Source of the DNA: Devosia chinhatensis
GTDB taxonomy: Bacteria > Pseudomonadota > Alphaproteobacteria > Rhizobiales > Devosiaceae
Assembly: GCF_000969445.1 (NCBI RefSeq)
Contig: NZ_JZEY01000054.1
Location: 1,984,001-2,048,000 of the forward strand
Length of the DNA stretch: 64,000 nucleotides
Reading direction: 5' to 3'
The translations under genes and the position numbers were made by a program. Below the pieces are notes generated by a model. It did not search any database. It was given only the letters and a program-made list of their open reading frames with translations, and was not told where the DNA came from. This document shows positions 1-64,000 of the stretch, one piece after another; the first letter of the stretch is position 1, and each line of letters opens with the position of its first letter.

Positions 1-521
1 TCTCGGTTGGACAGGCCGACACAGGCTGCGCCACCCGAACCCGTATTGGCCACACCGACCCCACCATTGCCGTTTCCGGGACCATTCCCGCTGCCATTAC
101 CGGGACCATTCCCGTTTCCGGGGCCATTGCCATTTCCGTTCCCCGGACCATTGCCGTTGCCGTTGCCGGGATTGCCGATACCCACCCCAACATCGACAAG
201 GCTGTCACCGCCGACACCAACACCCACCCGGGCGTTGTTGTTGAGCAGCCGCACATCGGCATCGACAAGGCCGGACGACCCACCCGAGCCCACCGTTGCC
301 GAACCGAGATTGCCATTGCCGATATTTGCATCGAGGACTTGATTGTCGCCACCAAGACCCAGGTTGACGAGGCCCGACGTGCCCGCATCTCCGGACCCGA
401 TCGTAACCAGCGCCTTGTCATCCTGACCGCCGATAATCCCGAGAAGTGACTGCGCCGAAGCGGGAGTCAACGTGGCTGCCACGAGAGCGGCAGAAAGCAC
501 TGTTGTAGTAAAAAGCTTCAT
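1..521 (-). CDS. Secreted Gly/Asn-rich repeat protein (3' end outside window)
   Basis: Reading from the ATG at 521 the minus strand stays open to the window edge (173 codons seen). A strong ribosome site (AAAGGAGA) lies just upstream. Residues 1-24 form a typical Sec signal peptide ending in ASA before QSLLG. The mature part is rich in Gly, Asn, Val and Ser, with runs such as VGVGVGGD. From about residue 116 it becomes a low-complexity array of GNGNGP-type units. No catalytic domain is recognisable. It resembles in style the secreted protein at 14662-15234 (a leucine/glycine stretch right after the signal peptide, then glycine-rich beta-like repeats). Role unknown; a surface or matrix protein is only a guess. 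The C-terminus is missing, so family assignment is not possible. Confidence 0.75.
   Translation of the reverse strand, partial: MKLFTTTVLSAALVAATLTPASAQSLLGIIGGQDDKALVTIGSGDAGTSGLVNLGLGGDNQVLDANIGNGNLGSATVGSGGSSGLVDADVRLLNNNARVGVGVGGDSLVDVGVGIGNPGNGNGNGPGNGNGNGPGNGNGPGNGSGNGPGNGNGGVGVANTGSGGAACVGLSNR
61..170 (-). repeat. Degenerate short tandem repeat coding for GNGNGP units
   Basis: The plus strand shows repeated units of the form CCATTGCCGTTTCCGGGA or CCATTCCCG(C/T)T. On the coding minus strand they give Gly-Asn pairs broken by Pro (for example GPGNGNGNGPGNG). Third positions vary between units, so the array is older than a recent slippage event, but copy number may still differ between strains. 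Confidence 0.7.
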
Positions 522-996
522 GATCCATCTCCTTTCGTGCGACACGGCGTCGCATAAAAATTACGAGGAAGAGTTGGATTCGTTCCGACCAGTAAGATCA
601 CAATATATGTGAGCCATGTGATTCAGCTCCAAATCATTGATTCTGAATATATGTCAGTTTTTAATCTATATTTACTTAAGCTGCCGAACTTATCTATGTT
701 TCAGGGCAAAAAAATAGGGTGCGAAACCGAAGTTTCGCACCCCTTCGGGGAGCCGGAGAAGGAGCGTCAACCTCCCCCTGCGTCCGCCGTTCGGATGATG
801 GAGGCTCTATTGGCTTTCCACCATGTCTGGCCCGGATCGTTCATCCGGTTCGCCAGCAAAACGGCAGAGCGCCGGACTTGTTCCCGACAAATCCCGGTTC
901 GCAAATTTTGTGATCGCCACCAGCATTTAGACCGCTTGCGAGCGCTTGGCAGCAACAGCCAAGCCTTCACATGAGATAAGCGGCCCCGCCTTAAGG
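522..996. other. 475-bp intergenic region, AT-rich in its first half
   Basis: No convincing gene is present. Positions 540-715 are clearly AT-richer than the surroundings and probably hold the promoter of the secreted-protein gene that starts at 521. The terminator of the response-regulator operon lies at 707-742. Positions 750-996 contain only short open frames without ribosome sites or recognisable products. Confidence 0.5.
707..742 (-). terminator. Rho-independent terminator of the kinase/regulator operon
   Basis: A perfect 11-bp stem (GGGTGCGAAAC at 717-727, GTTTCGCACCC at 732-742) closes a CGAA loop. On the minus strand it is followed by TATTTTTTT, a good U-tract. It is the first terminator downstream of the response-regulator gene that ends at 997. 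Confidence 0.8.
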
Positions 997-1923
997 CTAG
1001 GCGTCGAACGCGGATTGGAGCGCCTGAATCGCCTTGATCGCTGCGGAGGCCCGGTTTTCTACACCCAGCTTGGAATAGACTTGTTCAAGATGCTTGTTCA
1101 CAGTCCGTGGGCTGAGGCCAAGTATATCGCCGATATCGCGGTTCGATTTGCCGCGCGAGATCCAGAGAAGAACTTCGCTCTCGCGTTGCGTCAAGCCGAA
1201 GGCCTGACGCAGGCCAGGTACCTGACCTTCTTGTTGCAACGCACCCAGACGAAACAGATGTTCGTCCCCGGCAACGGTGCCGAGAAAGGAGAATTGAAGC
1301 CCCGGTCCATTGGCGGTCATCTCGAAGCTGGCGCCGACCGGCACCGGAGGTCCCGATTGTGCCAGCCACGTCACGAAGGCGTGGGACATGGCATTCTGCA
1401 GATTGGAATCCATGCCGGACCGCTCAAGCAGCCGGTTCGCCTGGGGCGTCGACCACAGGACTGTCCCGTCGGCCGCGAAGGCAACCAGGTGGCGCCCGGC
1501 CGCATCGAGCGCGATGCGCGCGCTCTGCGCCCGCCTTGCATTGGCAAGATGCACTCGAATGCGCGCCCGCAGTTCATCGAGATTGATCGGCTTGGACAGG
1601 TAGTCCACCCCACCGCTCTCGAGAGCATGGACGATATGCTCGGTTTCGGTCAGCCCGGTCATGAAGATGATCGGGACATGGGTGAGCTGTGGCATTGCAT
1701 TCATGCGGCGGCTGGTCTCGAACCCATCCAGCCCGGGCATGATCGCATCCATGAGCACGATATCGGGCGTAACGCGCTGCACAATATTGATGGCAGCTTC
1801 GCCCGACCTGGCGACAAGCACCGTAACGCCCGCATCTTCAAGAGCCGAGGTGAGAAAGCCAAGCGATTCGGGAGAATCGTCGACGAGTAGGACGATATCC
1901 TGCTCTTGCTCAATTCTGCTCAT
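997..1923 (-). CDS. LuxR/NarL-type response regulator
   Basis: 308 residues. Residues 1-125 are a receiver domain with the acidic pair D15-D16, phospho-acceptor D59 (VLMDAIMPG), T89 and K111. Residues about 130-230 look like a PAS-type middle region. Residues about 240-305 form a LuxR-type helix-turn-helix (LTQRESEVLLWISRGKSNRD, then SPRTVNKHLEQVYSKL). The start overlaps the last 14 nt of the upstream sensor-kinase gene, so the two are probably translationally coupled and form a cognate pair. Divergent position from urtABCDE suggests the system controls urea uptake, but this is inferred. A receiver plus PAS-like plus LuxR layout is larger than the usual 200-220-residue NarL regulators. Confidence 0.9.
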   Translation of the reverse strand: MSRIEQEQDIVLLVDDSPESLGFLTSALEDAGVTVLVARSGEAAINIVQRVTPDIVLMDAIMPGLDGFETSRRMNAMPQLTHVPIIFMTGLTETEHIVHALESGGVDYLSKPINLDELRARIRVHLANARRAQSARIALDAAGRHLVAFAADGTVLWSTPQANRLLERSGMDSNLQNAMSHAFVTWLAQSGPPVPVGASFEMTANGPGLQFSFLGTVAGDEHLFRLGALQQEGQVPGLRQAFGLTQRESEVLLWISRGKSNRDIGDILGLSPRTVNKHLEQVYSKLGVENRASAAIKAIQALQSAFDA

Positions 1924-4900
1924 GGCTTACGCGCTCCAGCGTCTCGGCATAGGCTTCGAAGTCGAATTGGTCCAGATGGCGGCGCAGAATATCCACGAAT
2001 GGTCCGTTGTCAGGATCGGTCGCCAGCTGGGCCAGTTTCGCCTCGATACCCCGCACATGACCGATCTGACCCAGACTGGCGAGATCGCGCAGGTGCTCCG
2101 CCCCCGGAGACCGCATCGCGCCTGTTGCCTGTTCTGTTGCCTGCGTCTCTTCATAAATCCAGTCCAGCCTCAATTGCGCGCCGATCTTGTCGAGCAATTG
2201 GTTGAGATCGAAGGGCTTGGCGAGGCTATCGGAGTGACCCGCGTCAGCGCCCGTGGGGTTCGCTCCGTCACCGATATTGGCCGAGAGCATGATGATCGGG
2301 GCGTTAACGCCCATGCTGCGCAGGGATTGCACCAATTGCCAGCCATTCATCCCCGGCATCCGGATATCGATGAAATAGAGATCCATGTCGGCCATGCCTG
2401 GCATGGCGAGGCATTTTTCCCCGCTCGCAACGTCGAAGACGGCAAATCCGAGTGGAGCAAGCATTTCGCGCATCAAGCCACGGTGGTCGTCATTGTCATC
2501 GACCACCATGATGCTGCGCGACGCTCCGCTATATCCCTTTACCGGTTGCGCTGCCGCCACGCGCTGGGCAGGCCGTTCCACCTTCGAGAGCATCAGGCGC
2601 GTCTGGAAACGAGTACCCCTGCCCGGTGCGCTCGCCACAATTATTTCCCCGCCCAGCGTTTCAGTCAGCAGTTTGGTGATCGTCAGCCCCAGGCCCAGGC
2701 CCGGTGTGAAGCGGTTTTTCTCGGCCTGCCCGCGCACGAAGGGTTCGAAGATATGCGGCAGGTCCTCCTCTCCAATGCCGCTGCCGCTATCCTCGACGGT
2801 GAAAGTGGCAACCTGCATGCGATAAGCAACCTCGAAGCGTACCTCCCCCGCTGAGGTGAACTTGATGGCGTTGGACAGCAGGTTGACCAGGATCTGCCGG
2901 AGGCGCTTCTCGTCGGTTCGCACATAGGTGGGCAAAGCGGCTGCTCGGCTATGCCGGAAGCCAAGCCCCTTGGCTTCCGCCTGCATCCGGAACATATCCA
3001 CCAGCTGGTCGAGAAAGTCCTGGATATTGACTTCGCCGGTATAGACCTGCAGTCGTCCCGCTTCGATCTTGGAAATGTCGAGCAGGCCGTCGATCAGTCC
3101 TGACAGATGCTCGGCACTGCGCCGGATGACCTGTACGGAACCACGACGGTGCTCCGGCACCGCAGCGTCGCGCTCCAGAATTTGCGCATAACCCATCACC
3201 GCATTGAGCGGCGTGCGCAATTCGTGGCTCAGCCCGACGACATAGCGCGACTTGGCCTGGTTGGCGGCCTCTGCCTTTTCCTTGGCCCGCTGCAATTCGG
3301 CATCGGTTCTCGAATGGGCATCGATTTCCTTGAGCAGCAGCGTGTTCTGTCGCGTGCTTTCTTCCTCCGCGACGAGCCGGCTGTCATGCGCAAGCACGAG
3401 GAACCAGGTCATCACCCCCGCCGCCACCGCAAAGACGAAGAACACAACGAGCAGCGTTCCTCCCACGACATCGGATGTATGCGGGGCAGACCGGCTGGCA
3501 AAATAATAGATGAGGCCCAGTATGCTGGCGAGGATAGCCGAGGCTATGCCCATGGACATGCCATAGCGGCCAAGCCGGGTCTGCAATTTGTCGATGGCCC
3601 ATTGCGGCAGCACGCTGGCCGCCACCGCATGAGTCTGGGCCCGGAAATGCGCCTTGGGCTTGCACATGTCGTGGCAGCGCGCGTCGAGCGAACAGCAGAG
3701 CGAGCAGATCGGCGCCGCATAGGCAGGACACCACGCCATGTCTTCCGGCTCGAACGGATGCTCGCAGATCGAGCAGGTCAACGACGTTTTGCTTGCCCAG
3801 GCCTTGCGCGGCTTGCGCGCCAAATAATACCGTCCCTTGGTCGCCCACGCTATGGTCGGGGAGGCCACGAAGCAGACGATCAAGGCGATGTAAGGGGCCA
3901 AAGCGGCTGCCATCTCGCCGAATGCGCCAAAATGGGCAATCAGCGCAATGCTCGCCGACAGGAGCATCGACCCGACACCGACCGGATTGATGTCATAGAG
4001 ATGGGCGCGCTTGAATTCGATGCCCGGCGGGGCGAGGCCGAGCGGCTTGTTGACGAAGAGATCGGCCGAGATCGAGCAGAGCCAGGCCATGGCGATGATG
4101 GAGAAAATGCCCAGCGTTTCCTCGAGCAGACGATAGATACCCAGTTCCATCAGCAGCAGTGCAATGGCCACGTTGAACAAAAGCCACACGACGCGGCCCG
4201 GATGGCTATGGGTCAGCCGCGAGAAGAAGTTCGACCACGCCAACGAGCCTGCATAGGCATTCATGACATTGATCTTGAGCTGGCTGATAACGACGAAGAC
4301 CGCCATCAGCATCAGCGCCAGAAACTCGTTGGGGATCATGTAGCCGAAGGCCACGGCGAACATGTAGCCCGGCTCGGACGCATGCTCCGGTGACACTCCC
4401 GAGGAGAGGGCGAGAAACGCCAGAAACGACCCCGCAATCAGCTTGGGCGCACCCACCACGACCCAGCCGGCACCGGCCAGAAAGATCCCCAGTTTCTGCC
4501 GCCATTTCGGTGCGCCTTCCGCCGGCAGGAAGCGCAGGAAGTCCACCTGCTCGCCGATTTGCGTCATCAGCGCAAGGATCACCGCGGAAGCGGCTCCGAA
4601 CTTGGCTACGTCGAAGGCCGCGATCGATCCCGCAGCGCCCTCGGGCCGTCCCAACCCGTTGAATGCGCGCCAGAGATCGAATTTCTCCCAGTCCATGAAG
4701 GCGATGAAGAAGAACGGCAGGATGTTGAGTACGATCCAGAACGGCTGCGTCAGCAATTGAAAGCGGCTGATCATGCGAATGCCGTGGGTCACGAGCGGGA
4801 TGACCGCCACGGCGGAAATGATGTAGCCGATCCAGAGCGGCAGTCCGAACGCCAATTGCAGCGCGCTCGCCATGATCGATGCTTCGATGGCAAAGAGGAT

Positions 4901-5278
4901 GAAAGTGAAGCTGGCATAGATCAGCGAGGTGATGGTCGAACCGATATAGCCAAAGCTCGCGCCGCGCGTCAGCAGGTCTACATCCACGCCATGACGTGTC
5001 GCATAGCGCGCGATGGGGACGCCCACGAGCAGGATGGCGATCGATGCCACCAGAATGGCAATCAGCGCATTCGTCGTGCCGTAGGAGAGCGTGATGGCCC
5101 CGCCTATGGCCTCAAGGGCAAGGAACGAAATGGCTCCGATCGCGGTCTGCGAGATTCTGTCATTGGAAAATCGCCGCGCCGACTTGGCGGTGAAACGCAG
5201 CGCATAATCTTCCAGCGTCTGGTTCGCCACCCAGCGGTTATATTCTCGCCTGATCGGGATGATCCGCTGCCGCGCCAT
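1910..5278 (-). CDS. NCS1-permease / hybrid histidine kinase fusion sensor
   Basis: One uninterrupted frame of 1122 residues. Numbering starts at the ATG at 5278, which has AAGG 9 nt upstream; an ATG at 5308 is an alternative. Residues about 40-490 form a many-helix membrane domain resembling NCS1 nucleobase/allantoin/hydantoin:cation symporters. A cytosolic Cys cluster follows (C502, C505, C517, C525, C528, C529, C535, C539), then two more membrane helices (about 575-640). The kinase core has HisKA H685 (GLSHELRTPLNAV), N-box N799 (NLLSNAIKFT), and G boxes DSGSGIG and GLGLGL. A receiver follows with D971 (FIDIRMPG) and K1021. About 80 C-terminal residues end with no clear Hpt histidine. It is likely a membrane sensor that uses a transporter-like domain to read a nitrogen compound and phosphorylates the overlapping LuxR-type regulator. 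The ligand is unknown. Confidence 0.88.
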   Translation of the reverse strand: MARQRIIPIRREYNRWVANQTLEDYALRFTAKSARRFSNDRISQTAIGAISFLALEAIGGAITLSYGTTNALIAILVASIAILLVGVPIARYATRHGVDVDLLTRGASFGYIGSTITSLIYASFTFILFAIEASIMASALQLAFGLPLWIGYIISAVAVIPLVTHGIRMISRFQLLTQPFWIVLNILPFFFIAFMDWEKFDLWRAFNGLGRPEGAAGSIAAFDVAKFGAASAVILALMTQIGEQVDFLRFLPAEGAPKWRQKLGIFLAGAGWVVVGAPKLIAGSFLAFLALSSGVSPEHASEPGYMFAVAFGYMIPNEFLALMLMAVFVVISQLKINVMNAYAGSLAWSNFFSRLTHSHPGRVVWLLFNVAIALLLMELGIYRLLEETLGIFSIIAMAWLCSISADLFVNKPLGLAPPGIEFKRAHLYDINPVGVGSMLLSASIALIAHFGAFGEMAAALAPYIALIVCFVASPTIAWATKGRYYLARKPRKAWASKTSLTCSICEHPFEPEDMAWCPAYAAPICSLCCSLDARCHDMCKPKAHFRAQTHAVAASVLPQWAIDKLQTRLGRYGMSMGIASAILASILGLIYYFASRSAPHTSDVVGGTLLVVFFVFAVAAGVMTWFLVLAHDSRLVAEEESTRQNTLLLKEIDAHSRTDAELQRAKEKAEAANQAKSRYVVGLSHELRTPLNAVMGYAQILERDAAVPEHRRGSVQVIRRSAEHLSGLIDGLLDISKIEAGRLQVYTGEVNIQDFLDQLVDMFRMQAEAKGLGFRHSRAAALPTYVRTDEKRLRQILVNLLSNAIKFTSAGEVRFEVAYRMQVATFTVEDSGSGIGEEDLPHIFEPFVRGQAEKNRFTPGLGLGLTITKLLTETLGGEIIVASAPGRGTRFQTRLMLSKVERPAQRVAAAQPVKGYSGASRSIMVVDDNDDHRGLMREMLAPLGFAVFDVASGEKCLAMPGMADMDLYFIDIRMPGMNGWQLVQSLRSMGVNAPIIMLSANIGDGANPTGADAGHSDSLAKPFDLNQLLDKIGAQLRLDWIYEETQATEQATGAMRSPGAEHLRDLASLGQIGHVRGIEAKLAQLATDPDNGPFVDILRRHLDQFDFEAYAETLERVSHEQN

Positions 5279-5408
5279 TCGCCTAGGCCTTAACCAATCG
5301 AGCAACATGCTCAAAAAATCACCACAACCTCTTTACCATCTCTGATGGCGAAATCACGCGGTTTTTCAGGCTCTTCGCTGCACCTGATGAAACTGTGCGA
5401 CATGTGGC

Positions 5409-5424
5409 TACGTCAATCGACGTA
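5409..5424. promoter_or_regulatory. Inverted repeat TACGTC-N4-GACGTA, candidate operator
   Basis: A perfect 6-bp inverted repeat (TACGTCAATCGACGTA) lies in the 232-bp region between the sensor-kinase gene and urtA, 87 nt before the urtA start. Size and symmetry suit a dimeric LuxR/NarL-type regulator, and the gene next door encodes one. Binding is inferred. Confidence 0.45.
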
Positions 5425-5510
5425 TAGGGCTCTCGTTAACAATGGTCCCAGTGTGCCCTCAGACGCCTCCCTTGGTGTCTTCGGGGCTCAAATCTCAGAG
5501 GGACTTCACA

Positions 5511-6809
5511 ATGTTCAAATTCAGCGCCAAGCGCGCTCTGCTCGCCGCCGCTTTCGCTGGCAGCGTCTGCCTGCCGATTACCTCGGTCATGGCGCAGGAC
5601 GACACCATCAAGGTCGGCATCCTGCATTCGCTTTCCGGCACCATGGCCATTTCCGAGACCACTCTGAAGGACACGATGCTGTTCCTGATCGAGCAGCAGA
5701 ATGCCAAGGGCGGCGTGCTCGGCAAGCAGCTCGAACCGGTCGTGGTCGATATTGCTTCCGACTGGCCGCTGGCCGCCGAGCTGGCTCGCCAGCTCATCGA
5801 AGTCGATGGTGTCGATGCGGTCTTTGGTTGCTGGACCTCGGTCTGCCGCAAATCGGTCCTGCCGGTCTTCGAAGAGCTCAATTCCCTGCTCTTCTACCCC
5901 GTTCAGTACGAGGGTGAGGAAAGCCAGCGCAACGTCTTTTACACCGGCGCGTCTCCGAACCAGCAGGCCATTCCCGCCGTCGACTATCTGATGAACGAAG
6001 AAGGCGTCGAGCGCTGGGTTCTGGCTGGCACGGACTATGTCTATCCGCAGACCACCAACAAGATTCTCGAGCAATACCTGCTCGACAGCGGCGTTGCGCC
6101 TGAAGACATCATGATCAACTACACGCCCTTCGGTCATTCCGACTGGCAGACGATCGTCTCCGACATCAAGGCCTTCGGCTCGGCCGGCAAGAAGACCGCC
6201 GTGGTCTCGACCATCAACGGCGACGCCAACGTGCCGTTCTACCGCGAATTGGGCAATCAGGGCGTTGCCGCCGAAGACATTCCGGTTGTCGCGTTCTCGG
6301 TGGGTGAAGAAGAGCTCTCGGGCTTCGACACGACGCCGCTGGTCGGTCACCTGGCCGCATGGAACTACTTCATGTCGGTCGAGACGCCGGAAAACGAAGC
6401 CTTTATCGCTGACTGGCAGGCCTTCATCGGCTCCGAAGACCGCGTGACCAACGATCCGATGGAAGCGCACATGATCGGCTTCAACCTTTGGGTGAAGGCC
6501 GTCGAGGCTGCCGGCAGCACCGATGCCGACGCCGTCATCGACTCCATCGTCGGCTTGGAAACCCCGAACCTGACCGGTGGTATCGCCACCATGCTGCCCA
6601 ACCACCACATCACCAAGCCGGTCCTGATCGGTGAGATCCAGGACGATGGTCAGTTCTTCGTAGTCTGGGAAACCGAAGATCTCGTGCCCGGTGATGCCTG
6701 GTCCGATTTCCTGCCGGAAAGCGCCATGCTCGAGGCCGACTGGACCGCCCCGATCAACTGCGGCAACTACAACACCGAAACCCAGACCTGCGGCGCGACT
6801 GCGCAGTAA
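5511..6809 (+). CDS. urtA: Urea ABC transporter, periplasmic urea-binding protein
   Basis: 432 residues, the normal UrtA size. The ATG at 5511 was chosen because AGAGGGA precedes it and it opens a signal peptide (residues 1-25, ending VMA before QDD). The mature protein begins IKVGILHSLSGTMAISE and carries family segments such as GCWTSVCRKSVLPVFE and FYPVQYEGEESQRN. It binds urea in the periplasm and delivers it to UrtB/UrtC. First gene of urtABCDE; the 157-nt gap to urtB holds two strong palindromes that may keep urtA transcript more abundant than the rest. Regulation by the divergent two-component pair is inferred. Confidence 0.96.
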   Translation: MFKFSAKRALLAAAFAGSVCLPITSVMAQDDTIKVGILHSLSGTMAISETTLKDTMLFLIEQQNAKGGVLGKQLEPVVVDIASDWPLAAELARQLIEVDGVDAVFGCWTSVCRKSVLPVFEELNSLLFYPVQYEGEESQRNVFYTGASPNQQAIPAVDYLMNEEGVERWVLAGTDYVYPQTTNKILEQYLLDSGVAPEDIMINYTPFGHSDWQTIVSDIKAFGSAGKKTAVVSTINGDANVPFYRELGNQGVAAEDIPVVAFSVGEEELSGFDTTPLVGHLAAWNYFMSVETPENEAFIADWQAFIGSEDRVTNDPMEAHMIGFNLWVKAVEAAGSTDADAVIDSIVGLETPNLTGGIATMLPNHHITKPVLIGEIQDDGQFFVVWETEDLVPGDAWSDFLPESAMLEADWTAPINCGNYNTETQTCGATAQ

Positions 6810-6823
6810 GGCACCGCCACGGA

Positions 6824-6845
6824 CCTCCCCCTGCAAAGGGGGAGG
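6824..6845. repeat. Palindromic element CCTCCCCC-N6-GGGGGAGG
   Basis: A perfect 8-bp stem with loop TGCAAA, in the urtA-urtB gap. A near-identical element lies 47 nt downstream at 6893, and related C/G palindromes occur at 8632 and 38593. It looks like a dispersed intergenic palindrome (REP-like) that would fold in the mRNA. There is no U-tract, so it is not a classical terminator. Confidence 0.6.
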
Positions 6846-6892
6846 AACCGGCCGATGCGCCAGGCAAGCTTTCACCCACGCACAAATCTACT

Positions 6893-6915
6893 CCTCCCCC
6901 TCCGTGAGGGGGAGG
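6893..6915. repeat. Second palindromic element CCTCCCCC-N7-GGGGGAGG
   Basis: Same stem as the element at 6824, with loop TCCGTGA. It lies 51 nt before urtB. Two copies side by side suggest an mRNA-stabilising or processing site between urtA and urtB. Confidence 0.6.
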
Positions 6916-6966
6916 TTGGGTGGGGCCCCTCACCCACCAATCCAGAACCACAAGGACGCCATAGCC

Positions 6967-8580
6967 ATGACCACCCTCCGCGCTCTTCGCCTGGTGCTTC
7001 TGGCCCTGCCGTTCCTGCTGATCTCGATGCAAACGGCCAGGGCACAGGAAGCCGACATACCCGCGCTGATCCAGGCCATGGGCGAAGCCAACCTTCGCGA
7101 ACTGGGCCAGATCGTCACCGATCTCGCCAGCACCGGCGATGCCGCAATTGTTCCCGCCCTGCAGGCCCTGGCAGACGGCAACCTGTATCAGGACGACAGC
7201 TCTGGCGCCGTGGTCATCCAGCGGGGCGCGAGCCATCTCGATCCGCTGACCGGCGAAGCCGTCGATCTCGGATCCGATGCCGACCTGTCGCGTATCCGTG
7301 TCAACAACAGCCTGCGGCGCGATATTGCCTCCGCCCTCGCTGGCATGACGCTGATGAGCGACAACCCCGGGACGCGCCTCCGGGCGGCCAACGGATTCCT
7401 GGCGAGCCCCGATCCGGCCAATATGCCGCTGCTCGACGAGGCCATCGCGGTCGAAACCAATGCCGAGGTGCTGCGCGCCATGCAGACCGCACGCGCCCTC
7501 ACGATCCTCCGCGACGACGACGCCGGGATCGAAGACAAGATTGCCGCCGTTCCTCTGATAGCCTCAGGTGCCGGACGTGGCGCCATCACCATCCTCACCA
7601 GCGCACTCAACACCGCGCCGGAAGAGGTTCGCCCCGCCATCCAGTCGGCACTTTCAGGCCTTGAACAGGAACGCGCGGTCTGGGGGGCTTTGCAGAATGT
7701 GTGGTTCGGCATTTCGCTAGGTTCGGTGCTGCTGCTGGCCGCCATCGGCCTTGCTATCACCTTTGGCGTCATGGGCGTCATCAACATGGCGCATGGCGAA
7801 ATGGTCATGCTGGGCGCCTATACGACCTTTATCGTGCAATTGACGATCCGTCAGAACTTTCCCGGCCTGCTCGATTATTCGCTGCTGATCGCCCTGCCCG
7901 CCGCCTTCTTCGTCACCGGGGCCATCGGCATCGGGATCGAGCGCGGCATCATCCGCTGGCTCTATGGCCGGCCGCTCGAAACGCTCCTGGCCACTTGGGG
8001 CATTTCGCTGATCCTGCAGCAATCGGTGCGCTCGATCTTCGGACCCACCAACCAGATGGTGATCGCCCCGAGCTGGATGAGCGGCTCTTTCGAATTCTAT
8101 GGCCTGTCCATAACCTATGGCCGTTTCTGGATCGTGATCTTCGCCGCCATCGTTTTTGCCCTGCTGCTGGTCGTGCTCAATCGCACCGCATTGGGCCTGC
8201 AGATGCGCGCCGTGACGCAGAATCGGCGCATGGCCTCGTCCATGGGCATCCGCACACCCTTCGTCGATGCCATGACCTTCGGCCTTGGCTCGGGCATTGC
8301 CGGCCTTGCCGGCGTGGCACTCACCCAGATCGACAACATCTCGCCGAACCTGGGACAGAACTACATTATCGACAGCTTCATGGTTGTGGTGTTCGGCGGT
8401 GTCGGCAATCTCTGGGGCACGCTGGTCGGCGCCCTGACGCTAGGCGTCGCCAACAAGTTTCTCGAACCCTATGCCGGAGCGGTTCTGGGCAAGATCCTGA
8501 TCCTGGTGCTGATCATCCTCTTCATTCAGCGCCGGCCGCGTGGCCTCTTCGCGCTCAAGGGCCGGGCGGTGGAGCAGTGA
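6967..8580 (+). CDS. urtB: Urea ABC transporter permease UrtB
   Basis: 537 residues. The ATG at 6967 opens a signal peptide (residues 1-25, ending ARA). A periplasmic region of about 200 residues follows (ALIQAMGEANLREL and after), a known extension of proteobacterial UrtB. The C-terminal 290 residues are the LivH-type permease, starting near GALQNVWFGISLGSVL, with segments ITFGVMGVINMAHGEMVMLG and VVVFGGVGNLWGTLVGA. It forms the inner-membrane channel for urea with UrtC. The 166-nt gap before urtC contains another C/G palindrome. Confidence 0.95.
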   Translation: MTTLRALRLVLLALPFLLISMQTARAQEADIPALIQAMGEANLRELGQIVTDLASTGDAAIVPALQALADGNLYQDDSSGAVVIQRGASHLDPLTGEAVDLGSDADLSRIRVNNSLRRDIASALAGMTLMSDNPGTRLRAANGFLASPDPANMPLLDEAIAVETNAEVLRAMQTARALTILRDDDAGIEDKIAAVPLIASGAGRGAITILTSALNTAPEEVRPAIQSALSGLEQERAVWGALQNVWFGISLGSVLLLAAIGLAITFGVMGVINMAHGEMVMLGAYTTFIVQLTIRQNFPGLLDYSLLIALPAAFFVTGAIGIGIERGIIRWLYGRPLETLLATWGISLILQQSVRSIFGPTNQMVIAPSWMSGSFEFYGLSITYGRFWIVIFAAIVFALLLVVLNRTALGLQMRAVTQNRRMASSMGIRTPFVDAMTFGLGSGIAGLAGVALTQIDNISPNLGQNYIIDSFMVVVFGGVGNLWGTLVGALTLGVANKFLEPYAGAVLGKILILVLIILFIQRRPRGLFALKGRAVEQ

Positions 8581-8631
8581 TGACAATGCAGCTCAAGGCC
8601 CCATCACCCGTCTCGGGCTGTGCCCGATCCG

Positions 8632-8653
8632 CCCTCTCCCCGGGTGGGAGGGG
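8632..8653. repeat. Imperfect C/G palindrome between urtB and urtC
   Basis: CCCTCTCCCC followed by GGGTGGGAGGGG can fold into a short hairpin with one mismatch. It resembles the elements at 6824, 6893 and 38593 and probably belongs to the same dispersed family. Confidence 0.4.
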
Positions 8654-8746
8654 ATTGGCGCACCCCTCTTGTTCGTTTTCCTCTTTAGGGAAAGGTGGCG
8701 CGCAGCGCCGGATGAGGATGCTTCTCAAAGCGACTGGATATTACCC

Positions 8747-9946
8747 ATGCTGACCCAAGCCCTGTTCCGCGCACTCGACAAGAAGGCGATCTGGGTCATC
8801 GCGATTTTCCTGGCTGTGGCCATCCTTGTGCCGATGGCCAATCTGCTGATCCCGCCCGGCCAGTTCGGCCATGTCCCGACCTATCTGGTTTCGCTGATGG
8901 GCAAGTATCTGGCCTATGCCATCCTGGCGCTCGCACTCGACCTGGTCTGGGGCTATTGCGGCATTCTTTCCCTGGGGCATGGCGCTTTCTTTGCCTTGGG
9001 CGGCTATGCCATGGGCATGTATCTCATGCGTCAGATCGGCAGCCGCGGCGTCTACGGCAATCCCAATCTTCCCGACTTCATGGTGTTCCTGAACTGGCGC
9101 GAACTCCCCTGGTACTGGCAGGGCTTTGACAATTTCTGGTTCGCCATGGCCATGGTGGTTTTCGTGCCGGGGCTTCTGGCCTTCATCTTCGGCTTTTTCG
9201 CCTTCCGCAGCCGCGTCACTGGCGTCTATCTCTCCATCATCACCCAGGCGATGACATTCGCGCTGTTGCTGGCCTTCTTCCGTAACGACATGGGCTTTGG
9301 CGGCAATAACGGGCTGACCGACTTCAAGGACATTCTCGGCGTTCCCGTTCAGGCCCAGACCACCCGCGTCACCCTTTTTGCGGCAACTGCGATCACCCTG
9401 GCCCTTTCGGTTCTGGTCTGCTCGGCCATCGTCAATTCCAAGCTGGGCAAGGTCATGGTGGCGGTCCGCGACGCTGAAAGTCGCACCCGCTTCCTCGGCT
9501 ATCGCGTTGAATATGTGAAGCTCTTTGCCTTTACCGTATCGGCAATCATGGCCGGCATCGCCGGGGCACTTTACGTGCCGCAGGTCGGCATCATCAATCC
9601 TGGTGAATTCGATCCTGCCAATTCCATCGAGGTGGTCATCTGGACCGCTGTGGGCGGTCGCGGCACCCTGATCGGCCCCATCATCGGCGCCATCGTGGTC
9701 AATCTGGGCAAGTCCTGGTTCACCACCACCCTGCCCGAGCTCTGGCTCTTTGCGTTGGGTGCGCTCTTCGTCTTCTCGACGCTTTTTCTTCCAAAGGGGA
9801 TTGTCGGTCTCTGGAAACAGCTGCTCGGCCGGCGCCGCAAGCCTGTCGACCCGCCGCCATCGACGCCGCAGCAATCTGCCGACATGGAAAAAGGCGAAGA
9901 CCCGGCCACCTTTGATACCGGCATCCAAACCCGGCCAGCGGAGTAA
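8747..9946 (+). CDS. urtC: Urea ABC transporter permease UrtC
   Basis: 399 residues, LivM-type permease. The ATG at 8747 opens MLTQALFRALDKK and leaves a normal family length. About ten membrane helices are visible; family segments include LVWGYCGILSLGHGAFFALG near residue 65 and the loop TAVGGRGTLIGPIIGAI. The C-terminal tail is a charged, Pro-rich cytosolic stretch. It pairs with UrtB to form the urea channel. It is followed 5 nt later by urtD, so the last three genes are tightly coupled. Confidence 0.95.
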   Translation: MLTQALFRALDKKAIWVIAIFLAVAILVPMANLLIPPGQFGHVPTYLVSLMGKYLAYAILALALDLVWGYCGILSLGHGAFFALGGYAMGMYLMRQIGSRGVYGNPNLPDFMVFLNWRELPWYWQGFDNFWFAMAMVVFVPGLLAFIFGFFAFRSRVTGVYLSIITQAMTFALLLAFFRNDMGFGGNNGLTDFKDILGVPVQAQTTRVTLFAATAITLALSVLVCSAIVNSKLGKVMVAVRDAESRTRFLGYRVEYVKLFAFTVSAIMAGIAGALYVPQVGIINPGEFDPANSIEVVIWTAVGGRGTLIGPIIGAIVVNLGKSWFTTTLPELWLFALGALFVFSTLFLPKGIVGLWKQLLGRRRKPVDPPPSTPQQSADMEKGEDPATFDTGIQTRPAE

Positions 9947-9951
9947 AGGCG

Positions 9952-10701
9952 ATGAGCACTGCGCAGGATACCATGCTCTACCTCAACGGCGTCTCGGTCG
10001 CCTTTGACGGGTTCAAGGCCATAAACAACCTCTCGATCATTGTCGGTCCGGCCGAAATGCTGGCCATTATCGGCCCGAACGGCGCAGGCAAGACAACGAT
10101 GATGGACATCATCACCGGCAAGACCCGCCCCGATGCGGGAGACGTCCTCTTCGATGGTCGAACCGACCTGACCCGGCTCGACGAAGCTGCGATTGCCAAT
10201 CTCGGCATTGGTCGCAAGTTCCAGAAGCCGACGGTGTTCGAGAGCCATACCGTCTGGGACAACCTCGAAATGGCGCTGAAAAAGCCGCGCGGCGTCTTTT
10301 CGACGCTGTTCTATACGGCCGGCCGGGACGACGTCGTCCGCATCGAAGAAATCCTCGATACGGTGCGCCTGCGTCATCGTCAGGACGAGCTCGCGGCCAA
10401 TCTGAGCCATGGCCAGAAGCAATGGCTTGAGATCGGCATGCTGCTTGCGCAGGACCCCAAATTGCTCCTTGTCGACGAACCCGTGGCGGGCATGACCGAC
10501 AGCGAGACCGAGGAAACGGCAAAACTGCTGCGCGAGATTTCCCAGACCCGCTCCGTTGTCGTCGTCGAACATGACATGAGCTTTGTACGCGAACTCGGCT
10601 CGCGCGTCGTCTGCCTCGCCGAGGGCGCCGTACTGGCCGAGGGAACGCTCGATCAGGTCAGTGGCAATCCCGTCGTCATCGAAAGGTATCTTGGCCGATG
10701 A
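9952..10701 (+). CDS. urtD: Urea ABC transporter ATPase UrtD
   Basis: 249 residues, LivG-like ATPase. Walker A is GPNGAGKTT near residue 43; LSHGQKQWLEIGMLL is the signature region, and the Walker B segment is LLLVDEPVAGMTD. The LSHGQ form with Trp after QK is typical of UrtD. It powers urea import together with UrtE. Its stop overlaps the urtE start by 4 nt (ATGA). Confidence 0.95.
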   Translation: MSTAQDTMLYLNGVSVAFDGFKAINNLSIIVGPAEMLAIIGPNGAGKTTMMDIITGKTRPDAGDVLFDGRTDLTRLDEAAIANLGIGRKFQKPTVFESHTVWDNLEMALKKPRGVFSTLFYTAGRDDVVRIEEILDTVRLRHRQDELAANLSHGQKQWLEIGMLLAQDPKLLLVDEPVAGMTDSETEETAKLLREISQTRSVVVVEHDMSFVRELGSRVVCLAEGAVLAEGTLDQVSGNPVVIERYLGR

Positions 10702-11402
10702 GCACTGCTCTCACGATTTCCAACATCGATCTCCATTATGGCGCGGCCCAGGCTCTCAAGCGCATCTCGATTACCTGCGCTCCTGGTCGGATCACCGCCG
10801 TTCTGGGCCGAAATGGGGTCGGCAAGTCATCCACACTGCGCGCGGTCACCGGCATCAATCACATCTCGGCAGGAGAGATTGCCTTTGGCAGCGACACCCT
10901 GCGCAAGGCGCCACCCTATAAGCGCGCCCGCCTGGGCATCGGATATGTGCCCCAGGGTCGCGAAATCTTCCCGTTGTTGACGGTCAAGGAAAACCTGGAA
11001 ACCGGTTATGCCGGCCTGTCCCGCGGCGATCGCAACGTACCGGCATATATTTTTGAACTCTTTCCCGTGCTCAAATCCATGCTCAACCGACGCGGCGGCG
11101 ACCTCTCCGGAGGCCAGCAGCAGCAATTGGCGATCGGACGAGCGCTTGTCACCCGGCCCAAGGTGCTGGTGCTCGATGAGCCGACCGAAGGCATTCAGCC
11201 CTCCATCATCAAGGACATCGGCCGGGCGCTACAGTTTCTGCGCGACGAAAAGGGAATGACGATCCTGTTGGTCGAGCAATATCTCGATTTTTGCCGGGAG
11301 ATAGCCGACGACATCTATGTCATGGATCGCGGAGAAATCATGCACAACGGACCAGCTGCCGACTTGGACCGTGCCGACGTCCGGCAACATCTCATGGTAT
11401 GA
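10698..11402 (+). CDS. urtE: Urea ABC transporter ATPase UrtE
   Basis: 234 residues, LivF-like ATPase. Walker A is GRNGVGKSS, the signature is DLSGGQQQQLAIGRAL, and Walker B is VLVLDEPTEGIQPSII. The ATGA overlap with urtD shows translational coupling. It is the last gene of the urt operon; a perfect hairpin follows 5 nt after the stop. Confidence 0.95.
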   Translation: MSTALTISNIDLHYGAAQALKRISITCAPGRITAVLGRNGVGKSSTLRAVTGINHISAGEIAFGSDTLRKAPPYKRARLGIGYVPQGREIFPLLTVKENLETGYAGLSRGDRNVPAYIFELFPVLKSMLNRRGGDLSGGQQQQLAIGRALVTRPKVLVLDEPTEGIQPSIIKDIGRALQFLRDEKGMTILLVEQYLDFCREIADDIYVMDRGEIMHNGPAADLDRADVRQHLMV

Positions 11403-11406
11403 ACGC

Positions 11407-11434
11407 AAGACGCCCGGCCTAAGCCGGGCGTCTT
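11407..11434. terminator. Perfect hairpin between urtE and the convergent secreted-protein gene
   Basis: AAGACGCCCGGC, loop CTAA, GCCGGGCGTCTT gives a 12-bp perfect stem starting 5 nt after urtE. It ends in TCTT on both strands, so it can serve both convergent genes, although the U-tract is short. Confidence 0.75.
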
Positions 11435-11451
11435 GGACTTCAGAAGAATGC

Positions 11452-11781
11452 TTAGTTGACGAGGCCGCCAGCAACACAATCTTCGAGGGTGATGGTGTCG
11501 AGGTCAACCGTGGTCGCCGAGTTGCGGCTATCGAGGTCAGCCTGGGCGCCGGTCGGCTCATCCGTGGTGCCGGAGGTGCTGGCAGCCGGATCGGAGGGGT
11601 CGAGACCAGCAGGGGTGCCCTGGGCGTCAGCCAGCGACAGGGCATCGCAGTGCTGCTGCACGATCGGCAGATCGGTTTCGGAAACTTCGTTGTCGCCAAC
11701 CATGGTCTGGGCATAGGCTGCACCACCGAACGAAACAGCGGTAACCAGGGCGAAGACACTCAATGCGGACTTAATGGTCAT
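11452..11781 (-). CDS. Small secreted protein of unknown function
   Basis: 109 residues. The ATG at 11781 follows AGAGG by 8 nt and opens a clear signal peptide (residues 1-25, ending AYA before QTM). The mature part is acidic and rich in Ser, Thr, Asp and Pro, without a recognised domain. It has two Cys, one in QQHCDAL and one in LEDCVAGG near the C-terminus, which could form a disulfide in the periplasm. It sits between the urt and ure operons on the opposite strand. Any link to urea metabolism is only positional. Confidence 0.75.
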   Translation of the reverse strand: MTIKSALSVFALVTAVSFGGAAYAQTMVGDNEVSETDLPIVQQHCDALSLADAQGTPAGLDPSDPAASTSGTTDEPTGAQADLDSRNSATTVDLDTITLEDCVAGGLVN

Positions 11782-11858
11782 TTTAATAACCTCTTGAAAA
11801 TTCTCTTTGAAAGAGCGTTTGCTCATCCATAAAACGAGCGTCCTCAAGGATCGTTGCA

Positions 11859-12698
11859 TTGAAATTTGCTGTCCCTGAAAAATTCCCGGCCGCGAGGCTC
11901 CAGCGCGCACGTGGCATCGGGCGGATCAGCACCAAGCAGCGCGACAGCCGCACCGTTCTCGATACGCTCTTCCAGGAAGGCTGCAGCAAGATCCGCCTGC
12001 CCAATACCCATTCTTCAGCGCTCGAGGCTGTGCTCATCAACACTGCCGGGGGCATCACCGGGGGCGATCACCTGGCATGGGCCGCGGACGTCGCAGCCGG
12101 CGGACGTCTGGTGCTAACGACCCAGGCCTGCGAACGCAGCTACCGCTCTACCGGCGATGTCGCCCAGGTCCATATCGATCTCAAGGTCCGGGCCGGTGCG
12201 CATCTCGACTGGCTGCCCCAGGAGACCATCCTTTTTGAAGCCAGCAAGCTGCACCGCTGGCTGAACGTGGATCTCGAGGAAGCGGCGACCTTGACTGCCA
12301 TCGAGGCCGTTCTTCTCGGGCGGGATGCCATGGGCGAAGATGCATACGATGCGATCCTGCGCGACAATTGGCGGGTCCGGCGCAACGGTCGCCTCATCCA
12401 TGCGGAGGCCACCAGCCTCTCCGGGCAGGGCAACGAGCGCGATGCGCCATCCCTTCTCGCCGGCAACAAGGCCTTTGCCAGCATTCTGCATATTGCGGCC
12501 AACGACGACGCTGCTGCCGCCCTCGCCACTCGGATTCAACAACGTCTGCCCGACGGCGCCATCGCGCTCAGCGTCAACGGACCGCGTCTCGTCATACGCG
12601 CCATGGCTGAAACTGGGCTTGCATTGCGACGTATGATCGTTCCAACTCTATATGAACTGACAGGCGCGGGCAGCTTGCCCCGTCTCTGGCATCTCTAG
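11859..12698 (+). CDS. ureD: Urease accessory protein UreD
   Basis: 279 residues. The start is a TTG, chosen because AAGGA stands 8 nt upstream and the resulting N-terminus fits the family; no suitable ATG lies nearby. Family segments include [12 protein letters not shown] near residue 60, [10 protein letters not shown], and [15 protein letters not shown]. UreD binds the urease apoenzyme and, with UreF and UreG, forms the complex that loads nickel into the active site. It opens the ureDAB group; ureA starts 11 nt after its stop. Confidence 0.93.
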
Positions 12699-12709
12699 GA
12701 TCAAGCCCG

Positions 12710-13012
12710 ATGAACCTGACCCCGCGCGAAAAAGACAAGCTTCTCATTGCCATGGCGGCCAATGTCGCCCGTCGGCGCCTGGAGCGCGGCGTCAAGCTCA
12801 ATCACCCCGAAGCCATTGCACTGATCACCGATTTCGTCGTGGAGGGCGCTCGAGATGGGCGCGCCGTCTCCGAGCTCATGGAAGCGGGCGCCCATGTCAT
12901 CACGCGCGAGCAGGTCATGGACGGCATTGCCGAGATGATTCACGATGTACAGGTGGAGGCCACCTTCCCCGACGGGACAAAGCTGGTCACCGTGCACCAG
13001 CCCATCCGCTAG
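12710..13012 (+). CDS. ureA: Urease gamma subunit
   Basis: 100 residues, the exact family length. It begins [20 protein letters not shown] and carries [16 protein letters not shown] and EARDGR-like segments ([11 protein letters not shown]) typical of UreA. It is a structural subunit of the cytosolic nickel urease (UreABC)3. It lies 31 nt before ureB. Confidence 0.97.
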
Positions 13013-13043
13013 CGCCGCCCGCCTGCCAACGAGGAGAAGACTT

Positions 13044-13349
13044 GTGATTCCAGGACAGATCATTCCGGCCGAGGGCGATATCGAACTCAACGTCGGGGCC
13101 GAACAGGTGGTGCTCGAAGTCGCCAATGTCGGCGATCGCCCCATTCAGGTGGGATCGCACTATCATTTCTATGAAACCAATGCTGGTCTCAGCTTCGATC
13201 GCGAAAAGACGCGCGGCATGCGCCTCGATATCGCCGCAGGCACCGCCGTGCGTTTCGAGCCCGGTCAGCGTCGCGAAGTCCGCCTTGTGCCGATTTTGGG
13301 TGACCGCAGGATATTCGGCTTTCGTCAGATGGTAATGGGACAAGTGTGA
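13044..13349 (+). CDS. ureB: Urease beta subunit
   Basis: 101 residues from a GTG start at 13044, preceded by GAGGAGAAG; this start gives the usual N-terminus ([15 protein letters not shown]). Other family segments are [17 protein letters not shown] and [17 protein letters not shown]. It is a structural subunit of urease. It is separated from ureC by about 2 kb holding three other genes, which is unusual because ureABC are normally adjacent. Confidence 0.96.
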
Positions 13350-13428
13350 GCTTGCCCCTCAGCAGCATGGCCTCGGCGCGCGAAAGCTGATCTAAGCCGC
13401 ATCAAACGATTTGCCGGACCCTGAAAAA

Positions 13429-13833
13429 ATGGATGACACCCAGCGCAAGGAACAGTTCAAGCTCCAGCTTGCCAGCACTTTGGCCGACCTCAAGTCCGAC
13501 GGCGTCCGCAATGTCGAAGCCATGGCGCTGATCGGCAGCCTCGCCACCGAGCTTGCTGACCGCTTGGGGCAGAACACGTGGAGTCAGGCCAAGACCATTC
13601 TCAGCGCACAGCAATTCGACGAATTGCTGACCTCGTTCCGCCTGCGCGGCAATCAGATGCAGCAATCGGGCAAGTCAGGTCACGTCTATGCGCTGCAGGC
13701 GCTGAGTGTGTCGCTGGTTGCCAAGGGACTGAGCGATGACGCCGATATTGCTGCCGGAGAACAATTACTGGACGCGCTGATCGATCGCACCGTTTCGGTA
13801 ACGCGCAAAGGGATTGCGGCCACGAAAAACTAA
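13429..13833 (+). CDS. Unknown 134-residue cytosolic protein in the urease operon
   Basis: Starts at ATG 13429 (MDDTQRKEQF); a TTG at 13411 in frame is an alternative. There is no signal peptide or membrane helix. It looks largely helical, with a Gln- and Leu-rich middle (FDELLTSFRLRGNQMQQSG) and no known catalytic motif. It lies 79 nt after ureB on the same strand and is closed by a strong hairpin, so it is probably the last gene of the ureDAB transcript. Function unknown. Confidence 0.7.
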   Translation: MDDTQRKEQFKLQLASTLADLKSDGVRNVEAMALIGSLATELADRLGQNTWSQAKTILSAQQFDELLTSFRLRGNQMQQSGKSGHVYALQALSVSLVAKGLSDDADIAAGEQLLDALIDRTVSVTRKGIAATKN

Positions 13834-13860
13834 AACGCCGGACCCAGGGGTCCGGCGCTT
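13832..13860. terminator. Bidirectional terminator closing the ureDAB transcript
   Basis: CGCCGGACC (13836-13844), loop CAGG, GGTCCGGCG (13849-13857) is a perfect 9-bp stem flanked by AAAA upstream and CTTT downstream. It separates the ureDAB group from the convergent secreted-protein gene, implying that ureC needs its own promoter. Confidence 0.75.
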
Positions 13861-13883
13861 TGAGCTAGTCCGAAGAGTTCGGG

Positions 13884-14501
13884 TTAGCTGTTGCTCTCGT
13901 TCGTATAGATCGTCAGCGAGCCATCCTGGTCGTTGCTCAGGGCAACAACATCAGAGATGTCGATCGAGTTGGCCGACAGCAGATCGTTGAGGGCCGAATT
14001 GTTGCTCACGGCATCCTGAAGAGCCGAGATGTTGCTGGCATTGCCGTTAAGGGCATCGTTCAGCGCATTGGCATCGAAGTTTGCCACGTCGGCGATATCG
14101 ACCACGCGAACATCGCTGACATCGGAGATGCCGCTGATATCGCCGTTACCGGCTTCGATCATCGACAGGACATCCGAGAAGTTGGCAACATTGCCGACCG
14201 AGCCGACATCACCAAGCGTGCCCGAAGCATCGCCACCGACATCACCGGAATTGGTCACGCCGCCGATGGTGCTGTCGAGCGTGTCAGTGACGGTATTATT
14301 GAGCGTGTCGCCCACAGTACCGTCGACAGTGCTGTTCACCGTGTCATTCACGGCATCGACGGTGCCATCGACCGTAGTGGTCACGGTATCGAGAGTATCA
14401 CCAAGAATATTGGTGCTGTCACCGCTCTGCGCATAAGCAACAGCAGAAGTCAGCGAAAGGGCAGCAACAGAACTAATAAGAACCTTATGGAAAGCACGCA
14501 T
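13884..14501 (-). CDS. Secreted Asp/Asn/Thr/Val-rich repeat protein
   Basis: 205 residues. The ATG at 14501 has a GGAGGA ribosome site, while an upstream in-frame ATG would place that site inside the gene. Residues 1-25 form a signal peptide ending AYA before QSG. Residues about 35-75 are degenerate repeats (TVDGTVDAVNDTVNSTVDGT). The rest is rich in D, N, S and G with DVSDV/ADVANF-like motifs. No Cys and no known domain. It is strongly acidic. It lies opposite to the urease genes between ureB and ureC. Function unknown; a surface or periplasmic calcium-binding or matrix role is a guess from composition. Confidence 0.75.
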   Translation of the reverse strand: MRAFHKVLISSVAALSLTSAVAYAQSGDSTNILGDTLDTVTTTVDGTVDAVNDTVNSTVDGTVGDTLNNTVTDTLDSTIGGVTNSGDVGGDASGTLGDVGSVGNVANFSDVLSMIEAGNGDISGISDVSDVRVVDIADVANFDANALNDALNGNASNISALQDAVSNNSALNDLLSANSIDISDVVALSNDQDGSLTIYTNESNS

Positions 14502-14661
14502 GGCTTCCTCCATTTAATTATTTATTAACGAAACCTTGGCGGTTCGGGGAGGAAAACAACTTCAAAAGCGGTTCGTTCCAATTTTAACGACGCCCGCTGC
14601 GCTAATAAGTGTTAGTTTCGAAACTGCATTTTCGTTTAAAATCAAAGAGTTGCGACCGACA

Positions 14662-15234
14662 CTATCGAAGTGATATCACTATCTTCTCACCAATCGTGAT
14701 CGCCTGAACGGCGTCCGAGTTGATATTTGCGGCTGAAAGCGCCTCACCAAGAATGCGCTGCGAGCTTAGCAGCTCGTCGATGATCGCTGGCTCGAACTGG
14801 CATTCCGACGCTCGGACGACAACTTCCAGACGATAATCCAGCGCCTGCCCGAGCTCCCAAGCAGACGGAGCGATACAAGCCTCCCCATCCGCACCCGTCT
14901 CGTCGGGAGAGAGTACCGCGCCCGAGCGGGACGTCTCATTCGCTGCCGGCCGATCTTCGCGAGATTGTACAGAGGTAACCGACTGGGCGGAACCGGACGT
15001 CCCCCCGCTATTGCCCAGCCCGATCCCTATTCCGTTGACCGAAACGGATGCGCCGGCCGAGCCACCATCATCTCCGCGCCCAAGCGACACATCGCCGCCA
15101 GACTGCAACTCGACCGATACCGCTCCACCCAGCAGGTCGAGCGATTGGGTCTGCGTGCCGGCGCCCTCTATCCCCTGCGCCAGAGCGGGCAAGCTCGCAA
15201 AGGTCAGCGCCGCGACAAGTGCAAATCGAAACAT
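14662..15234 (-). CDS. Secreted protein with Gly-rich N-half and conserved C-half
   Basis: 190 residues. The ATG at 15234 opens a signal peptide (MFRFALVAALTFASLPALAQ, cleavage after ALA). Residues about 25-85 are Gly/Ser/Val-rich (VSVNGIGIGLGNSGG), similar in style to the partial protein at 1-521. The C-terminal half has two Cys (ACIAPS and SECQFEP) and a compact helical segment (DELLSSQRILGEALSAAN), suggesting a small folded domain after a flexible part. It is divergent from ureC, so the 163-nt gap must contain both promoters. Function unknown. Confidence 0.72.
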   Translation of the reverse strand: MFRFALVAALTFASLPALAQGIEGAGTQTQSLDLLGGAVSVELQSGGDVSLGRGDDGGSAGASVSVNGIGIGLGNSGGTSGSAQSVTSVQSREDRPAANETSRSGAVLSPDETGADGEACIAPSAWELGQALDYRLEVVVRASECQFEPAIIDELLSSQRILGEALSAANINSDAVQAITIGEKIVISLR

Positions 15235-15397
15235 GTTGGAACTCCGCTTGTGTCGGCGGACCAACGGGTCGTTCGTGAAGCGGTTCCGAAATCGCTGGAG
15301 ACTGGGCGCAAAGGCATGATCCGGCCTTGCCAGCCTTGCGGACAATAAGCCAATGTCACACCGGGAAGCATCTGCCGCGCGCATCACGGGACACACC

Positions 15398-17107
15398 ATG
15401 CCAGCACGTATCTCACGCGCAACCTATGCCGACATGTACGGCCCCACGACCGGCGACAGGGTCCGCCTGGCCGACACCGAATTGTTCATCGAGGTCGAGA
15501 GGGACTTCACTACCTATGGTGAAGAGGTCAAGTTCGGCGGCGGCAAGGTCATCCGCGACGGCATGGGCCAGTCACAGCGCACCCGTGCGCAAGGTGCCGT
15601 CGACACCGTCATCACCAATGCGCTGATCGTTGATCATACCGGCATCTACAAGGCCGACATCGGACTGAAGAACGGCGTGATCGCCGGCATTGGCAAGGCT
15701 GGCAATCCCGATACACAGCCAAACGTGGATATCATCATCGGCCCATCCACCGAGGCGATTGCCGGCGAAGGCAAGATCATCACCGCCGGCGGCATGGATG
15801 CCCACATCCACTTCATCTGCCCTCAGCAGATCGAAGAAGCCCTGATGAGCGGCGTCACCACCATGCTCGGCGGAGGCTCGGGCCCCGCTCATGGCACCCT
15901 CGCCACCACCTGCACCGGCGCCTGGCACATCGAGCGCATGATCGAGAGCTTCGATGCTTTCCCGATGAACCTGGCCCTTGCCGGCAAGGGCAATGCCGCC
16001 GTCCCGGCGCCGCTCGAAGAAATGATCCTCTCGGGCGCCTCCGCGCTCAAGCTGCACGAGGACTGGGGCACGACGCCCGCCGCCATCGACAATTGCCTGT
16101 CCGTCGCCGACGCCTTCGACGTCCAGGTGATGATCCACACCGATACGCTCAACGAGAGCGGCTTCGTCGAAGATACGGTCGGCGCCTTCAAGGGCCGCAC
16201 CATACACGCCTTCCACACTGAAGGCGCGGGTGGCGGGCACGCTCCCGACATCATCAAGGTCGCGGGCCTGCCCAATGTCATCCCGTCCTCGACCAACCCC
16301 ACCCGCCCTTACACGGTCAATACGATTGCCGAGCATCTCGACATGCTCATGGTCTGCCATCATCTCGACCAGTCCATCCCCGAGGATGTGGCCTTTGCCG
16401 AAAGCCGGATCCGCAAGGAAACCATCGCGGCCGAAGACATCCTGCATGATATGGGTGCCTTCTCGGTCATCTCCTCGGACAGTCAGGCCATGGGCCGCGT
16501 CGGGGAAGTGCTGATCCGCACCTGGCAGACCGCAGACAAGATGAAGCGCCAGCGGGGTCGCCTGCCCGAGGAAAAGGGCGATAACGACAATTTCCGCGTC
16601 CGCCGCTACATCGCCAAATACACGATCAATCCCGCCATCGCACATGGGCTCTCCACCCATATCGGTTCAGTCGAGGTGGGCAAGCGCGCAGACCTTGTGC
16701 TGTGGAACCCTGCCTTTTTTGGCATCAAGCCGGAAATGGTCCTGCTCGGCGGCTCCATCGCCGCCGCTCCGATGGGTGATCCAAACGCCTCCATCCCCAC
16801 CCCGCAACCCATGCATTATCGTCCCATGTTCGGTGCCTACGGCAAGCTCGTGAGCCGCTCCTCGGTGACCTTCATTTCCCAGGCCGCGCACGATGCCGGC
16901 CTGCGCAACCGCCTCGGCGTCGAAAAGCAATTGCTGCCGGTGTTCAATACCCGCGGGGGCATCGGCAAGGCGTCAATGATGCTCAATACGGCAACGCCCC
17001 ATATCGATGTGCATCCCGAAACCTATGAAGTGCGCGCTGACGGGGAATTGCTGACCTGTGAGCCGGCGACGGTGCTTCCCATGGCCCAGCGCTACTTCCT
17101 GTTCTGA
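15398..17107 (+). CDS. ureC: Urease alpha (catalytic) subunit
   Basis: 569 residues, the usual UreC length from the ATG at 15398 ([20 protein letters not shown]). The nickel ligands are visible: HIHF for the first His pair, the carbamylated Lys in [12 protein letters not shown], His in [10 protein letters not shown], His in [14 protein letters not shown], and Asp in [10 protein letters not shown]. The flap Cys-His pair is [13 protein letters not shown]. The enzyme hydrolyses urea to ammonia and carbamate in the cytosol. Its stop overlaps the start of the next gene by 1 nt. It is separated from ureAB by an oppositely oriented two-gene block. Confidence 0.98.
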
Positions 17108-18240
17108 TGAAAGCGTCTGCAAAAGCCCCGGCTGGCATGCCGGCCAATCCGGTCCTCGCCCTGCGCGCCCGCGAATTGCTGGCCGAAAGCGAAGCTCTGA
17201 TCAAGGCCAGGAAGGTTGCAGAAGCGGTCCGCGCCAGCGTCGAACTGGTCAACATTGCCCCAGAGCTCCCTGAGGCCCACCGCCTCATGGGCTCGCTGGC
17301 GATGACCACCAGCGCACCCGAAATTGCCGTTGGCAGTTTCGAGCGTGCTCTGGCGCTGAAGCCCGGGTCTGAAGGCCTCCATCTCGATCTTGGTCAGGCG
17401 CTGATGGCGGCGGGCGAAACTGTCAAGGCGCGCGACATTCTCCTCAAAGGGCTGGCGCTCAACGCCGCTAACGGCAAATTGCTGCGCGAATTGGGCCAGG
17501 CCCAGTTGCAGCTGGGTGATCGGGACGGCGCGCTCAAGAGCTTCCGACGCGCTCGGAAGACTTTGCCCGATGACCATTTCACTGCGCACATGGTTGGCGC
17601 CCTGTCTCAGCCCGGCACCACCAACGATGCCTATGTCGCCGATCTCTTCGACAAATATGCCGGCCATTTCGAAGCGCATCTGACCGGCAAGCTGCAGTAT
17701 CGTGTGCCACAGGCGTTGGCAGATCTGCTCCGCGAAACCGGGCGCCCCCTTGGCGCGGCCCTGGATATCGGCTGCGGCACCGGCCTTGTCGGTGCGGCGC
17801 TCGGCGCTTCCGCCAGCGCCATCGACGGCATCGACCTTGCGCCGCGCATGGTCGAAAAGACTCGGGAGACAGGGTTCTATCGCAATCTTGCCGTCGGCGA
17901 AGCAGCGCGCACTTTGGCGACCGAGGCCGACTTTGCCGGCCCTTACGACACCGCTGTCGCAGCCGATGTCTTCATCTATGTCGGCGCCATCGAAACCTTG
18001 TTTGCCGCCATTGTGGCCCGGCTCGCTCCCGAAGGACTATTCGCTTTCTCCATCGAAACAGCTGATAGGGACGATGTCGAAATCCGAGCCAGCGGCCGTT
18101 TCGCTCACTCCGCGGCTTATATTGAGCGGCTTGCAAAAACGCACGACCTGATCGTCTTGCGGCGGCAGGATCATGACATTCGCCTTGAAGACAACCGCCC
18201 CATAAAAGGCGCGCTCTACATCCTCGCCCGCGATCGATGA
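17107..18240 (+). CDS. TPR-repeat SAM-dependent methyltransferase
   Basis: 377 residues. The start overlaps the ureC stop (TGATG), so it is coupled to ureC. Residues about 15-165 are tetratricopeptide repeats (for example EIAVGSFERALALKPGSEG, DGALKSFRRARKTLPDD). Residues about 170-375 are a class I methyltransferase with motif I ALDIGCGTGLVGAAL and the acidic residue in IDGIDLAP. The TPR part suggests a protein or peptide substrate. Such a gene is not a standard urease accessory factor. A role in urease maturation is possible only from position. Confidence 0.85.
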   Translation: MKASAKAPAGMPANPVLALRARELLAESEALIKARKVAEAVRASVELVNIAPELPEAHRLMGSLAMTTSAPEIAVGSFERALALKPGSEGLHLDLGQALMAAGETVKARDILLKGLALNAANGKLLRELGQAQLQLGDRDGALKSFRRARKTLPDDHFTAHMVGALSQPGTTNDAYVADLFDKYAGHFEAHLTGKLQYRVPQALADLLRETGRPLGAALDIGCGTGLVGAALGASASAIDGIDLAPRMVEKTRETGFYRNLAVGEAARTLATEADFAGPYDTAVAADVFIYVGAIETLFAAIVARLAPEGLFAFSIETADRDDVEIRASGRFAHSAAYIERLAKTHDLIVLRRQDHDIRLEDNRPIKGALYILARDR

Positions 18241-18302
18241 TTGTCTCACTTCTGCCGTCCGGCCGGGAAATAATGAGGCAAGACCGAGAAAGGACCAGTC
18301 CG

Positions 18303-18692
18303 ATGCGCCATTTCCATGCCTTGCCGCTCGCCGCCGCCGCTTTGCTGATCACCACGGGCTTGTCGCACGCCCAGGCGACTACCGGCGCCTCCCTGTCCCT
18401 CACTCTCGAAAGTGCCGGCGACATTGAGCGCCGCATCGTGACCTATCAGTGCGAGGACGAGCAGGCGCTGAGCGTGCAATACGTCAACGCCGCGCCGAAC
18501 TTCCTCGCAATCGTTCCGGTCGATGGCGTCAACCACGTCTTCGCCACGACCATTTCGGCTTCCGGCGCCCGCTACGTGTCCGGGCCTTATGAATGGTGGA
18601 GCCATCAGGGTGAAGGCACCCTGCGCGACCTGATGCAGGATGAAGATGCCGAGCCACTGGCGACCTGCACTGAAGTCAGCAACACACCGTAA
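18303..18692 (+). CDS. MliC/PliC-type lysozyme inhibitor domain protein
   Basis: 129 residues from the ATG at 18303 (AAAGGA upstream). Residues 1-25 form a signal peptide ending SHA before QAT, with no lipobox Cys, so it is a free periplasmic form. The mature part has the MliC pattern: VTYQCEDEQALSVQY, then SASGARYVSGPYEWWSHQGE and TLRDL, with a second Cys near the C-terminus (ATCTEV). The family inhibits c-type lysozyme. It lies inside the ureC-ureE interval, an unexpected neighbour for urease genes. Confidence 0.82.
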   Translation: MRHFHALPLAAAALLITTGLSHAQATTGASLSLTLESAGDIERRIVTYQCEDEQALSVQYVNAAPNFLAIVPVDGVNHVFATTISASGARYVSGPYEWWSHQGEGTLRDLMQDEDAEPLATCTEVSNTP

Positions 18693-18715
18693 AACCGACG
18701 AGACCCTGCCCAGAC

Positions 18716-19189
18716 ATGCTGCGCGTCACTGCCATCCGGCCTGCCGGAACCATATCCGAGCCCGAATTCGACAGCGTTGTGCTCGAGCATGACGAGCGAC
18801 GGCTGCGCCGCAAGATGCTGCGAACCAAAGGCGGCCTCGATCTTCTGATCGACCTGCCGCAGACCATGACCCTTTCGCCATGGGACCGTCTCGCGCTGGA
18901 CGATGGCCGCAACGTTGCAGTGGTCGCTGCCGAAGAACTGCTCTACGAAATCGCGGCCCGCGACGGTGGCCATCTTCTGCGGCTGGCCTGGCATATCGGC
19001 AACCGCCACACCCCGGCGCAGCTCGAGCCGACGCGCATCCTCATCAAGCGCGATCACGTGCTCAAGACCATGCTGGAGGGCCTTGGTGCCACCGTCTCCA
19101 ACGTGACAGAACCCTTCTTTGCCGAACATGGCGCCTATCACGCCCATGGCCATGCCGAGGAGGGCCATGCCCTCCTCAACCGGCGGTGA
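18716..19189 (+). CDS. ureE: Urease accessory protein UreE (nickel chaperone)
   Basis: 157 residues. The N-terminal domain (about 1-75) contains LRTKGGLDLLIDLPQTMTL; the C-terminal domain has LRLAWHIGNRHTPAQLE, with the conserved metal-binding His. The tail AYHAHGHAEEGH is a short His-rich nickel-binding end. It delivers nickel to the UreDFG-urease complex. The stop overlaps the ureF GTG start by 4 nt. Confidence 0.95.
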   Translation: MLRVTAIRPAGTISEPEFDSVVLEHDERRLRRKMLRTKGGLDLLIDLPQTMTLSPWDRLALDDGRNVAVVAAEELLYEIAARDGGHLLRLAWHIGNRHTPAQLEPTRILIKRDHVLKTMLEGLGATVSNVTEPFFAEHGAYHAHGHAEEGHALLNRR

Positions 19190-19842
19190 GCGCCGATCTG
19201 CAGAAACTGCTGACCTGGCTATCGCCTGCCTTCCCGGTGGGCGCCTTTGCCTGGTCGGCCGGTCTCGAAACCGCAATTGTCGAAGGTCTGGTTACCGATC
19301 GGAACACAACTCAGGACTGGATTGCCGGAACCCTGAACCATGGCGGGTTGCGCACTGATGCCATTCTGCTGGCCCACGCCCATAAGAGCTACATGGAACC
19401 TGCAACCCTGATGGCGTTGGCAGATCTATGTCTGGCACTGACGCCGGCGCGCGAACGACACGCCGAAACGATCACCACCGGAAACGCCTTCGTTTTGGCC
19501 AGCGCGGCATGGCCCACGGCACGGCCACTCTCGCTGCCGCAGCCCTGCCCCTACCCGATTGCCGTAGGCGCATCGACCGGCGCCCATGATATCGATCTGC
19601 GGCAGAGCCTGATCGCTTTTCTGACGGCGACGGTGCACAGCCAGGTGTCGGTGGCTGTACGCCTTATCCCCATCGGACAGACTGACGGGCTCTCGATCAT
19701 GGCGAGCCTGGAGCCGGCCATCGCGGCCGCCGCTGATCTGTGCCAGCATGCCGCACTGGACGATATCGGAACCGTGGCGTATGGCGCCGATATTGCGCAA
19801 ATGAAGCACGAAATGCTGACGACAAGGATTTTCCGCTCATGA
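19186..19842 (+). CDS. ureF: Urease accessory protein UreF
   Basis: 218 residues from a GTG at 19186 that overlaps the ureE stop (GTGA). Typical UreF segments are LLTWLSPAFPVGAFAWSAGLE near the N-terminus, and VTDRNTTQDWI. It bridges UreD and UreG and gates GTP-dependent nickel insertion. The stop overlaps the next gene by 4 nt. No unusual feature in the sequence. Confidence 0.94.
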   Translation: MSADLQKLLTWLSPAFPVGAFAWSAGLETAIVEGLVTDRNTTQDWIAGTLNHGGLRTDAILLAHAHKSYMEPATLMALADLCLALTPARERHAETITTGNAFVLASAAWPTARPLSLPQPCPYPIAVGASTGAHDIDLRQSLIAFLTATVHSQVSVAVRLIPIGQTDGLSIMASLEPAIAAAADLCQHAALDDIGTVAYGADIAQMKHEMLTTRIFRS

Positions 19843-20270
19843 ACATGTTCATCGCGTCCTTCATGTTCATTGGGCTCTTTGCCGTATCGATGGCGCATTT
19901 TCTCTGGGCGCTGGGGCGAACCTGGCCCATCCGCGATGAGAAACTTCTGGCCCAGACGGTGGTCGGCACTGCTGGAGTTCAACACATGCCGCCGCGCTGG
20001 GCTTCGCTCGGCGTGGCCATTGCCACCCTTGCAGCCGGCATTCTGGCGCTGGCGCTCGCTGATCACGATAGTGGCGGCGCCTGGCTGACCATCACCGGTT
20101 GCGGCCTTGCCCTGCTGTTTCTCGCCCGCGGCCTTGTCGGCTATACCGGCTGGTGGGCCGCCCAGACGCCCGAACCCAATTTCCGCCTCAACGACCGGCG
20201 CGTCTATTCTCCGCTCTGTCTCCTGCTCGGCCTGGGCTATATTGCCTTGGTCGTCATCCGCCTCTCCTGA
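19839..20270 (+). CDS. DUF3995 membrane protein
   Basis: 143 residues with four predicted helices (about 5-25, 55-75, 82-105, 122-142). It has the family pattern [11 protein letters not shown] near residue 20 and [16 protein letters not shown] near the end. It is coupled to ureF by an ATGA overlap and lies 17 nt before ureG. DUF3995 proteins have no established function; membership here suggests a link to urease, for example nickel or urea/ammonia handling in the membrane, but that is inference. Confidence 0.82.
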
Positions 20271-20287
20271 ACCCGGGAAGTTCGATC

Positions 20288-20920
20288 ATGTCCAAGAGCC
20301 TCAATGGTCCACTGCGCATCGGCATCGGCGGGCCCGTCGGCTCGGGCAAGACGACGCTCTGCGAAATGCTGCTCAAGACGATGCGCGATCGCTACTCGAT
20401 GGCCGTCGTCACCAATGACATCTACACCCAGGAGGATGCGCTCATCCTCTCCAGGGCCCAGGCCATTTCGGAGGACAGGATCGTGGGTGTGGAGACCGGC
20501 GGCTGCCCCCATACCGCGATCCGTGAGGATGCCTCCCTCAACCTCGCTGCCATAGACGATCTCAACCGCAAGTTCCCCGATCTCGACATCATTCTCATCG
20601 AAAGCGGCGGCGACAATCTGGCCGCCACCTTCTCGCCGGACCTGGCGGATCTCACCATTTATGTAATCTCCGTCGCGCAGGGCGAGAAGGTCCCTCGCAA
20701 GGGCGGCCCGGCCATTTCCAGGTCCGATCTGCTCGTCATCACCCATACCGATCTGGCCCCCTATGTCGGCGCGAGCCTCGAGATCATGGAAAGCGACACG
20801 CAGAAGGTGCGTGACGGTCGGCCCTACGTGTTCACGGATCTGCTGCGCCGCGAAAGTCTCGACCAGATCGTCGGCTTCATCGAAAAGCACGGGGGCTTCG
20901 TCGCCCAGGCGGCCGAATGA
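20288..20920 (+). CDS. ureG: Urease accessory GTPase UreG
   Basis: 210 residues. P-loop is [16 protein letters not shown] near residue 12. The nickel-binding CPH motif is [13 protein letters not shown], and [17 protein letters not shown] is the conserved switch region. GTP hydrolysis drives nickel insertion into urease. The G4 motif that reads NKxD in most UreG (LVINKTDLAP) is THTD here ([10 protein letters not shown]), while all other motifs are intact. Its stop overlaps the next gene by 4 nt. Confidence 0.95.
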
Positions 20921-21381
20921 CACTGGCCGAAGCCAGGCCCTATGCCCGGCTGCGCAAGTCGCTCGACATGCCCCTCTCGGTGCCATCCTGGCCTGACAGG
21001 GTACGCCCGGTTCGTCTCGACGCCGCAGATCCGCGTGCCGTGCACGCCATTCTCTCGGCAGCTTTCGACGTTGCGCCCTTTGACATCTGGCATGAAAGCC
21101 TCGTCACCGACAGCGAATATGACCCCGCGCTTTGCATCGTCGTCCGCGCCGAAGATGGCGTGATAGCCGGCTTTGTCCAGTGCTGGACCAGCGCCTTCAT
21201 CAAGGATCTTGTCGTGGCCCCGCCCTTTCGCGGACAGGGCCTTGGCCTGGCGCTGATGAACGAGGCCTTCACAATTTTTGCCCGACGCGGTGCCAGCCAT
21301 GTCGATCTCAAGGTAGCCAGGGACAATCACGTCGCTCGCTCTCTCTATGCACGCTTGGGCATGGCAGAAATCCCCGAATAA
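20917..21381 (+). CDS. GNAT-family N-acetyltransferase
   Basis: 154 residues. The acetyl-CoA motif is [20 protein letters not shown] near residue 91; the C-terminal part contains [16 protein letters not shown]. It starts within the ureG stop (ATGA), so it is the last gene of the ureC-ureG transcript. The substrate is unknown. The gene is convergent with the dehydrogenase at 21386 with a 4-nt gap. Confidence 0.85.
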
Positions 21382-21385
21382 GGGC

Positions 21386-22300
21386 CTAGGAAAACGCCTG
21401 GCCCGTCAGCTCCATCGACCGATCCCAGAGCCGACGCGCCACGTCATTGTCGAGAGCCTGCGGGGGAATTTTGGCTTCTGCCGGATATCCACGTGTTTCG
21501 GCCAGTCCGTCAGGGCCGTAATATGCCCCGCCCCGCGCATCGGGCGCCGTCGCAGCGTAGAGCGTCGGCAATGCGCCCTGCGCCGCTGGCTGGAACAGGA
21601 ACCACAGATACGTTCGGGCCAACCCCTGCACGCTGGTCTTGCCCGGTGCATTGTGCAGCAGGTCCGTGCGCGAAACGCCGGGATGCGCGGCGATGCTGGT
21701 GACACCCCAGCCATAGGCCTCGCTGCGGCGCTGCAATTCCAGCCCGAACATCAGGCAGGCGATCTTTGACTGTCCATAGGCCGTCATCGGCACATAATTG
21801 GACTGGAACTGCAGATCGTCGAAATGGATCTGCCCGGCTCGCGCCGCAACGCTGGACAGGCTGACGACACGCGCGGACGGGCTTTGGCGCAGAAGGGGCA
21901 TAAGCCCGCCGGTCAGGGCGAAATGGCCCAGATAATTGGTGCCCATCTGCAATTCGAACCCGTCTTCGGTCACCTGCCGGTCCGGCGGCACCATCACGCC
22001 GGCATTGTTGATCAGAAGGTCGAGCCTGTCGTGCTGGGCGCCGAGACGCTCGCTGAACGCACGGATCGAGGCGAGGCTGGCCAGATCCAGCTTCTCGAAC
22101 TGTACTTTGGCTGCTGGAACGGCGGCCTTGATCTGGGCGATCGCTGCCTGTCCCTTCTGCGCACTGCGTCCCGCCAGGATGACGTCCGCGCCGCTCCGCG
22201 CGAGCGCCAGCGCGTCCTCGTAACCGAGCCCACCTGTCCCTGTGACCACCGCGAGCTTGCCCTGCTGCGACGGCATATGCGCCAAAGTCCACTTACCCAT
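21386..22300 (-). CDS. Short-chain dehydrogenase/reductase
   Basis: 304 residues from the ATG at 22300 (GGAG upstream). The nucleotide-binding motif is TGTGGLG near residue 21, a variant of TGxxxGxG. LINNAGVMVPP and catalytic YGQSK (Tyr and Lys, preceded by SLSSVAARAG with the Ser) are present. Length and C-terminal tail match the retinol-dehydrogenase/protochlorophyllide-reductase-like group of oxidoreductases. It is divergent from a TetR regulator and shares an operator region with it, so it is probably repressed by that protein. The substrate cannot be told. Confidence 0.88.
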   Translation of the reverse strand: MGKWTLAHMPSQQGKLAVVTGTGGLGYEDALALARSGADVILAGRSAQKGQAAIAQIKAAVPAAKVQFEKLDLASLASIRAFSERLGAQHDRLDLLINNAGVMVPPDRQVTEDGFELQMGTNYLGHFALTGGLMPLLRQSPSARVVSLSSVAARAGQIHFDDLQFQSNYVPMTAYGQSKIACLMFGLELQRRSEAYGWGVTSIAAHPGVSRTDLLHNAPGKTSVQGLARTYLWFLFQPAAQGALPTLYAATAPDARGGAYYGPDGLAETRGYPAEAKIPPQALDNDVARRLWDRSMELTGQAFS

Positions 22301-22318
22301 CACCCTGCTCCATATTTC

Positions 22319-22357
22319 TGCACTCAGTGCATGTTTTTAAATATTGCACTCAGTGCA
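22319..22357. promoter_or_regulatory. Twin TetR operators TGCACTCAGTGCA
   Basis: The 13-bp palindrome TGCACTCAGTGCA occurs twice, at 22319-22331 and 22345-22357, 26 bp apart, exactly between the divergent dehydrogenase and tetR genes. The sites overlap the expected promoters, so the TetR protein most likely represses both genes. Confidence 0.8.
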
Positions 22358-22394
22358 GAATTGCAAGAGCCTTCGTTCCGCGCTAGAAACCGGC

Positions 22395-22970
22395 ATGGGC
22401 ATCCGCGAAGCAAAGCGACAGGAAACCGCGCGGCGCATCACGCAAAGCGCCATGGCGCTCTTCGCCGAGCAGGGCTTTGAGGCAACCACGCTCGACGCAA
22501 TAGCGGCCGCGGCGGGGATTTCGCGGCGCAGCTTCTTTCATTATTTCAGGTCCAAGGACGACATTCTGCTGTCCCAGCAGGCCGGTCTCGGCGAGCAATT
22601 GGTCAGTGCATTGTCTGATCAACCCGACGGAGCCTCGCCACTTGATACGCTCTTTGCCGCCATGCGCGGCATTGCCGCGTCCTATTCGCTTGAGCAGATG
22701 CGGGCGATCGACGCCATGATGATGTCGATCGAAAGCGTACAGGCCCGCAAGCAGGCCAATTATATCCGCGACGAAAAAATCGTTCTCGAGGCGCTACGCA
22801 GCCGTTGGCCGATGGAGGACGACATGCAGTTACGCCTCGCCGCGCTCTTTGCCATCGGTGTGACGCGCCTTTCGCTCGACGCATGGCGCAGCGATGGCGG
22901 CACACGCCCCATTGTTGATTATGCCGACATGGCATTTTTGGCACTAAGGGGCCTGTCCGCAAAAAAATGA
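22395..22970 (+). CDS. TetR-family transcriptional regulator
   Basis: 191 residues from the ATG at 22395. The DNA-binding domain is residues 1-50: RRITQSAMALFAEQGFEATT followed by IAAAAGISRRSFFHYFRSKD. The C-terminal ligand domain has no family-specific signature. It probably represses itself and the divergent dehydrogenase through two identical palindromes. Its stop codon lies inside a shared terminator hairpin. Confidence 0.9.
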   Translation: MGIREAKRQETARRITQSAMALFAEQGFEATTLDAIAAAAGISRRSFFHYFRSKDDILLSQQAGLGEQLVSALSDQPDGASPLDTLFAAMRGIAASYSLEQMRAIDAMMMSIESVQARKQANYIRDEKIVLEALRSRWPMEDDMQLRLAALFAIGVTRLSLDAWRSDGGTRPIVDYADMAFLALRGLSAKK

Positions 22971-23004
22971 GCCCGCTCGACGCCGAGGCATCGAACGGGC
23001 TCAT
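22967..23004. terminator. Shared bidirectional terminator of tetR and glgX
   Basis: ATGAGCCCG ... CGGGCTCAT is a 9-bp stem extended by an inner TCGACGCC/GGCATCGA pairing with one mismatch. The hairpin starts within the tetR stop codon. On the minus strand it is followed by a run of T, a good terminator for glgX. Confidence 0.75.
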
Positions 23005-23022
23005 CCTCAATCAAGCGTCGTG

Positions 23023-25032
23023 CTATTCGGCCTTGGGCCGAACCAGGGCCACGACAGAACGCGGCGGCAGCGTTGCCGTCCCTTCGGTCAGCGGCACCTC
23101 GAGACCATCATCGGACTGGATGCCGACAACCCAATCGCCCTCGGGCAGACGCGCGACCACGGGTTCGATCCGGCGGTTGAACCAGACGATGACCTCGTCC
23201 TCCTTGTGCCAGACCTGCATGCCCAGCACCGAGGCGCCGGCATCGTTCCAGTCGCCCTCATTCATTTCGCGGCCGTCGGGATGCAGCCAGATCACGTCTC
23301 GCTCGCCATTGCGATCCTGGCCGCTCAGCCAGTGGTCGTGGTGGATCGCCGGATGCGCCTTGCGGAAGGCGTTGGCCGCAGCGACGAAATCGACCAGGGC
23401 GCCATCGGCATTGTCCCAATCGACCCAGGTGATTTCATTGTCCTGGGCATAGGCGTTGTTGTTGCCTTGCTGGGTCCGATACAGCTCGTCGCCCTGCTGG
23501 ATCAGGGGTGTCCCGCGCGAGAGGAACAGCGTCGCCAGCATCGCCCGGACGTCGCGTTTGCGCGCGGCATTGATGCCCTCGTCATCCGTTTCACCTTCGA
23601 CGCCGCAATTCCAGGACTGGTTATTGTTGTGCCCGTCCTTGTTGTTCTCGCCATTGGCGTCGTTGTGCTTGTCGTTGTAGCTCACAAGGTCTCGCAGCGT
23701 GAAACCGTCGTGAACCGCCAGCATATTGACGCCGTGGCTCGGCTTGCGGCCCGCAAAATCGAACAATTCCGCCGAGCCGGACACCTTGCCCGCCAGCGCC
23801 CCGATCTTGCTGCCCTCGCCCTTCCAGAAGGCGCGCACTTCATCGCGATAGGTGTCGTTGTGCTCCTGGAACTCTTCACCGAACTTGCCCACGGCATAGC
23901 CGCCCGGGCCCGGATCCCACGGTTCGGCTACAAGGATCACCTTGCTCAGTACCGGATCTGCCTTGATCTTCTTGAGCATCTCGGCTTCCGGATTAAAAGC
24001 CGGCTCACGTCCGAGGATGGTCGCCAGGTCGAACCGGAACCCGGCAACGCCCAGTTCCTCGACATAATAGCGCAGGCTTTCGATCACCAGCCGCTGGACG
24101 GCGGGGTGGTCGCAGCGCAGCGTGTTGCCGGTGCCTGTGTCGTTGACGAGATACTTCTTTCCGTCGACGTCGACCCAGCGATAATAGGTCTGCGGATCGA
24201 GTCCCATCATCGACAGGATTGGGCCCTGCTGGTCGCCCTCGCCGGTATGGTTGTACACCACGTCGAGGATGACGTTGATACCGGCCTTGCGATAGGCGTC
24301 GGTCATTACCCGCAATTCCTGCGGCCCGCGCGGCACGAGGCGCGGATCGACGGCGAAATAGGCGACCGGATTGTAACCCCAGGCATTGGTCAGTCCGAGA
24401 GCCGGCAGATGACCTTCGTCGATCCAGGCCGCAGTCGGCATCAGTTGGACGGTGTCGACGCCGAGATACTTGAAGTGATCGATCACGCGCTTTGTGGTGA
24501 GAGCGGCAACGGTACCGCGCAACGGCCCCTGTACGCTCGGATGGCGCATGGTAAAACCGCGCACGTTGAGCTCGTAGAACAGGCCCGGCGCCTTCTTCTT
24601 TCGCGGCTTGGCCAGGTCTTCGGCGACCCCCCGCACGATCCCCTTGGGAACGAGAGGCGCGGTGTCCACCGCATCCTCGCGGGCGAGGCGCAGGCGCGGC
24701 GACCGCACGAACACGCGGTCCAGATGACGCGCATAAGGGTCGACCAGAAGCTTGTTCGGGTCGAAGAAGAAGCCCTGGTCCGGATCATAGGGACCATCGG
24801 CGCGCAGGCCATAGCGCGCGCCGGCGCCGACATTGGCGATTAGGCCCGCCCGGATGTGATCTTGGTGCACATCCAGTTCGAACCGATCGATTTCCTGGTC
24901 GGCTTCGTCGAAAAGGCACACCCAGATATTGGTGGCACTTTCGGAATAGACTGCGAAATTCACCCCCTCAGGGGTCACCGTCGCGCCAAGCGTTTCGGTA
25001 CGCCCGGCATTGGGCACCAATTCTGGTTTCAT
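23023..25032 (-). CDS. glgX: Glycogen debranching enzyme GlgX
   Basis: 669 residues from the ATG at 25032 (MKPELVPNAGRTETLGATV), the usual GlgX start. An N-terminal CBM48-type domain (about 10-110) precedes a GH13 barrel. Catalytic residues are visible in GFRFDLATILG (nucleophile Asp), VAEPWDPGPGGY (acid Glu) and AVHDGFTLRDLVSYNDKHN (third carboxylate). It removes alpha-1,6 branches of limit dextrins. It is the last gene of the glg operon, 13 nt after pgm. A hairpin follows the stop. Confidence 0.95.
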   Translation of the reverse strand: MKPELVPNAGRTETLGATVTPEGVNFAVYSESATNIWVCLFDEADQEIDRFELDVHQDHIRAGLIANVGAGARYGLRADGPYDPDQGFFFDPNKLLVDPYARHLDRVFVRSPRLRLAREDAVDTAPLVPKGIVRGVAEDLAKPRKKKAPGLFYELNVRGFTMRHPSVQGPLRGTVAALTTKRVIDHFKYLGVDTVQLMPTAAWIDEGHLPALGLTNAWGYNPVAYFAVDPRLVPRGPQELRVMTDAYRKAGINVILDVVYNHTGEGDQQGPILSMMGLDPQTYYRWVDVDGKKYLVNDTGTGNTLRCDHPAVQRLVIESLRYYVEELGVAGFRFDLATILGREPAFNPEAEMLKKIKADPVLSKVILVAEPWDPGPGGYAVGKFGEEFQEHNDTYRDEVRAFWKGEGSKIGALAGKVSGSAELFDFAGRKPSHGVNMLAVHDGFTLRDLVSYNDKHNDANGENNKDGHNNNQSWNCGVEGETDDEGINAARKRDVRAMLATLFLSRGTPLIQQGDELYRTQQGNNNAYAQDNEITWVDWDNADGALVDFVAAANAFRKAHPAIHHDHWLSGQDRNGERDVIWLHPDGREMNEGDWNDAGASVLGMQVWHKEDEVIVWFNRRIEPVVARLPEGDWVVGIQSDDGLEVPLTEGTATLPPRSVVALVRPKAE

Positions 25033-25045
25033 GGATAGAGCCGAT

Positions 25046-28120
<3,075 letters not shown>

Positions 28121-28124
<4 letters not shown>

Positions 28125-29392
28125 CGATCCGCCAGGTACCTGTTGACCATCGCCTGGGTAACCAGCGTCACGCCCTCTTCGGTCCGGCGGAACCACTTGG
28201 CATCGAATTCCGGGTCTTCGCCCACCACCAGACCCTCTGGGATGCTGACGCCGCGATCGATCACCACCTTCTTGAGGCGGGCATTGCGGCCGATATCGCA
28301 ATAGGGCAGCACCACGGCCTCCTCGAGCACCGAATAGGAGTGCACGCGGCTGCCGGTCGAGAGCAATGTACGCTGGAGGTGACCGCCTGAAATGATGCAA
28401 TCTCCCGAAACCAGCGAATTGACCGCAGAGCCGCGCCGGCCGTCGAAATCATGCACGAATTTCGCCGGCGGGGTAATTTCCGCATAAGTCCAGATCGGCC
28501 AGTCGCGATCGTAGAGATCGAGCTGAGGCGTAATATCGGTCAGGTCGATATTGGCTTTCCAATAGGCGTCGACGGTGCCCACGTCCCGCCAATAGGCCAC
28601 CTTCTCGTTGCTCGACCGCACGCAGGAGCGGTTGAAGCGGTGCGCCCAGGCCGTGCCGTTCTTGACGATATAGGGAATGATATCCTTGCCGAAATCGCGG
28701 CTCGACCCTTCGGTCGCCGCGTCGCGCTTGAGCTGCTCCATGAGGAAGCGGGTCTCGAAGATATAGATGCCCATCGAAGCCAGCGCCATGTCCGGGCGAT
28801 CCGGTATGCCCGGCGGATCCTTCGGCTTTTCCACGAAATCGACGACGCGATCCCGACCGTCCACGTGCATGACGCCGAAGCCCGTCGCTTCCATGCGTGG
28901 CACTTCGAGACAGCCGATGGTCACGTCGGCGCCGGTATCCACATGCTGGCGCAGCATGATTTCGTAGTCCATCTTGTAGATGTGGTCGCCCGCCAGGATG
29001 ACGATATAGCGCGCACCGTAATCCTCGATGATGTCCATGTTCTGGTAGACGGCGTCCGCAGTGCCCTCATACCACTGCGTCTCGGACACGCGCTGGCTGG
29101 CAGGAAGCACGTCGAAGCTCTCGTTGCGCTCCTGGCGGAGAAAGTTCCAGCCGCGCGACAGGTGGCGGATGAGGCTATGGGCCTGGTATTGCGTTGCCAC
29201 CGAAATGCGGCGGATACCCGAATTGATGGCATTGGACAGCGCGAAGTCGATAATACGCGCCTTGCCACCGAAATAGACGGCCGGCTTGGCGCGTCGATCC
29301 GTCAATTCCATCAGCCGTGTCCCGCGGCCACCCGCCAGGACATAGGCCATGGCCTCACGAGCCAGCGAGGACGGAACTCTTTGATCTACCAT
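28121..29392 (-). CDS. glgC: Glucose-1-phosphate adenylyltransferase
   Basis: 423 residues. The nucleotide-binding motif is [20 protein letters not shown] near residue 18; [19 protein letters not shown] and the substrate-binding VEKPKDPPG segment are also present. A left-handed beta-helix C-terminus is expected ([19 protein letters not shown]). It makes ADP-glucose, the committed step of glycogen synthesis. GAGGAG precedes the ATG. The gap to glgB is 57 nt. Confidence 0.97.
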
Positions 29393-29449
29393 TTTACGCT
29401 CTCCTCTTTGCCCGGTTTGCGCCGGGTCTTACCGTAACCAGAACCCGGC

Positions 29450-31651
29450 TCACGCCGGCTCGAATTTCAAAAAGATGGTTGCCAGCGGCGGAAGATAGAG
29501 CTCCGCCTCGGCCGGCAGATGGCGCCCTTCGACCGGATAGGCCTCGATCGCACCCTGGTTTCCCGTATTGGCGCCGGCATACCAGCCGGCATCGCTGTTG
29601 AGCCGCTCGACCCAGCGCCCCACCTTCGGCAGCGGCACCTTGTAATTACTGCGCGGCACCGGCGTGAAATTTGAGATCACCAGCACCGGATCAGCGCCGG
29701 GCGCCTGACGCAGCCAGGCCAAAACCGAATTGGCATGGTCATTGGCGATCACCCATTCAAAGCCTTCCGGCTCGCAATCGCGTTCATGTAGGGCTGGCAG
29801 GCTGCGATAGGCCGCGTTGAGGTCGGCAACCAGCCGCCGCAGCCCTTCATGCGCCGGGGCGTCGAGCAGCCACCAGTCCAGCGCCTTGTTTTCGGACCAT
29901 TCGTCTCGCTGGCCGAATTCCTGTCCCATGAACAGAAGCTTCTTGCCTGGATAACCCCACATGAAGGCGAGATAGGCGCGCAGATTGGCAAATTGCTGCC
30001 AATCGTCGCCCGGCATTTTGGTCAGCAGCGATCCCTTGCCATGCACCACTTCGTCGTGGCTGAGCGGCAGCACGAAATTCTCGCTATAGGCATAGACCAT
30101 GCCGAAGGTCAGGTCATGGTGATGGAAGCGGCGATGGATCGGGTTGCGGCTCATGAATCGCAGCGTGTCGTTCATGAAGCCCATATTCCACTTGAACCCG
30201 AAGCCCAGCCCGCCCGCAAAGGTGGGCGCGCTGACGCCGGGCCAGGACGTCGATTCCTCGGCGATCATGAAGGCGCCGGGAAACTGCTTGTAGACCTCCG
30301 CATTCACCCGCTGCAGGAAGGCGACTGCTTCCAGGTTCTGGTTGCCGCCATGCTTGTTCGGCACCCATTCGCCGGGCTGGCGGGAATAGTCGAGGTAGAG
30401 CATGGAGGCCACGGCATCCACCCGCAGCCCGTCGATATGAAACGTCTCGAACCAGAACAGCGCATTATTGGTCAGGAACGAGGAGACTTCCTTGCGCCCG
30501 AAATTGTAGATCGCCGTGTTCCAGTCCGGATGATAACCCTGCCGGGGGTCTTCGTGCTCATAGAGGGCAGTGCCGTCGAACCGGGCCAGTCCGAACTCGT
30601 CGGTGGGAAAATGCGCCGGCACCCAGTCGAGAATGACGCCGAGGCCCGCCTCGTGCGCCGCATTGACCAGCCGCGCGAAGCCGGCCGGATCGCCGAAGCG
30701 GGACGTGGGCGCAAAAAGCCCCGTCGGCTGGTAGCCCCAGCTCGGATCGAAGGGATGCTCTGAAACGGGCAGGAATTCGAGATGGGTATAGCCCATGTCC
30801 GCCGCATAGGGCACCAATTGCTCGGCCAATTGGTCATAGGACAGAAAGCTCCCGTCCGGCCGCCGCCGCCACGAGCCCAGATGGACCTCGTAGATGGACA
30901 TCGGCGTGCGGCGCCAGTCGTGGTTCGCCCGCTCTTCCATGTATTTCTGGTCGGTCCACGTGAAGGGCGTAGGATCGGGCACCACGGACGCATTGCGCGG
31001 CCGCACCTCGGCTTGGCGCGCATAGGGATCGGCCTTGAGCGGCAGGACGTCGCCATTGGCCGCCACGATCTCGTACTTATAGATCGTCCCCGTGCCCAGC
31101 ACCGGAATGAACACCTCCCAGATGCCCTGCCGGTTGCGCATGGGATTGCGCCGCCCGTCCCAGTCGTTCCAGGGGCCGACCACCGATACGCGCTGCGCAT
31201 TGGGCGCCCAGACGGCGAAATGGGTGCCGTGCACACCCTCGAATTCCATTTCGTGGGCGCCCATCTTGTCGAAGAGACGCAGATGGCTGCCTTCGCCGAT
31301 ATAATAATCGTCCATCGGTCCCAGCACCGGGCCGAAGGAATAGGCGTCATAAAGCGTCCAGGTGCCGCCAGCATTCTTGGCCTCGTAGCGGATGGGTTGC
31401 CGGCGATCGACCTCAACCCTGGCTTCGAAAAACCCCGCCGCATGCCGGGGAATCATATGTCCCAGCGGCATGCCGTCCAGCGTATAGGCATTGAGCGTCT
31501 CGGCATGCGGAACGAAGGCGCGCAGCACCCAGTCCGCGCCCACCTGATGCAGTCCCAGGAACCCGAAGGCATCGGGATGGCGACCGGCCACCACCGCTTC
31601 GACATCGCTGCGCTCGGCCTGCCAGTTTTCCTTGTTTGACGTCACGCCCAC
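29450..31651 (-). CDS. glgB: 1,4-alpha-glucan branching enzyme
   Basis: 733 residues, from a GTG at 31651 (MGVTSNKENW) behind GGGGGA; a second in-frame GTG two codons later is an alternative. The N-terminal carbohydrate-binding part (about 20-215, with PDAFGFLGLH and EFEGVHGTHFAVWAPNA) precedes a GH13 domain with HIDGLRVDAVASMLYLDYSR (nucleophile Asp), MIAEESTSWPGV (acid Glu) and LPLSHDEVVHGKGS. It introduces alpha-1,6 branches into glycogen. Confidence 0.96.
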   Translation of the reverse strand: MGVTSNKENWQAERSDVEAVVAGRHPDAFGFLGLHQVGADWVLRAFVPHAETLNAYTLDGMPLGHMIPRHAAGFFEARVEVDRRQPIRYEAKNAGGTWTLYDAYSFGPVLGPMDDYYIGEGSHLRLFDKMGAHEMEFEGVHGTHFAVWAPNAQRVSVVGPWNDWDGRRNPMRNRQGIWEVFIPVLGTGTIYKYEIVAANGDVLPLKADPYARQAEVRPRNASVVPDPTPFTWTDQKYMEERANHDWRRTPMSIYEVHLGSWRRRPDGSFLSYDQLAEQLVPYAADMGYTHLEFLPVSEHPFDPSWGYQPTGLFAPTSRFGDPAGFARLVNAAHEAGLGVILDWVPAHFPTDEFGLARFDGTALYEHEDPRQGYHPDWNTAIYNFGRKEVSSFLTNNALFWFETFHIDGLRVDAVASMLYLDYSRQPGEWVPNKHGGNQNLEAVAFLQRVNAEVYKQFPGAFMIAEESTSWPGVSAPTFAGGLGFGFKWNMGFMNDTLRFMSRNPIHRRFHHHDLTFGMVYAYSENFVLPLSHDEVVHGKGSLLTKMPGDDWQQFANLRAYLAFMWGYPGKKLLFMGQEFGQRDEWSENKALDWWLLDAPAHEGLRRLVADLNAAYRSLPALHERDCEPEGFEWVIANDHANSVLAWLRQAPGADPVLVISNFTPVPRSNYKVPLPKVGRWVERLNSDAGWYAGANTGNQGAIEAYPVEGRHLPAEAELYLPPLATIFLKFEPA

Positions 31652-31750
31652 TTTCCCCCACTCACTGTCCCGCCGAAAACCCGACGGGACCGAACAACGC
31701 GCACGGACTCGTTATCGTTCAAAAGGTTATGACCACACGCATCCGTCACC

Positions 31751-34222
<2,472 letters not shown>

Positions 34223-34319
34223 ATCGCAATCCAGTGTTCATGACGATGTTCCCCTCAGAATGGAGATAGTCTTGCACTTAATTTGTGCATCGAAAAGCCC
34301 CCTCGCGAGAGTCTTCCCC

Positions 34320-36164
34320 TCAGCTGCTTTGTGTTTGGCTAACGGCGCGTTCCGCGCTCTCCTGTGAAATGGAAACCCCGCTCTCGCGCGCCTGCTCCTG
34401 GGCATTGCTGATCAGGAGCTGGCTGAGATTGCGCCAGTCCTCACCCGCCAATTGCCGCTCGAAACGTTGCCGGTCCCGACTGCGCACGCCCTCGATGACC
34501 TCGTCGGCCTCCTCCTGGGTTGCGCCCAGCATCGTGACGGCGGCGCTACCGAAGACCAACGCCGATTCGAACGTCTCGCGCACCTGCATGTCGGCGCCCG
34601 CCCGTACCAGCTCAATACCATGCGGTCGGTCGAAGGCCCGCGCCACCACCTTGGCCAGCGGAAACGCCTCGGCCAGCAATTCCACGATCCGGGTCGTCTG
34701 CTGCTTGTTGTTGGTACAGACCAGGATCAGGTCTGCGGTGCCTGCTCCCGCCGCCCGCAGGATGTCGAGCCGTGTGCCGTCGCCATAATAGACCTTGAAG
34801 CCGATCTGGGCGGCGGCTCGGATCATGTCGGTATCGTTGTCGATGATCGAGACCGAATGGCGCAGCGCGAGAAGCGGCTGGCTGGCAATCTGCCCGAACC
34901 GTCCGAAGCCTATGATCAGCACCTTGGACGACAGCCCATTGGCCGTCTCGACGCCGTCCATGGATTGGACAGTCTTGGGCATCAGGAACCGCATGCCGAT
35001 AATGGCGAACGGCGTCAGGACCATCGAGAGGATGACCGTGGCGGTGAAGATGGCATTGGTGGGCGCATCGATGAGGCCAGTGGCCACCGCTGTCGTATAG
35101 AGCACGAAGGCGAACTCACCGCCCTGCCCCATCAGCACGGCGCGCTCCAGCGCTTCGGCATGGCCCGAGCGCAGTACCCGGGCGATGACATAGATGGCAA
35201 TGGCCTTCACCAGCATGTAGCAGACGACGCTCGTGGCAATGATCTGCCAGTTCGACCAGACGACGGCCAGGTCCAGCGACATCCCTACCGCCAGGAAGAA
35301 CAGTCCCAGCAACAGGCCTCGGAACGGCTCGACGTCCGCCTCCAGCTGATGCTTGAAGGTCGAGGTGGACAGCAGCACCCCTGCGAGGAACGCGCCCATG
35401 GCCATGGACAACCCGCTCACCTGGAACAACAGCGCCGCCCCCAACACCACCAGCAGCGCGCCGGCCGTCATCACCTCGCGCACCCGTGCCTGCGCCAGCA
35501 GCGCAAAGAAAGGGTTCATGATCTTTCGCCCCACAAAGATCAGCAGCACGATGGCGCCGACAGCGATTCCCAGCGCGACCACCCGCGTGAGCAGGTCGGT
35601 TTCCCCCGTCGATGGCGCCAATAGCGCCACGACAGCCAGCAATGGGACGATGGCGAGATCCTCGAGCAGGAGGATCGAGACCATTTTCTGGCCCCCATCG
35701 GTGGCCAGCTCGCCCCGTTCGCCCAGGATCTGCATGACAATGGCGGTCGAGGTCAGCACGAAGCCCATGCCGAAGACGAAGGCGACGACGGGCGTGAACC
35801 CCAGCAGGATCCCCGTTCCCGTCAGCAAGGCCCCGCACAGACCCACCTGGATCACCCCCAGCCCGAAAATCTGCCTGCGCAGCGCCCAGAGCTTGGAGGG
35901 CTCCATTTCGAGACCGATGATGAAGAGGAACAGCACGACGCCCAGTTCGGCGGCCGCAAGCACCGCGGCCGGATCGGAGATCAGTCCGATCCCGGACGGT
36001 CCGAGCAACAGCCCGGCCGCCAGATAACCTAGCACGGCGCCCAGGCCGAGCCGCTTGAAGATCGGCACCGCGATCGTTCCGGCCGCCAGCAGCGCCACGA
36101 TCGGAATCAGGTCCACGCCGTGATGCGCAGCTTCCGCCGCGTGCGCAACAACCTCGCCTGCCAT
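34320..36164 (-). CDS. CPA2-family monovalent cation:proton antiporter (KefB/YbaL-like)
   Basis: 614 residues from the ATG at 36164 (GGAG upstream). The first 390 residues form about 12 membrane helices of the Na+/H+ exchanger fold, with LGAVLGYLAAGLLLGPSGIG and FLFIIGLEMEPSKLWALRRQ. A TrkA-N-like nucleotide-binding domain follows (VLIIGFGRFGQIASQPLLA near 420). It likely exports K+ or Na+ in exchange for protons, gated by NAD(H) or a thiol ligand. Separate promoter likely; regulation unknown. Confidence 0.9.
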   Translation of the reverse strand: MAGEVVAHAAEAAHHGVDLIPIVALLAAGTIAVPIFKRLGLGAVLGYLAAGLLLGPSGIGLISDPAAVLAAAELGVVLFLFIIGLEMEPSKLWALRRQIFGLGVIQVGLCGALLTGTGILLGFTPVVAFVFGMGFVLTSTAIVMQILGERGELATDGGQKMVSILLLEDLAIVPLLAVVALLAPSTGETDLLTRVVALGIAVGAIVLLIFVGRKIMNPFFALLAQARVREVMTAGALLVVLGAALLFQVSGLSMAMGAFLAGVLLSTSTFKHQLEADVEPFRGLLLGLFFLAVGMSLDLAVVWSNWQIIATSVVCYMLVKAIAIYVIARVLRSGHAEALERAVLMGQGGEFAFVLYTTAVATGLIDAPTNAIFTATVILSMVLTPFAIIGMRFLMPKTVQSMDGVETANGLSSKVLIIGFGRFGQIASQPLLALRHSVSIIDNDTDMIRAAAQIGFKVYYGDGTRLDILRAAGAGTADLILVCTNNKQQTTRIVELLAEAFPLAKVVARAFDRPHGIELVRAGADMQVRETFESALVFGSAAVTMLGATQEEADEVIEGVRSRDRQRFERQLAGEDWRNLSQLLISNAQEQARESGVSISQESAERAVSQTQSS

Positions 36165-36245
36165 TGAAATCTCCAGAGCGCTTGGATCACCAGAGTGGTG
36201 CCGCTTTGGCCCTGCCGTCAAGCATCACCGATGCATGGCTTGCCT

Positions 36246-37499
36246 TCAGGTCCCGCCCGGCTCGATACCGCTCGGCGCTGTGCCCGATGGGGGCTCGAGC
36301 CGCTCCTGCTTGCGCTGCTCGTTATCGTCGCCATGTCGCTTTTCGCGGATGACCTGGGCGGCATTGGCCAGCAATTCGTCCCGGTCGGACATATATTTGG
36401 TTCGTCGCACCGGCCGTTTGGGCTGCACCGGCTTGCTTGGCAGGGCGTGCGAAATGATAGATTGCGCGATCAGCAGTGTCGGCACCGCCACAAGCCCTCC
36501 CACCGGTCCCCAGGCCCAGATCCAGAAGGTGATGGACAGGAAGATTACGAAGGGATTGAGCGTCAGCGTCCGCCCGATGAAATGCGGTGTAAAGATCTGG
36601 CCTTCGACAAAGTTGATGCTGGCATAGCAGATGACCGGCAGCAGGATGTCCACGAGATTGGTCTGCGTGCCAAGCCCCACAGCCACAAGCGTCGTCACCA
36701 TGATGGCCTGCCCAACATAGGGCACATAATTGAGCACGCCGGCCATGGCGCCCCACAGGAGCGGCGACGGCATGCCGATGGCCCACATGGCCAGGGTCAC
36801 AGCTGTACCGACGCAGATATTGATCATGGTCACTGACAGCAGGAACCGGCTGACCTTGAACTCGACGTCACGGAAAACATGCGCCGTGCGCCAGCGCATG
36901 CGGCGCGTCACGCACATCGAGAGCACCGACATGCGGATATGGTCGCGGGTCGCGACGAAGAAGTAGAGGCTGGCGAGGAAAATAGCGATCTGCGCCAGGA
37001 TTGCCGGGGCGAGCATGGCCATACCCGTCACCGCGCTGCCATCCTCCACGGTCACCGACATGGCTTCACCCGTGCCCAGAATCGAGCCGATCTGCGCTTG
37101 GAAGTCGCTGATCGACTGCAGCGGCTCCCGCAGATTGGCGATCTGCTGCTGAAGCTTTTCCCAGATGAGCGGCGCCCGCGCCACCCAGTCGCTGAGCGGC
37201 ACCGCGAACAATGTTCCAAAGCCGCCGATGACACCAAGCAGCAAAAGCACCACGATGCCCGCCGACAGCGCCGGCGGCACGCCCCAGCGTTCCAGCCGAT
37301 CAGCCACGGGGCCGAACATCAGCCCGATGACGATAGCCAGCGTCACCGGCGCCAGGAACACCTGTCCGGCCTGCAGCGCCATCAGCAGGACGACGAAACC
37401 GACAAAGACGATGGCCAGTCGCGACGCGTTGCCGAGCACCCGCTCGAACTGGCTTTCATTCATGTCGATGGGACGCCCCTTGACGCCTGGCTGCAGCAT
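36246..37499 (-). CDS. AI-2E family membrane transporter/permease
   Basis: 417 residues. The ATG at 37499 has GGTGG 7 nt upstream; ATG 37463 (MNESQFERVL) is the alternative. Helices at the N-terminus (about 25-75) and the later cluster WGAMAGVLNYVPYVGQAIM, VEGQIFTPHFIGRTL and SITFWIWAWGPVGGLVAVP are typical of the AI-2E (PerM/TqsA) family. The C-terminal tail is long, charged and disordered-looking. Members export small molecules or act as ion antiporters; the substrate here is unknown. Confidence 0.88.
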   Translation of the reverse strand: MLQPGVKGRPIDMNESQFERVLGNASRLAIVFVGFVVLLMALQAGQVFLAPVTLAIVIGLMFGPVADRLERWGVPPALSAGIVVLLLLGVIGGFGTLFAVPLSDWVARAPLIWEKLQQQIANLREPLQSISDFQAQIGSILGTGEAMSVTVEDGSAVTGMAMLAPAILAQIAIFLASLYFFVATRDHIRMSVLSMCVTRRMRWRTAHVFRDVEFKVSRFLLSVTMINICVGTAVTLAMWAIGMPSPLLWGAMAGVLNYVPYVGQAIMVTTLVAVGLGTQTNLVDILLPVICYASINFVEGQIFTPHFIGRTLTLNPFVIFLSITFWIWAWGPVGGLVAVPTLLIAQSIISHALPSKPVQPKRPVRRTKYMSDRDELLANAAQVIREKRHGDDNEQRKQERLEPPSGTAPSGIEPGGT

Positions 37500-37635
37500 A
37501 CTGTGTCCACCTTTGGGAATGCCAGCCAACGTTTCGGCGGGGACATTCGTTCCTGCGCCCATCTCGGTCATCGACCATGCCCTTGCGCTTGGATAAGCTC
37601 GGCCCGAATCCGCTCCTTTGCCCAGAAGAACAGAC

Positions 37636-38577
37636 ATGACGCGCAAGATCATCATCGACACCGATCCCGGCCAGGACGACGCCGTCGCCATCCTGCTGGC
37701 CCTGGCCTCGCCCGAGGAATTGGACGTGTTGGGCATCGTCGCCGTTGCCGGCAATGTCGGCGTGCATCAGAACGCCATCAATGCCCGCAAGGTCGTCGAG
37801 CTGTCCGGCCGCACCGACATCCCCGTCTATGCGGGCTGCTCGCGCCCCATGCGCCGCCATCTGGTCACGGCCGAACACGTGCACGGAGAAACTGGTCTCA
37901 ACGGCCCCGACCTTCCCGAGCCCACCATTCCGCTCCAGGCCCAGCATGGCGTAGACTACATCATCGAAACCTTGATGAATGCCGAGCCCAAGACCATCAC
38001 CCTCTGCACTCTGGGGCCGCTGACCAATATCGCCATGGCACTGGTCAAGCAGCCGGCCATTGCCGAGCGCATCCAGGAAATCGTCATGATGGGCGGCGCC
38101 TATTTCGAGGTGGGCAACATCACCCCGGCCGCCGAGTTCAACATCTATGTGGACCCCGAGGCGGCCGATGTCGTCATGCGCTGCGGTGCACCGATCACCA
38201 TTCAGCCGCTCGACGTCACCCACATGATCCAGTCCACGCCCGCCCGCCTCGCCGCCATCAAGGCCATTGGCAACAAGAGCGGGCAGGCCGTCCATGACAT
38301 GCTCACCTTCTCGGAGAGCTTCGATCTCAAGAAATACGGCTGGGACGGCGCGCCTCTGCACGACCCCACCGTCATTGCCTACCTGCTCCAGCCCGACCTG
38401 TTCGAGGGTCGCCATTGCAACGTGGCCATCGAAACCGCCAGCGAGCTGACGGTCGGCATGACCGTGGTGGATTACTGGCACGTCACCGGTCGCGCCTATA
38501 ACGCGACCTATTTCCGCTCCGGTAACGCCGAGGGCTTCTATAAGCTGCTGACCGAAAGGCTGGCCCGCCTGCCCTGA
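37636..38577 (+). CDS. Inosine-uridine-type nucleoside hydrolase
   Basis: 313 residues from the ATG at 37636. The calcium-binding motif is IIIDTDPGQDDAVAIL at the N-terminus. TLCTLGPLTNIAMAL, MMGGAYFEVGNITPAAEFNI and the late LHDPTVIAYLL are conserved active-site segments. It hydrolyses ribonucleosides to base and ribose, releasing purines or pyrimidines. No genes of nucleobase catabolism are adjacent. It converges on the ABC-F gene at 38612. Confidence 0.93.
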   Translation: MTRKIIIDTDPGQDDAVAILLALASPEELDVLGIVAVAGNVGVHQNAINARKVVELSGRTDIPVYAGCSRPMRRHLVTAEHVHGETGLNGPDLPEPTIPLQAQHGVDYIIETLMNAEPKTITLCTLGPLTNIAMALVKQPAIAERIQEIVMMGGAYFEVGNITPAAEFNIYVDPEAADVVMRCGAPITIQPLDVTHMIQSTPARLAAIKAIGNKSGQAVHDMLTFSESFDLKKYGWDGAPLHDPTVIAYLLQPDLFEGRHCNVAIETASELTVGMTVVDYWHVTGRAYNATYFRSGNAEGFYKLLTERLARLP

Positions 38578-38592
38578 TAGCCGAAGGCTACC

Positions 38593-38610
38593 CTCTCCCC
38601 CCGGGGAGAG
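38593..38610. repeat. C/G palindrome CTCTCCCC-CC-GGGGAGAG
   Basis: A perfect 8-bp stem with a 2-nt spacer lies between two convergent genes. It resembles the urt-operon palindromes, so it is probably another copy of the same dispersed element. It may also act as a weak bidirectional terminator. Confidence 0.5.
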
Positions 38611-38611
38611 G

Positions 38612-40189
38612 TCAGAGCCGCACCTCCCGGCCCACGCCGATATTTTCCAGAAACGCCCGGTCGTGACTGACCACCAGCAGGGCCCCGTCGTAGGCACGGA
38701 GCCCCGCCTCCACCACTTCCACCGCCGCCACATCGAGATGGTTGGTCGGCTCGTCCAGCACAATCAGCATGGGGGGCACGCCGCCGCCCAGCACGCAGGC
38801 GAGCCCGGCCCGCAGCATTTCCCCGCCGCTCAGGGTACCCACCTCTTGCAGGGCCGCCGCATTGCGGAACTGGAACGCCGCCAGAACCGCGCGGCAATCA
38901 TTGACCGAGCTTTCCGGATTGAGCCGCCGAAAGTTCTCGAGAATGGTCTCGCCCCGGTCCAGCAGCCCGACCTGCTGGTCGAGCAAAGCCAGCTTGCCCC
39001 CGATCTGCACCGATCCCGATAGCGGCTGCAATTGCCCCGTCAGCAGCTTGAGCAGGCTGGTCTTGCCCACGCCGTTCGGCCCGGTGATCGCCACACGTTC
39101 GGGTCCGATCATGTCCATGGCGAAATCGCGGATCACCGGATGCTCCGGGTCATGCCCGCCGGTCAGTCCGCTGGCCCGCAACAACACCTTGCCCGACGGC
39201 ACACCGCTTGAGGGCAGCTTGACCGCGAAGGGCGCCAAAACCTCGATTCGCGCCCGTGCCGCCTCCGCTTGCGCCTCCACGGCATCGGCCTGTTTCTGCG
39301 CCAGCCGGTCGAGGCCGCCGGCCGTCGCCTCCGCTTGCCGCTTGAGGCCGCCCATCACGATCTTGGGCATGTCGCCCCTGGCGCCCTTCCTCCGGCCGCT
39401 GGCATCGCGCTTGTCCTGCTTTTCCCGCGCGTCCTGTGCCGCCCGGGCCGCATCGCGAACCTGCTTCTCTGCCACGTCGAGATCATGCTGGGCATTGGCC
39501 AGGTCCAGCGCCTTGCGCTCGCGGTAAAAGCTCCAATTGCCGCCATAGGTCGTCGCGCCCAGCCCTGTCAGTTCGACTATGGCATCCATGGTGTCCAGCA
39601 GGTCGCGATCGTGGCTGATCACGATGGCGGCGCCACGCCAGCGCGCCAGCATCTCGGTGACCGCCGCACGACCTTCCGCATCGAGATTGTTGGTTGGCTC
39701 GTCGAGCAGGATCAGGTCAGGTCCGTCGAATACCAGCGCCGCCAGCGCCGCCCGTGTTCGCTGCCCGCCCGAAAGCGTCGACAGCCTTGTCTGTGGCGTC
39801 ACCGAAAGCTTGAGGGCCGCCAGGGCCTCCCCCAGCCGCGCCTCGAGGGTCCAGTCCGCTTCGGCCAGCTCTTCGGCTTCAGCCAGCCCGGCCATCGCCC
39901 GCTCGACGAGCGCGAGCCCGTCGCGGACACCGAAAAGATCGGCGATCGTTTCCTCGGGCTGGGGCTGAACCTGCTGGCGTAGCAGGCCGATACGCCCGCT
40001 GACCATGATGGCGCCTGACGCAGGCGTCAGCGTGCCCGAGATCAGGCGAAACAGCGTGCTCTTGCCCACGCCATTGCGACCCACAAGCCCGGTGCGCCCG
40101 GGGCCGAAGGTCAGGTCAAGGTTGGAAAAGAGGGTGCGGTTATCAGGACCCGTATAGGTCAGATGCGAAATCGTCACGGATAGGGGCAT
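38612..40189 (-). CDS. ABC-F family ATPase
   Basis: 525 residues with two ATPase modules and no membrane segment. Walker A motifs are GRNGVGKST (near residue 38) and GPNGVGKTS (near 371); signatures are LSGGQRTRAALAAL and LSGGEMLRAGLA; Walker B segments are LILLDEPTNNLD and MLIVLDEPTNHLD. The basic linker (about 235-290, RKGARGDMPKIVMGGLKR) is ABC-F-like. Such proteins act at the ribosome in translation or antibiotic protection. The exact subtype is unclear. Confidence 0.9.
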   Translation of the reverse strand: MPLSVTISHLTYTGPDNRTLFSNLDLTFGPGRTGLVGRNGVGKSTLFRLISGTLTPASGAIMVSGRIGLLRQQVQPQPEETIADLFGVRDGLALVERAMAGLAEAEELAEADWTLEARLGEALAALKLSVTPQTRLSTLSGGQRTRAALAALVFDGPDLILLDEPTNNLDAEGRAAVTEMLARWRGAAIVISHDRDLLDTMDAIVELTGLGATTYGGNWSFYRERKALDLANAQHDLDVAEKQVRDAARAAQDAREKQDKRDASGRRKGARGDMPKIVMGGLKRQAEATAGGLDRLAQKQADAVEAQAEAARARIEVLAPFAVKLPSSGVPSGKVLLRASGLTGGHDPEHPVIRDFAMDMIGPERVAITGPNGVGKTSLLKLLTGQLQPLSGSVQIGGKLALLDQQVGLLDRGETILENFRRLNPESSVNDCRAVLAAFQFRNAAALQEVGTLSGGEMLRAGLACVLGGGVPPMLIVLDEPTNHLDVAAVEVVEAGLRAYDGALLVVSHDRAFLENIGVGREVRL

Positions 40190-40371
40190 GGATCGAAAGG
40201 TTCCCAGTGGCAGAGCAGGTTGGCTGTGCGTGTGGGATGCGATCCATTGGATACCGTCCGGTCGGGTTGCGATCGCTAGAACATAATCGTCCCGCGCCCC
40301 ACGTCAACCGCTCTGGTCAAGGACCCGCGCTCGGAATAATGTCCGCACTCTCTCGTCTGGACGCTTTGGCC

Positions 40372-40983
40372 ATGGATCTCTTCACGCTCGCCGCTTTCAC
40401 CCTGGCCTATGCCATTGCCGTTCTGGTTCCGGGCCCAGGCGTTGCTGCCGTGGTCGCCCGCGCCCTGGGCGGCGGCTTCCGCGGCGCCTTCCCCATGGTG
40501 CTCGGCATCCTCGCGGGCGATCTGGTCTATTTCCTCTTTGCCGTCTTTGGTCTTGCCGCGATCGCTACCCATTTCGGCGCCATCTTCACGATCGTCCGCT
40601 GGGCCGGCGCGGCCTATCTGCTTTACATCGCCTGGAAGTTCTGGACGGCCAAGCCCGGCGCCGAACAGATGAAGCCCAAGAACGAAGCACCCTGGAAGAC
40701 CTTTCTCGCTGGCTTTTCGCTGACCATGGGCAATCCCAAGACCATCGTCTTCTATCTCGCCATTCTGCCCACCGTGGTCCCACTGGGCGAAATGAACCCG
40801 CTCGCCTTCATCGAACTCACTGCGATCGTGGTGATCGTCCTGCTGATCATCGGCTGTGGCTATGCTTGGCTGGCTTCGGCTGCCCGCGACATGTTCCGCA
40901 GCGAGAAGGCCTTGGGGCGCCTCAACAAGACTGCAGGCGCCATGATGGCCGGTGCCGCTGGCCTGGTCGTGCTCCAACATTAG
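40372..40983 (+). CDS. LysE-family amino acid exporter
   Basis: 203 residues from the ATG at 40372. The ATG at 40339 is possible, but the family begins with MDLFTLAAFTLAYAIAVLVP. The hallmark LVPGPGVAAVVARAL and the segment GFSLTMGNPKTIVFYLAILP are present. It has about six helices and would export an amino acid or related compound; the substrate is unknown. A hairpin follows at 40991. Confidence 0.88.
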   Translation: MDLFTLAAFTLAYAIAVLVPGPGVAAVVARALGGGFRGAFPMVLGILAGDLVYFLFAVFGLAAIATHFGAIFTIVRWAGAAYLLYIAWKFWTAKPGAEQMKPKNEAPWKTFLAGFSLTMGNPKTIVFYLAILPTVVPLGEMNPLAFIELTAIVVIVLLIIGCGYAWLASAARDMFRSEKALGRLNKTAGAMMAGAAGLVVLQH

Positions 40984-40990
40984 CCGTTAA

Positions 40991-41012
40991 GCCCGCATTA
41001 ACCGGTGCGGGC
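40991..41012 (+). terminator. Terminator-like hairpin after the LysE gene
   Basis: GCCCGCA, an 8-nt loop and TGCGGGC form a perfect 7-bp stem starting 8 nt after the stop codon. The following sequence CATGCTTTATCC is only modestly T-rich. Confidence 0.5.
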
Positions 41013-41024
41013 CATGCTTTATCC

Positions 41025-41246
41025 ATGGCCATATCGGGAAAAATGACGCGCTGGAATGCCTACCAACGCTCGTCCTACGAGCAGTTGACCTTCCATCGCG
41101 AGCGGCGCGCTCTCGCCCGGGAAGACGCCGCTCGGCTCAATGCCCATGCCAGTGGTTTCAGCGCTATCCAGAAACAGCAGGCCATCGGCATGGGCGATAT
41201 CAGCTCCCGCATCGCCATGGCGCGCATCATCTCCAAGCGGGTCTGA
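41025..41246 (+). CDS. Small basic protein of unknown function
   Basis: 73 residues from ATG 41025 (ATG 41043, MTRWNAYQRSSY, is an alternative start). It is rich in Arg and Ala, predicted mostly helical (FHRERRALAREDAARLN), with no signal peptide or Cys. It sits between the LysE gene and a convergent DUF2087 gene. No family is recognised. Codon usage is like the neighbours, so it may be real, but it is short. Confidence 0.5.
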   Translation: MAISGKMTRWNAYQRSSYEQLTFHRERRALAREDAARLNAHASGFSAIQKQQAIGMGDISSRIAMARIISKRV

Positions 41247-41254
41247 GCCAAGCC

Positions 41255-41273
41255 GCCGGGCACAAGGCCCGGC
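41255..41273. terminator. Hairpin between convergent genes
   Basis: GCCGGGC, loop ACAAG, GCCCGGC is a perfect 7-bp stem lying between the small protein (ends 41246) and the DUF2087 gene (ends 41279). It could stop transcription from both sides. Confidence 0.5.
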
Positions 41274-41278
41274 CGCCG

Positions 41279-41800
41279 TCATGCGTCCTGCGTGGTGATC
41301 TTTTTCAGCAACGCCGACAATTCGCCGGGTGGCTTCTGCTCGATGCGCCGATAGGTGCGCCCGTCCGGCGTCCGGTCCACATAGCCCATATCGGCCATGG
41401 CCCGTCGCAACAGCGCATGATCGCCAAAGCTGGCCCAGGCATTCAGCAGCGCGGTGTTTTCGGCGTCGCTATAGTCACGGCCCGGCTCCATATGGCTCCA
41501 CAACGCCCAGAGACACAGGGGCTGCAGGCTGTTCTTGGCCGGCCAGCGCATCAGCACGCCCTGCCTATCGAAGTGCCGGCTGACTTTCTCGACCAGCTTG
41601 AGGTCCACCGGCTCGAGCGGCACCGCCGTGGCGCTGGCCGCCTTGAAATGCTGGAAATTGCGGAAGCCGGCAGCCCTCGCCAGCATATTGAGCATTTCGA
41701 CATGGCTGGGCAGGCCGTCATGCTTGCCGATCTGCTCGCGCAGCGTTCGGGCAAAGGCCGAAAGATCGGCAATGGTCATGGATTGGATTTGTCTCGACAT
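41279..41800 (-). CDS. DUF2087 domain protein
   Basis: 173 residues. The N-terminal half (about 1-75) is helical with a region like HVEMLNMLARAAGFRNFQHF. The C-terminal half matches the DUF2087 pattern: VLMRWPAKNSLQPLCLWALW, then MEPGRDYSDAENTALL and the end YVDRTPDGRTYRRI. Members are probable small regulators without known ligand. AGGATGAG precedes the ATG at 41800. Confidence 0.82.
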   Translation of the reverse strand: MSRQIQSMTIADLSAFARTLREQIGKHDGLPSHVEMLNMLARAAGFRNFQHFKAASATAVPLEPVDLKLVEKVSRHFDRQGVLMRWPAKNSLQPLCLWALWSHMEPGRDYSDAENTALLNAWASFGDHALLRRAMADMGYVDRTPDGRTYRRIEQKPPGELSALLKKITTQDA

Positions 41801-41990
41801 GGCTCATCCTGAAGCGTGCCGTTCCGCGCGGAGGCGGTGTCAGGGTCGCCGACTTGCGACGGGCACGGGAAGATGCGCTGTCGAAGGATCAGGATCGGGC
41901 AGGTTTAGCTTCCCTCGCGGGACGGCGACGCCTCGGTGAACTGCAGACCGTCCCGCCGGTATAGACCCGCCATCCCCGGGGGGCAAGCAC

Positions 41991-42458
41991 CTAGCCTTCG
42001 TCTTCCTTGACCGCCTCCATCGACACATGCGTGGACGTATGGGCCACATGGGGCAGTGCCGAAATCTTTTCGCCCAGCACTTCCCGATAGGCGGCGATGT
42101 CTTTGGTGCGCACCTGCAGGAGATAGTCGAAATTGGACGCGATCATATGCGCCCGCTCCACCTCCGGCAAAGCCCGCACCGCCTTGTTGAAGGCTTCCAG
42201 CGCCGGCTTGCGCGTGTCGCTGAGCCGCACTTCCACGAAGGCCACGTGCGAAAGCCCCATGCGTTGCGGATTGATCACCGCCCGGTAGCCCAGGATATGG
42301 CCCGATTGCTCGAGCCGCTTGATACGCGCCGCGCAAGGCGTCTTGGACAGGTTCACTTTCCGGCTGAGCTCGGCCACGCTGATCCGCCCATCGCGCTCCA
42401 GCTCCGCCAGGATACGCCGATCCAGGGCGTCCAATTCACTATCCATACCGTCTTTCAT
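41991..42458 (-). CDS. putR: Lrp/AsnC-family proline regulator (PutR-like)
   Basis: 155 residues from the ATG at 42458; ATGs at 42464 and 42446 are alternatives. The N-terminal helix-turn-helix reads LDRRILAELERDGRISVAEL followed by NLSKTPCAARIKRLE, typical of alphaproteobacterial PutR (TPCA). The C-terminal RAM domain spans about 75-150. It is divergent from putA with 120 nt between the starts, so it most likely activates putA in response to proline. The symbol rests on this context. Confidence 0.85.
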   Translation of the reverse strand: MKDGMDSELDALDRRILAELERDGRISVAELSRKVNLSKTPCAARIKRLEQSGHILGYRAVINPQRMGLSHVAFVEVRLSDTRKPALEAFNKAVRALPEVERAHMIASNFDYLLQVRTKDIAAYREVLGEKISALPHVAHTSTHVSMEAVKEDEG

Positions 42459-42578
42459 GGGCATTTTACCTGCCGCAACCCTCATCAACATTTCTTCTTC
42501 CTAGCCGAGTAGCCCAAGATAGGCAAAAGCGCTGTTTGATCTCTGGCATTCTTGTACCGTCAACATTCGAGCACCCCC

Positions 42579-45500
42579 ATGGATCAGATCCGCGCCCGCC
42601 AGGCCCTTCGCGACCACCTTTATGCCGACGAGAACACGCTCGTTCGGCACATGATCGAGCAGACCGGTCTCGACAGCGCAGAGCGCTCCGCGATCTCTGC
42701 CGAAGCGGCGCGCCTGATCGAGGCCGTGCGCGGCAAGGGCCGTCCGGGCCTGATGGAAAGTTTCCTCGCCGAATATGGTCTTGATACCGAAGAAGGCATC
42801 GCGCTGATGTCGCTTGCCGAAGCGCTGCTCCGCGTGCCGGACAGCGCCACCGTCGATGCGCTCATCCAGGACAAGGTCGGCGGCGCCGACTGGGCTCGCC
42901 ATGCCGGCGGTTCCGCCGATCCTCTGGTCAATTTCTCCTCCTGGGCGCTGGGCCTCACCTCCAGCGTCATCGGCACCCCCGAAGTGGGCCCGAAAAACGC
43001 CCTTCACCGCGCCATTGCCAGGCTGGGCGAGCCGGTGATCCGCACGGCGGTCGGCCAGGCCATGCGCATTCTCGGCAGCCAGTTCGTCTTTGGCCGCAGC
43101 ATCGAGGAAGCGGTGTCCAATGCCCGCAAGCCCGAGGCCATTGGCTATCGCTTCTCCTATGACATGCTGGGCGAGGCCGCCCGCACCGCCGACGATGCGC
43201 GCCGTTATTTCGACGCCTATCTCAAGGCCATCACCACTCTGGCGCCCCGCTGCACCAGCGCCGCTGTCCGCGACAATCCCGGCATCTCCATCAAGCTCAG
43301 CGCCCTGCATCCGCGCTATGAATTCGCCCAGCGCGACCGGGTCCTGGCAGAACTGGTCGAGACCACCCGCACGCTGGCGCGCGCCGCCGCCAAGGCCAAT
43401 ATGGGCTTCAATATCGACGCCGAGGAAGCCGATCGCCTCGACCTGTCGCTCGACGTCATCGAAGCCGTCCTGGCCACGCCAGACCTTGCCGGCTGGACCG
43501 GTTTCGGTGTGGTGGTCCAGGCCTATGGCAAGCGCATCCTGCCGCTGATCGACTGGCTCGACGCGACCGCCGAAAAGTTCGGTCGCAAGATCATGGTGCG
43601 CCTGGTCAAGGGCGCCTATTGGGATGCCGAGATCAAGCGCGCCCAGGTGCTTGGCCTGCCCGATTTCCCCGTCTTCACCCGCAAGGCATCGACCGATGTC
43701 AGCTATATCGCGGCCGCGCGCCACCTCTTTGCTACCGCCAACATCTATCCCCAGTTCGCCAGCCACAACGCCCACACGGCGGCCGCCGTCCTTCATCTGG
43801 CCAAGAAACAAGGCCGCCCGAGCGACACCTACGAATTGCAGCGGCTGCATGGCATGGGCGAGCAATTGCACGAGATCCTGCGCCAGGATAGCGGCACCAC
43901 CACCCGCATCTATGCCCCGGTCGGCCCCCACAAGGATCTTCTGGCCTATCTCGTGCGGCGCCTGCTCGAAAACGGCGCCAACGGCTCCTTCGTCAACCAG
44001 ATTGCCGACGAAACCATTCCGGCAAGAGACGTCGCCGTCGATCCAATCGAGAAGCTGCTCCCCCTCGGTGACGATCTCGCCAATCCTGCAATCCCCCAGC
44101 CCGCGGCCATTTTCGGCGCGCGCCGCAATTCCGATGGCCTCGACCTGACCGATCCTGTCGCCTTCGGCACCATGGATACCCGCCGCGACCCCTATCGCAC
44201 CCACCAATGGTCTGCCTTCCCCCTGGCGGCCGGCAGCTCCGCCCAGGCCCCGCGCGACATGGTCAACCCCGCCCGGCCCGATGATCGGCTCGGCAGTGTG
44301 AGCGAAGCCGATACCGCCCGGGTCCATGCCGCCATCGCGGCGGCACGCAATTCCGGCTGGTCCGAAATCGCCGTGGCGGAGCGGGCCGACCGCCTGCGCC
44401 GCGTTGCCGATCTCTATGAGGCCAACAGCGCCGAATTCTTCGCCCTCCTGGCCCGCGAAGCCGGCAAGACCTGGGCCGATGCCGTCGCCGAACTGCGCGA
44501 AGCGGTGGACTTCCTGCGCTATTATGCCGATCAGGCGCTGATCCAGTCCGGGTCTCCCATCGGGCCCGTCGCCTGCATCTCGCCGTGGAATTTCCCGCTC
44601 GCCATTTTTACCGGCCAGATCGCCGCGGCCCTTGTCGCCGGCAATCCGGTTCTCGCCAAGCCCGCGCCGCAGACCCCGCTCATCGCCTTCCGCGCCGTCC
44701 AGCTCATGCACGAGGCCGGCATACCGGCTGATGCGATCCAGCTCCTGCCCGGTGGCCCGGATGTCGGCACGGCCCTGACATCGGATCCGGCCATTGCCGG
44801 GGTGGCCTTTACCGGCTCGCTGCCCACCGCCCGCCGCATCGAGCAGGCCATGGCCACCCATCTCGATCCGCGTGCCCCGCTTATAGCCGAAACCGGCGGC
44901 CTTAATGCCATGATCGTGGACTCGACCGCTTTGCCCGAGCAGGCTGTGCGCGACATCGTCGCCTCGGCCTTCCAGTCCGCGGGCCAACGCTGTTCGGCCC
45001 TGCGCATCCTCTATGTCCAGGAAGACGTGGCCGAGCGCACGCTCGAAATGCTGCAGGGCGCCATGGACGAACTCACCCTGGGTGATCCCTGGCACCTCGC
45101 CAGCGACATCGGCCCGGTGATCGACAAGGCCGCACAGACCCGCATAGCCGACTACGTCGCAGCGCGCCCCGATGCCCTTGTGCACCGGCTGGCCACGCCT
45201 GCCGAGGGCCATTTCATCGCTCCCACCCTGCTGCGGGTAAAGTCCATCGCCGATCTGCCCGAGGAAATCTTCGGGCCGGTCCTGCATGTGGCCACCTTCA
45301 AGGCCGACGCGCTTGATCAGGTGATCGCCGCCATCAACGCATCCGGCTACGGCCTGACCTTCGGCCTTCATACCCGCATATCGGCCCGCATCGATCGGGT
45401 CGCCAACGCGGTCCATGTCGGCAATGTCTATGTCAATCGCAACCAGATCGGCGCCGTCGTCGGCTCCCAGCCCTTCGGCGGCGAAGGCCTCTCCGGAACG

Positions 45501-45944
45501 GGCCCCAAGGCGGGTGGCCCCAATTATCTGCCGCGCTTCCTGACCGGCGCTGCCCCCCTGCCCCAAGGCCTCGACCTGCCCGGACCGACCGGAGAGAGCA
45601 ATCGTCTGTCCACCCGACCGCGCGGCACTCTTCTCTGCCTCGGCCCCAGCCCCGATGACGTGGCAGCGCAGAAGGAAATGGCGCGGCTTGCCAATGTATC
45701 CACACGGGAAGCCGATGCCGATATTGCCGCGCTCGAAACCGGCACCGGCTTCGACGCGGTCGCCTGGTTCGGCGATAGCGAGAGCCTTGCCGCGGTCCGC
45801 CGTGCGCTCAGCCGCCGCAACGGCGCCCTTTTGCCCCTGCTCACCAGCCCCGCCGATGCCGCGCGTCTCTATCTGGAACGCCATGTCTGCATCGACACCA
45901 CCGCCGCCGGCGGCAACGCCTCGCTGATGGCGACCTCTCTCTAG
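42579..45944 (+). CDS. putA: Bifunctional proline dehydrogenase / P5C dehydrogenase
   Basis: 1121 residues from the ATG at 42579 (MDQIRARQALRDHLY). There is no ribbon-helix-helix domain, so it does not regulate itself. The FAD-dependent proline dehydrogenase domain (about 130-460) contains RLVKGAYWDAEIKRAQ and the late SFVNQIADE. The aldehyde dehydrogenase domain (about 510-1000) has ACISPWNFPLAIFTGQ, AETGGLNAMIV with the general base, and the nucleophile Cys in SAGQRCSALRIL. A short C-terminal domain follows. It oxidises proline to glutamate in two steps. Confidence 0.97.
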   Translation: MDQIRARQALRDHLYADENTLVRHMIEQTGLDSAERSAISAEAARLIEAVRGKGRPGLMESFLAEYGLDTEEGIALMSLAEALLRVPDSATVDALIQDKVGGADWARHAGGSADPLVNFSSWALGLTSSVIGTPEVGPKNALHRAIARLGEPVIRTAVGQAMRILGSQFVFGRSIEEAVSNARKPEAIGYRFSYDMLGEAARTADDARRYFDAYLKAITTLAPRCTSAAVRDNPGISIKLSALHPRYEFAQRDRVLAELVETTRTLARAAAKANMGFNIDAEEADRLDLSLDVIEAVLATPDLAGWTGFGVVVQAYGKRILPLIDWLDATAEKFGRKIMVRLVKGAYWDAEIKRAQVLGLPDFPVFTRKASTDVSYIAAARHLFATANIYPQFASHNAHTAAAVLHLAKKQGRPSDTYELQRLHGMGEQLHEILRQDSGTTTRIYAPVGPHKDLLAYLVRRLLENGANGSFVNQIADETIPARDVAVDPIEKLLPLGDDLANPAIPQPAAIFGARRNSDGLDLTDPVAFGTMDTRRDPYRTHQWSAFPLAAGSSAQAPRDMVNPARPDDRLGSVSEADTARVHAAIAAARNSGWSEIAVAERADRLRRVADLYEANSAEFFALLAREAGKTWADAVAELREAVDFLRYYADQALIQSGSPIGPVACISPWNFPLAIFTGQIAAALVAGNPVLAKPAPQTPLIAFRAVQLMHEAGIPADAIQLLPGGPDVGTALTSDPAIAGVAFTGSLPTARRIEQAMATHLDPRAPLIAETGGLNAMIVDSTALPEQAVRDIVASAFQSAGQRCSALRILYVQEDVAERTLEMLQGAMDELTLGDPWHLASDIGPVIDKAAQTRIADYVAARPDALVHRLATPAEGHFIAPTLLRVKSIADLPEEIFGPVLHVATFKADALDQVIAAINASGYGLTFGLHTRISARIDRVANAVHVGNVYVNRNQIGAVVGSQPFGGEGLSGTGPKAGGPNYLPRFLTGAAPLPQGLDLPGPTGESNRLSTRPRGTLLCLGPSPDDVAAQKEMARLANVSTREADADIAALETGTGFDAVAWFGDSESLAAVRRALSRRNGALLPLLTSPADAARLYLERHVCIDTTAAGGNASLMATSL

Positions 45945-45965
45945 GCCAGGGAGAAAAGCGCCAGC

Positions 45966-45998
45966 AAAAAGGCCGTCTCAGCCAAAGCTGAAACGGCC
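45966..45998 (-). terminator. Terminator downstream of tRNA-Ile2
   Basis: GGCCGTCTCAGC, loop CAAA, GCTGAAACGGCC forms a 12-bp stem with one mismatch. On the minus strand it is followed by TTTTT. It lies 6 nt past the tRNA 3' end and closes that transcript; from the plus side it also follows putA. Confidence 0.75.
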
Positions 45999-46004
45999 TC
46001 AAAC

Positions 46005-46080
46005 TGGTGGGCCCACCAGGACTCGAACCTGGAACCAGACCGTTATGAGCGGTCGGCTCTAACCATTGAGCTATAGGCCC
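46005..46080 (-). tRNA. tRNA-Ile2 (CAT anticodon, lysidine type)
   Basis: 76 nt including an encoded CCA. Acceptor stem GGGCCTA/TGGGCCC, anticodon stem GACCG/CGGTC with loop CTCATAA (anticodon CAT), and T-arm CCAGGTTCGAGTCCTGG fold well. CAT could mean Met, but pairs 4-69 and 5-68 are C-G, which are TilS determinants of Ile2 and differ from the U4-A69 and A5-U68 of E. coli elongator Met. It should read AUA after lysidine modification. There is no integrase nearby. Confidence 0.88.
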
Positions 46081-46138
46081 TTGCCGGGGGTCTTAGCAGG
46101 GACGCGCCCTCTGTCAAAGAGGACTTGTCAGCAAGTTT

Positions 46139-46173
46139 GTGCTGCCGGTGGAAAAATCTTCACCTGGCAGCAC
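46139..46173. other. Long hairpin upstream of the IclR gene
   Basis: GTGCTGCCGGTG, a 10-nt loop (GAAAAATCTT) and CACC-T-GGCAGCAC give a 12-bp stem with a single bulge. It lies in the 272-nt gap between tRNA-Ile2 and the IclR gene. A TATAAT box occurs downstream at 46316-46321. Possible operator or transcript structure; function unknown. Confidence 0.4.
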
Positions 46174-46352
46174 CAGCCACGCGCGCTCTGCCCGCGGGGC
46201 CGCGCAGGCGCGCCATTCCGCCTCCCCTCGCATCGCTCCGACGGGAGAGATATGACCCCGTTCGACGCGCCTGCATCCTAGCCTCTCGCGCCTTCCCGCA
46301 CTCGCCTTCGCGTCGTATAATTCGCCATGCGCACAATGTTCGAGGCCCGCCC

Positions 46353-47108
46353 ATGCGAGACGGCGACATTATCAATGGACTGGTTCGCGGCCTCGCCGTG
46401 GTCGAATGCTTCGACGAGGAACATGCCCGCATGTCGATCACCGACGTGGCCGAGCGCACCGGGTTGGAACGCGCCACCGCACGACGATGCCTGCTGACGC
46501 TCGTGCATCTGGGCTATGCCACCTATGATGGCAAGTTTTTCGAACTGACCCCGCGCATTCTCAAGCTCGGCCATTCCTATCTCGCGGCAACGCCCCTCCC
46601 CCGGCTGATCCAGCCCTTCCTCGAGGAATTGTCGCGCGCCACCAGCGAAAGCACCTCTGCCGCCGTGCTGGAAGGCACTGACATTCTCTATGTCGCCCGC
46701 GCCTCCACCCGTCGCGTGATGTCGATCAATCTTGCCCCCGGCGCCCGCCTGCCCGCCTATTGCACGTCTATGGGCCGCACCCTTCTGGCCGCCTTGCCGG
46801 CATCCGAGGCCGAGGCCATTCTCGAGCGCTCCGAACTCATCGCCTATACCGACCGCACCAAGGCGGACATGGCCAGCATCACCACCGAACTCGCCGTCGT
46901 GGCGGCTCAGGGCTTTGCCGTCATCGATCAGGAACTGGAACTGGGCCTTTGTTCCATCGGCGTGCCGCTTAGCGACGCGACCGGCCGGGTGGTCGCCGCC
47001 ATCAATATCGGGGCCCAGACGGCTCGCGCCCCGACGTCGCGGATGATCGCCCATTTCCTGCCGCTCATGCGCAAGGTCCAGGCCGAGCTGCGCCCGCTCC
47101 TGCGCTGA
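46353..47108 (+). CDS. IclR-family transcriptional regulator (PcaR/PobR-like)
   Basis: 251 residues from the ATG at 46353 (MRDGDIINGLVRGLAVVECF). The winged helix-turn-helix covers about residues 5-65 with ITDVAERTGLERATARRCLL. The C-terminal effector domain contains YVARASTRRVMSINLAPGARL and LPAYCTSMGRTLLAALP, typical of the PcaR/PcaU/PobR group that controls aromatic-acid catabolism. No such catabolic genes are in the window, so the target is elsewhere. The pst operon starts 265 nt later and is probably independent. Confidence 0.88.
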   Translation: MRDGDIINGLVRGLAVVECFDEEHARMSITDVAERTGLERATARRCLLTLVHLGYATYDGKFFELTPRILKLGHSYLAATPLPRLIQPFLEELSRATSESTSAAVLEGTDILYVARASTRRVMSINLAPGARLPAYCTSMGRTLLAALPASEAEAILERSELIAYTDRTKADMASITTELAVVAAQGFAVIDQELELGLCSIGVPLSDATGRVVAAINIGAQTARAPTSRMIAHFLPLMRKVQAELRPLLR

Positions 47109-47246
47109 GGAGTGGGATGTCACATCCCGGCCATGGGCCAGCGGCGACAGATGTGGACTCGCCTGCGAGCGTCACATTCTATGTGGCGGCGCCCGTCATG
47201 CCGGCAGGTTATTCCAGAAATTAGGGAACAATTTCCGGGACTTGCA

Positions 47247-47275
47247 CTGTCACAAACCAGTCATGGAACTGCAAT
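47247..47275 (+). promoter_or_regulatory. Pho box upstream of pstS
   Basis: CTGTCACAAACCAGTCAT (47247-47264) matches the PhoB consensus of two 7-bp direct repeats spaced by 4 bp. A third, weaker repeat CTGCAAT follows in the same 11-bp phase (47269-47275). It lies 110 nt before the pstS start. Confidence 0.8.
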
Positions 47276-47373
47276 AAAACCGTTGCCGAGCCCTCCTATG
47301 GTCTGCCGCGTCACAGGGCGGCCCACAGAAGCGGCTGGCCATGTTTGCAAATGAATTCCGAAAGGGAACTTCC

Positions 47374-48393
47374 ATGAAGACCGCACTCTACGCCAGTGCC
47401 GCTGTCCTCGCGCTCGCCGCCTTCGGCGCTGCTCCGGCTTTCGCTCAGTCGCGCGACACCATCCAGATCGCCGGCTCGTCCACGGTCCTGCCCTTTGCCT
47501 CGATCGTCGCCGAAGAATTCGGCGCCACGTTCCCTGAGTTCAATACTCCGGTCGTCGGTTCGGGCGGCACGGGCGGCGGCTTCCGCCAGTTCTGTGAAGG
47601 CGTTGGCGAAAACACCATCGACATCGCCAATGCCTCCCGCGCCATGCGCGACAGCGAACGCGAAGCCTGCACCGCCGCCGGCGTCACCGATATCCGTGAG
47701 GTCCAGTTCGGCTTTGACGGCATCGTCTTCGCCTCCTCGTCCAACGGCCCCGATTTCGCCCTGACCCCGGTTCAGGTCTTCAAGGCCATTGCTGCCAAGG
47801 TGCCGGTCGATGGCGAGCTCGTCGACAATCCCTACACCACCTGGAACCAGATCGACCCCTCGCTCCCCGAGCAGCCGATCGCGCTGGCCATTCCGGGCTC
47901 CAATCACGGCACCCGTGAAGTCTTCCAGGAGCGCGTCGTGACCCCCGGCGCCGAAGCAGCCGAGCTGCCCGAAGGCCTCTCCGACGAGGAAATCGAAGCC
48001 GTCGAAACCACGTTCCGCCAGGACGTCGTGGTCGAGATCGCCGGTGACTACACCGAGACCCTCGCCCGCCTGACTGCCGATCCCAACACTGTCGGCGTCT
48101 TCGGCCTGTCCTTCTACGACCAGAACCGCGACACCCTCAAGGTTGCCACCGTCGATGGCGTCGAGCCGTCGCTGGAAACCGTTGCTGCCGGTGAGTACCC
48201 CGTGTCCCGCCCGCTCTTCTTCTACGTCAAGGGCCAGCACATCGGCACCATTCCGGGCCTCGCCGAGTTCACCGAATACTTCCTGTCCGAAGGCGTTTCC
48301 GGCATGGGCGGCATTCTGGAATCCGCCGGCCTGATCCCCCAGCCGGCCGAAAAGACCGCTGAAGTTCTCGCCGCCTTCCAGGCCGGCCAGTAA
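47374..48393 (+). CDS. pstS: Phosphate ABC transporter, phosphate-binding protein
   Basis: 339 residues from the ATG at 47374 with AAAGGGA upstream. Residues 1-24 form a signal peptide (ending AFA before QSRD). The mature protein has the phosphate-binding IAGSSTVLPFASIVAEEF and SGGTGGGFRQFCEG, then IANASRAM and PGSNHGTREVFQE. It captures phosphate in the periplasm. It is the first gene of pstSCAB-phoU-phoB and is preceded by a Pho box. Confidence 0.95.
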   Translation: MKTALYASAAVLALAAFGAAPAFAQSRDTIQIAGSSTVLPFASIVAEEFGATFPEFNTPVVGSGGTGGGFRQFCEGVGENTIDIANASRAMRDSEREACTAAGVTDIREVQFGFDGIVFASSSNGPDFALTPVQVFKAIAAKVPVDGELVDNPYTTWNQIDPSLPEQPIALAIPGSNHGTREVFQERVVTPGAEAAELPEGLSDEEIEAVETTFRQDVVVEIAGDYTETLARLTADPNTVGVFGLSFYDQNRDTLKVATVDGVEPSLETVAAGEYPVSRPLFFYVKGQHIGTIPGLAEFTEYFLSEGVSGMGGILESAGLIPQPAEKTAEVLAAFQAGQ

Positions 48394-48478
48394 CCCAGAT
48401 CTGCCGGTCGCGGGCTCTGCCTTGTCAGGGTCCGCGGCCTGCATATTCGCGCGGCACTCCATCGAGGACGTCTGACAA

Positions 48479-49858
48479 GTGAACACCTTCATCGTCGCCG
48501 GTCTGCTTATCGTCCTTCTCGGCCTGGCCTATCAGCTGGGCTGGTCCAAGAGCCGGGCGCTCTCGACGGCAAACGGCGTGCGCGTCCATTCGCGCGGCCA
48601 GTATCACGGCACCCTGGTGGCCCTCTGGACCCTCGTGCCTGTTGTTCTCTTTCTCGCCATCTGGGCGTTCTTTTCGCCCGGCGTCACCCATTGGTACACC
48701 GTATCCCTGCTTCCCACCGAAGTGCTGACGGGCCTCGACCAGCTCGGTCTCAACGCGCAATTGCAGCGCATCCGCGATCTGGCCTCCGGCTTTGGCGTGA
48801 CCGGTGAAGTTCAGCCCTTCGAGCAGGCCGCCGGCGAAAACCTCGCCCGCTTCCAGCTTCTCTCCTTCCTCATCATGCTGGCTGCGGCTGCCGGCCTCGG
48901 CGTTCTGGGCCTGACCCTGGCCCGCCGTCGCATCAGCCCCCGCCTTCGGGCCCGTAACGAGGTCGAGCGCGCCATTTCTGTGCTGCTGATCGCCTGTTCG
49001 GCCGTCGCCATTTTCACCACCGTGGGTATCGTTGCCTCGCTGGTCACCGAAGCTTTCCGCTTCTTTACCTATATCAACCCGCTCGACTTCTTCTTCGGCA
49101 CCGTCTGGGCGCCCCGGTTCAGCTCCACCGGCACCGGCGATGCCGGTCAGTATGGCCTTCTTCCGCTGCTCACCGGCACCCTGATGATCTCGGCCATCGC
49201 CATGCTCGTGGCCGTGCCGGTGGGGCTGATGGCGGCCATCTATCTCAATCAATATGCCCACGCCAATGTGCGCAAGATCGTCAAGCCGATCATCGAGATC
49301 CTCGCCGGCATTCCCACCATCGTCTATGGCTTCTTCGCCCTGGTCACCGTCGGCCCCTTCCTGCGCGACTTCGGCAATGCGGTTGGCCTCTCCATCAGCG
49401 CGACCTCGGCCCTGACAGCGGGCCTCGTCATGGGCGTGATGATCATCCCGTTCATCTCCTCGCTTTCCGACGACATTCTCAACCAGGTGCCGCGCACCCT
49501 GCGCGATGGCGCTTATGGCTTGGGCGCGACCCAGTCCGAAACCATCCGCAATGTGCTGCTGCCTGCCGCCTTGCCCGGCATTGTCGGCGCCTTCCTCCTC
49601 GCCGTCAGCCGCGCCATCGGCGAAACCATGATCGTGGTGTTGGCCGCCGGCAACGCCCCGATCCTGCGCGGCAATCCGCTCGAGCCGGTCTCGACGATTA
49701 CCGTCTCCATCGTCAACCAGCTCACCGGCGATACCGATTTCACCGGCCCGCAATCGCTGGTCGCCTTCGCGCTGGGCCTCACGCTCTTCATCATGACGCT
49801 ATGCCTCAACATCGTCGCCCTCTACATCGTCCGCCGCTTCCGGGAGCAGTACGAATGA
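48479..49858 (+). CDS. pstC: Phosphate ABC transporter permease PstC
   Basis: 459 residues from a GTG at 48479 (GAGG upstream). It is longer than E. coli PstC: about 150 extra N-terminal residues carry additional membrane helices (5-20, 45-65, 125-145), as in other alphaproteobacteria. The permease core contains PVGLMAAIYLNQYAHANVRK and EILAGIPTIVYGFFALV, then the loop GATQSETIRNVLLPAALPGI. The stop overlaps pstA by 4 nt. Confidence 0.93.
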   Translation: MNTFIVAGLLIVLLGLAYQLGWSKSRALSTANGVRVHSRGQYHGTLVALWTLVPVVLFLAIWAFFSPGVTHWYTVSLLPTEVLTGLDQLGLNAQLQRIRDLASGFGVTGEVQPFEQAAGENLARFQLLSFLIMLAAAAGLGVLGLTLARRRISPRLRARNEVERAISVLLIACSAVAIFTTVGIVASLVTEAFRFFTYINPLDFFFGTVWAPRFSSTGTGDAGQYGLLPLLTGTLMISAIAMLVAVPVGLMAAIYLNQYAHANVRKIVKPIIEILAGIPTIVYGFFALVTVGPFLRDFGNAVGLSISATSALTAGLVMGVMIIPFISSLSDDILNQVPRTLRDGAYGLGATQSETIRNVLLPAALPGIVGAFLLAVSRAIGETMIVVLAAGNAPILRGNPLEPVSTITVSIVNQLTGDTDFTGPQSLVAFALGLTLFIMTLCLNIVALYIVRRFREQYE

Positions 49859-51210
49859 CCGACACCACGCTCGCTTCCGCCGCCGAACGGCGCAAACTGG
49901 TGCGCGCCGGCCTCGCCCGCCGCCATCTGGGCGAACGCCTGTTCCGACTGTTCGGCATCGTCGCCATCTGCCTGGCGCTGGGCTTTGTCGCCCTGCTGTT
50001 CACCGATGTGCTGCGCAAGGGTATTCCGGCCTTCACCCAGGCCAATCTGCGCCTTGAAGTGACCTTCGATCCCGAGGTCCTCAATGTCGATCCCGCGCCT
50101 GTCCGCGCCGCCGGACAGTCCGATGCGGACTACCGCTCGCAGCGTCTCGCCTGGGAGCGCCAGGTGGCCATGCTCAACTGGAACACTGTCATCGAGGCGG
50201 CCCTGCGCCGGGCTGCGCCCGAAGGCTTCGAGATCGACAGCCGCCAGCTGCTCACCATCCCCGAAAGCGATGCCCGCCACCGCGTGCGCCAGGCCTTTGT
50301 AGAAAACCCCGGCCTGCTTGGGCAGACCGTGACCATCGACGTGCTCGGCTCGGCAAACACCGACAACTGGGCCAAGGGCAACATCAACCGCGACCTCGGC
50401 GACGCCCAGCAGCAGCTCTCGGCCCCCGCCCGTGCGCTCATCGACATTTTCGAGGAAAACGGCACCATCACCCAGGGCTTTGCCTGGTCGCTCTTCACCA
50501 ATGTCGACAGCCGCTCCGCGCCCGCCTCCGCTGGCCTGCTCGGCGCGCTCATGGGCACGTTCTGGATGATGCTGATCGTCATCGTGCTGGCCGTGCCGCT
50601 CGGGGTGGGCAGCGCCATCTATCTCGAGGAATTCGCGCCCAAGTCGCGGCTGACCGATCTCATCGAGGTCAATATCAACAACCTCGCCGCCGTGCCCTCC
50701 ATCGTCTTTGGCCTTCTGGGCGCCGCGGTCTTCATCAACTGGTTCCGCCTGCCGCTTTCGGCTCCCCTGGCCGGCGGCCTCGTGCTGACGCTGATGACCC
50801 TGCCCACCATCATCATCGCCACCCGCGCCGCACTCAAGGGCGTGTCCCCGGCCCTCCGTCAGGCCGCTCTGGGCATGGGTGCAAGCAAGACGCAGATGGT
50901 GTTCCACCACGTCCTGCCCGTGACCTTCCCGTCCATCCTCACCGCCACCATCATCGGCGTGGCACAGGCCATGGGGGAAACCGCCCCGCTGCTGCTCATC
51001 GGCATGAATGCCTTCGTCGCCTCCGTACCGGGCACGCCCCTTGATCAGGCCACCGCCCTGCCCGTCCAGATCTTCCTCTGGCAGGGCAATGAGAACCGCA
51101 ATTTCTTCGAGCCGCGCACTTCCGCCGCCATCATGGTGCTGCTGGCTTTCATGATCACTCTCAACGCCATCGCAATCTTCCTGCGATCCCGCCTTGAAAA
51201 GCGCGCTTAA
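49855..51210 (+). CDS. pstA: Phosphate ABC transporter permease PstA
   Basis: 451 residues from the ATG that overlaps the pstC stop. One N-terminal helix is followed by a periplasmic insertion of about 160 residues (about 65-225), a feature of the alphaproteobacterial long form. The permease core holds [37 protein letters not shown] and [20 protein letters not shown]. It pairs with PstC. Eleven nt separate it from pstB. Confidence 0.93.
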
Positions 51211-51221
51211 GGAGAACCACA

Positions 51222-52058
<837 letters not shown>

Positions 52059-52078
52059 GCGCGGGAGAGGATCAGAAC

Positions 52079-52789
52079 ATGCCAAATACCGGCGCCGAAC
52101 ACATCGTCACGTCCTACAATGAAGAGCTGCTCGCCCTCGCCCAGGCCATTGCCGAAATGGGCGGCCAGGTCGAGGTCGCCATCGAGAACGGCACCCGCGC
52201 CTTGCTCAAGCTCGATCGCGAGCTGGCCGATGTCACCATCATTGCCGATCAGCGCATCGACGACATGCAGCGCCGGATCGACGAGATGGCCGTCTCCATG
52301 ATCGCCCGCCGCCAGCCCATGGCGTCCGACCTGCGGTCGATCATCACCGCCATCCACGTGGCCAATGACCTCGAGCGCATCGGCGACATGGCCAAGCAGC
52401 TGGCCCGGCGCTCGCTCAAGCTCGAAGGCATCAGCCTGCAGCCCACCTTCTATAATGGCGTCAAGAACATGACCGCCCTGGTGCTGCGGCAGGTCAAGGA
52501 CAGCCTCGACGCCTATGGCAACCGCGAGGCGGCCGCCTCCGTCGACGTGTGCAACCGCGATGACGAGGTCGATGCCATGCACACCTCTCTCTTCCGCGAG
52601 CTGCTCACCTACATGCTCGAAGATCCGCGCAACATCACCACCTGCACCCATCTGCTCTTCTGCGCCAAGAATCTCGAGCGCATCGGCGACCACGCGACCA
52701 ACATCGCCGAACGCGCCTATTACCTGGCCACGGGCAAGCAGCTGACCAGCGAGGAACAGCAATTGCGCCGCACGCAGATCAAGGCTTAG
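52079..52789 (+). CDS. phoU: Phosphate signalling protein PhoU
   Basis: 236 residues with two PhoU repeats, each a three-helix bundle with metal-binding acidic motifs (VANDLERIGDMAKQLA near residue 98 and AKNLERIGDHATNIAE near 200). It links PstSCAB activity to the PhoR kinase and keeps the Pho regulon off when phosphate is plentiful. It lies 20 nt after pstB and is followed by a hairpin before phoB. Confidence 0.96.
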   Translation: MPNTGAEHIVTSYNEELLALAQAIAEMGGQVEVAIENGTRALLKLDRELADVTIIADQRIDDMQRRIDEMAVSMIARRQPMASDLRSIITAIHVANDLERIGDMAKQLARRSLKLEGISLQPTFYNGVKNMTALVLRQVKDSLDAYGNREAAASVDVCNRDDEVDAMHTSLFRELLTYMLEDPRNITTCTHLLFCAKNLERIGDHATNIAERAYYLATGKQLTSEEQQLRRTQIKA

Positions 52790-52810
52790 CGGGCGGTCCG
52801 CGCAGCAGAC

Positions 52811-52833
52811 GAAAGGCTCCAGTGGAGCCTTTC
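52811..52833 (+). terminator. Hairpin between phoU and phoB
   Basis: GAAAGGCTCC, loop AGT, GGAGCCTTTC is a perfect 10-bp stem starting 21 nt after phoU. There is no U-tract, so it may attenuate rather than end transcription. It could make PhoB less abundant than PstB and PhoU on a shared message. Confidence 0.5.
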
Positions 52834-52975
52834 AGGCCGCTAAGGCCATAAGAGCTTGGAACGTCCCGCAAGGCAATTCTCTCCAGTGGAAAGAATTGAG
52901 GGAACAAGGCTCGAATGGCGGGAAATAACCACATACACGGCACGCCTACGGCGCCGACCGACGGAGCACGCCCAT

Positions 52976-53677
52976 ATGCCCGCGACCATCCTCATCGTCG
53001 AAGACGAAGCCGACATCGCCCTCCTTCTCCGCTACAATCTCGAAGCGGAGGGCTTTCGCGTCGTTACCGCCGAAACCGGCGACGAAGCCACCCATGCCAT
53101 TGCCGAAAAACTCCCCGACCTGATCCTGCTCGACTGGATGCTGCCCGAAATTTCCGGCATCGAGCTCTGCCGCCGCCTGCGCGCCCGCGAGGAAACCAGC
53201 CACGTGCCGATCATCATGCTGACCGCTCGTGGCGAGGAAGAAGAGCGCGTGCGCGGCCTCACCACCGGCGCCGACGACTACATGGTCAAGCCCTTCTCCG
53301 TCCCCGAGCTGCTGGCGCGCATCCAGTCCCTCCTGCGCCGCGCCAACCCCAACCTCGTCACCGCCGCCCTCAAGGTCGGCGATCTCGAACTCGACCGCAC
53401 CACTCACCGCGTGCGCCGCGCCAGCCGCGACGTCCATCTCGGCCCCACCGAATACCGTCTGCTCGAATATCTCATGCGCCATCCCGGCCGCGTCTATTCG
53501 CGCGAGCAATTGCTCGATGGCGTCTGGGGCAATGACGTCTATGTCGACGAGCGCACTGTCGACGTGCATATCGGCCGCCTCCGCCGCGCGATCAATCGCG
53601 GCAAGGAGGTCGACCCGATCCGAACCGTCCGCGGTGCCGGCTACGCCTTCGACGAACGCTTCGCCCAGACAGCCTAG
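52976..53677 (+). CDS. phoB: Phosphate regulon response regulator PhoB
   Basis: 233 residues from the ATG at 52976 (MPATILIVEDEADIALLLRY), the normal PhoB length. The receiver contains the acidic EDE cluster, phospho-acceptor Asp in LILLDWMLPEISG, and the Lys in YMVKPFSVPELLARI. The winged helix has LGPTEYRLLEYLMRHPGRVY and VDERTVDVHIGRLRRAI. Phosphorylated by PhoR, it activates Pho-box promoters such as that of pstS. No phoR is adjacent. Confidence 0.95.
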   Translation: MPATILIVEDEADIALLLRYNLEAEGFRVVTAETGDEATHAIAEKLPDLILLDWMLPEISGIELCRRLRAREETSHVPIIMLTARGEEEERVRGLTTGADDYMVKPFSVPELLARIQSLLRRANPNLVTAALKVGDLELDRTTHRVRRASRDVHLGPTEYRLLEYLMRHPGRVYSREQLLDGVWGNDVYVDERTVDVHIGRLRRAINRGKEVDPIRTVRGAGYAFDERFAQTA

Positions 53678-53787
53678 ATCGTCTGGGACCACTTGCCGCC
53701 GAACTGCCCCAAAGTTGCGCCAAACCGTAATGACTTGAGCCCGTGCCTCCGGCACCCTGTTCGTCTTTCCTTGGAGCGCTCCCGGCA

Positions 53788-54651
53788 ATGATCGAAAAAT
53801 ACGTCCAAAGACCGAATGCGCAGCTCTACACGCAGGCATGGGGTCAGCCGCTGCGCGGCACTATCCTCTTGGCCATGGGCGCCACCGCCTCCTCGGCCTG
53901 GTGGCCAATCGCCCTGATCGACGCGCTGGCCGGTGCCGGCTACCAGGTTATCGTCTTCGACCACCGCGACACGGGCCGCTCCACCCTTTTCCCTCCGGGA
54001 ACCCCACCCTACGACCTCCCCGACCTGGTCGAGGACGTCATCGCCATTCTCGACGCCTATGCGGTCTCGTCCGTCCATCTCGTGGGCATGTCTTTGGGCG
54101 GTCTGGTGGCGCAGATCGTCACCCTCCAGCATCCCGGCCGCGTCGCGACCCTCACCGTCTTTGCCGGCGAGCCGCTGAACAGCGCCTATGATGGCGAGGG
54201 CATGCCGCCTGAGATCATGGAGCATTTCTCCGGCATGGCCACGCTCGACTGGAGCCGTCGCGAAGATGTCACCCAATTCCTGCTGCGCATTGCCGAGCTG
54301 AGTGCCGCCCCCGATCGCCCCTTTGACCGGCATGCGGCGCTTGAGCGCATCGGCCGCGAGCTGGACCATACATCCGCCATCCAGAGCGCCTTCAATCACG
54401 CCATGCTGGAAGGCAAGATCGACCCGGGCCTCCACGCCGCCGACATCACCCGGCCGACCTTGGTCATCCATGGCGCGGGCGATCCGCTCATCTCGGTCGC
54501 CGCAGCGAAAAAGACTCACGAGCTGATCCCCAACGCAAGACTGACCGTGCTCGAAAAGGTCGGGCACGAAATCACCCCCGCCGAAATCCCCACGCTCTCC
54601 CAGGCGATCCTCGGTTTCATTCGCAGCGCTCCGACCGTGCAAAGAGCCTAG
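53788..54651 (+). CDS. Alpha/beta hydrolase
   Basis: 287 residues from the ATG at 53788. The nucleophile elbow is VGMSLGGLVAQ (Ser), an Asp is in HGAGDPLIS, and the catalytic His is in EKVGHEITP. VIVFDHRDTGRSTL forms the usual early strand-loop. This is a general esterase/hydrolase family; resemblance to aclacinomycin-methylesterase-type enzymes does not fix the substrate. It is convergent with the chromate transporter gene. Confidence 0.88.
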   Translation: MIEKYVQRPNAQLYTQAWGQPLRGTILLAMGATASSAWWPIALIDALAGAGYQVIVFDHRDTGRSTLFPPGTPPYDLPDLVEDVIAILDAYAVSSVHLVGMSLGGLVAQIVTLQHPGRVATLTVFAGEPLNSAYDGEGMPPEIMEHFSGMATLDWSRREDVTQFLLRIAELSAAPDRPFDRHAALERIGRELDHTSAIQSAFNHAMLEGKIDPGLHAADITRPTLVIHGAGDPLISVAAAKKTHELIPNARLTVLEKVGHEITPAEIPTLSQAILGFIRSAPTVQRA

Positions 54652-54707
54652 AACGCAGGGAATTCACCGGGTTCCGCCATCCAAGGCCGAGATATGCTGA
54701 ACCGCGT

Positions 54708-56075
54708 TTAGGCCAGGCCCGCAACGTGCAAGGCGAGGCCGGCGATAGCGCAGCCGGCCAGCACTTTGACCGGGCCGAGCTTGAAGCGAAAGACAGCGAC
54801 AATCGCGGCGAGCGCCAAGGCCGCCGCTGCCGGATTGATCGACGTGAAGACCGGCACGTCGAGATCGAGCCCGAAGCCGCCAATCGTGCGGACCTCAGCA
54901 AAGATCACATGCAGGCCGAACCAGACGGCAAGATTGAGGATGACGCCAACCACGGCTGCGGTGATGGCCGTCAAAGCCGCCGACAATACCTGATTGTCGC
55001 GCAGCCGCTCGATGAAGGGCGCGCCGAGGAAAATCCACAGGAAACAGGGCATGAACGTGACCCAGGTGGTCAAAAGCCCGCCCAATGTGCCCGCCACCAG
55101 GGGCGAGAGCCCGTTCGCATCGCGAAAGGCGCCCATGAAGCCGACGAATTGGGTGACCATGATCAAGGGACCCGGCGTGGTCTCGGCCATGCCCAGCCCG
55201 TCGAGCATCTCACCCGGCGCCAGCCAGCCGAAATTCTGCACTGCTTCCTGGGCGACATAGGCCAGCACGGCATAGGCGCCTCCGAATGTCACCACGGCCA
55301 TGACGCTGAAAAATCCGGCAATCTGCGCGAAGACATTGGCCGGTCCGAACAGCGCGAACAGCAGGGCCACAGGGGCCAGCCAGAAGATCAGAAAAACGGC
55401 CGAGATCCGGAAGGCCCAGCCTCGATTGACCTGGGTGTGCTCGGGCGATTCTTCGCCAAGCAGCGTGTCGGCGTCATCGACCTCTGCCTGCCCGACCTTG
55501 CCGTGGCCACCACCACCCTGGAAGGCGGGCAGGCCCTGACGCGCCCCGATAAACCCGATCAGCCCGGCAGCCAGGATGATTAGCGGGAACGGCACGCCGA
55601 AAACGAAGATCGCGACGAAGGAAGCAGCGGCGATCCCCATCATCGCGGTGTTTTTCAGCGCCCGCGACCCGATGCGGATCACTGCTTGGACGACGATGGC
55701 CAGCACAGCCGCCTTGAGCCCGAAGAACAGCGCCTCGATCGGGCCGACATCGCCGTAAAGCGCATAGATCCAGCTTAACCCCATGATCGCGACCATGCCG
55801 GGCAGCACGAACAGCACACCGGCGATCAGCCCGCCAAGCGTGCGATGCATCAGCCAGCCGATATAGACGGCCAGCTGCATCGCCTCCGGACCGGGCAGCA
55901 GCATGCAGAAATTGAGCGCATGGAGGAACCGCTTCTCCCCCAGCCAGCGCTGTTCTTCGACGAGAATGCGATGCATGAGCGCAATCTGCCCGGCAGGGCC
56001 GCCAAAGCTGAGAAGGCCGATGCGGGCCCAGATGCGAATAGCCTCGCTCAGGGTGGGATAGTCACGGTCCTGCAT
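54708..56075 (-). CDS. chrA: Chromate transporter ChrA
   Basis: 455 residues from the ATG at 56075 (AAGG 8 nt upstream); ATG 56108 is an alternative. It is the long two-domain form: the first CHR domain has RIGLLSFGGPAGQIALMHR and NFCMLLPGPEAMQLAVYIGW; the second has VTFGGAYAVLAYVAQEAV and TTPGPLIMVTQFVGF. A charged loop (about 195-225) divides them. It is thought to export chromate from the cytosol. Confidence 0.94.
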   Translation of the reverse strand: MQDRDYPTLSEAIRIWARIGLLSFGGPAGQIALMHRILVEEQRWLGEKRFLHALNFCMLLPGPEAMQLAVYIGWLMHRTLGGLIAGVLFVLPGMVAIMGLSWIYALYGDVGPIEALFFGLKAAVLAIVVQAVIRIGSRALKNTAMMGIAAASFVAIFVFGVPFPLIILAAGLIGFIGARQGLPAFQGGGGHGKVGQAEVDDADTLLGEESPEHTQVNRGWAFRISAVFLIFWLAPVALLFALFGPANVFAQIAGFFSVMAVVTFGGAYAVLAYVAQEAVQNFGWLAPGEMLDGLGMAETTPGPLIMVTQFVGFMGAFRDANGLSPLVAGTLGGLLTTWVTFMPCFLWIFLGAPFIERLRDNQVLSAALTAITAAVVGVILNLAVWFGLHVIFAEVRTIGGFGLDLDVPVFTSINPAAAALALAAIVAVFRFKLGPVKVLAGCAIAGLALHVAGLA

Positions 56076-56251
56076 CCGTCTGCCTTCATGTCTTAGCGGA
56101 CCAGCCATGGATTGGTGGGTCGCCCCAGCGTTAGCCGCATGGTCGCTTTCGATGCAAGCACGGGATTGGGATGGCCTGCCCCCGCCGGCTATGAATTGCC
56201 ATGGGCGCCGCAATGATCCATCCTTCGGCGCGTACACGATCGAGACACATA

Positions 56252-56692
56252 ATGCCCTTTCATGACATTACGATTGTGCCGGTGCGCACCGAGCGCAAGG
56301 CAGCCTATCTCGCATTCTCCGCCCGCATCGCCGAGATCTACCGGGAGCATGGCGCGCTGCGTGTGCTCGATTGCTGGCAGTCCGAGGAGGCGAGCGACGA
56401 CGCCGATTTCCATGCAGCCGATGCGATGGACGATTATGCCCCGGCCAGCCTTCCCAACATGAAAAGGCTGGCCGGAGCCGATGCCGCGGAGACCGTGGTG
56501 GTTTCGGTGATCGAGTGGCCAAGCCGAGAGATACGCGACCGGGCCGTCAAGACTGTCGCCACTGACCCCCGGATAGTGGCCACCATGAGCGAGGAACCGG
56601 TTTTCGACGGGGGGCGGGTAATCGCTGGCGGCTTCGAGGTCGCGCTTGATCTGCCGGGGCCCGGGGCAGAAAGCCCGGACACCGGCGACTAG
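56252..56692 (+). CDS. DUF1428 protein
   Basis: 146 residues from the ATG at 56252 (MPFHDITIVPVRTERKAAYL). It matches the DUF1428 pattern with YREHGALRVLDCWQSEE near residue 30 and VISVIEWPSREIRDRA-like text (VVVSVIEWPSREIRD) in the middle. The fold resembles dimeric alpha-beta barrels. No biochemical role is established. It is convergent with the oxygenase gene, 5 nt apart. Confidence 0.85.
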   Translation: MPFHDITIVPVRTERKAAYLAFSARIAEIYREHGALRVLDCWQSEEASDDADFHAADAMDDYAPASLPNMKRLAGADAAETVVVSVIEWPSREIRDRAVKTVATDPRIVATMSEEPVFDGGRVIAGGFEVALDLPGPGAESPDTGD

Positions 56693-56697
56693 CGCTC

Positions 56698-57696
56698 TCA
56701 GAGGCGGTTGGCAGCGATGCGCTGCTGCAGGTAATCATGGGCCGTGATCGGCTCGTACTTGCCGCCCGGCCCCTTGATGATCGCATCCTTGTTGGCCTGG
56801 CAGAAGAAGGGCAGCGAATAGCGCGGCCCCAGATATTCATGCGCGGCCGGCATGCGCACCCGGTGCAGCGTGGACAGAAGCTGGTCGTCGCTCCAGCGCA
56901 TCAGCATGTCGCCGATATTGCAGGTGACCACCCCAGCCTTGGGCTCCACGTCGGTCCAGGCCAGTTCCCCGTCCGATTCCTTGCCCGGGCAAAGCTGCAA
57001 TCCGCCTTGGCCGACACGCTGGTGCAGCAGGGTCAGGCAATCGAAATCGGTATGCGCACCGGCGCGCCAACCCTTGAAGTCGTCGGGTTTGGCATTTTCC
57101 ATGGGCAGATAATGGATGAGCCGAAGCGTGCTCTGATATTCGGGCGACAGCGGGTCATGGGCATCGGTAAAGAAGTCCGGTTCGAAACCGAGCTTCATGG
57201 CAAAACAGGAGAGAACCTGCATCCCCAAGGCCCAATTGGCCCGCTCGAACGCCAGCATCGTAGCCTTGAACCCGGCCAGTTCGGAACCCCTTGGCCACAG
57301 GCCCGCCATGCGCGGCGTGGTGATCTGGTAGGATTCCTTGTTGTCGGCCGTGCCGGTCGAGGGGCGCACCTGCGCCTTGTATTCCCATCCGGCATTGGTG
57401 CCCTTGCCCAGCGGGTATTGCGCCTTGGTCTCTTCGGGCAGATCGAAGAATTTTGCCGTCATGTCGAAGGCGGCATCGATCTGGCTTTGCGGAATGCCGT
57501 GATTGATCAGCTGGAAAAACCCGATCCGGGTGGCCGCATCCCAGAGCTGGTCGGCGATCTCGCCCTTGCGATTGTCGAAATCGCTCATGTCGATCTGCGG
57601 AACGTCGCGATGCATGACGGTGCCGACACCGCCAATGCCCTTTTCCTTGTTAAGTTCGGCCAAGCCATATTCGGCTGCCGCTGCCTGTGCTGTCAT
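56698..57696 (-). CDS. 2-oxoglutarate/Fe(II) oxygenase (isopenicillin N synthase-like)
   Basis: 332 residues from the ATG at 57696, preceded by GGAG; ATG 57708 is an alternative. The N-terminal DIOX_N part begins DVPQIDMSDF and includes GFFQLINHGIPQSQIDAAFD. The iron ligands are the His and Asp of AGAHTDFDCLTLL and the His of LLSTLHRVRMP. The 2-oxoglutarate-type RxS is in GPRYSLPFFC. The substrate is unknown; the neighbouring transporter and amidohydrolase suggest an N-heterocycle, which is inference. A small Cys-rich gene lies just upstream on the same strand. Confidence 0.9.
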   Translation of the reverse strand: MTAQAAAAEYGLAELNKEKGIGGVGTVMHRDVPQIDMSDFDNRKGEIADQLWDAATRIGFFQLINHGIPQSQIDAAFDMTAKFFDLPEETKAQYPLGKGTNAGWEYKAQVRPSTGTADNKESYQITTPRMAGLWPRGSELAGFKATMLAFERANWALGMQVLSCFAMKLGFEPDFFTDAHDPLSPEYQSTLRLIHYLPMENAKPDDFKGWRAGAHTDFDCLTLLHQRVGQGGLQLCPGKESDGELAWTDVEPKAGVVTCNIGDMLMRWSDDQLLSTLHRVRMPAAHEYLGPRYSLPFFCQANKDAIIKGPGGKYEPITAHDYLQQRIAANRL

Positions 57697-57782
57697 GATT
57701 GTCTCCATTGGAAATGTATGTGCTGGAGCAATGACCGGACGCCTGGGGCGTCTGACTGCTTCTACTCCGAAGGCGCCATAGG

Positions 57783-57926
57783 CTAGTGCGAGCCTTTGGC
57801 TTTGGCCGATCCGGCATCCTTCTCCGCGGGCGCTGGCGACTGGCAGGGCCGCAGGGCGCATGTGGCGCAGTCACGCGCACAGAGGGATTTTCCGGCTTCG
57901 GAAGCATTGAGAAGGTCCATCCGCAT
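57783..57926 (-). CDS. Cys-rich micro-protein of 47 residues
   Basis: A short gene from the ATG at 57926 to the TAG at 57783, with an AAAGGA ribosome site 10 nt upstream. It reads MRMDLLNASEAGKS, then a Cys block CARDCATCALRPC (C-x3-C-x2-C-x4-C), then an Ala/Lys-rich tail. The four Cys look like a metal or Fe-S ligand set. It lies 86 nt upstream of the oxygenase on the same strand, probably in one operon. A partner or electron-carrier role for the oxygenase is only a guess. Confidence 0.55.
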   Translation of the reverse strand: MRMDLLNASEAGKSLCARDCATCALRPCQSPAPAEKDAGSAKAKGSH

Positions 57927-58032
57927 GGGATTTCGGTCCTTTCAGCGTTGGTTCACGGCGATCTGCCGAACCGACAGGCCCACACTGAACCCGATGTGCG
58001 CTGCGCATCCAGCGTCAAATTCAGCGCCAGGC

Positions 58033-58074
58033 GTTGCCTTTCGGGCAACAGCGATACGTTGCGTAAAACGCAAC
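58033..58074. promoter_or_regulatory. Two GTTGC-N7-GCAAC operators
   Basis: GTTGC-CTTTCGG-GCAAC (58033-58049) and GTTGC-GTAAAAC-GCAAC (58058-58074) share the same half-sites and spacing and lie 25 bp apart. Both fit the T-N11-A core of LysR-type sites (TGC-N7-GCA). They stand in the divergent promoter region between the Cys-rich/oxygenase genes and the ABC transporter genes. One of the two nearby LysR proteins is the likely binder. Confidence 0.7.
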
Positions 58075-58147
58075 GCCCGGGACGAATATTGACGCTTGTT
58101 GCGCCGATCCCAGGGGCTAGGCTTCACCCGTCAACCCGGAGGCCTTA

Positions 58148-58933
58148 ATGCCGGAACTTCCATCCATTATTCGTTTCGATGGCGTCAGCCAGACGTTTGC
58201 CGACCCGTCCGGCGCGGGTGTCACCGCTCTCTCGGGCCTCGACATCGACATTCGCAAGAATGAATTCCTGGCCGTTCTCGGCCCCTCGGGCTGTGGCAAA
58301 TCCACGCTCTTGCGGCAGATCGCGGGCCTTTTGCTGCCCACCAGCGGCACCGTCTCGATCTATGGACGCACGGTGAGCGAACCGCGCGACGAAATCGGCA
58401 TGGTGTTTCAGAAACCGACCCTGCTGCCCTGGTATACTGTTCGCGACAACGTCACCTTTCCCATGCGCCACAAATACGGTCGTGTCACCGCCGAGGATCG
58501 CACCCGCGCCGACGCCTTGCTGGCCATGATGGGCCTCACCGAATTTGCCGCGCGCCTGCCCGAAACGCTTTCGGGCGGCATGCAGCAGCGCGTCGCCATC
58601 GCCCGCGCCCTGCTGCTCGACCCCGATATCCTGCTCATGGACGAACCCTTTTCCGCGCTCGATGCGCTGACCCGGGACGAAATGAGCTTCGAGCTGCTGC
58701 GCATCTGGCAGGAGCGACCCAAGACCGTGATCTTCATCACCCATTCCATCCCCGAAGCCGTGCTGCTGGCGGACCGGATCGTGGTGATGTCATCGCGCCC
58801 CGGCCGGGTCCGCGAGGTGATCGATGTCGACCTGCCGCGCCCGCGCACCATGCAGAGCTTTTCCGAGCCCCGCTTCTCCGAGCTGGCGAACCATATTCGC
58901 GAACAGCTTTTCACCCGCCCGATGGTGGCATGA
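58148..58933 (+). CDS. ABC transporter ATPase (SsuB/TauB/ThiZ type)
   Basis: 261 residues. Walker A is GPSGCGKST near residue 46, the signature is LSGGMQQRVAIARAL, and Walker B is ILLMDEPFSALD. The segment MVFQKPTLLPWYTVRDN is typical of nitrate/sulfonate/taurine/pyrimidine importers. It works with the permease 3 nt downstream and probably with the binding protein at 61760. The promoter region has two palindromic operators. Confidence 0.9.
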   Translation: MPELPSIIRFDGVSQTFADPSGAGVTALSGLDIDIRKNEFLAVLGPSGCGKSTLLRQIAGLLLPTSGTVSIYGRTVSEPRDEIGMVFQKPTLLPWYTVRDNVTFPMRHKYGRVTAEDRTRADALLAMMGLTEFAARLPETLSGGMQQRVAIARALLLDPDILLMDEPFSALDALTRDEMSFELLRIWQERPKTVIFITHSIPEAVLLADRIVVMSSRPGRVREVIDVDLPRPRTMQSFSEPRFSELANHIREQLFTRPMVA

Positions 58934-58936
58934 CCC

Positions 58937-59743
58937 ATGGCCCTTGCAATGACTGACCTGCCCAGCCGTCCCATCCGGCAGCGCCTTTTGCGCCTTGTCG
59001 ATGCCGGCCTGCCCGTCCTGGCCTTTGTCGTGCTGCTTGTTCTGTGGGAGGGCGGAACCAGGCTTTTCCAGGTGCCGACCTTTCTTCTGCCCGCGCCCAG
59101 CATGATCGTCTCAGCGCTGTTCGGGCTCGATGCCGGCCTCTGGGCGGGCCATATCTGGGCGACGGTGCGGGTCGCCCTTTTGGGATACGCCATCGCCATT
59201 CTGGTCTCGGTGCCGCTGGCGATCGGCCTGGCCACATCGCGGACCTTGTCGAGAACGCTTTATCCCTTTCTCATCGTGATCCAGTCCATGCCCATCGTGG
59301 CGGTCGCGCCCATCATCGTGGTCACCATGGGCTCGGGCGACCTGCCGCGGGTGATGATCACCTTTCTCATCACCTTCTTTCCCATCGTCGTGTCCACCAC
59401 CACCGGTCTCATGGCCACGCCGCCCGAACTGATCGAACTGTCCCGTTCTCTGCGGGCGGGGCGCAGCCGCGAGATGTGGCAGATCCGCCTGCCCTATGCG
59501 CTGCCCCACCTGTTTTCCGCGCTGCGCATCTGCACCACCCTGGCCTTGATCGGTGCGGTGGTGGCCGAGTTCGTGGCGGCAGACCGCGGCTTGGGCTATT
59601 ACATCACCTTCTCAACATCCAACTTCCGCATCCCGGCGGCCTTTTCCGGCCTCGTCGTCTTGGTTCTGCTGAGCCTGGCCTTTTTCAAGCTGGTCGATCT
59701 CGTCCAGCATCGATTCGCGGCCTGGTCCTTGCCGCGGCGCTGA
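58937..59743 (+). CDS. ABC transporter permease (SsuC/ThiX type)
   Basis: 268 residues with about six helices. The cytosolic EAA-like loop is LIELSRSLRAGRSREMWQIR, followed by LPYALPHLFSALRICTTLAL, typical of the nitrate/sulfonate/pyrimidine importer permeases. It lies 3 nt after the ATPase gene. The regulator gene at 59802 follows on the same strand, probably in the same transcript. Confidence 0.9.
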   Translation: MALAMTDLPSRPIRQRLLRLVDAGLPVLAFVVLLVLWEGGTRLFQVPTFLLPAPSMIVSALFGLDAGLWAGHIWATVRVALLGYAIAILVSVPLAIGLATSRTLSRTLYPFLIVIQSMPIVAVAPIIVVTMGSGDLPRVMITFLITFFPIVVSTTTGLMATPPELIELSRSLRAGRSREMWQIRLPYALPHLFSALRICTTLALIGAVVAEFVAADRGLGYYITFSTSNFRIPAAFSGLVVLVLLSLAFFKLVDLVQHRFAAWSLPRR

Positions 59744-59801
59744 GCGCTTGAGTTTGCAACCGCAGCGCGGCAAGGTGCAGGCGATAAGGACCTCGCCCAC
59801 C

Positions 59802-60737
59802 ATGCTGCATTCCCGCCTGCTGCGTTATCTGGACGAAGTGGTGCGCTCGGGGTCCATCCGCCGCGCCGCCGAAAAGCTCAACGTCGCGTCCAGTTCGATC
59901 AACCGGCAGATCATCGAGCTGGAGGCCGAACTGGGCACGCCGCTGTTCGAGCGGCTGCCGCGCCGCCTGCGGCTGACGGCCGCCGGCGAAATCCTCATCA
60001 ACCACATCCGCCAGACGCTGCGCGACCATGATCGCGCCCGCTTTCGCATTGCCGAGCTGGGCGGGGTCGGGCGCGGTACGATACGCATCGGCACGATGAA
60101 CGGGCTTGCCAGCGGCCTGCTCCCGCACTTGTGCCGGAACTTCGTGCGCAGCTTTCCCGGTGTCCGCTTCGAGGTGAAAAGCCTTCTGGCGCCCGAGATC
60201 GTCAGCGCCGTTGCCGATGGCGAGGTCAGCTTCGGGCTGGGCTATAATCTGGCGCCTTCACCCAGTCTGCGCGTCGTCGAAACCTTCAGGGCTCAGCTTG
60301 GCGTCGTGGCTGCCCCCGGCCACAAACTGGCCGACCGCGCGCAGCTCCGCCTCTCCGACCTTGCCGGCGAAATGCTGGTGCACGCCGATTCCATGCTCAC
60401 CATCCGCGCAATCGTCGATGAGGCCTGCCGCAAGGTGGGCGTCGACCTGCCTGCCCCGTTCGAGACCAATTCGGTGCAGATGATGAAGCACCTCGTGGTC
60501 GAAGGGCGGGCCGTCACCTTTCTTTCGCCGCCCGATATCGACAGCGAGGTGGAAAGTGGAAGCCTCGTCTATATTCCGCTCAGGGACCGGCTCACCCCCA
60601 ATCCCCTGCTTCTCGTGGAACGGCCTGGCGGCAGCGAAAACCCCTCGGCGGCCTTGTTCATGGATCGGCTTCAGCTCAAGCTGCGCCAGATCATTCCCGG
60701 GCCGCGCGACCCGGCAGGCTTGTCATCGCCCGCATGA
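59802..60737 (+). CDS. LysR-family regulator A
   Basis: 311 residues from the ATG at 59802 (MLHSRLLRYLDEVVRSGSIR). The winged helix covers residues 1-60 with AAEKLNVASSSINRQIIELE. The C-terminal effector domain has a LysR-type substrate-binding fold (RIGTMNGLASGLLPHLCRNF onward). It is a paralogue of the convergent regulator at 60691-61605, and its last 47 nt overlap that gene. It likely controls the transporter genes; the inducer is unknown. Confidence 0.9.
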   Translation: MLHSRLLRYLDEVVRSGSIRRAAEKLNVASSSINRQIIELEAELGTPLFERLPRRLRLTAAGEILINHIRQTLRDHDRARFRIAELGGVGRGTIRIGTMNGLASGLLPHLCRNFVRSFPGVRFEVKSLLAPEIVSAVADGEVSFGLGYNLAPSPSLRVVETFRAQLGVVAAPGHKLADRAQLRLSDLAGEMLVHADSMLTIRAIVDEACRKVGVDLPAPFETNSVQMMKHLVVEGRAVTFLSPPDIDSEVESGSLVYIPLRDRLTPNPLLLVERPGGSENPSAALFMDRLQLKLRQIIPGPRDPAGLSSPA

Positions 60738-61605
60738 TTTCCTCGGCGAAAAGCGCTGCTGAAAAGTCCGGCACGGCATTTTCGCGCTGCACGAGGGACA
60801 GGGTCTGCACGGTCAGGCTCTTGTCGAGCAACGGCAGGTAGATCAGCCGGCCGGCCCGCACATCGTCCAGCACGTCCGGCTCGGACAGGAAGGTCAGCGA
60901 TTCCCCGTCGTCCAGAAAACCCTTCATCAGATCGGTGGAATTGGTGTCAACCGTCGAGTGCAGAACCGTGCGAATGCGCAGCGCGGCGTCGTCAATCACC
61001 TGGCGCAGCGACAGGCTCGCATCGGCCAGGATGATCGGATACTGCGCGCATTCGGCCAGTCGAAGGCTGGCCTTGCGGGCCAGGGGATGGCTGGGATGCA
61101 TGACAGCACCCAGTCGCGCCTCGACCCGGTGCAAGACCTTGACCCGGGCGTCGTTGGGCAGATTGTAGCCCAGCCCGATATCGGCCTCGCCGGATTTGAT
61201 CGCGGCCATGAGGGCTGGGCCGGTCAGCGCATTGATCGAGAACCGCACGGCCGGGAACCGTTCCGAAAAGTCCAGCGCCAGCCGCGGAACGAGGCCGCTG
61301 ATCGGCCCATTCTGCGTTGCGAGCCGAACCAGACCGCCACCGGGATGCTGCATCTGGCCGATGCGCGCCATCAGGCGTTCATGATCCTTGAGGGTCTGGC
61401 GGATATGGCTGATCAGCATTTCCCCGGCTGCCGTCAGCCGCATCTTGCCCGGCATGCGCTCGAACACGGGGCTGCCCAGCTCCCCCTCGAGATCGGTGAT
61501 CTGCCGGCTGATCGAGGACGACGCCACCCCCAGGCGAGCCGCCGCCTTGCGGATCGAGCCGGTGCGCACGACCTCGTCGAGATAGCGCAGGATGCGGGCA
61601 TGCAA
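60691..61605 (-). CDS. LysR-family regulator B
   Basis: 304 residues from a TTG at 61605 that aligns with the start of the paralogue (MLHARILRYLDEVVRTGSIR) and has AGGAG upstream. The helix-turn-helix is AAARLGVASSSISRQITDLE. The effector domain includes RLATQNGPISGLVPRLALDF. It is convergent with regulator A, sharing 47 nt of 3' coding sequence, and divergent from the binding protein at 61760. Two related regulators around one transporter suggest a split response to related ligands. Confidence 0.9.
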   Translation of the reverse strand: MHARILRYLDEVVRTGSIRKAAARLGVASSSISRQITDLEGELGSPVFERMPGKMRLTAAGEMLISHIRQTLKDHERLMARIGQMQHPGGGLVRLATQNGPISGLVPRLALDFSERFPAVRFSINALTGPALMAAIKSGEADIGLGYNLPNDARVKVLHRVEARLGAVMHPSHPLARKASLRLAECAQYPIILADASLSLRQVIDDAALRIRTVLHSTVDTNSTDLMKGFLDDGESLTFLSEPDVLDDVRAGRLIYLPLLDKSLTVQTLSLVQRENAVPDFSAALFAEEIMRAMTSLPGRAARE

Positions 61606-61609
61606 CGTG

Positions 61610-61623
61610 GAACACTCCTGTTC
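61610..61623. promoter_or_regulatory. Inverted repeat GAACA-N4-TGTTC before regulator B
   Basis: A perfect 5-bp inverted repeat with 4-bp spacer lies directly at the ribosome site of the TTG start. It could be an autoregulatory operator or an mRNA hairpin hiding the AGGAG site. Confidence 0.4.
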
Positions 61624-61759
61624 GGCGTTCTCTTTTTTGCAGCACACGTGGCGGAATTCAACGCTTTTCCGATGCAGCCCTGCATGGCCTGATAGCGCCG
61701 TCGCAGCAAACGGCGTCCACCGCGAACGGCTCATCCCCATCCCCGTCGAAAGGGTCACA

Positions 61760-62749
61760 ATGCGCATTTCTCTCGTCTCGACCGCTCTCCTCGCCAGCCT
61801 GTTGGCAACGTCGTCCACGCTGGCCGCCGATGTCGTGCGGTTCCAGTTCTCCTGGCTTCCGGGCGGCGATCGCGCTGCCTATTACCTGGCGCAGCAGCAG
61901 GGCCTGTTCGCCGCCGAAGATCTGGATGTTACCCTCATTGCCGGGCGTGGCTCGTCCGACGCCATCACCAAGATTGCAACCGGCGCGGCCGATCTGGGCG
62001 AAGGCGGGCTCGACGCCCTGCTCTCCGCAAAGGTCGAGGCCGAGGTTCCGGTCATTGCCGTCATGCCGGTCTATACGCGTGCTCCCGATGGCCTGCTGAC
62101 CACCGCCGATAGCGGCATTGCGGGCATTGAGGATGTTGCCGGCAAGACCGTGGGCACCTCGCCCTTCACGTCCTCGAATGGCCCCTGGCCCTTCCTGCTC
62201 TCGGACAATGGTGTCGACCCCGCCCAGGTCAACACCACGCAGGCCGATGCCAATGCCCTGCCCGCCATGCTCACCACCGGCCAGGTCGATGCCATCATCC
62301 AGTATGTGACCAACGCGCCGGGAACCGCTGCCATTCTTGAAGAAGCCGGCAAGGAACAGGTGGTCATTCCCTGGGCCGATTATGGCCTCGACGGCTATTC
62401 GGCCTCCATCTTTGCCAATGCGCAATTCCTCGCCGACAATCGTGATGTGGTGATCCGCTTCACCCGCGCCCTGCGCAAGGCCGAGGAGATGCTGAGGGCC
62501 GACCCGGCAGCTGGGGCCGCAGCCGTCAAGGACGCCATTCCGGAGATCGATCTCGATGTCACCCTGGCCATGGCCAACGCCACGCTGCCACTGGTCTTCA
62601 ACGAGAGCACCGAGGCCGCAGGTCTGGGGGTGTTCGATCCGGCTCGCGTGACGACGACCTGGGAATGGGTCGCCAAGCAGAAGGACGTCGCCCCCGACAC
62701 GCTCGACCCGATGGCTGCGGTCGACTTCGACATCGCCAGGGGCGAATAG
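61760..62749 (+). CDS. NMT1/ThiY-type ABC substrate-binding protein
   Basis: 329 residues from the ATG at 61760 (AAAGGG upstream). Residues 1-23 form a signal peptide (ending LAA before DVVRF). The mature protein has the NMT1 pattern: FQFSWLPGGDRAAYYLAQQQ, then GRGSSDAITKIATGAADLGE and GKTVGTSPFTSSNG. Such proteins bind pyrimidines, purine-like or nitrogenous compounds. It likely feeds the ATPase and permease at 58148-59743, from which it is separated by the two LysR genes. A hairpin follows. Confidence 0.9.
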   Translation: MRISLVSTALLASLLATSSTLAADVVRFQFSWLPGGDRAAYYLAQQQGLFAAEDLDVTLIAGRGSSDAITKIATGAADLGEGGLDALLSAKVEAEVPVIAVMPVYTRAPDGLLTTADSGIAGIEDVAGKTVGTSPFTSSNGPWPFLLSDNGVDPAQVNTTQADANALPAMLTTGQVDAIIQYVTNAPGTAAILEEAGKEQVVIPWADYGLDGYSASIFANAQFLADNRDVVIRFTRALRKAEEMLRADPAAGAAAVKDAIPEIDLDVTLAMANATLPLVFNESTEAAGLGVFDPARVTTTWEWVAKQKDVAPDTLDPMAAVDFDIARGE

Positions 62750-62759
62750 GTCTTCAGGT

Positions 62760-62780
62760 GGGGCGGCCTCCTGCCGCCCC
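62760..62780 (+). terminator. Hairpin after the binding-protein gene
   Basis: GGGGCGGC, loop CTCCT, GCCGCCCC is a perfect 8-bp stem starting 11 nt after the stop, followed by CCTTCTTG. It may lower expression of the downstream amidohydrolase relative to the binding protein. Confidence 0.55.
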
Positions 62781-62805
62781 CTTCTTGCGCGCAAAGGCAA
62801 CTGGC

Positions 62806-64000
62806 ATGGGCACGATCATCGAAGGGGCGGAAGGTCTCTTTACCGGACGACGCGAGGCGCCGCGCGCCAAAGGGGCAATCCGCTATGAAGCCGGCATCAT
62901 CACCCATGTCGGGGACGTGGTCGCCGCGCCCGGTGATACCATCATCGATGCCAGCGGATGCGTCATCTATCCGGGCCTCGTCAATACGCATCACCATCTC
63001 GCCCAGAGCATGCTCAAGGCCATACCCGCTGCCATCGACCTGCCGGTGACCGAATGGCTGGTGGAAGTGCCCTATCGCTATTGGCGCAAGCTCGACGAGG
63101 CCACCTTTCGCCTCGCCGCTACCATCGGCATGGTCGAATTGCTGCTCTCGGGCGCCACCACCATTGCCGACCACCACTATATCTATTCGCCGGATCTCGG
63201 TTACGATCCGTCCGAAATCCTCTTCGAAATCGCCGCCAGTCTCGGGCTTCGCTTTGTGCTCTGCCGGGGCAGCGCCACACGCCCCAGCCGGCTCTCGGCC
63301 CAGGGCGCCGTGGGCGTGCCGGCCGAAACCATCGCCCAGACCTTGGACACCATTGCCGCTCTGGCCCAGCGCTTCCACCAATCGGGCCCGGGCAGCATGC
63401 GCAAGGTCGTGCTCGCCCCGACCAATCTCATCTGGTCGGTCGAACCACAGGACATCAGGGACCTCTCGCGCGAGGGTCGCGCCTTGGGCCTGCGCCTGCA
63501 CAGCCATCTGTCCGAAGCGCCCGGAGACGTCGCTCATTGCCTTCAGACGCGGGGCCTGCGCCCGGTCCACTATGCCGCGCAGAACGACTTTGTGGGCGAC
63601 GATGTCTGGTTTGCCCATCTCGTCCATGTCGACGATGCGGAACTGAACCTGCTGGTCGAGACCGGCACCGGCATGGCCCATTGCCCCCAATCCAATGCAC
63701 GCCTGGGCTCGGGCATTGCCCCGGCGCCGAAACTTGCGGCCCTGGGCGGCCGGGTGACCATCGGCGTCGATGGCGCGGCCTCCAACGAAGCCGCCGACAT
63801 GATCTCGGAAATGCACAGCGCCTGGCACCTGCACCGCACCGGCGGCCGGCCAGACGCGGTGCGCGTCGAAGACGTGGTCTCCTGGTCCAGCGTCAATGGC
63901 GCGCGCATGCTCGGCTTTGAGGATACGGGCAGTCTCGAGCCCAGCATGGCCGCCGACATTGCCGTCTTCGATCTCTCCCAGCCCCGCTATGCCGGCCTGC
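62806..64000 (+). CDS. Amidohydrolase, 8-oxoguanine-deaminase-like (3' end outside window)
   Basis: The frame is open from the ATG at 62806 (AAAGG upstream) to the window end, 398 codons. It is a COG0402-type metal-dependent deaminase: YPGLVNTHHHLAQSMLKA carries the HxH, GLRLHSHLSEAPGD the next His and Glu, VWFAHLVHVDD another His, and IGVDGAASNEAADMISEMH the Asp. TTIADHHY and RFHQSGPGS resemble bacterial 8-oxoguanine deaminases. It probably deaminates the imported N-heterocycle. Substrate specificity is inferred; guanine, isoxanthopterin or a related ring remain possible. Confidence 0.85.
   Translation, partial: MGTIIEGAEGLFTGRREAPRAKGAIRYEAGIITHVGDVVAAPGDTIIDASGCVIYPGLVNTHHHLAQSMLKAIPAAIDLPVTEWLVEVPYRYWRKLDEATFRLAATIGMVELLLSGATTIADHHYIYSPDLGYDPSEILFEIAASLGLRFVLCRGSATRPSRLSAQGAVGVPAETIAQTLDTIAALAQRFHQSGPGSMRKVVLAPTNLIWSVEPQDIRDLSREGRALGLRLHSHLSEAPGDVAHCLQTRGLRPVHYAAQNDFVGDDVWFAHLVHVDDAELNLLVETGTGMAHCPQSNARLGSGIAPAPKLAALGGRVTIGVDGAASNEAADMISEMHSAWHLHRTGGRPDAVRVEDVVSWSSVNGARMLGFEDTGSLEPSMAADIAVFDLSQPRYAGL

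Follow-up and report, generated by a model that had tools for sequence, protein, structure and literature searches.

An NCS1-headed hybrid histidine kinase beside the urea uptake genes of Devosia chinhatensis, a candidate transporter-derived receptor for urea

In the hexose-phosphate receptor/kinase pair UhpBC, a transporter-like protein serves as the receptor of a histidine kinase and the response regulator, UhpA, is of the LuxR type, as in the family described here; UhpC, however, belongs to the MFS and is a polypeptide of its own, unlike the fused NCS1 head reported below. Aliphatic amidase genes are controlled in response to short amides by AmiC/AmiR, as is proposed here for kinases linked to amiE, but that system comprises a soluble amide receptor and an antiterminator, with no kinase. 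To our knowledge no dedicated bacterial urea-sensing kinase is known, and no description of one was found in the literature searched. In the SLC5/STAC kinases CbrA, CrbS (MxtR) and RpuS, a transporter-family domain is likewise fused to a histidine kinase, and these proteins are linked to acetate, pyruvate and histidine genes. CrbS, itself a hybrid kinase, works with a LuxR-family regulator whose site of action is an inverted repeat (PMC5715377; PMC9100948).

The window analysed here is a stretch of 64,000 nucleotides from Devosia chinhatensis (contig NZ_JZEY01000054.1, positions 1,984,001 to 2,048,000). It encodes a kinase that resembles CrbS in being a hybrid with a LuxR-family partner, but differs from the SLC5/STAC kinases in having an NCS1 head, an eight-Cys module with two extra helices where STAC would be (no Pfam domain was found in this linker, the comparison with STAC being made through Pfam search only), and relatives linked to urea and amide genes. 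This appears to be a new sensor type among the known transporter–kinase fusions and the family is apparently undescribed, the current annotation of its members going no further than 'ATP-binding protein' or 'hybrid sensor histidine kinase'. No description of an NCS1-headed kinase family was found in the open-access literature searched; one may exist elsewhere. An uncharacterised kinase and LuxR pair beside fmdA/urtABCDE has been recorded in Ectopseudomonas guguanensis (PMC13296017).

Architecture of the locus and identity of the kinase head

Read from its ATG, the kinase gene encodes 1122 amino acids (Table 1); translation could also start from a TTG at position 5314, but the ATG agrees better with the alignment of relatives. 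The first-pass annotation had described a single frame joining a permease region, eight Cys residues, two helices, a kinase and a receiver, and this was confirmed by ORF analysis, Pfam, hhalign and hydropathy, the last placing the hydrophobic helices after the Cys cluster at about residues 576–594 and 610–628. Pfam detected the C-terminal half alone (HisKA 3e-17, HATPase_c 9e-27, receiver 2e-21), in which both phosphoacceptors, His685 and Asp971, are in place, and with the adjacent GerE-containing regulator all the features of a hybrid kinase with a LuxR-type partner were present. As the same domain order recurs across Pseudomonadota, this architecture is not a product of chance. An AlphaFold run on 66 close relatives gave a model too poor for use (pLDDT 51.6, pTM 0.45).

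The kinase and regulator genes overlap by 14 bp, and urtABCDE and the urease genes are divergent from this pair, an overlap and the divergent urtABCDE having been noted at first pass; UrtA, UrtE and UreC all exceed their NCBIfam cut-offs. Two other coding regions of the window were observed. A small, probably secreted protein with NTVDGTV-type repeats is encoded at 13884–14513, between ureB and ureC and on the opposite strand, and at the edge of the window (1–520) a coding region with Pro/Gly-rich repeats, antisense to an ORF at 7–342, probably encodes a repeat-rich secreted protein.

Table 1. Features of the Devosia chinhatensis locus (window coordinates).
Feature	Position	Strand	Evidence
LuxR/NarL-type response regulator (receiver, Asp59, and GerE)	997–1923	-	ORF, Pfam, residue check
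NCS1-headed hybrid sensor histidine kinase, 1122 aa	1910–5278	-	ORF, Pfam, hhalign
Kinase receiver domain, phosphoacceptor Asp971	2183–2512	-	Pfam, residue check
HATPase_c catalytic domain	2588–2917	-	Pfam
HisKA dimerisation/phosphoacceptor domain, His685	3056–3253	-	Pfam, residue check
Two extra transmembrane helices, about residues 571–630, sensor-to-kinase joint	3389–3568	-	Hydropathy
Eight-Cys cluster, residues 502–539, probable zinc-binding module	3662–3775	-	Invariant in 96/96 relatives
NCS1-type transporter-like sensor domain, residues 1–490, 12-helix region	3809–5278	-	hhalign, Mhp1 pocket mapping, invariance
Palindrome TACGTCAATCGACGTA, proposed binding site of the LuxR-type regulator	5409–5424	.	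Sole exact genome copy
urtA, urea ABC transporter substrate-binding protein	5511–6809	+	TIGR03407, 536 bits, over cut-off
urtB permease (start approximate)	6961–8580	+	ORF, operon order, tblastn matches in urt loci
urtC permease (start approximate)	8690–9946	+	ORF, operon order, tblastn matches in urt loci
urtD ATPase	9952–10701	+	ORF, operon order, tblastn matches in urt loci
urtE ATPase	10698–11402	+	TIGR03410, 326 bits, over cut-off
Urease genes ureD and ureA	11859–13012	+	ORFs by sequence resemblance; conserved neighbours
ureC, urease alpha subunit	15353–17107	+	TIGR01792, 973 bits

Residues 1–490 matched no Pfam model, PF02133 included, in the window protein or in 22 relatives; NCBIfam likewise gave no NCS1 match for the head, and a PDB sequence search with the head profile gave no match. 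Because these libraries missed the head, profile–profile comparison was used. A profile of 22 family members, compared by hhalign with an alignment of 19 bona fide NCS1 proteins, gave a probability of 99.3% (E 3.1e-20) over 425 columns. An SLC5 head was ruled out, with no Pfam match to PF00474 and an hhalign probability of 0.2% against an SLC5 alignment. A search with the head retrieved two free-standing proteins (L173, E 8e-23; L242, E 2.5e-46), both of which pass the PF02133 cut-off. From this contrast and these relatives, the head is therefore of the NCS1 type and not that of a CbrA-type SLC5 fusion. The region-by-region domain search thus failed for the head in Pfam but succeeded by profile–profile comparison, and the NCS1-like assignment made at first pass was right. 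At the level of sequence profiles, homology to NCS1 is seen across the whole transporter core, so that the head would share the fold of Mhp1 (hydantoin permease) and CodB (cytosine permease), while being too diverged from these PF02133 transporters for Pfam and, unlike them, fused to a kinase.

Family neighbourhoods and the intergenic palindrome

The head occurs in 59 of the 249 genomes sampled from the order and in 54 of the 398 from the phylum, and relatives are encoded by 561 genome stretches. It also matches 526 plasmid records, 342 of them from Klebsiella, and a scan of viral contigs found no relatives. The typical member is a hybrid of 1100–1200 amino acids followed directly by a LuxR-type regulator, which is co-conserved downstream of the hybrid kinases. 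Members of a smaller group are about 890 amino acids long, lack the receiver and have different regulators; in L165, L166, L167, L168 and L220 such kinases lie beside fmdA, an AmiS/UreI-like gene and fmdB, and the LuxR one gives way to an OmpR-like regulator together with a second protein that contains a receiver. A natural 'headless' sensor was also observed, a 618-aa family kinase without the NCS1 domain (L243, 8857–10713, on contig 6 of genome G507), which retains the kinase, the receiver, both helices of the pair and a remnant of the Cys cluster and adjoins a LuxR-type regulator, not urea genes.

Among 96 representative loci, two (L135 and L174) are cut by a contig edge, hence 94 have informative flanks, and all 94 adjoin urt/ure, fmdA or amiE. 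This is the opposite of what the first-pass annotation had named as counter-evidence, namely homologs unlinked to nitrogen genes. The neighbourhoods comprise urt and/or ure; fmdA and fmdB with a urt-like ABC operon; amiE; and fmdA with an AmiS/UreI-like gene and fmdB. Here fmdA was named by NF045496 and amiE by a curated model, and the AmiS/UreI-like gene, which matched no curated model, from sequence only. The curated model gives the name UrtA to the ABC operon next to fmdA as well, although identity to Devosia UrtA is only 35–40%. Of the 80 nearest named loci 79 carry urt genes, the remaining one being cut at a contig edge, and in five loci (L231, L236, L237, L240, L241) the kinase lies beside urease genes with urt not within reach. 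Four genomes (G447, G467, G387, G596) encode two paralogs each, one by fmd and the other by ure/urt. In a quick tree of the heads, made without bootstrap, urea linkage must have changed at least three times on well-supported branches; the complete set of neighbourhood labels takes 8 changes, compared with 38.6 when shuffled. By this tree, the urea-linked members are at least three separate groups among the amide-linked ones.

A dyad search of the regions upstream of the kinases found the palindrome TACGT-N6-ACGTA, of which the 3.5-Mb Devosia genome holds one exact copy, between the kinase gene and urtA. It occurs upstream of 42 of 92 kinases, with 0 occurrences in 30 sets of dinucleotide shuffles; the other 50 upstream regions lack the exact form, among them those of the kinases that adjoin urease genes but no urt. 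Its density in the 700 bp upstream of the kinase is ~107 times that elsewhere in the loci. Ten palindromes lie away from the kinase, and of the nine inspected most stand just before urtA or fmdA (L127, L208, L207, L213, L214), those in L215 and L218 overlapping an over-long fmdA reading frame and those in L126 and L209 having no gene assignment. The consensus, ATACGTCGATTGACGTA, is identical in urea and formamide loci. In the kinase–urtA intergenic region a sigma-70 scan gave no site, and the single-strand fold was unremarkable. Judged by its sequence and placement, the palindrome fits the mark expected of a LuxR-type regulator of urt, and because regulator and palindrome are co-inherited we infer that the adjacent regulator binds it.

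In L214 (at 15424), L207 (at 17471) and L213 (at 681) the copy before fmdA is a second one, in or near the urt-like operon, which suggests an internal promoter under the same regulator. A full kinase–regulator–urt-like–formamidase cluster is also carried by a resistance-type IncFIB plasmid of Klebsiella pneumoniae (NZ_MH745929; L301, 3900–14234), with the palindrome at L301:9870 and a regulator that is unlisted in the PLSDB gene table, yet encoded in the DNA. The Devosia locus has a counterpart on pSymB of Sinorhizobium meliloti 1021, with the regulator, a divergent urtABCDE, a kinase whose sensor domain shows 73% identity and an exact palindrome 107 bp upstream of urtA.

Pocket residues, Cys module and a free-standing relative

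The pocket was mapped on a MAFFT alignment of the family with Mhp1 and CodB; on TM1, TM3 and TM8 hhalign gave the same register. In Mhp1, Asn318 and Gln121 hydrogen-bond the hydantoin amide (PMC4195764). Asn318, on TM8, is kept as Asn340 in all 91 kinases compared (the four urea groups and the fmd/ami class), the Gln121 position is occupied by an invariant Glu132, and that of the stacking Trp117 by Leu or Phe128. Ser312 and Thr313, the sodium-site residues of Mhp1 on TM8, correspond to Lys335, also invariant, and Ile336, so that the sodium-site Ser/Thr of NCS1 is not kept. Glu132, Lys335 and Asn340, the proposed pocket and former sodium site, are as invariant among the relatives as the eight Cys. 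A lysine in the sodium site suggests that the kinase head is sodium-independent; loss of the aromatic Trp would fit a ligand without a ring, and Glu132 would fit an amide N–H donor.

What the substrates of urease, formamidase and amidase have in common is the H2N-C(=O)- group. Among the ligands listed at first pass, urea (with small-amide analogs) is favoured and allantoin, hydantoin or a nucleobase are not, the neighbours being urt/ure, fmdA and amiE. Such neighbours indicate the regulated pathway and not the sensed molecule, and ammonia or a nitrogen-status signal may be alternatives. No clean set of residues separating urea-linked from amide-linked kinases was found in the family alignment; positions 326, 400 and 549 alone shift in at least three urea lineages, none convincingly, and position 339, beside Asn340, is Met in the alphaproteobacterial urea group only.

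The eight Cys lie at residues 502, 505, 517, 525, 528, 529, 535 and 539 (C-x2-C-x11-C-x7-C-x2-C-C-x5-C-x3-C) and are invariant in 96 of 96 relatives. Free-standing NCS1 relatives (L173 and the Acinetobacter protein below) bear a CxxC...CxxC tail at the equivalent place, without a kinase, which argues that the module came with the transporter and was then elaborated, and for the same reason zinc is preferred over a redox or metal input. The simplest reading of the sequence is a structural zinc site that would couple the permease domain to the two extra helices, although the module may also sense redox. The cluster reported at first pass is therefore real, but the redox or metal input suggested for it is less likely than a structural zinc site derived from a transporter tail.

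A plasmid of Acinetobacter johnsonii (NZ_CP140004) carries, at L300 5663–7270, a free-standing NCS1 'allantoin permease' (WP_052024140), which is the first gene before ureEFGJDABC and is 43% identical to the kinase head over residues 18–532. It shares the pocket residues Glu, Lys and Asn and half of the Cys cluster, but has no kinase and terminates inside the cluster with 4 of the 8 Cys. This protein is a candidate single-component urea permease. With L242 as the root, a tree places it on a long branch as the sister of all the kinase heads (support 97); this position, together with its place at the head of a urease operon, suggests that the sensor arose from an NCS1 urea permease.

Proposed mechanism and alternative explanations

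Taken together, we consider it likely that the Devosia protein is a transporter-derived receptor kinase for urea, with relatives for formamide or other short amides, that activates urt via the adjacent regulator. The NCS1-type pocket would bind urea through Asn340 and Glu132 and would close as in NCS1 transporters, without sodium because Lys335 fills the former sodium site; the head could be a pure receptor or a proton-coupled carrier. The movement would reach the DHp helices by way of the Cys module and the extra helix pair, altering autophosphorylation of His685. Phosphate would then reach the LuxR-type regulator, the fused receiver acting as a relay or phosphate sink, and the regulator, at the palindrome in the shared intergenic region, would activate urtABCDE and probably also its own operon.

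It is possible, though we give it less credence, that the protein is a working urea/amide transporter with a flux-measuring kinase, a transceptor like CbrA, which transports histidine (PMC13022988). The free-standing relative with the same Glu, Lys and Asn and its urease operon would agree with this, but most loci encode a dedicated ABC transporter alongside, and the kinase is mostly a single copy beside it. That the NCS1 domain senses allantoin, hydantoin or a nucleobase, urea uptake being induced as a downstream consequence, seems unlikely: although characterised NCS1 proteins bind hydantoins and nucleobases and the standalone L173 adjoins hydantoinase-like genes, the kinases are surrounded by genes for urease, the urea ABC transporter, formamidase and aliphatic amidase and by none for allantoin, hydantoin or pyrimidine pathways, and the stacking Trp of Mhp1 is replaced. 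It is quite unlikely that the kinase reads nitrogen starvation, ammonia or a redox/metal state via the Cys cluster, with the NCS1 domain as an anchor only. Eight invariant Cys in a cytosolic stretch and the existence of the headless kinase would favour such an input, but the pocket residues are equally invariant, and the cluster is not specific to signalling since kinase-free NCS1 relatives have the Cys tail. Finally, that the kinase and regulator genes lie next to urt by chance and control other targets is very improbable, for although some urt loci lack the kinase and the family is in 59/249 genomes of the order, linkage holds at every informative locus across the phylum and the palindrome lies between the kinase and urtA.

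For the receptor-kinase family as a whole, we see an even chance that it was built once from an NCS1 urea/amide permease by acquiring Lys in the sodium site and turning a zinc tail into a coupling module, and that operons for urea, formamide and acetamide across Pseudomonadota then received the regulator–palindrome pair on several occasions. The family, found in roughly an eighth to a quarter of sampled genomes, would supply a dedicated urea-sensing kinase, of which no bacterial example is known to us, and NCS1 would join SLC5 as a transporter fold turned kinase receptor. Paralog pairs serving different pathways in one genome make it testable how a pump evolved into a sensor and how the change from amide to urea came about. 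For Acinetobacter urease operons a candidate NCS1 urea permease is indicated, and proteins annotated just as 'ATP-binding protein' or 'hybrid sensor histidine kinase' would gain a name.
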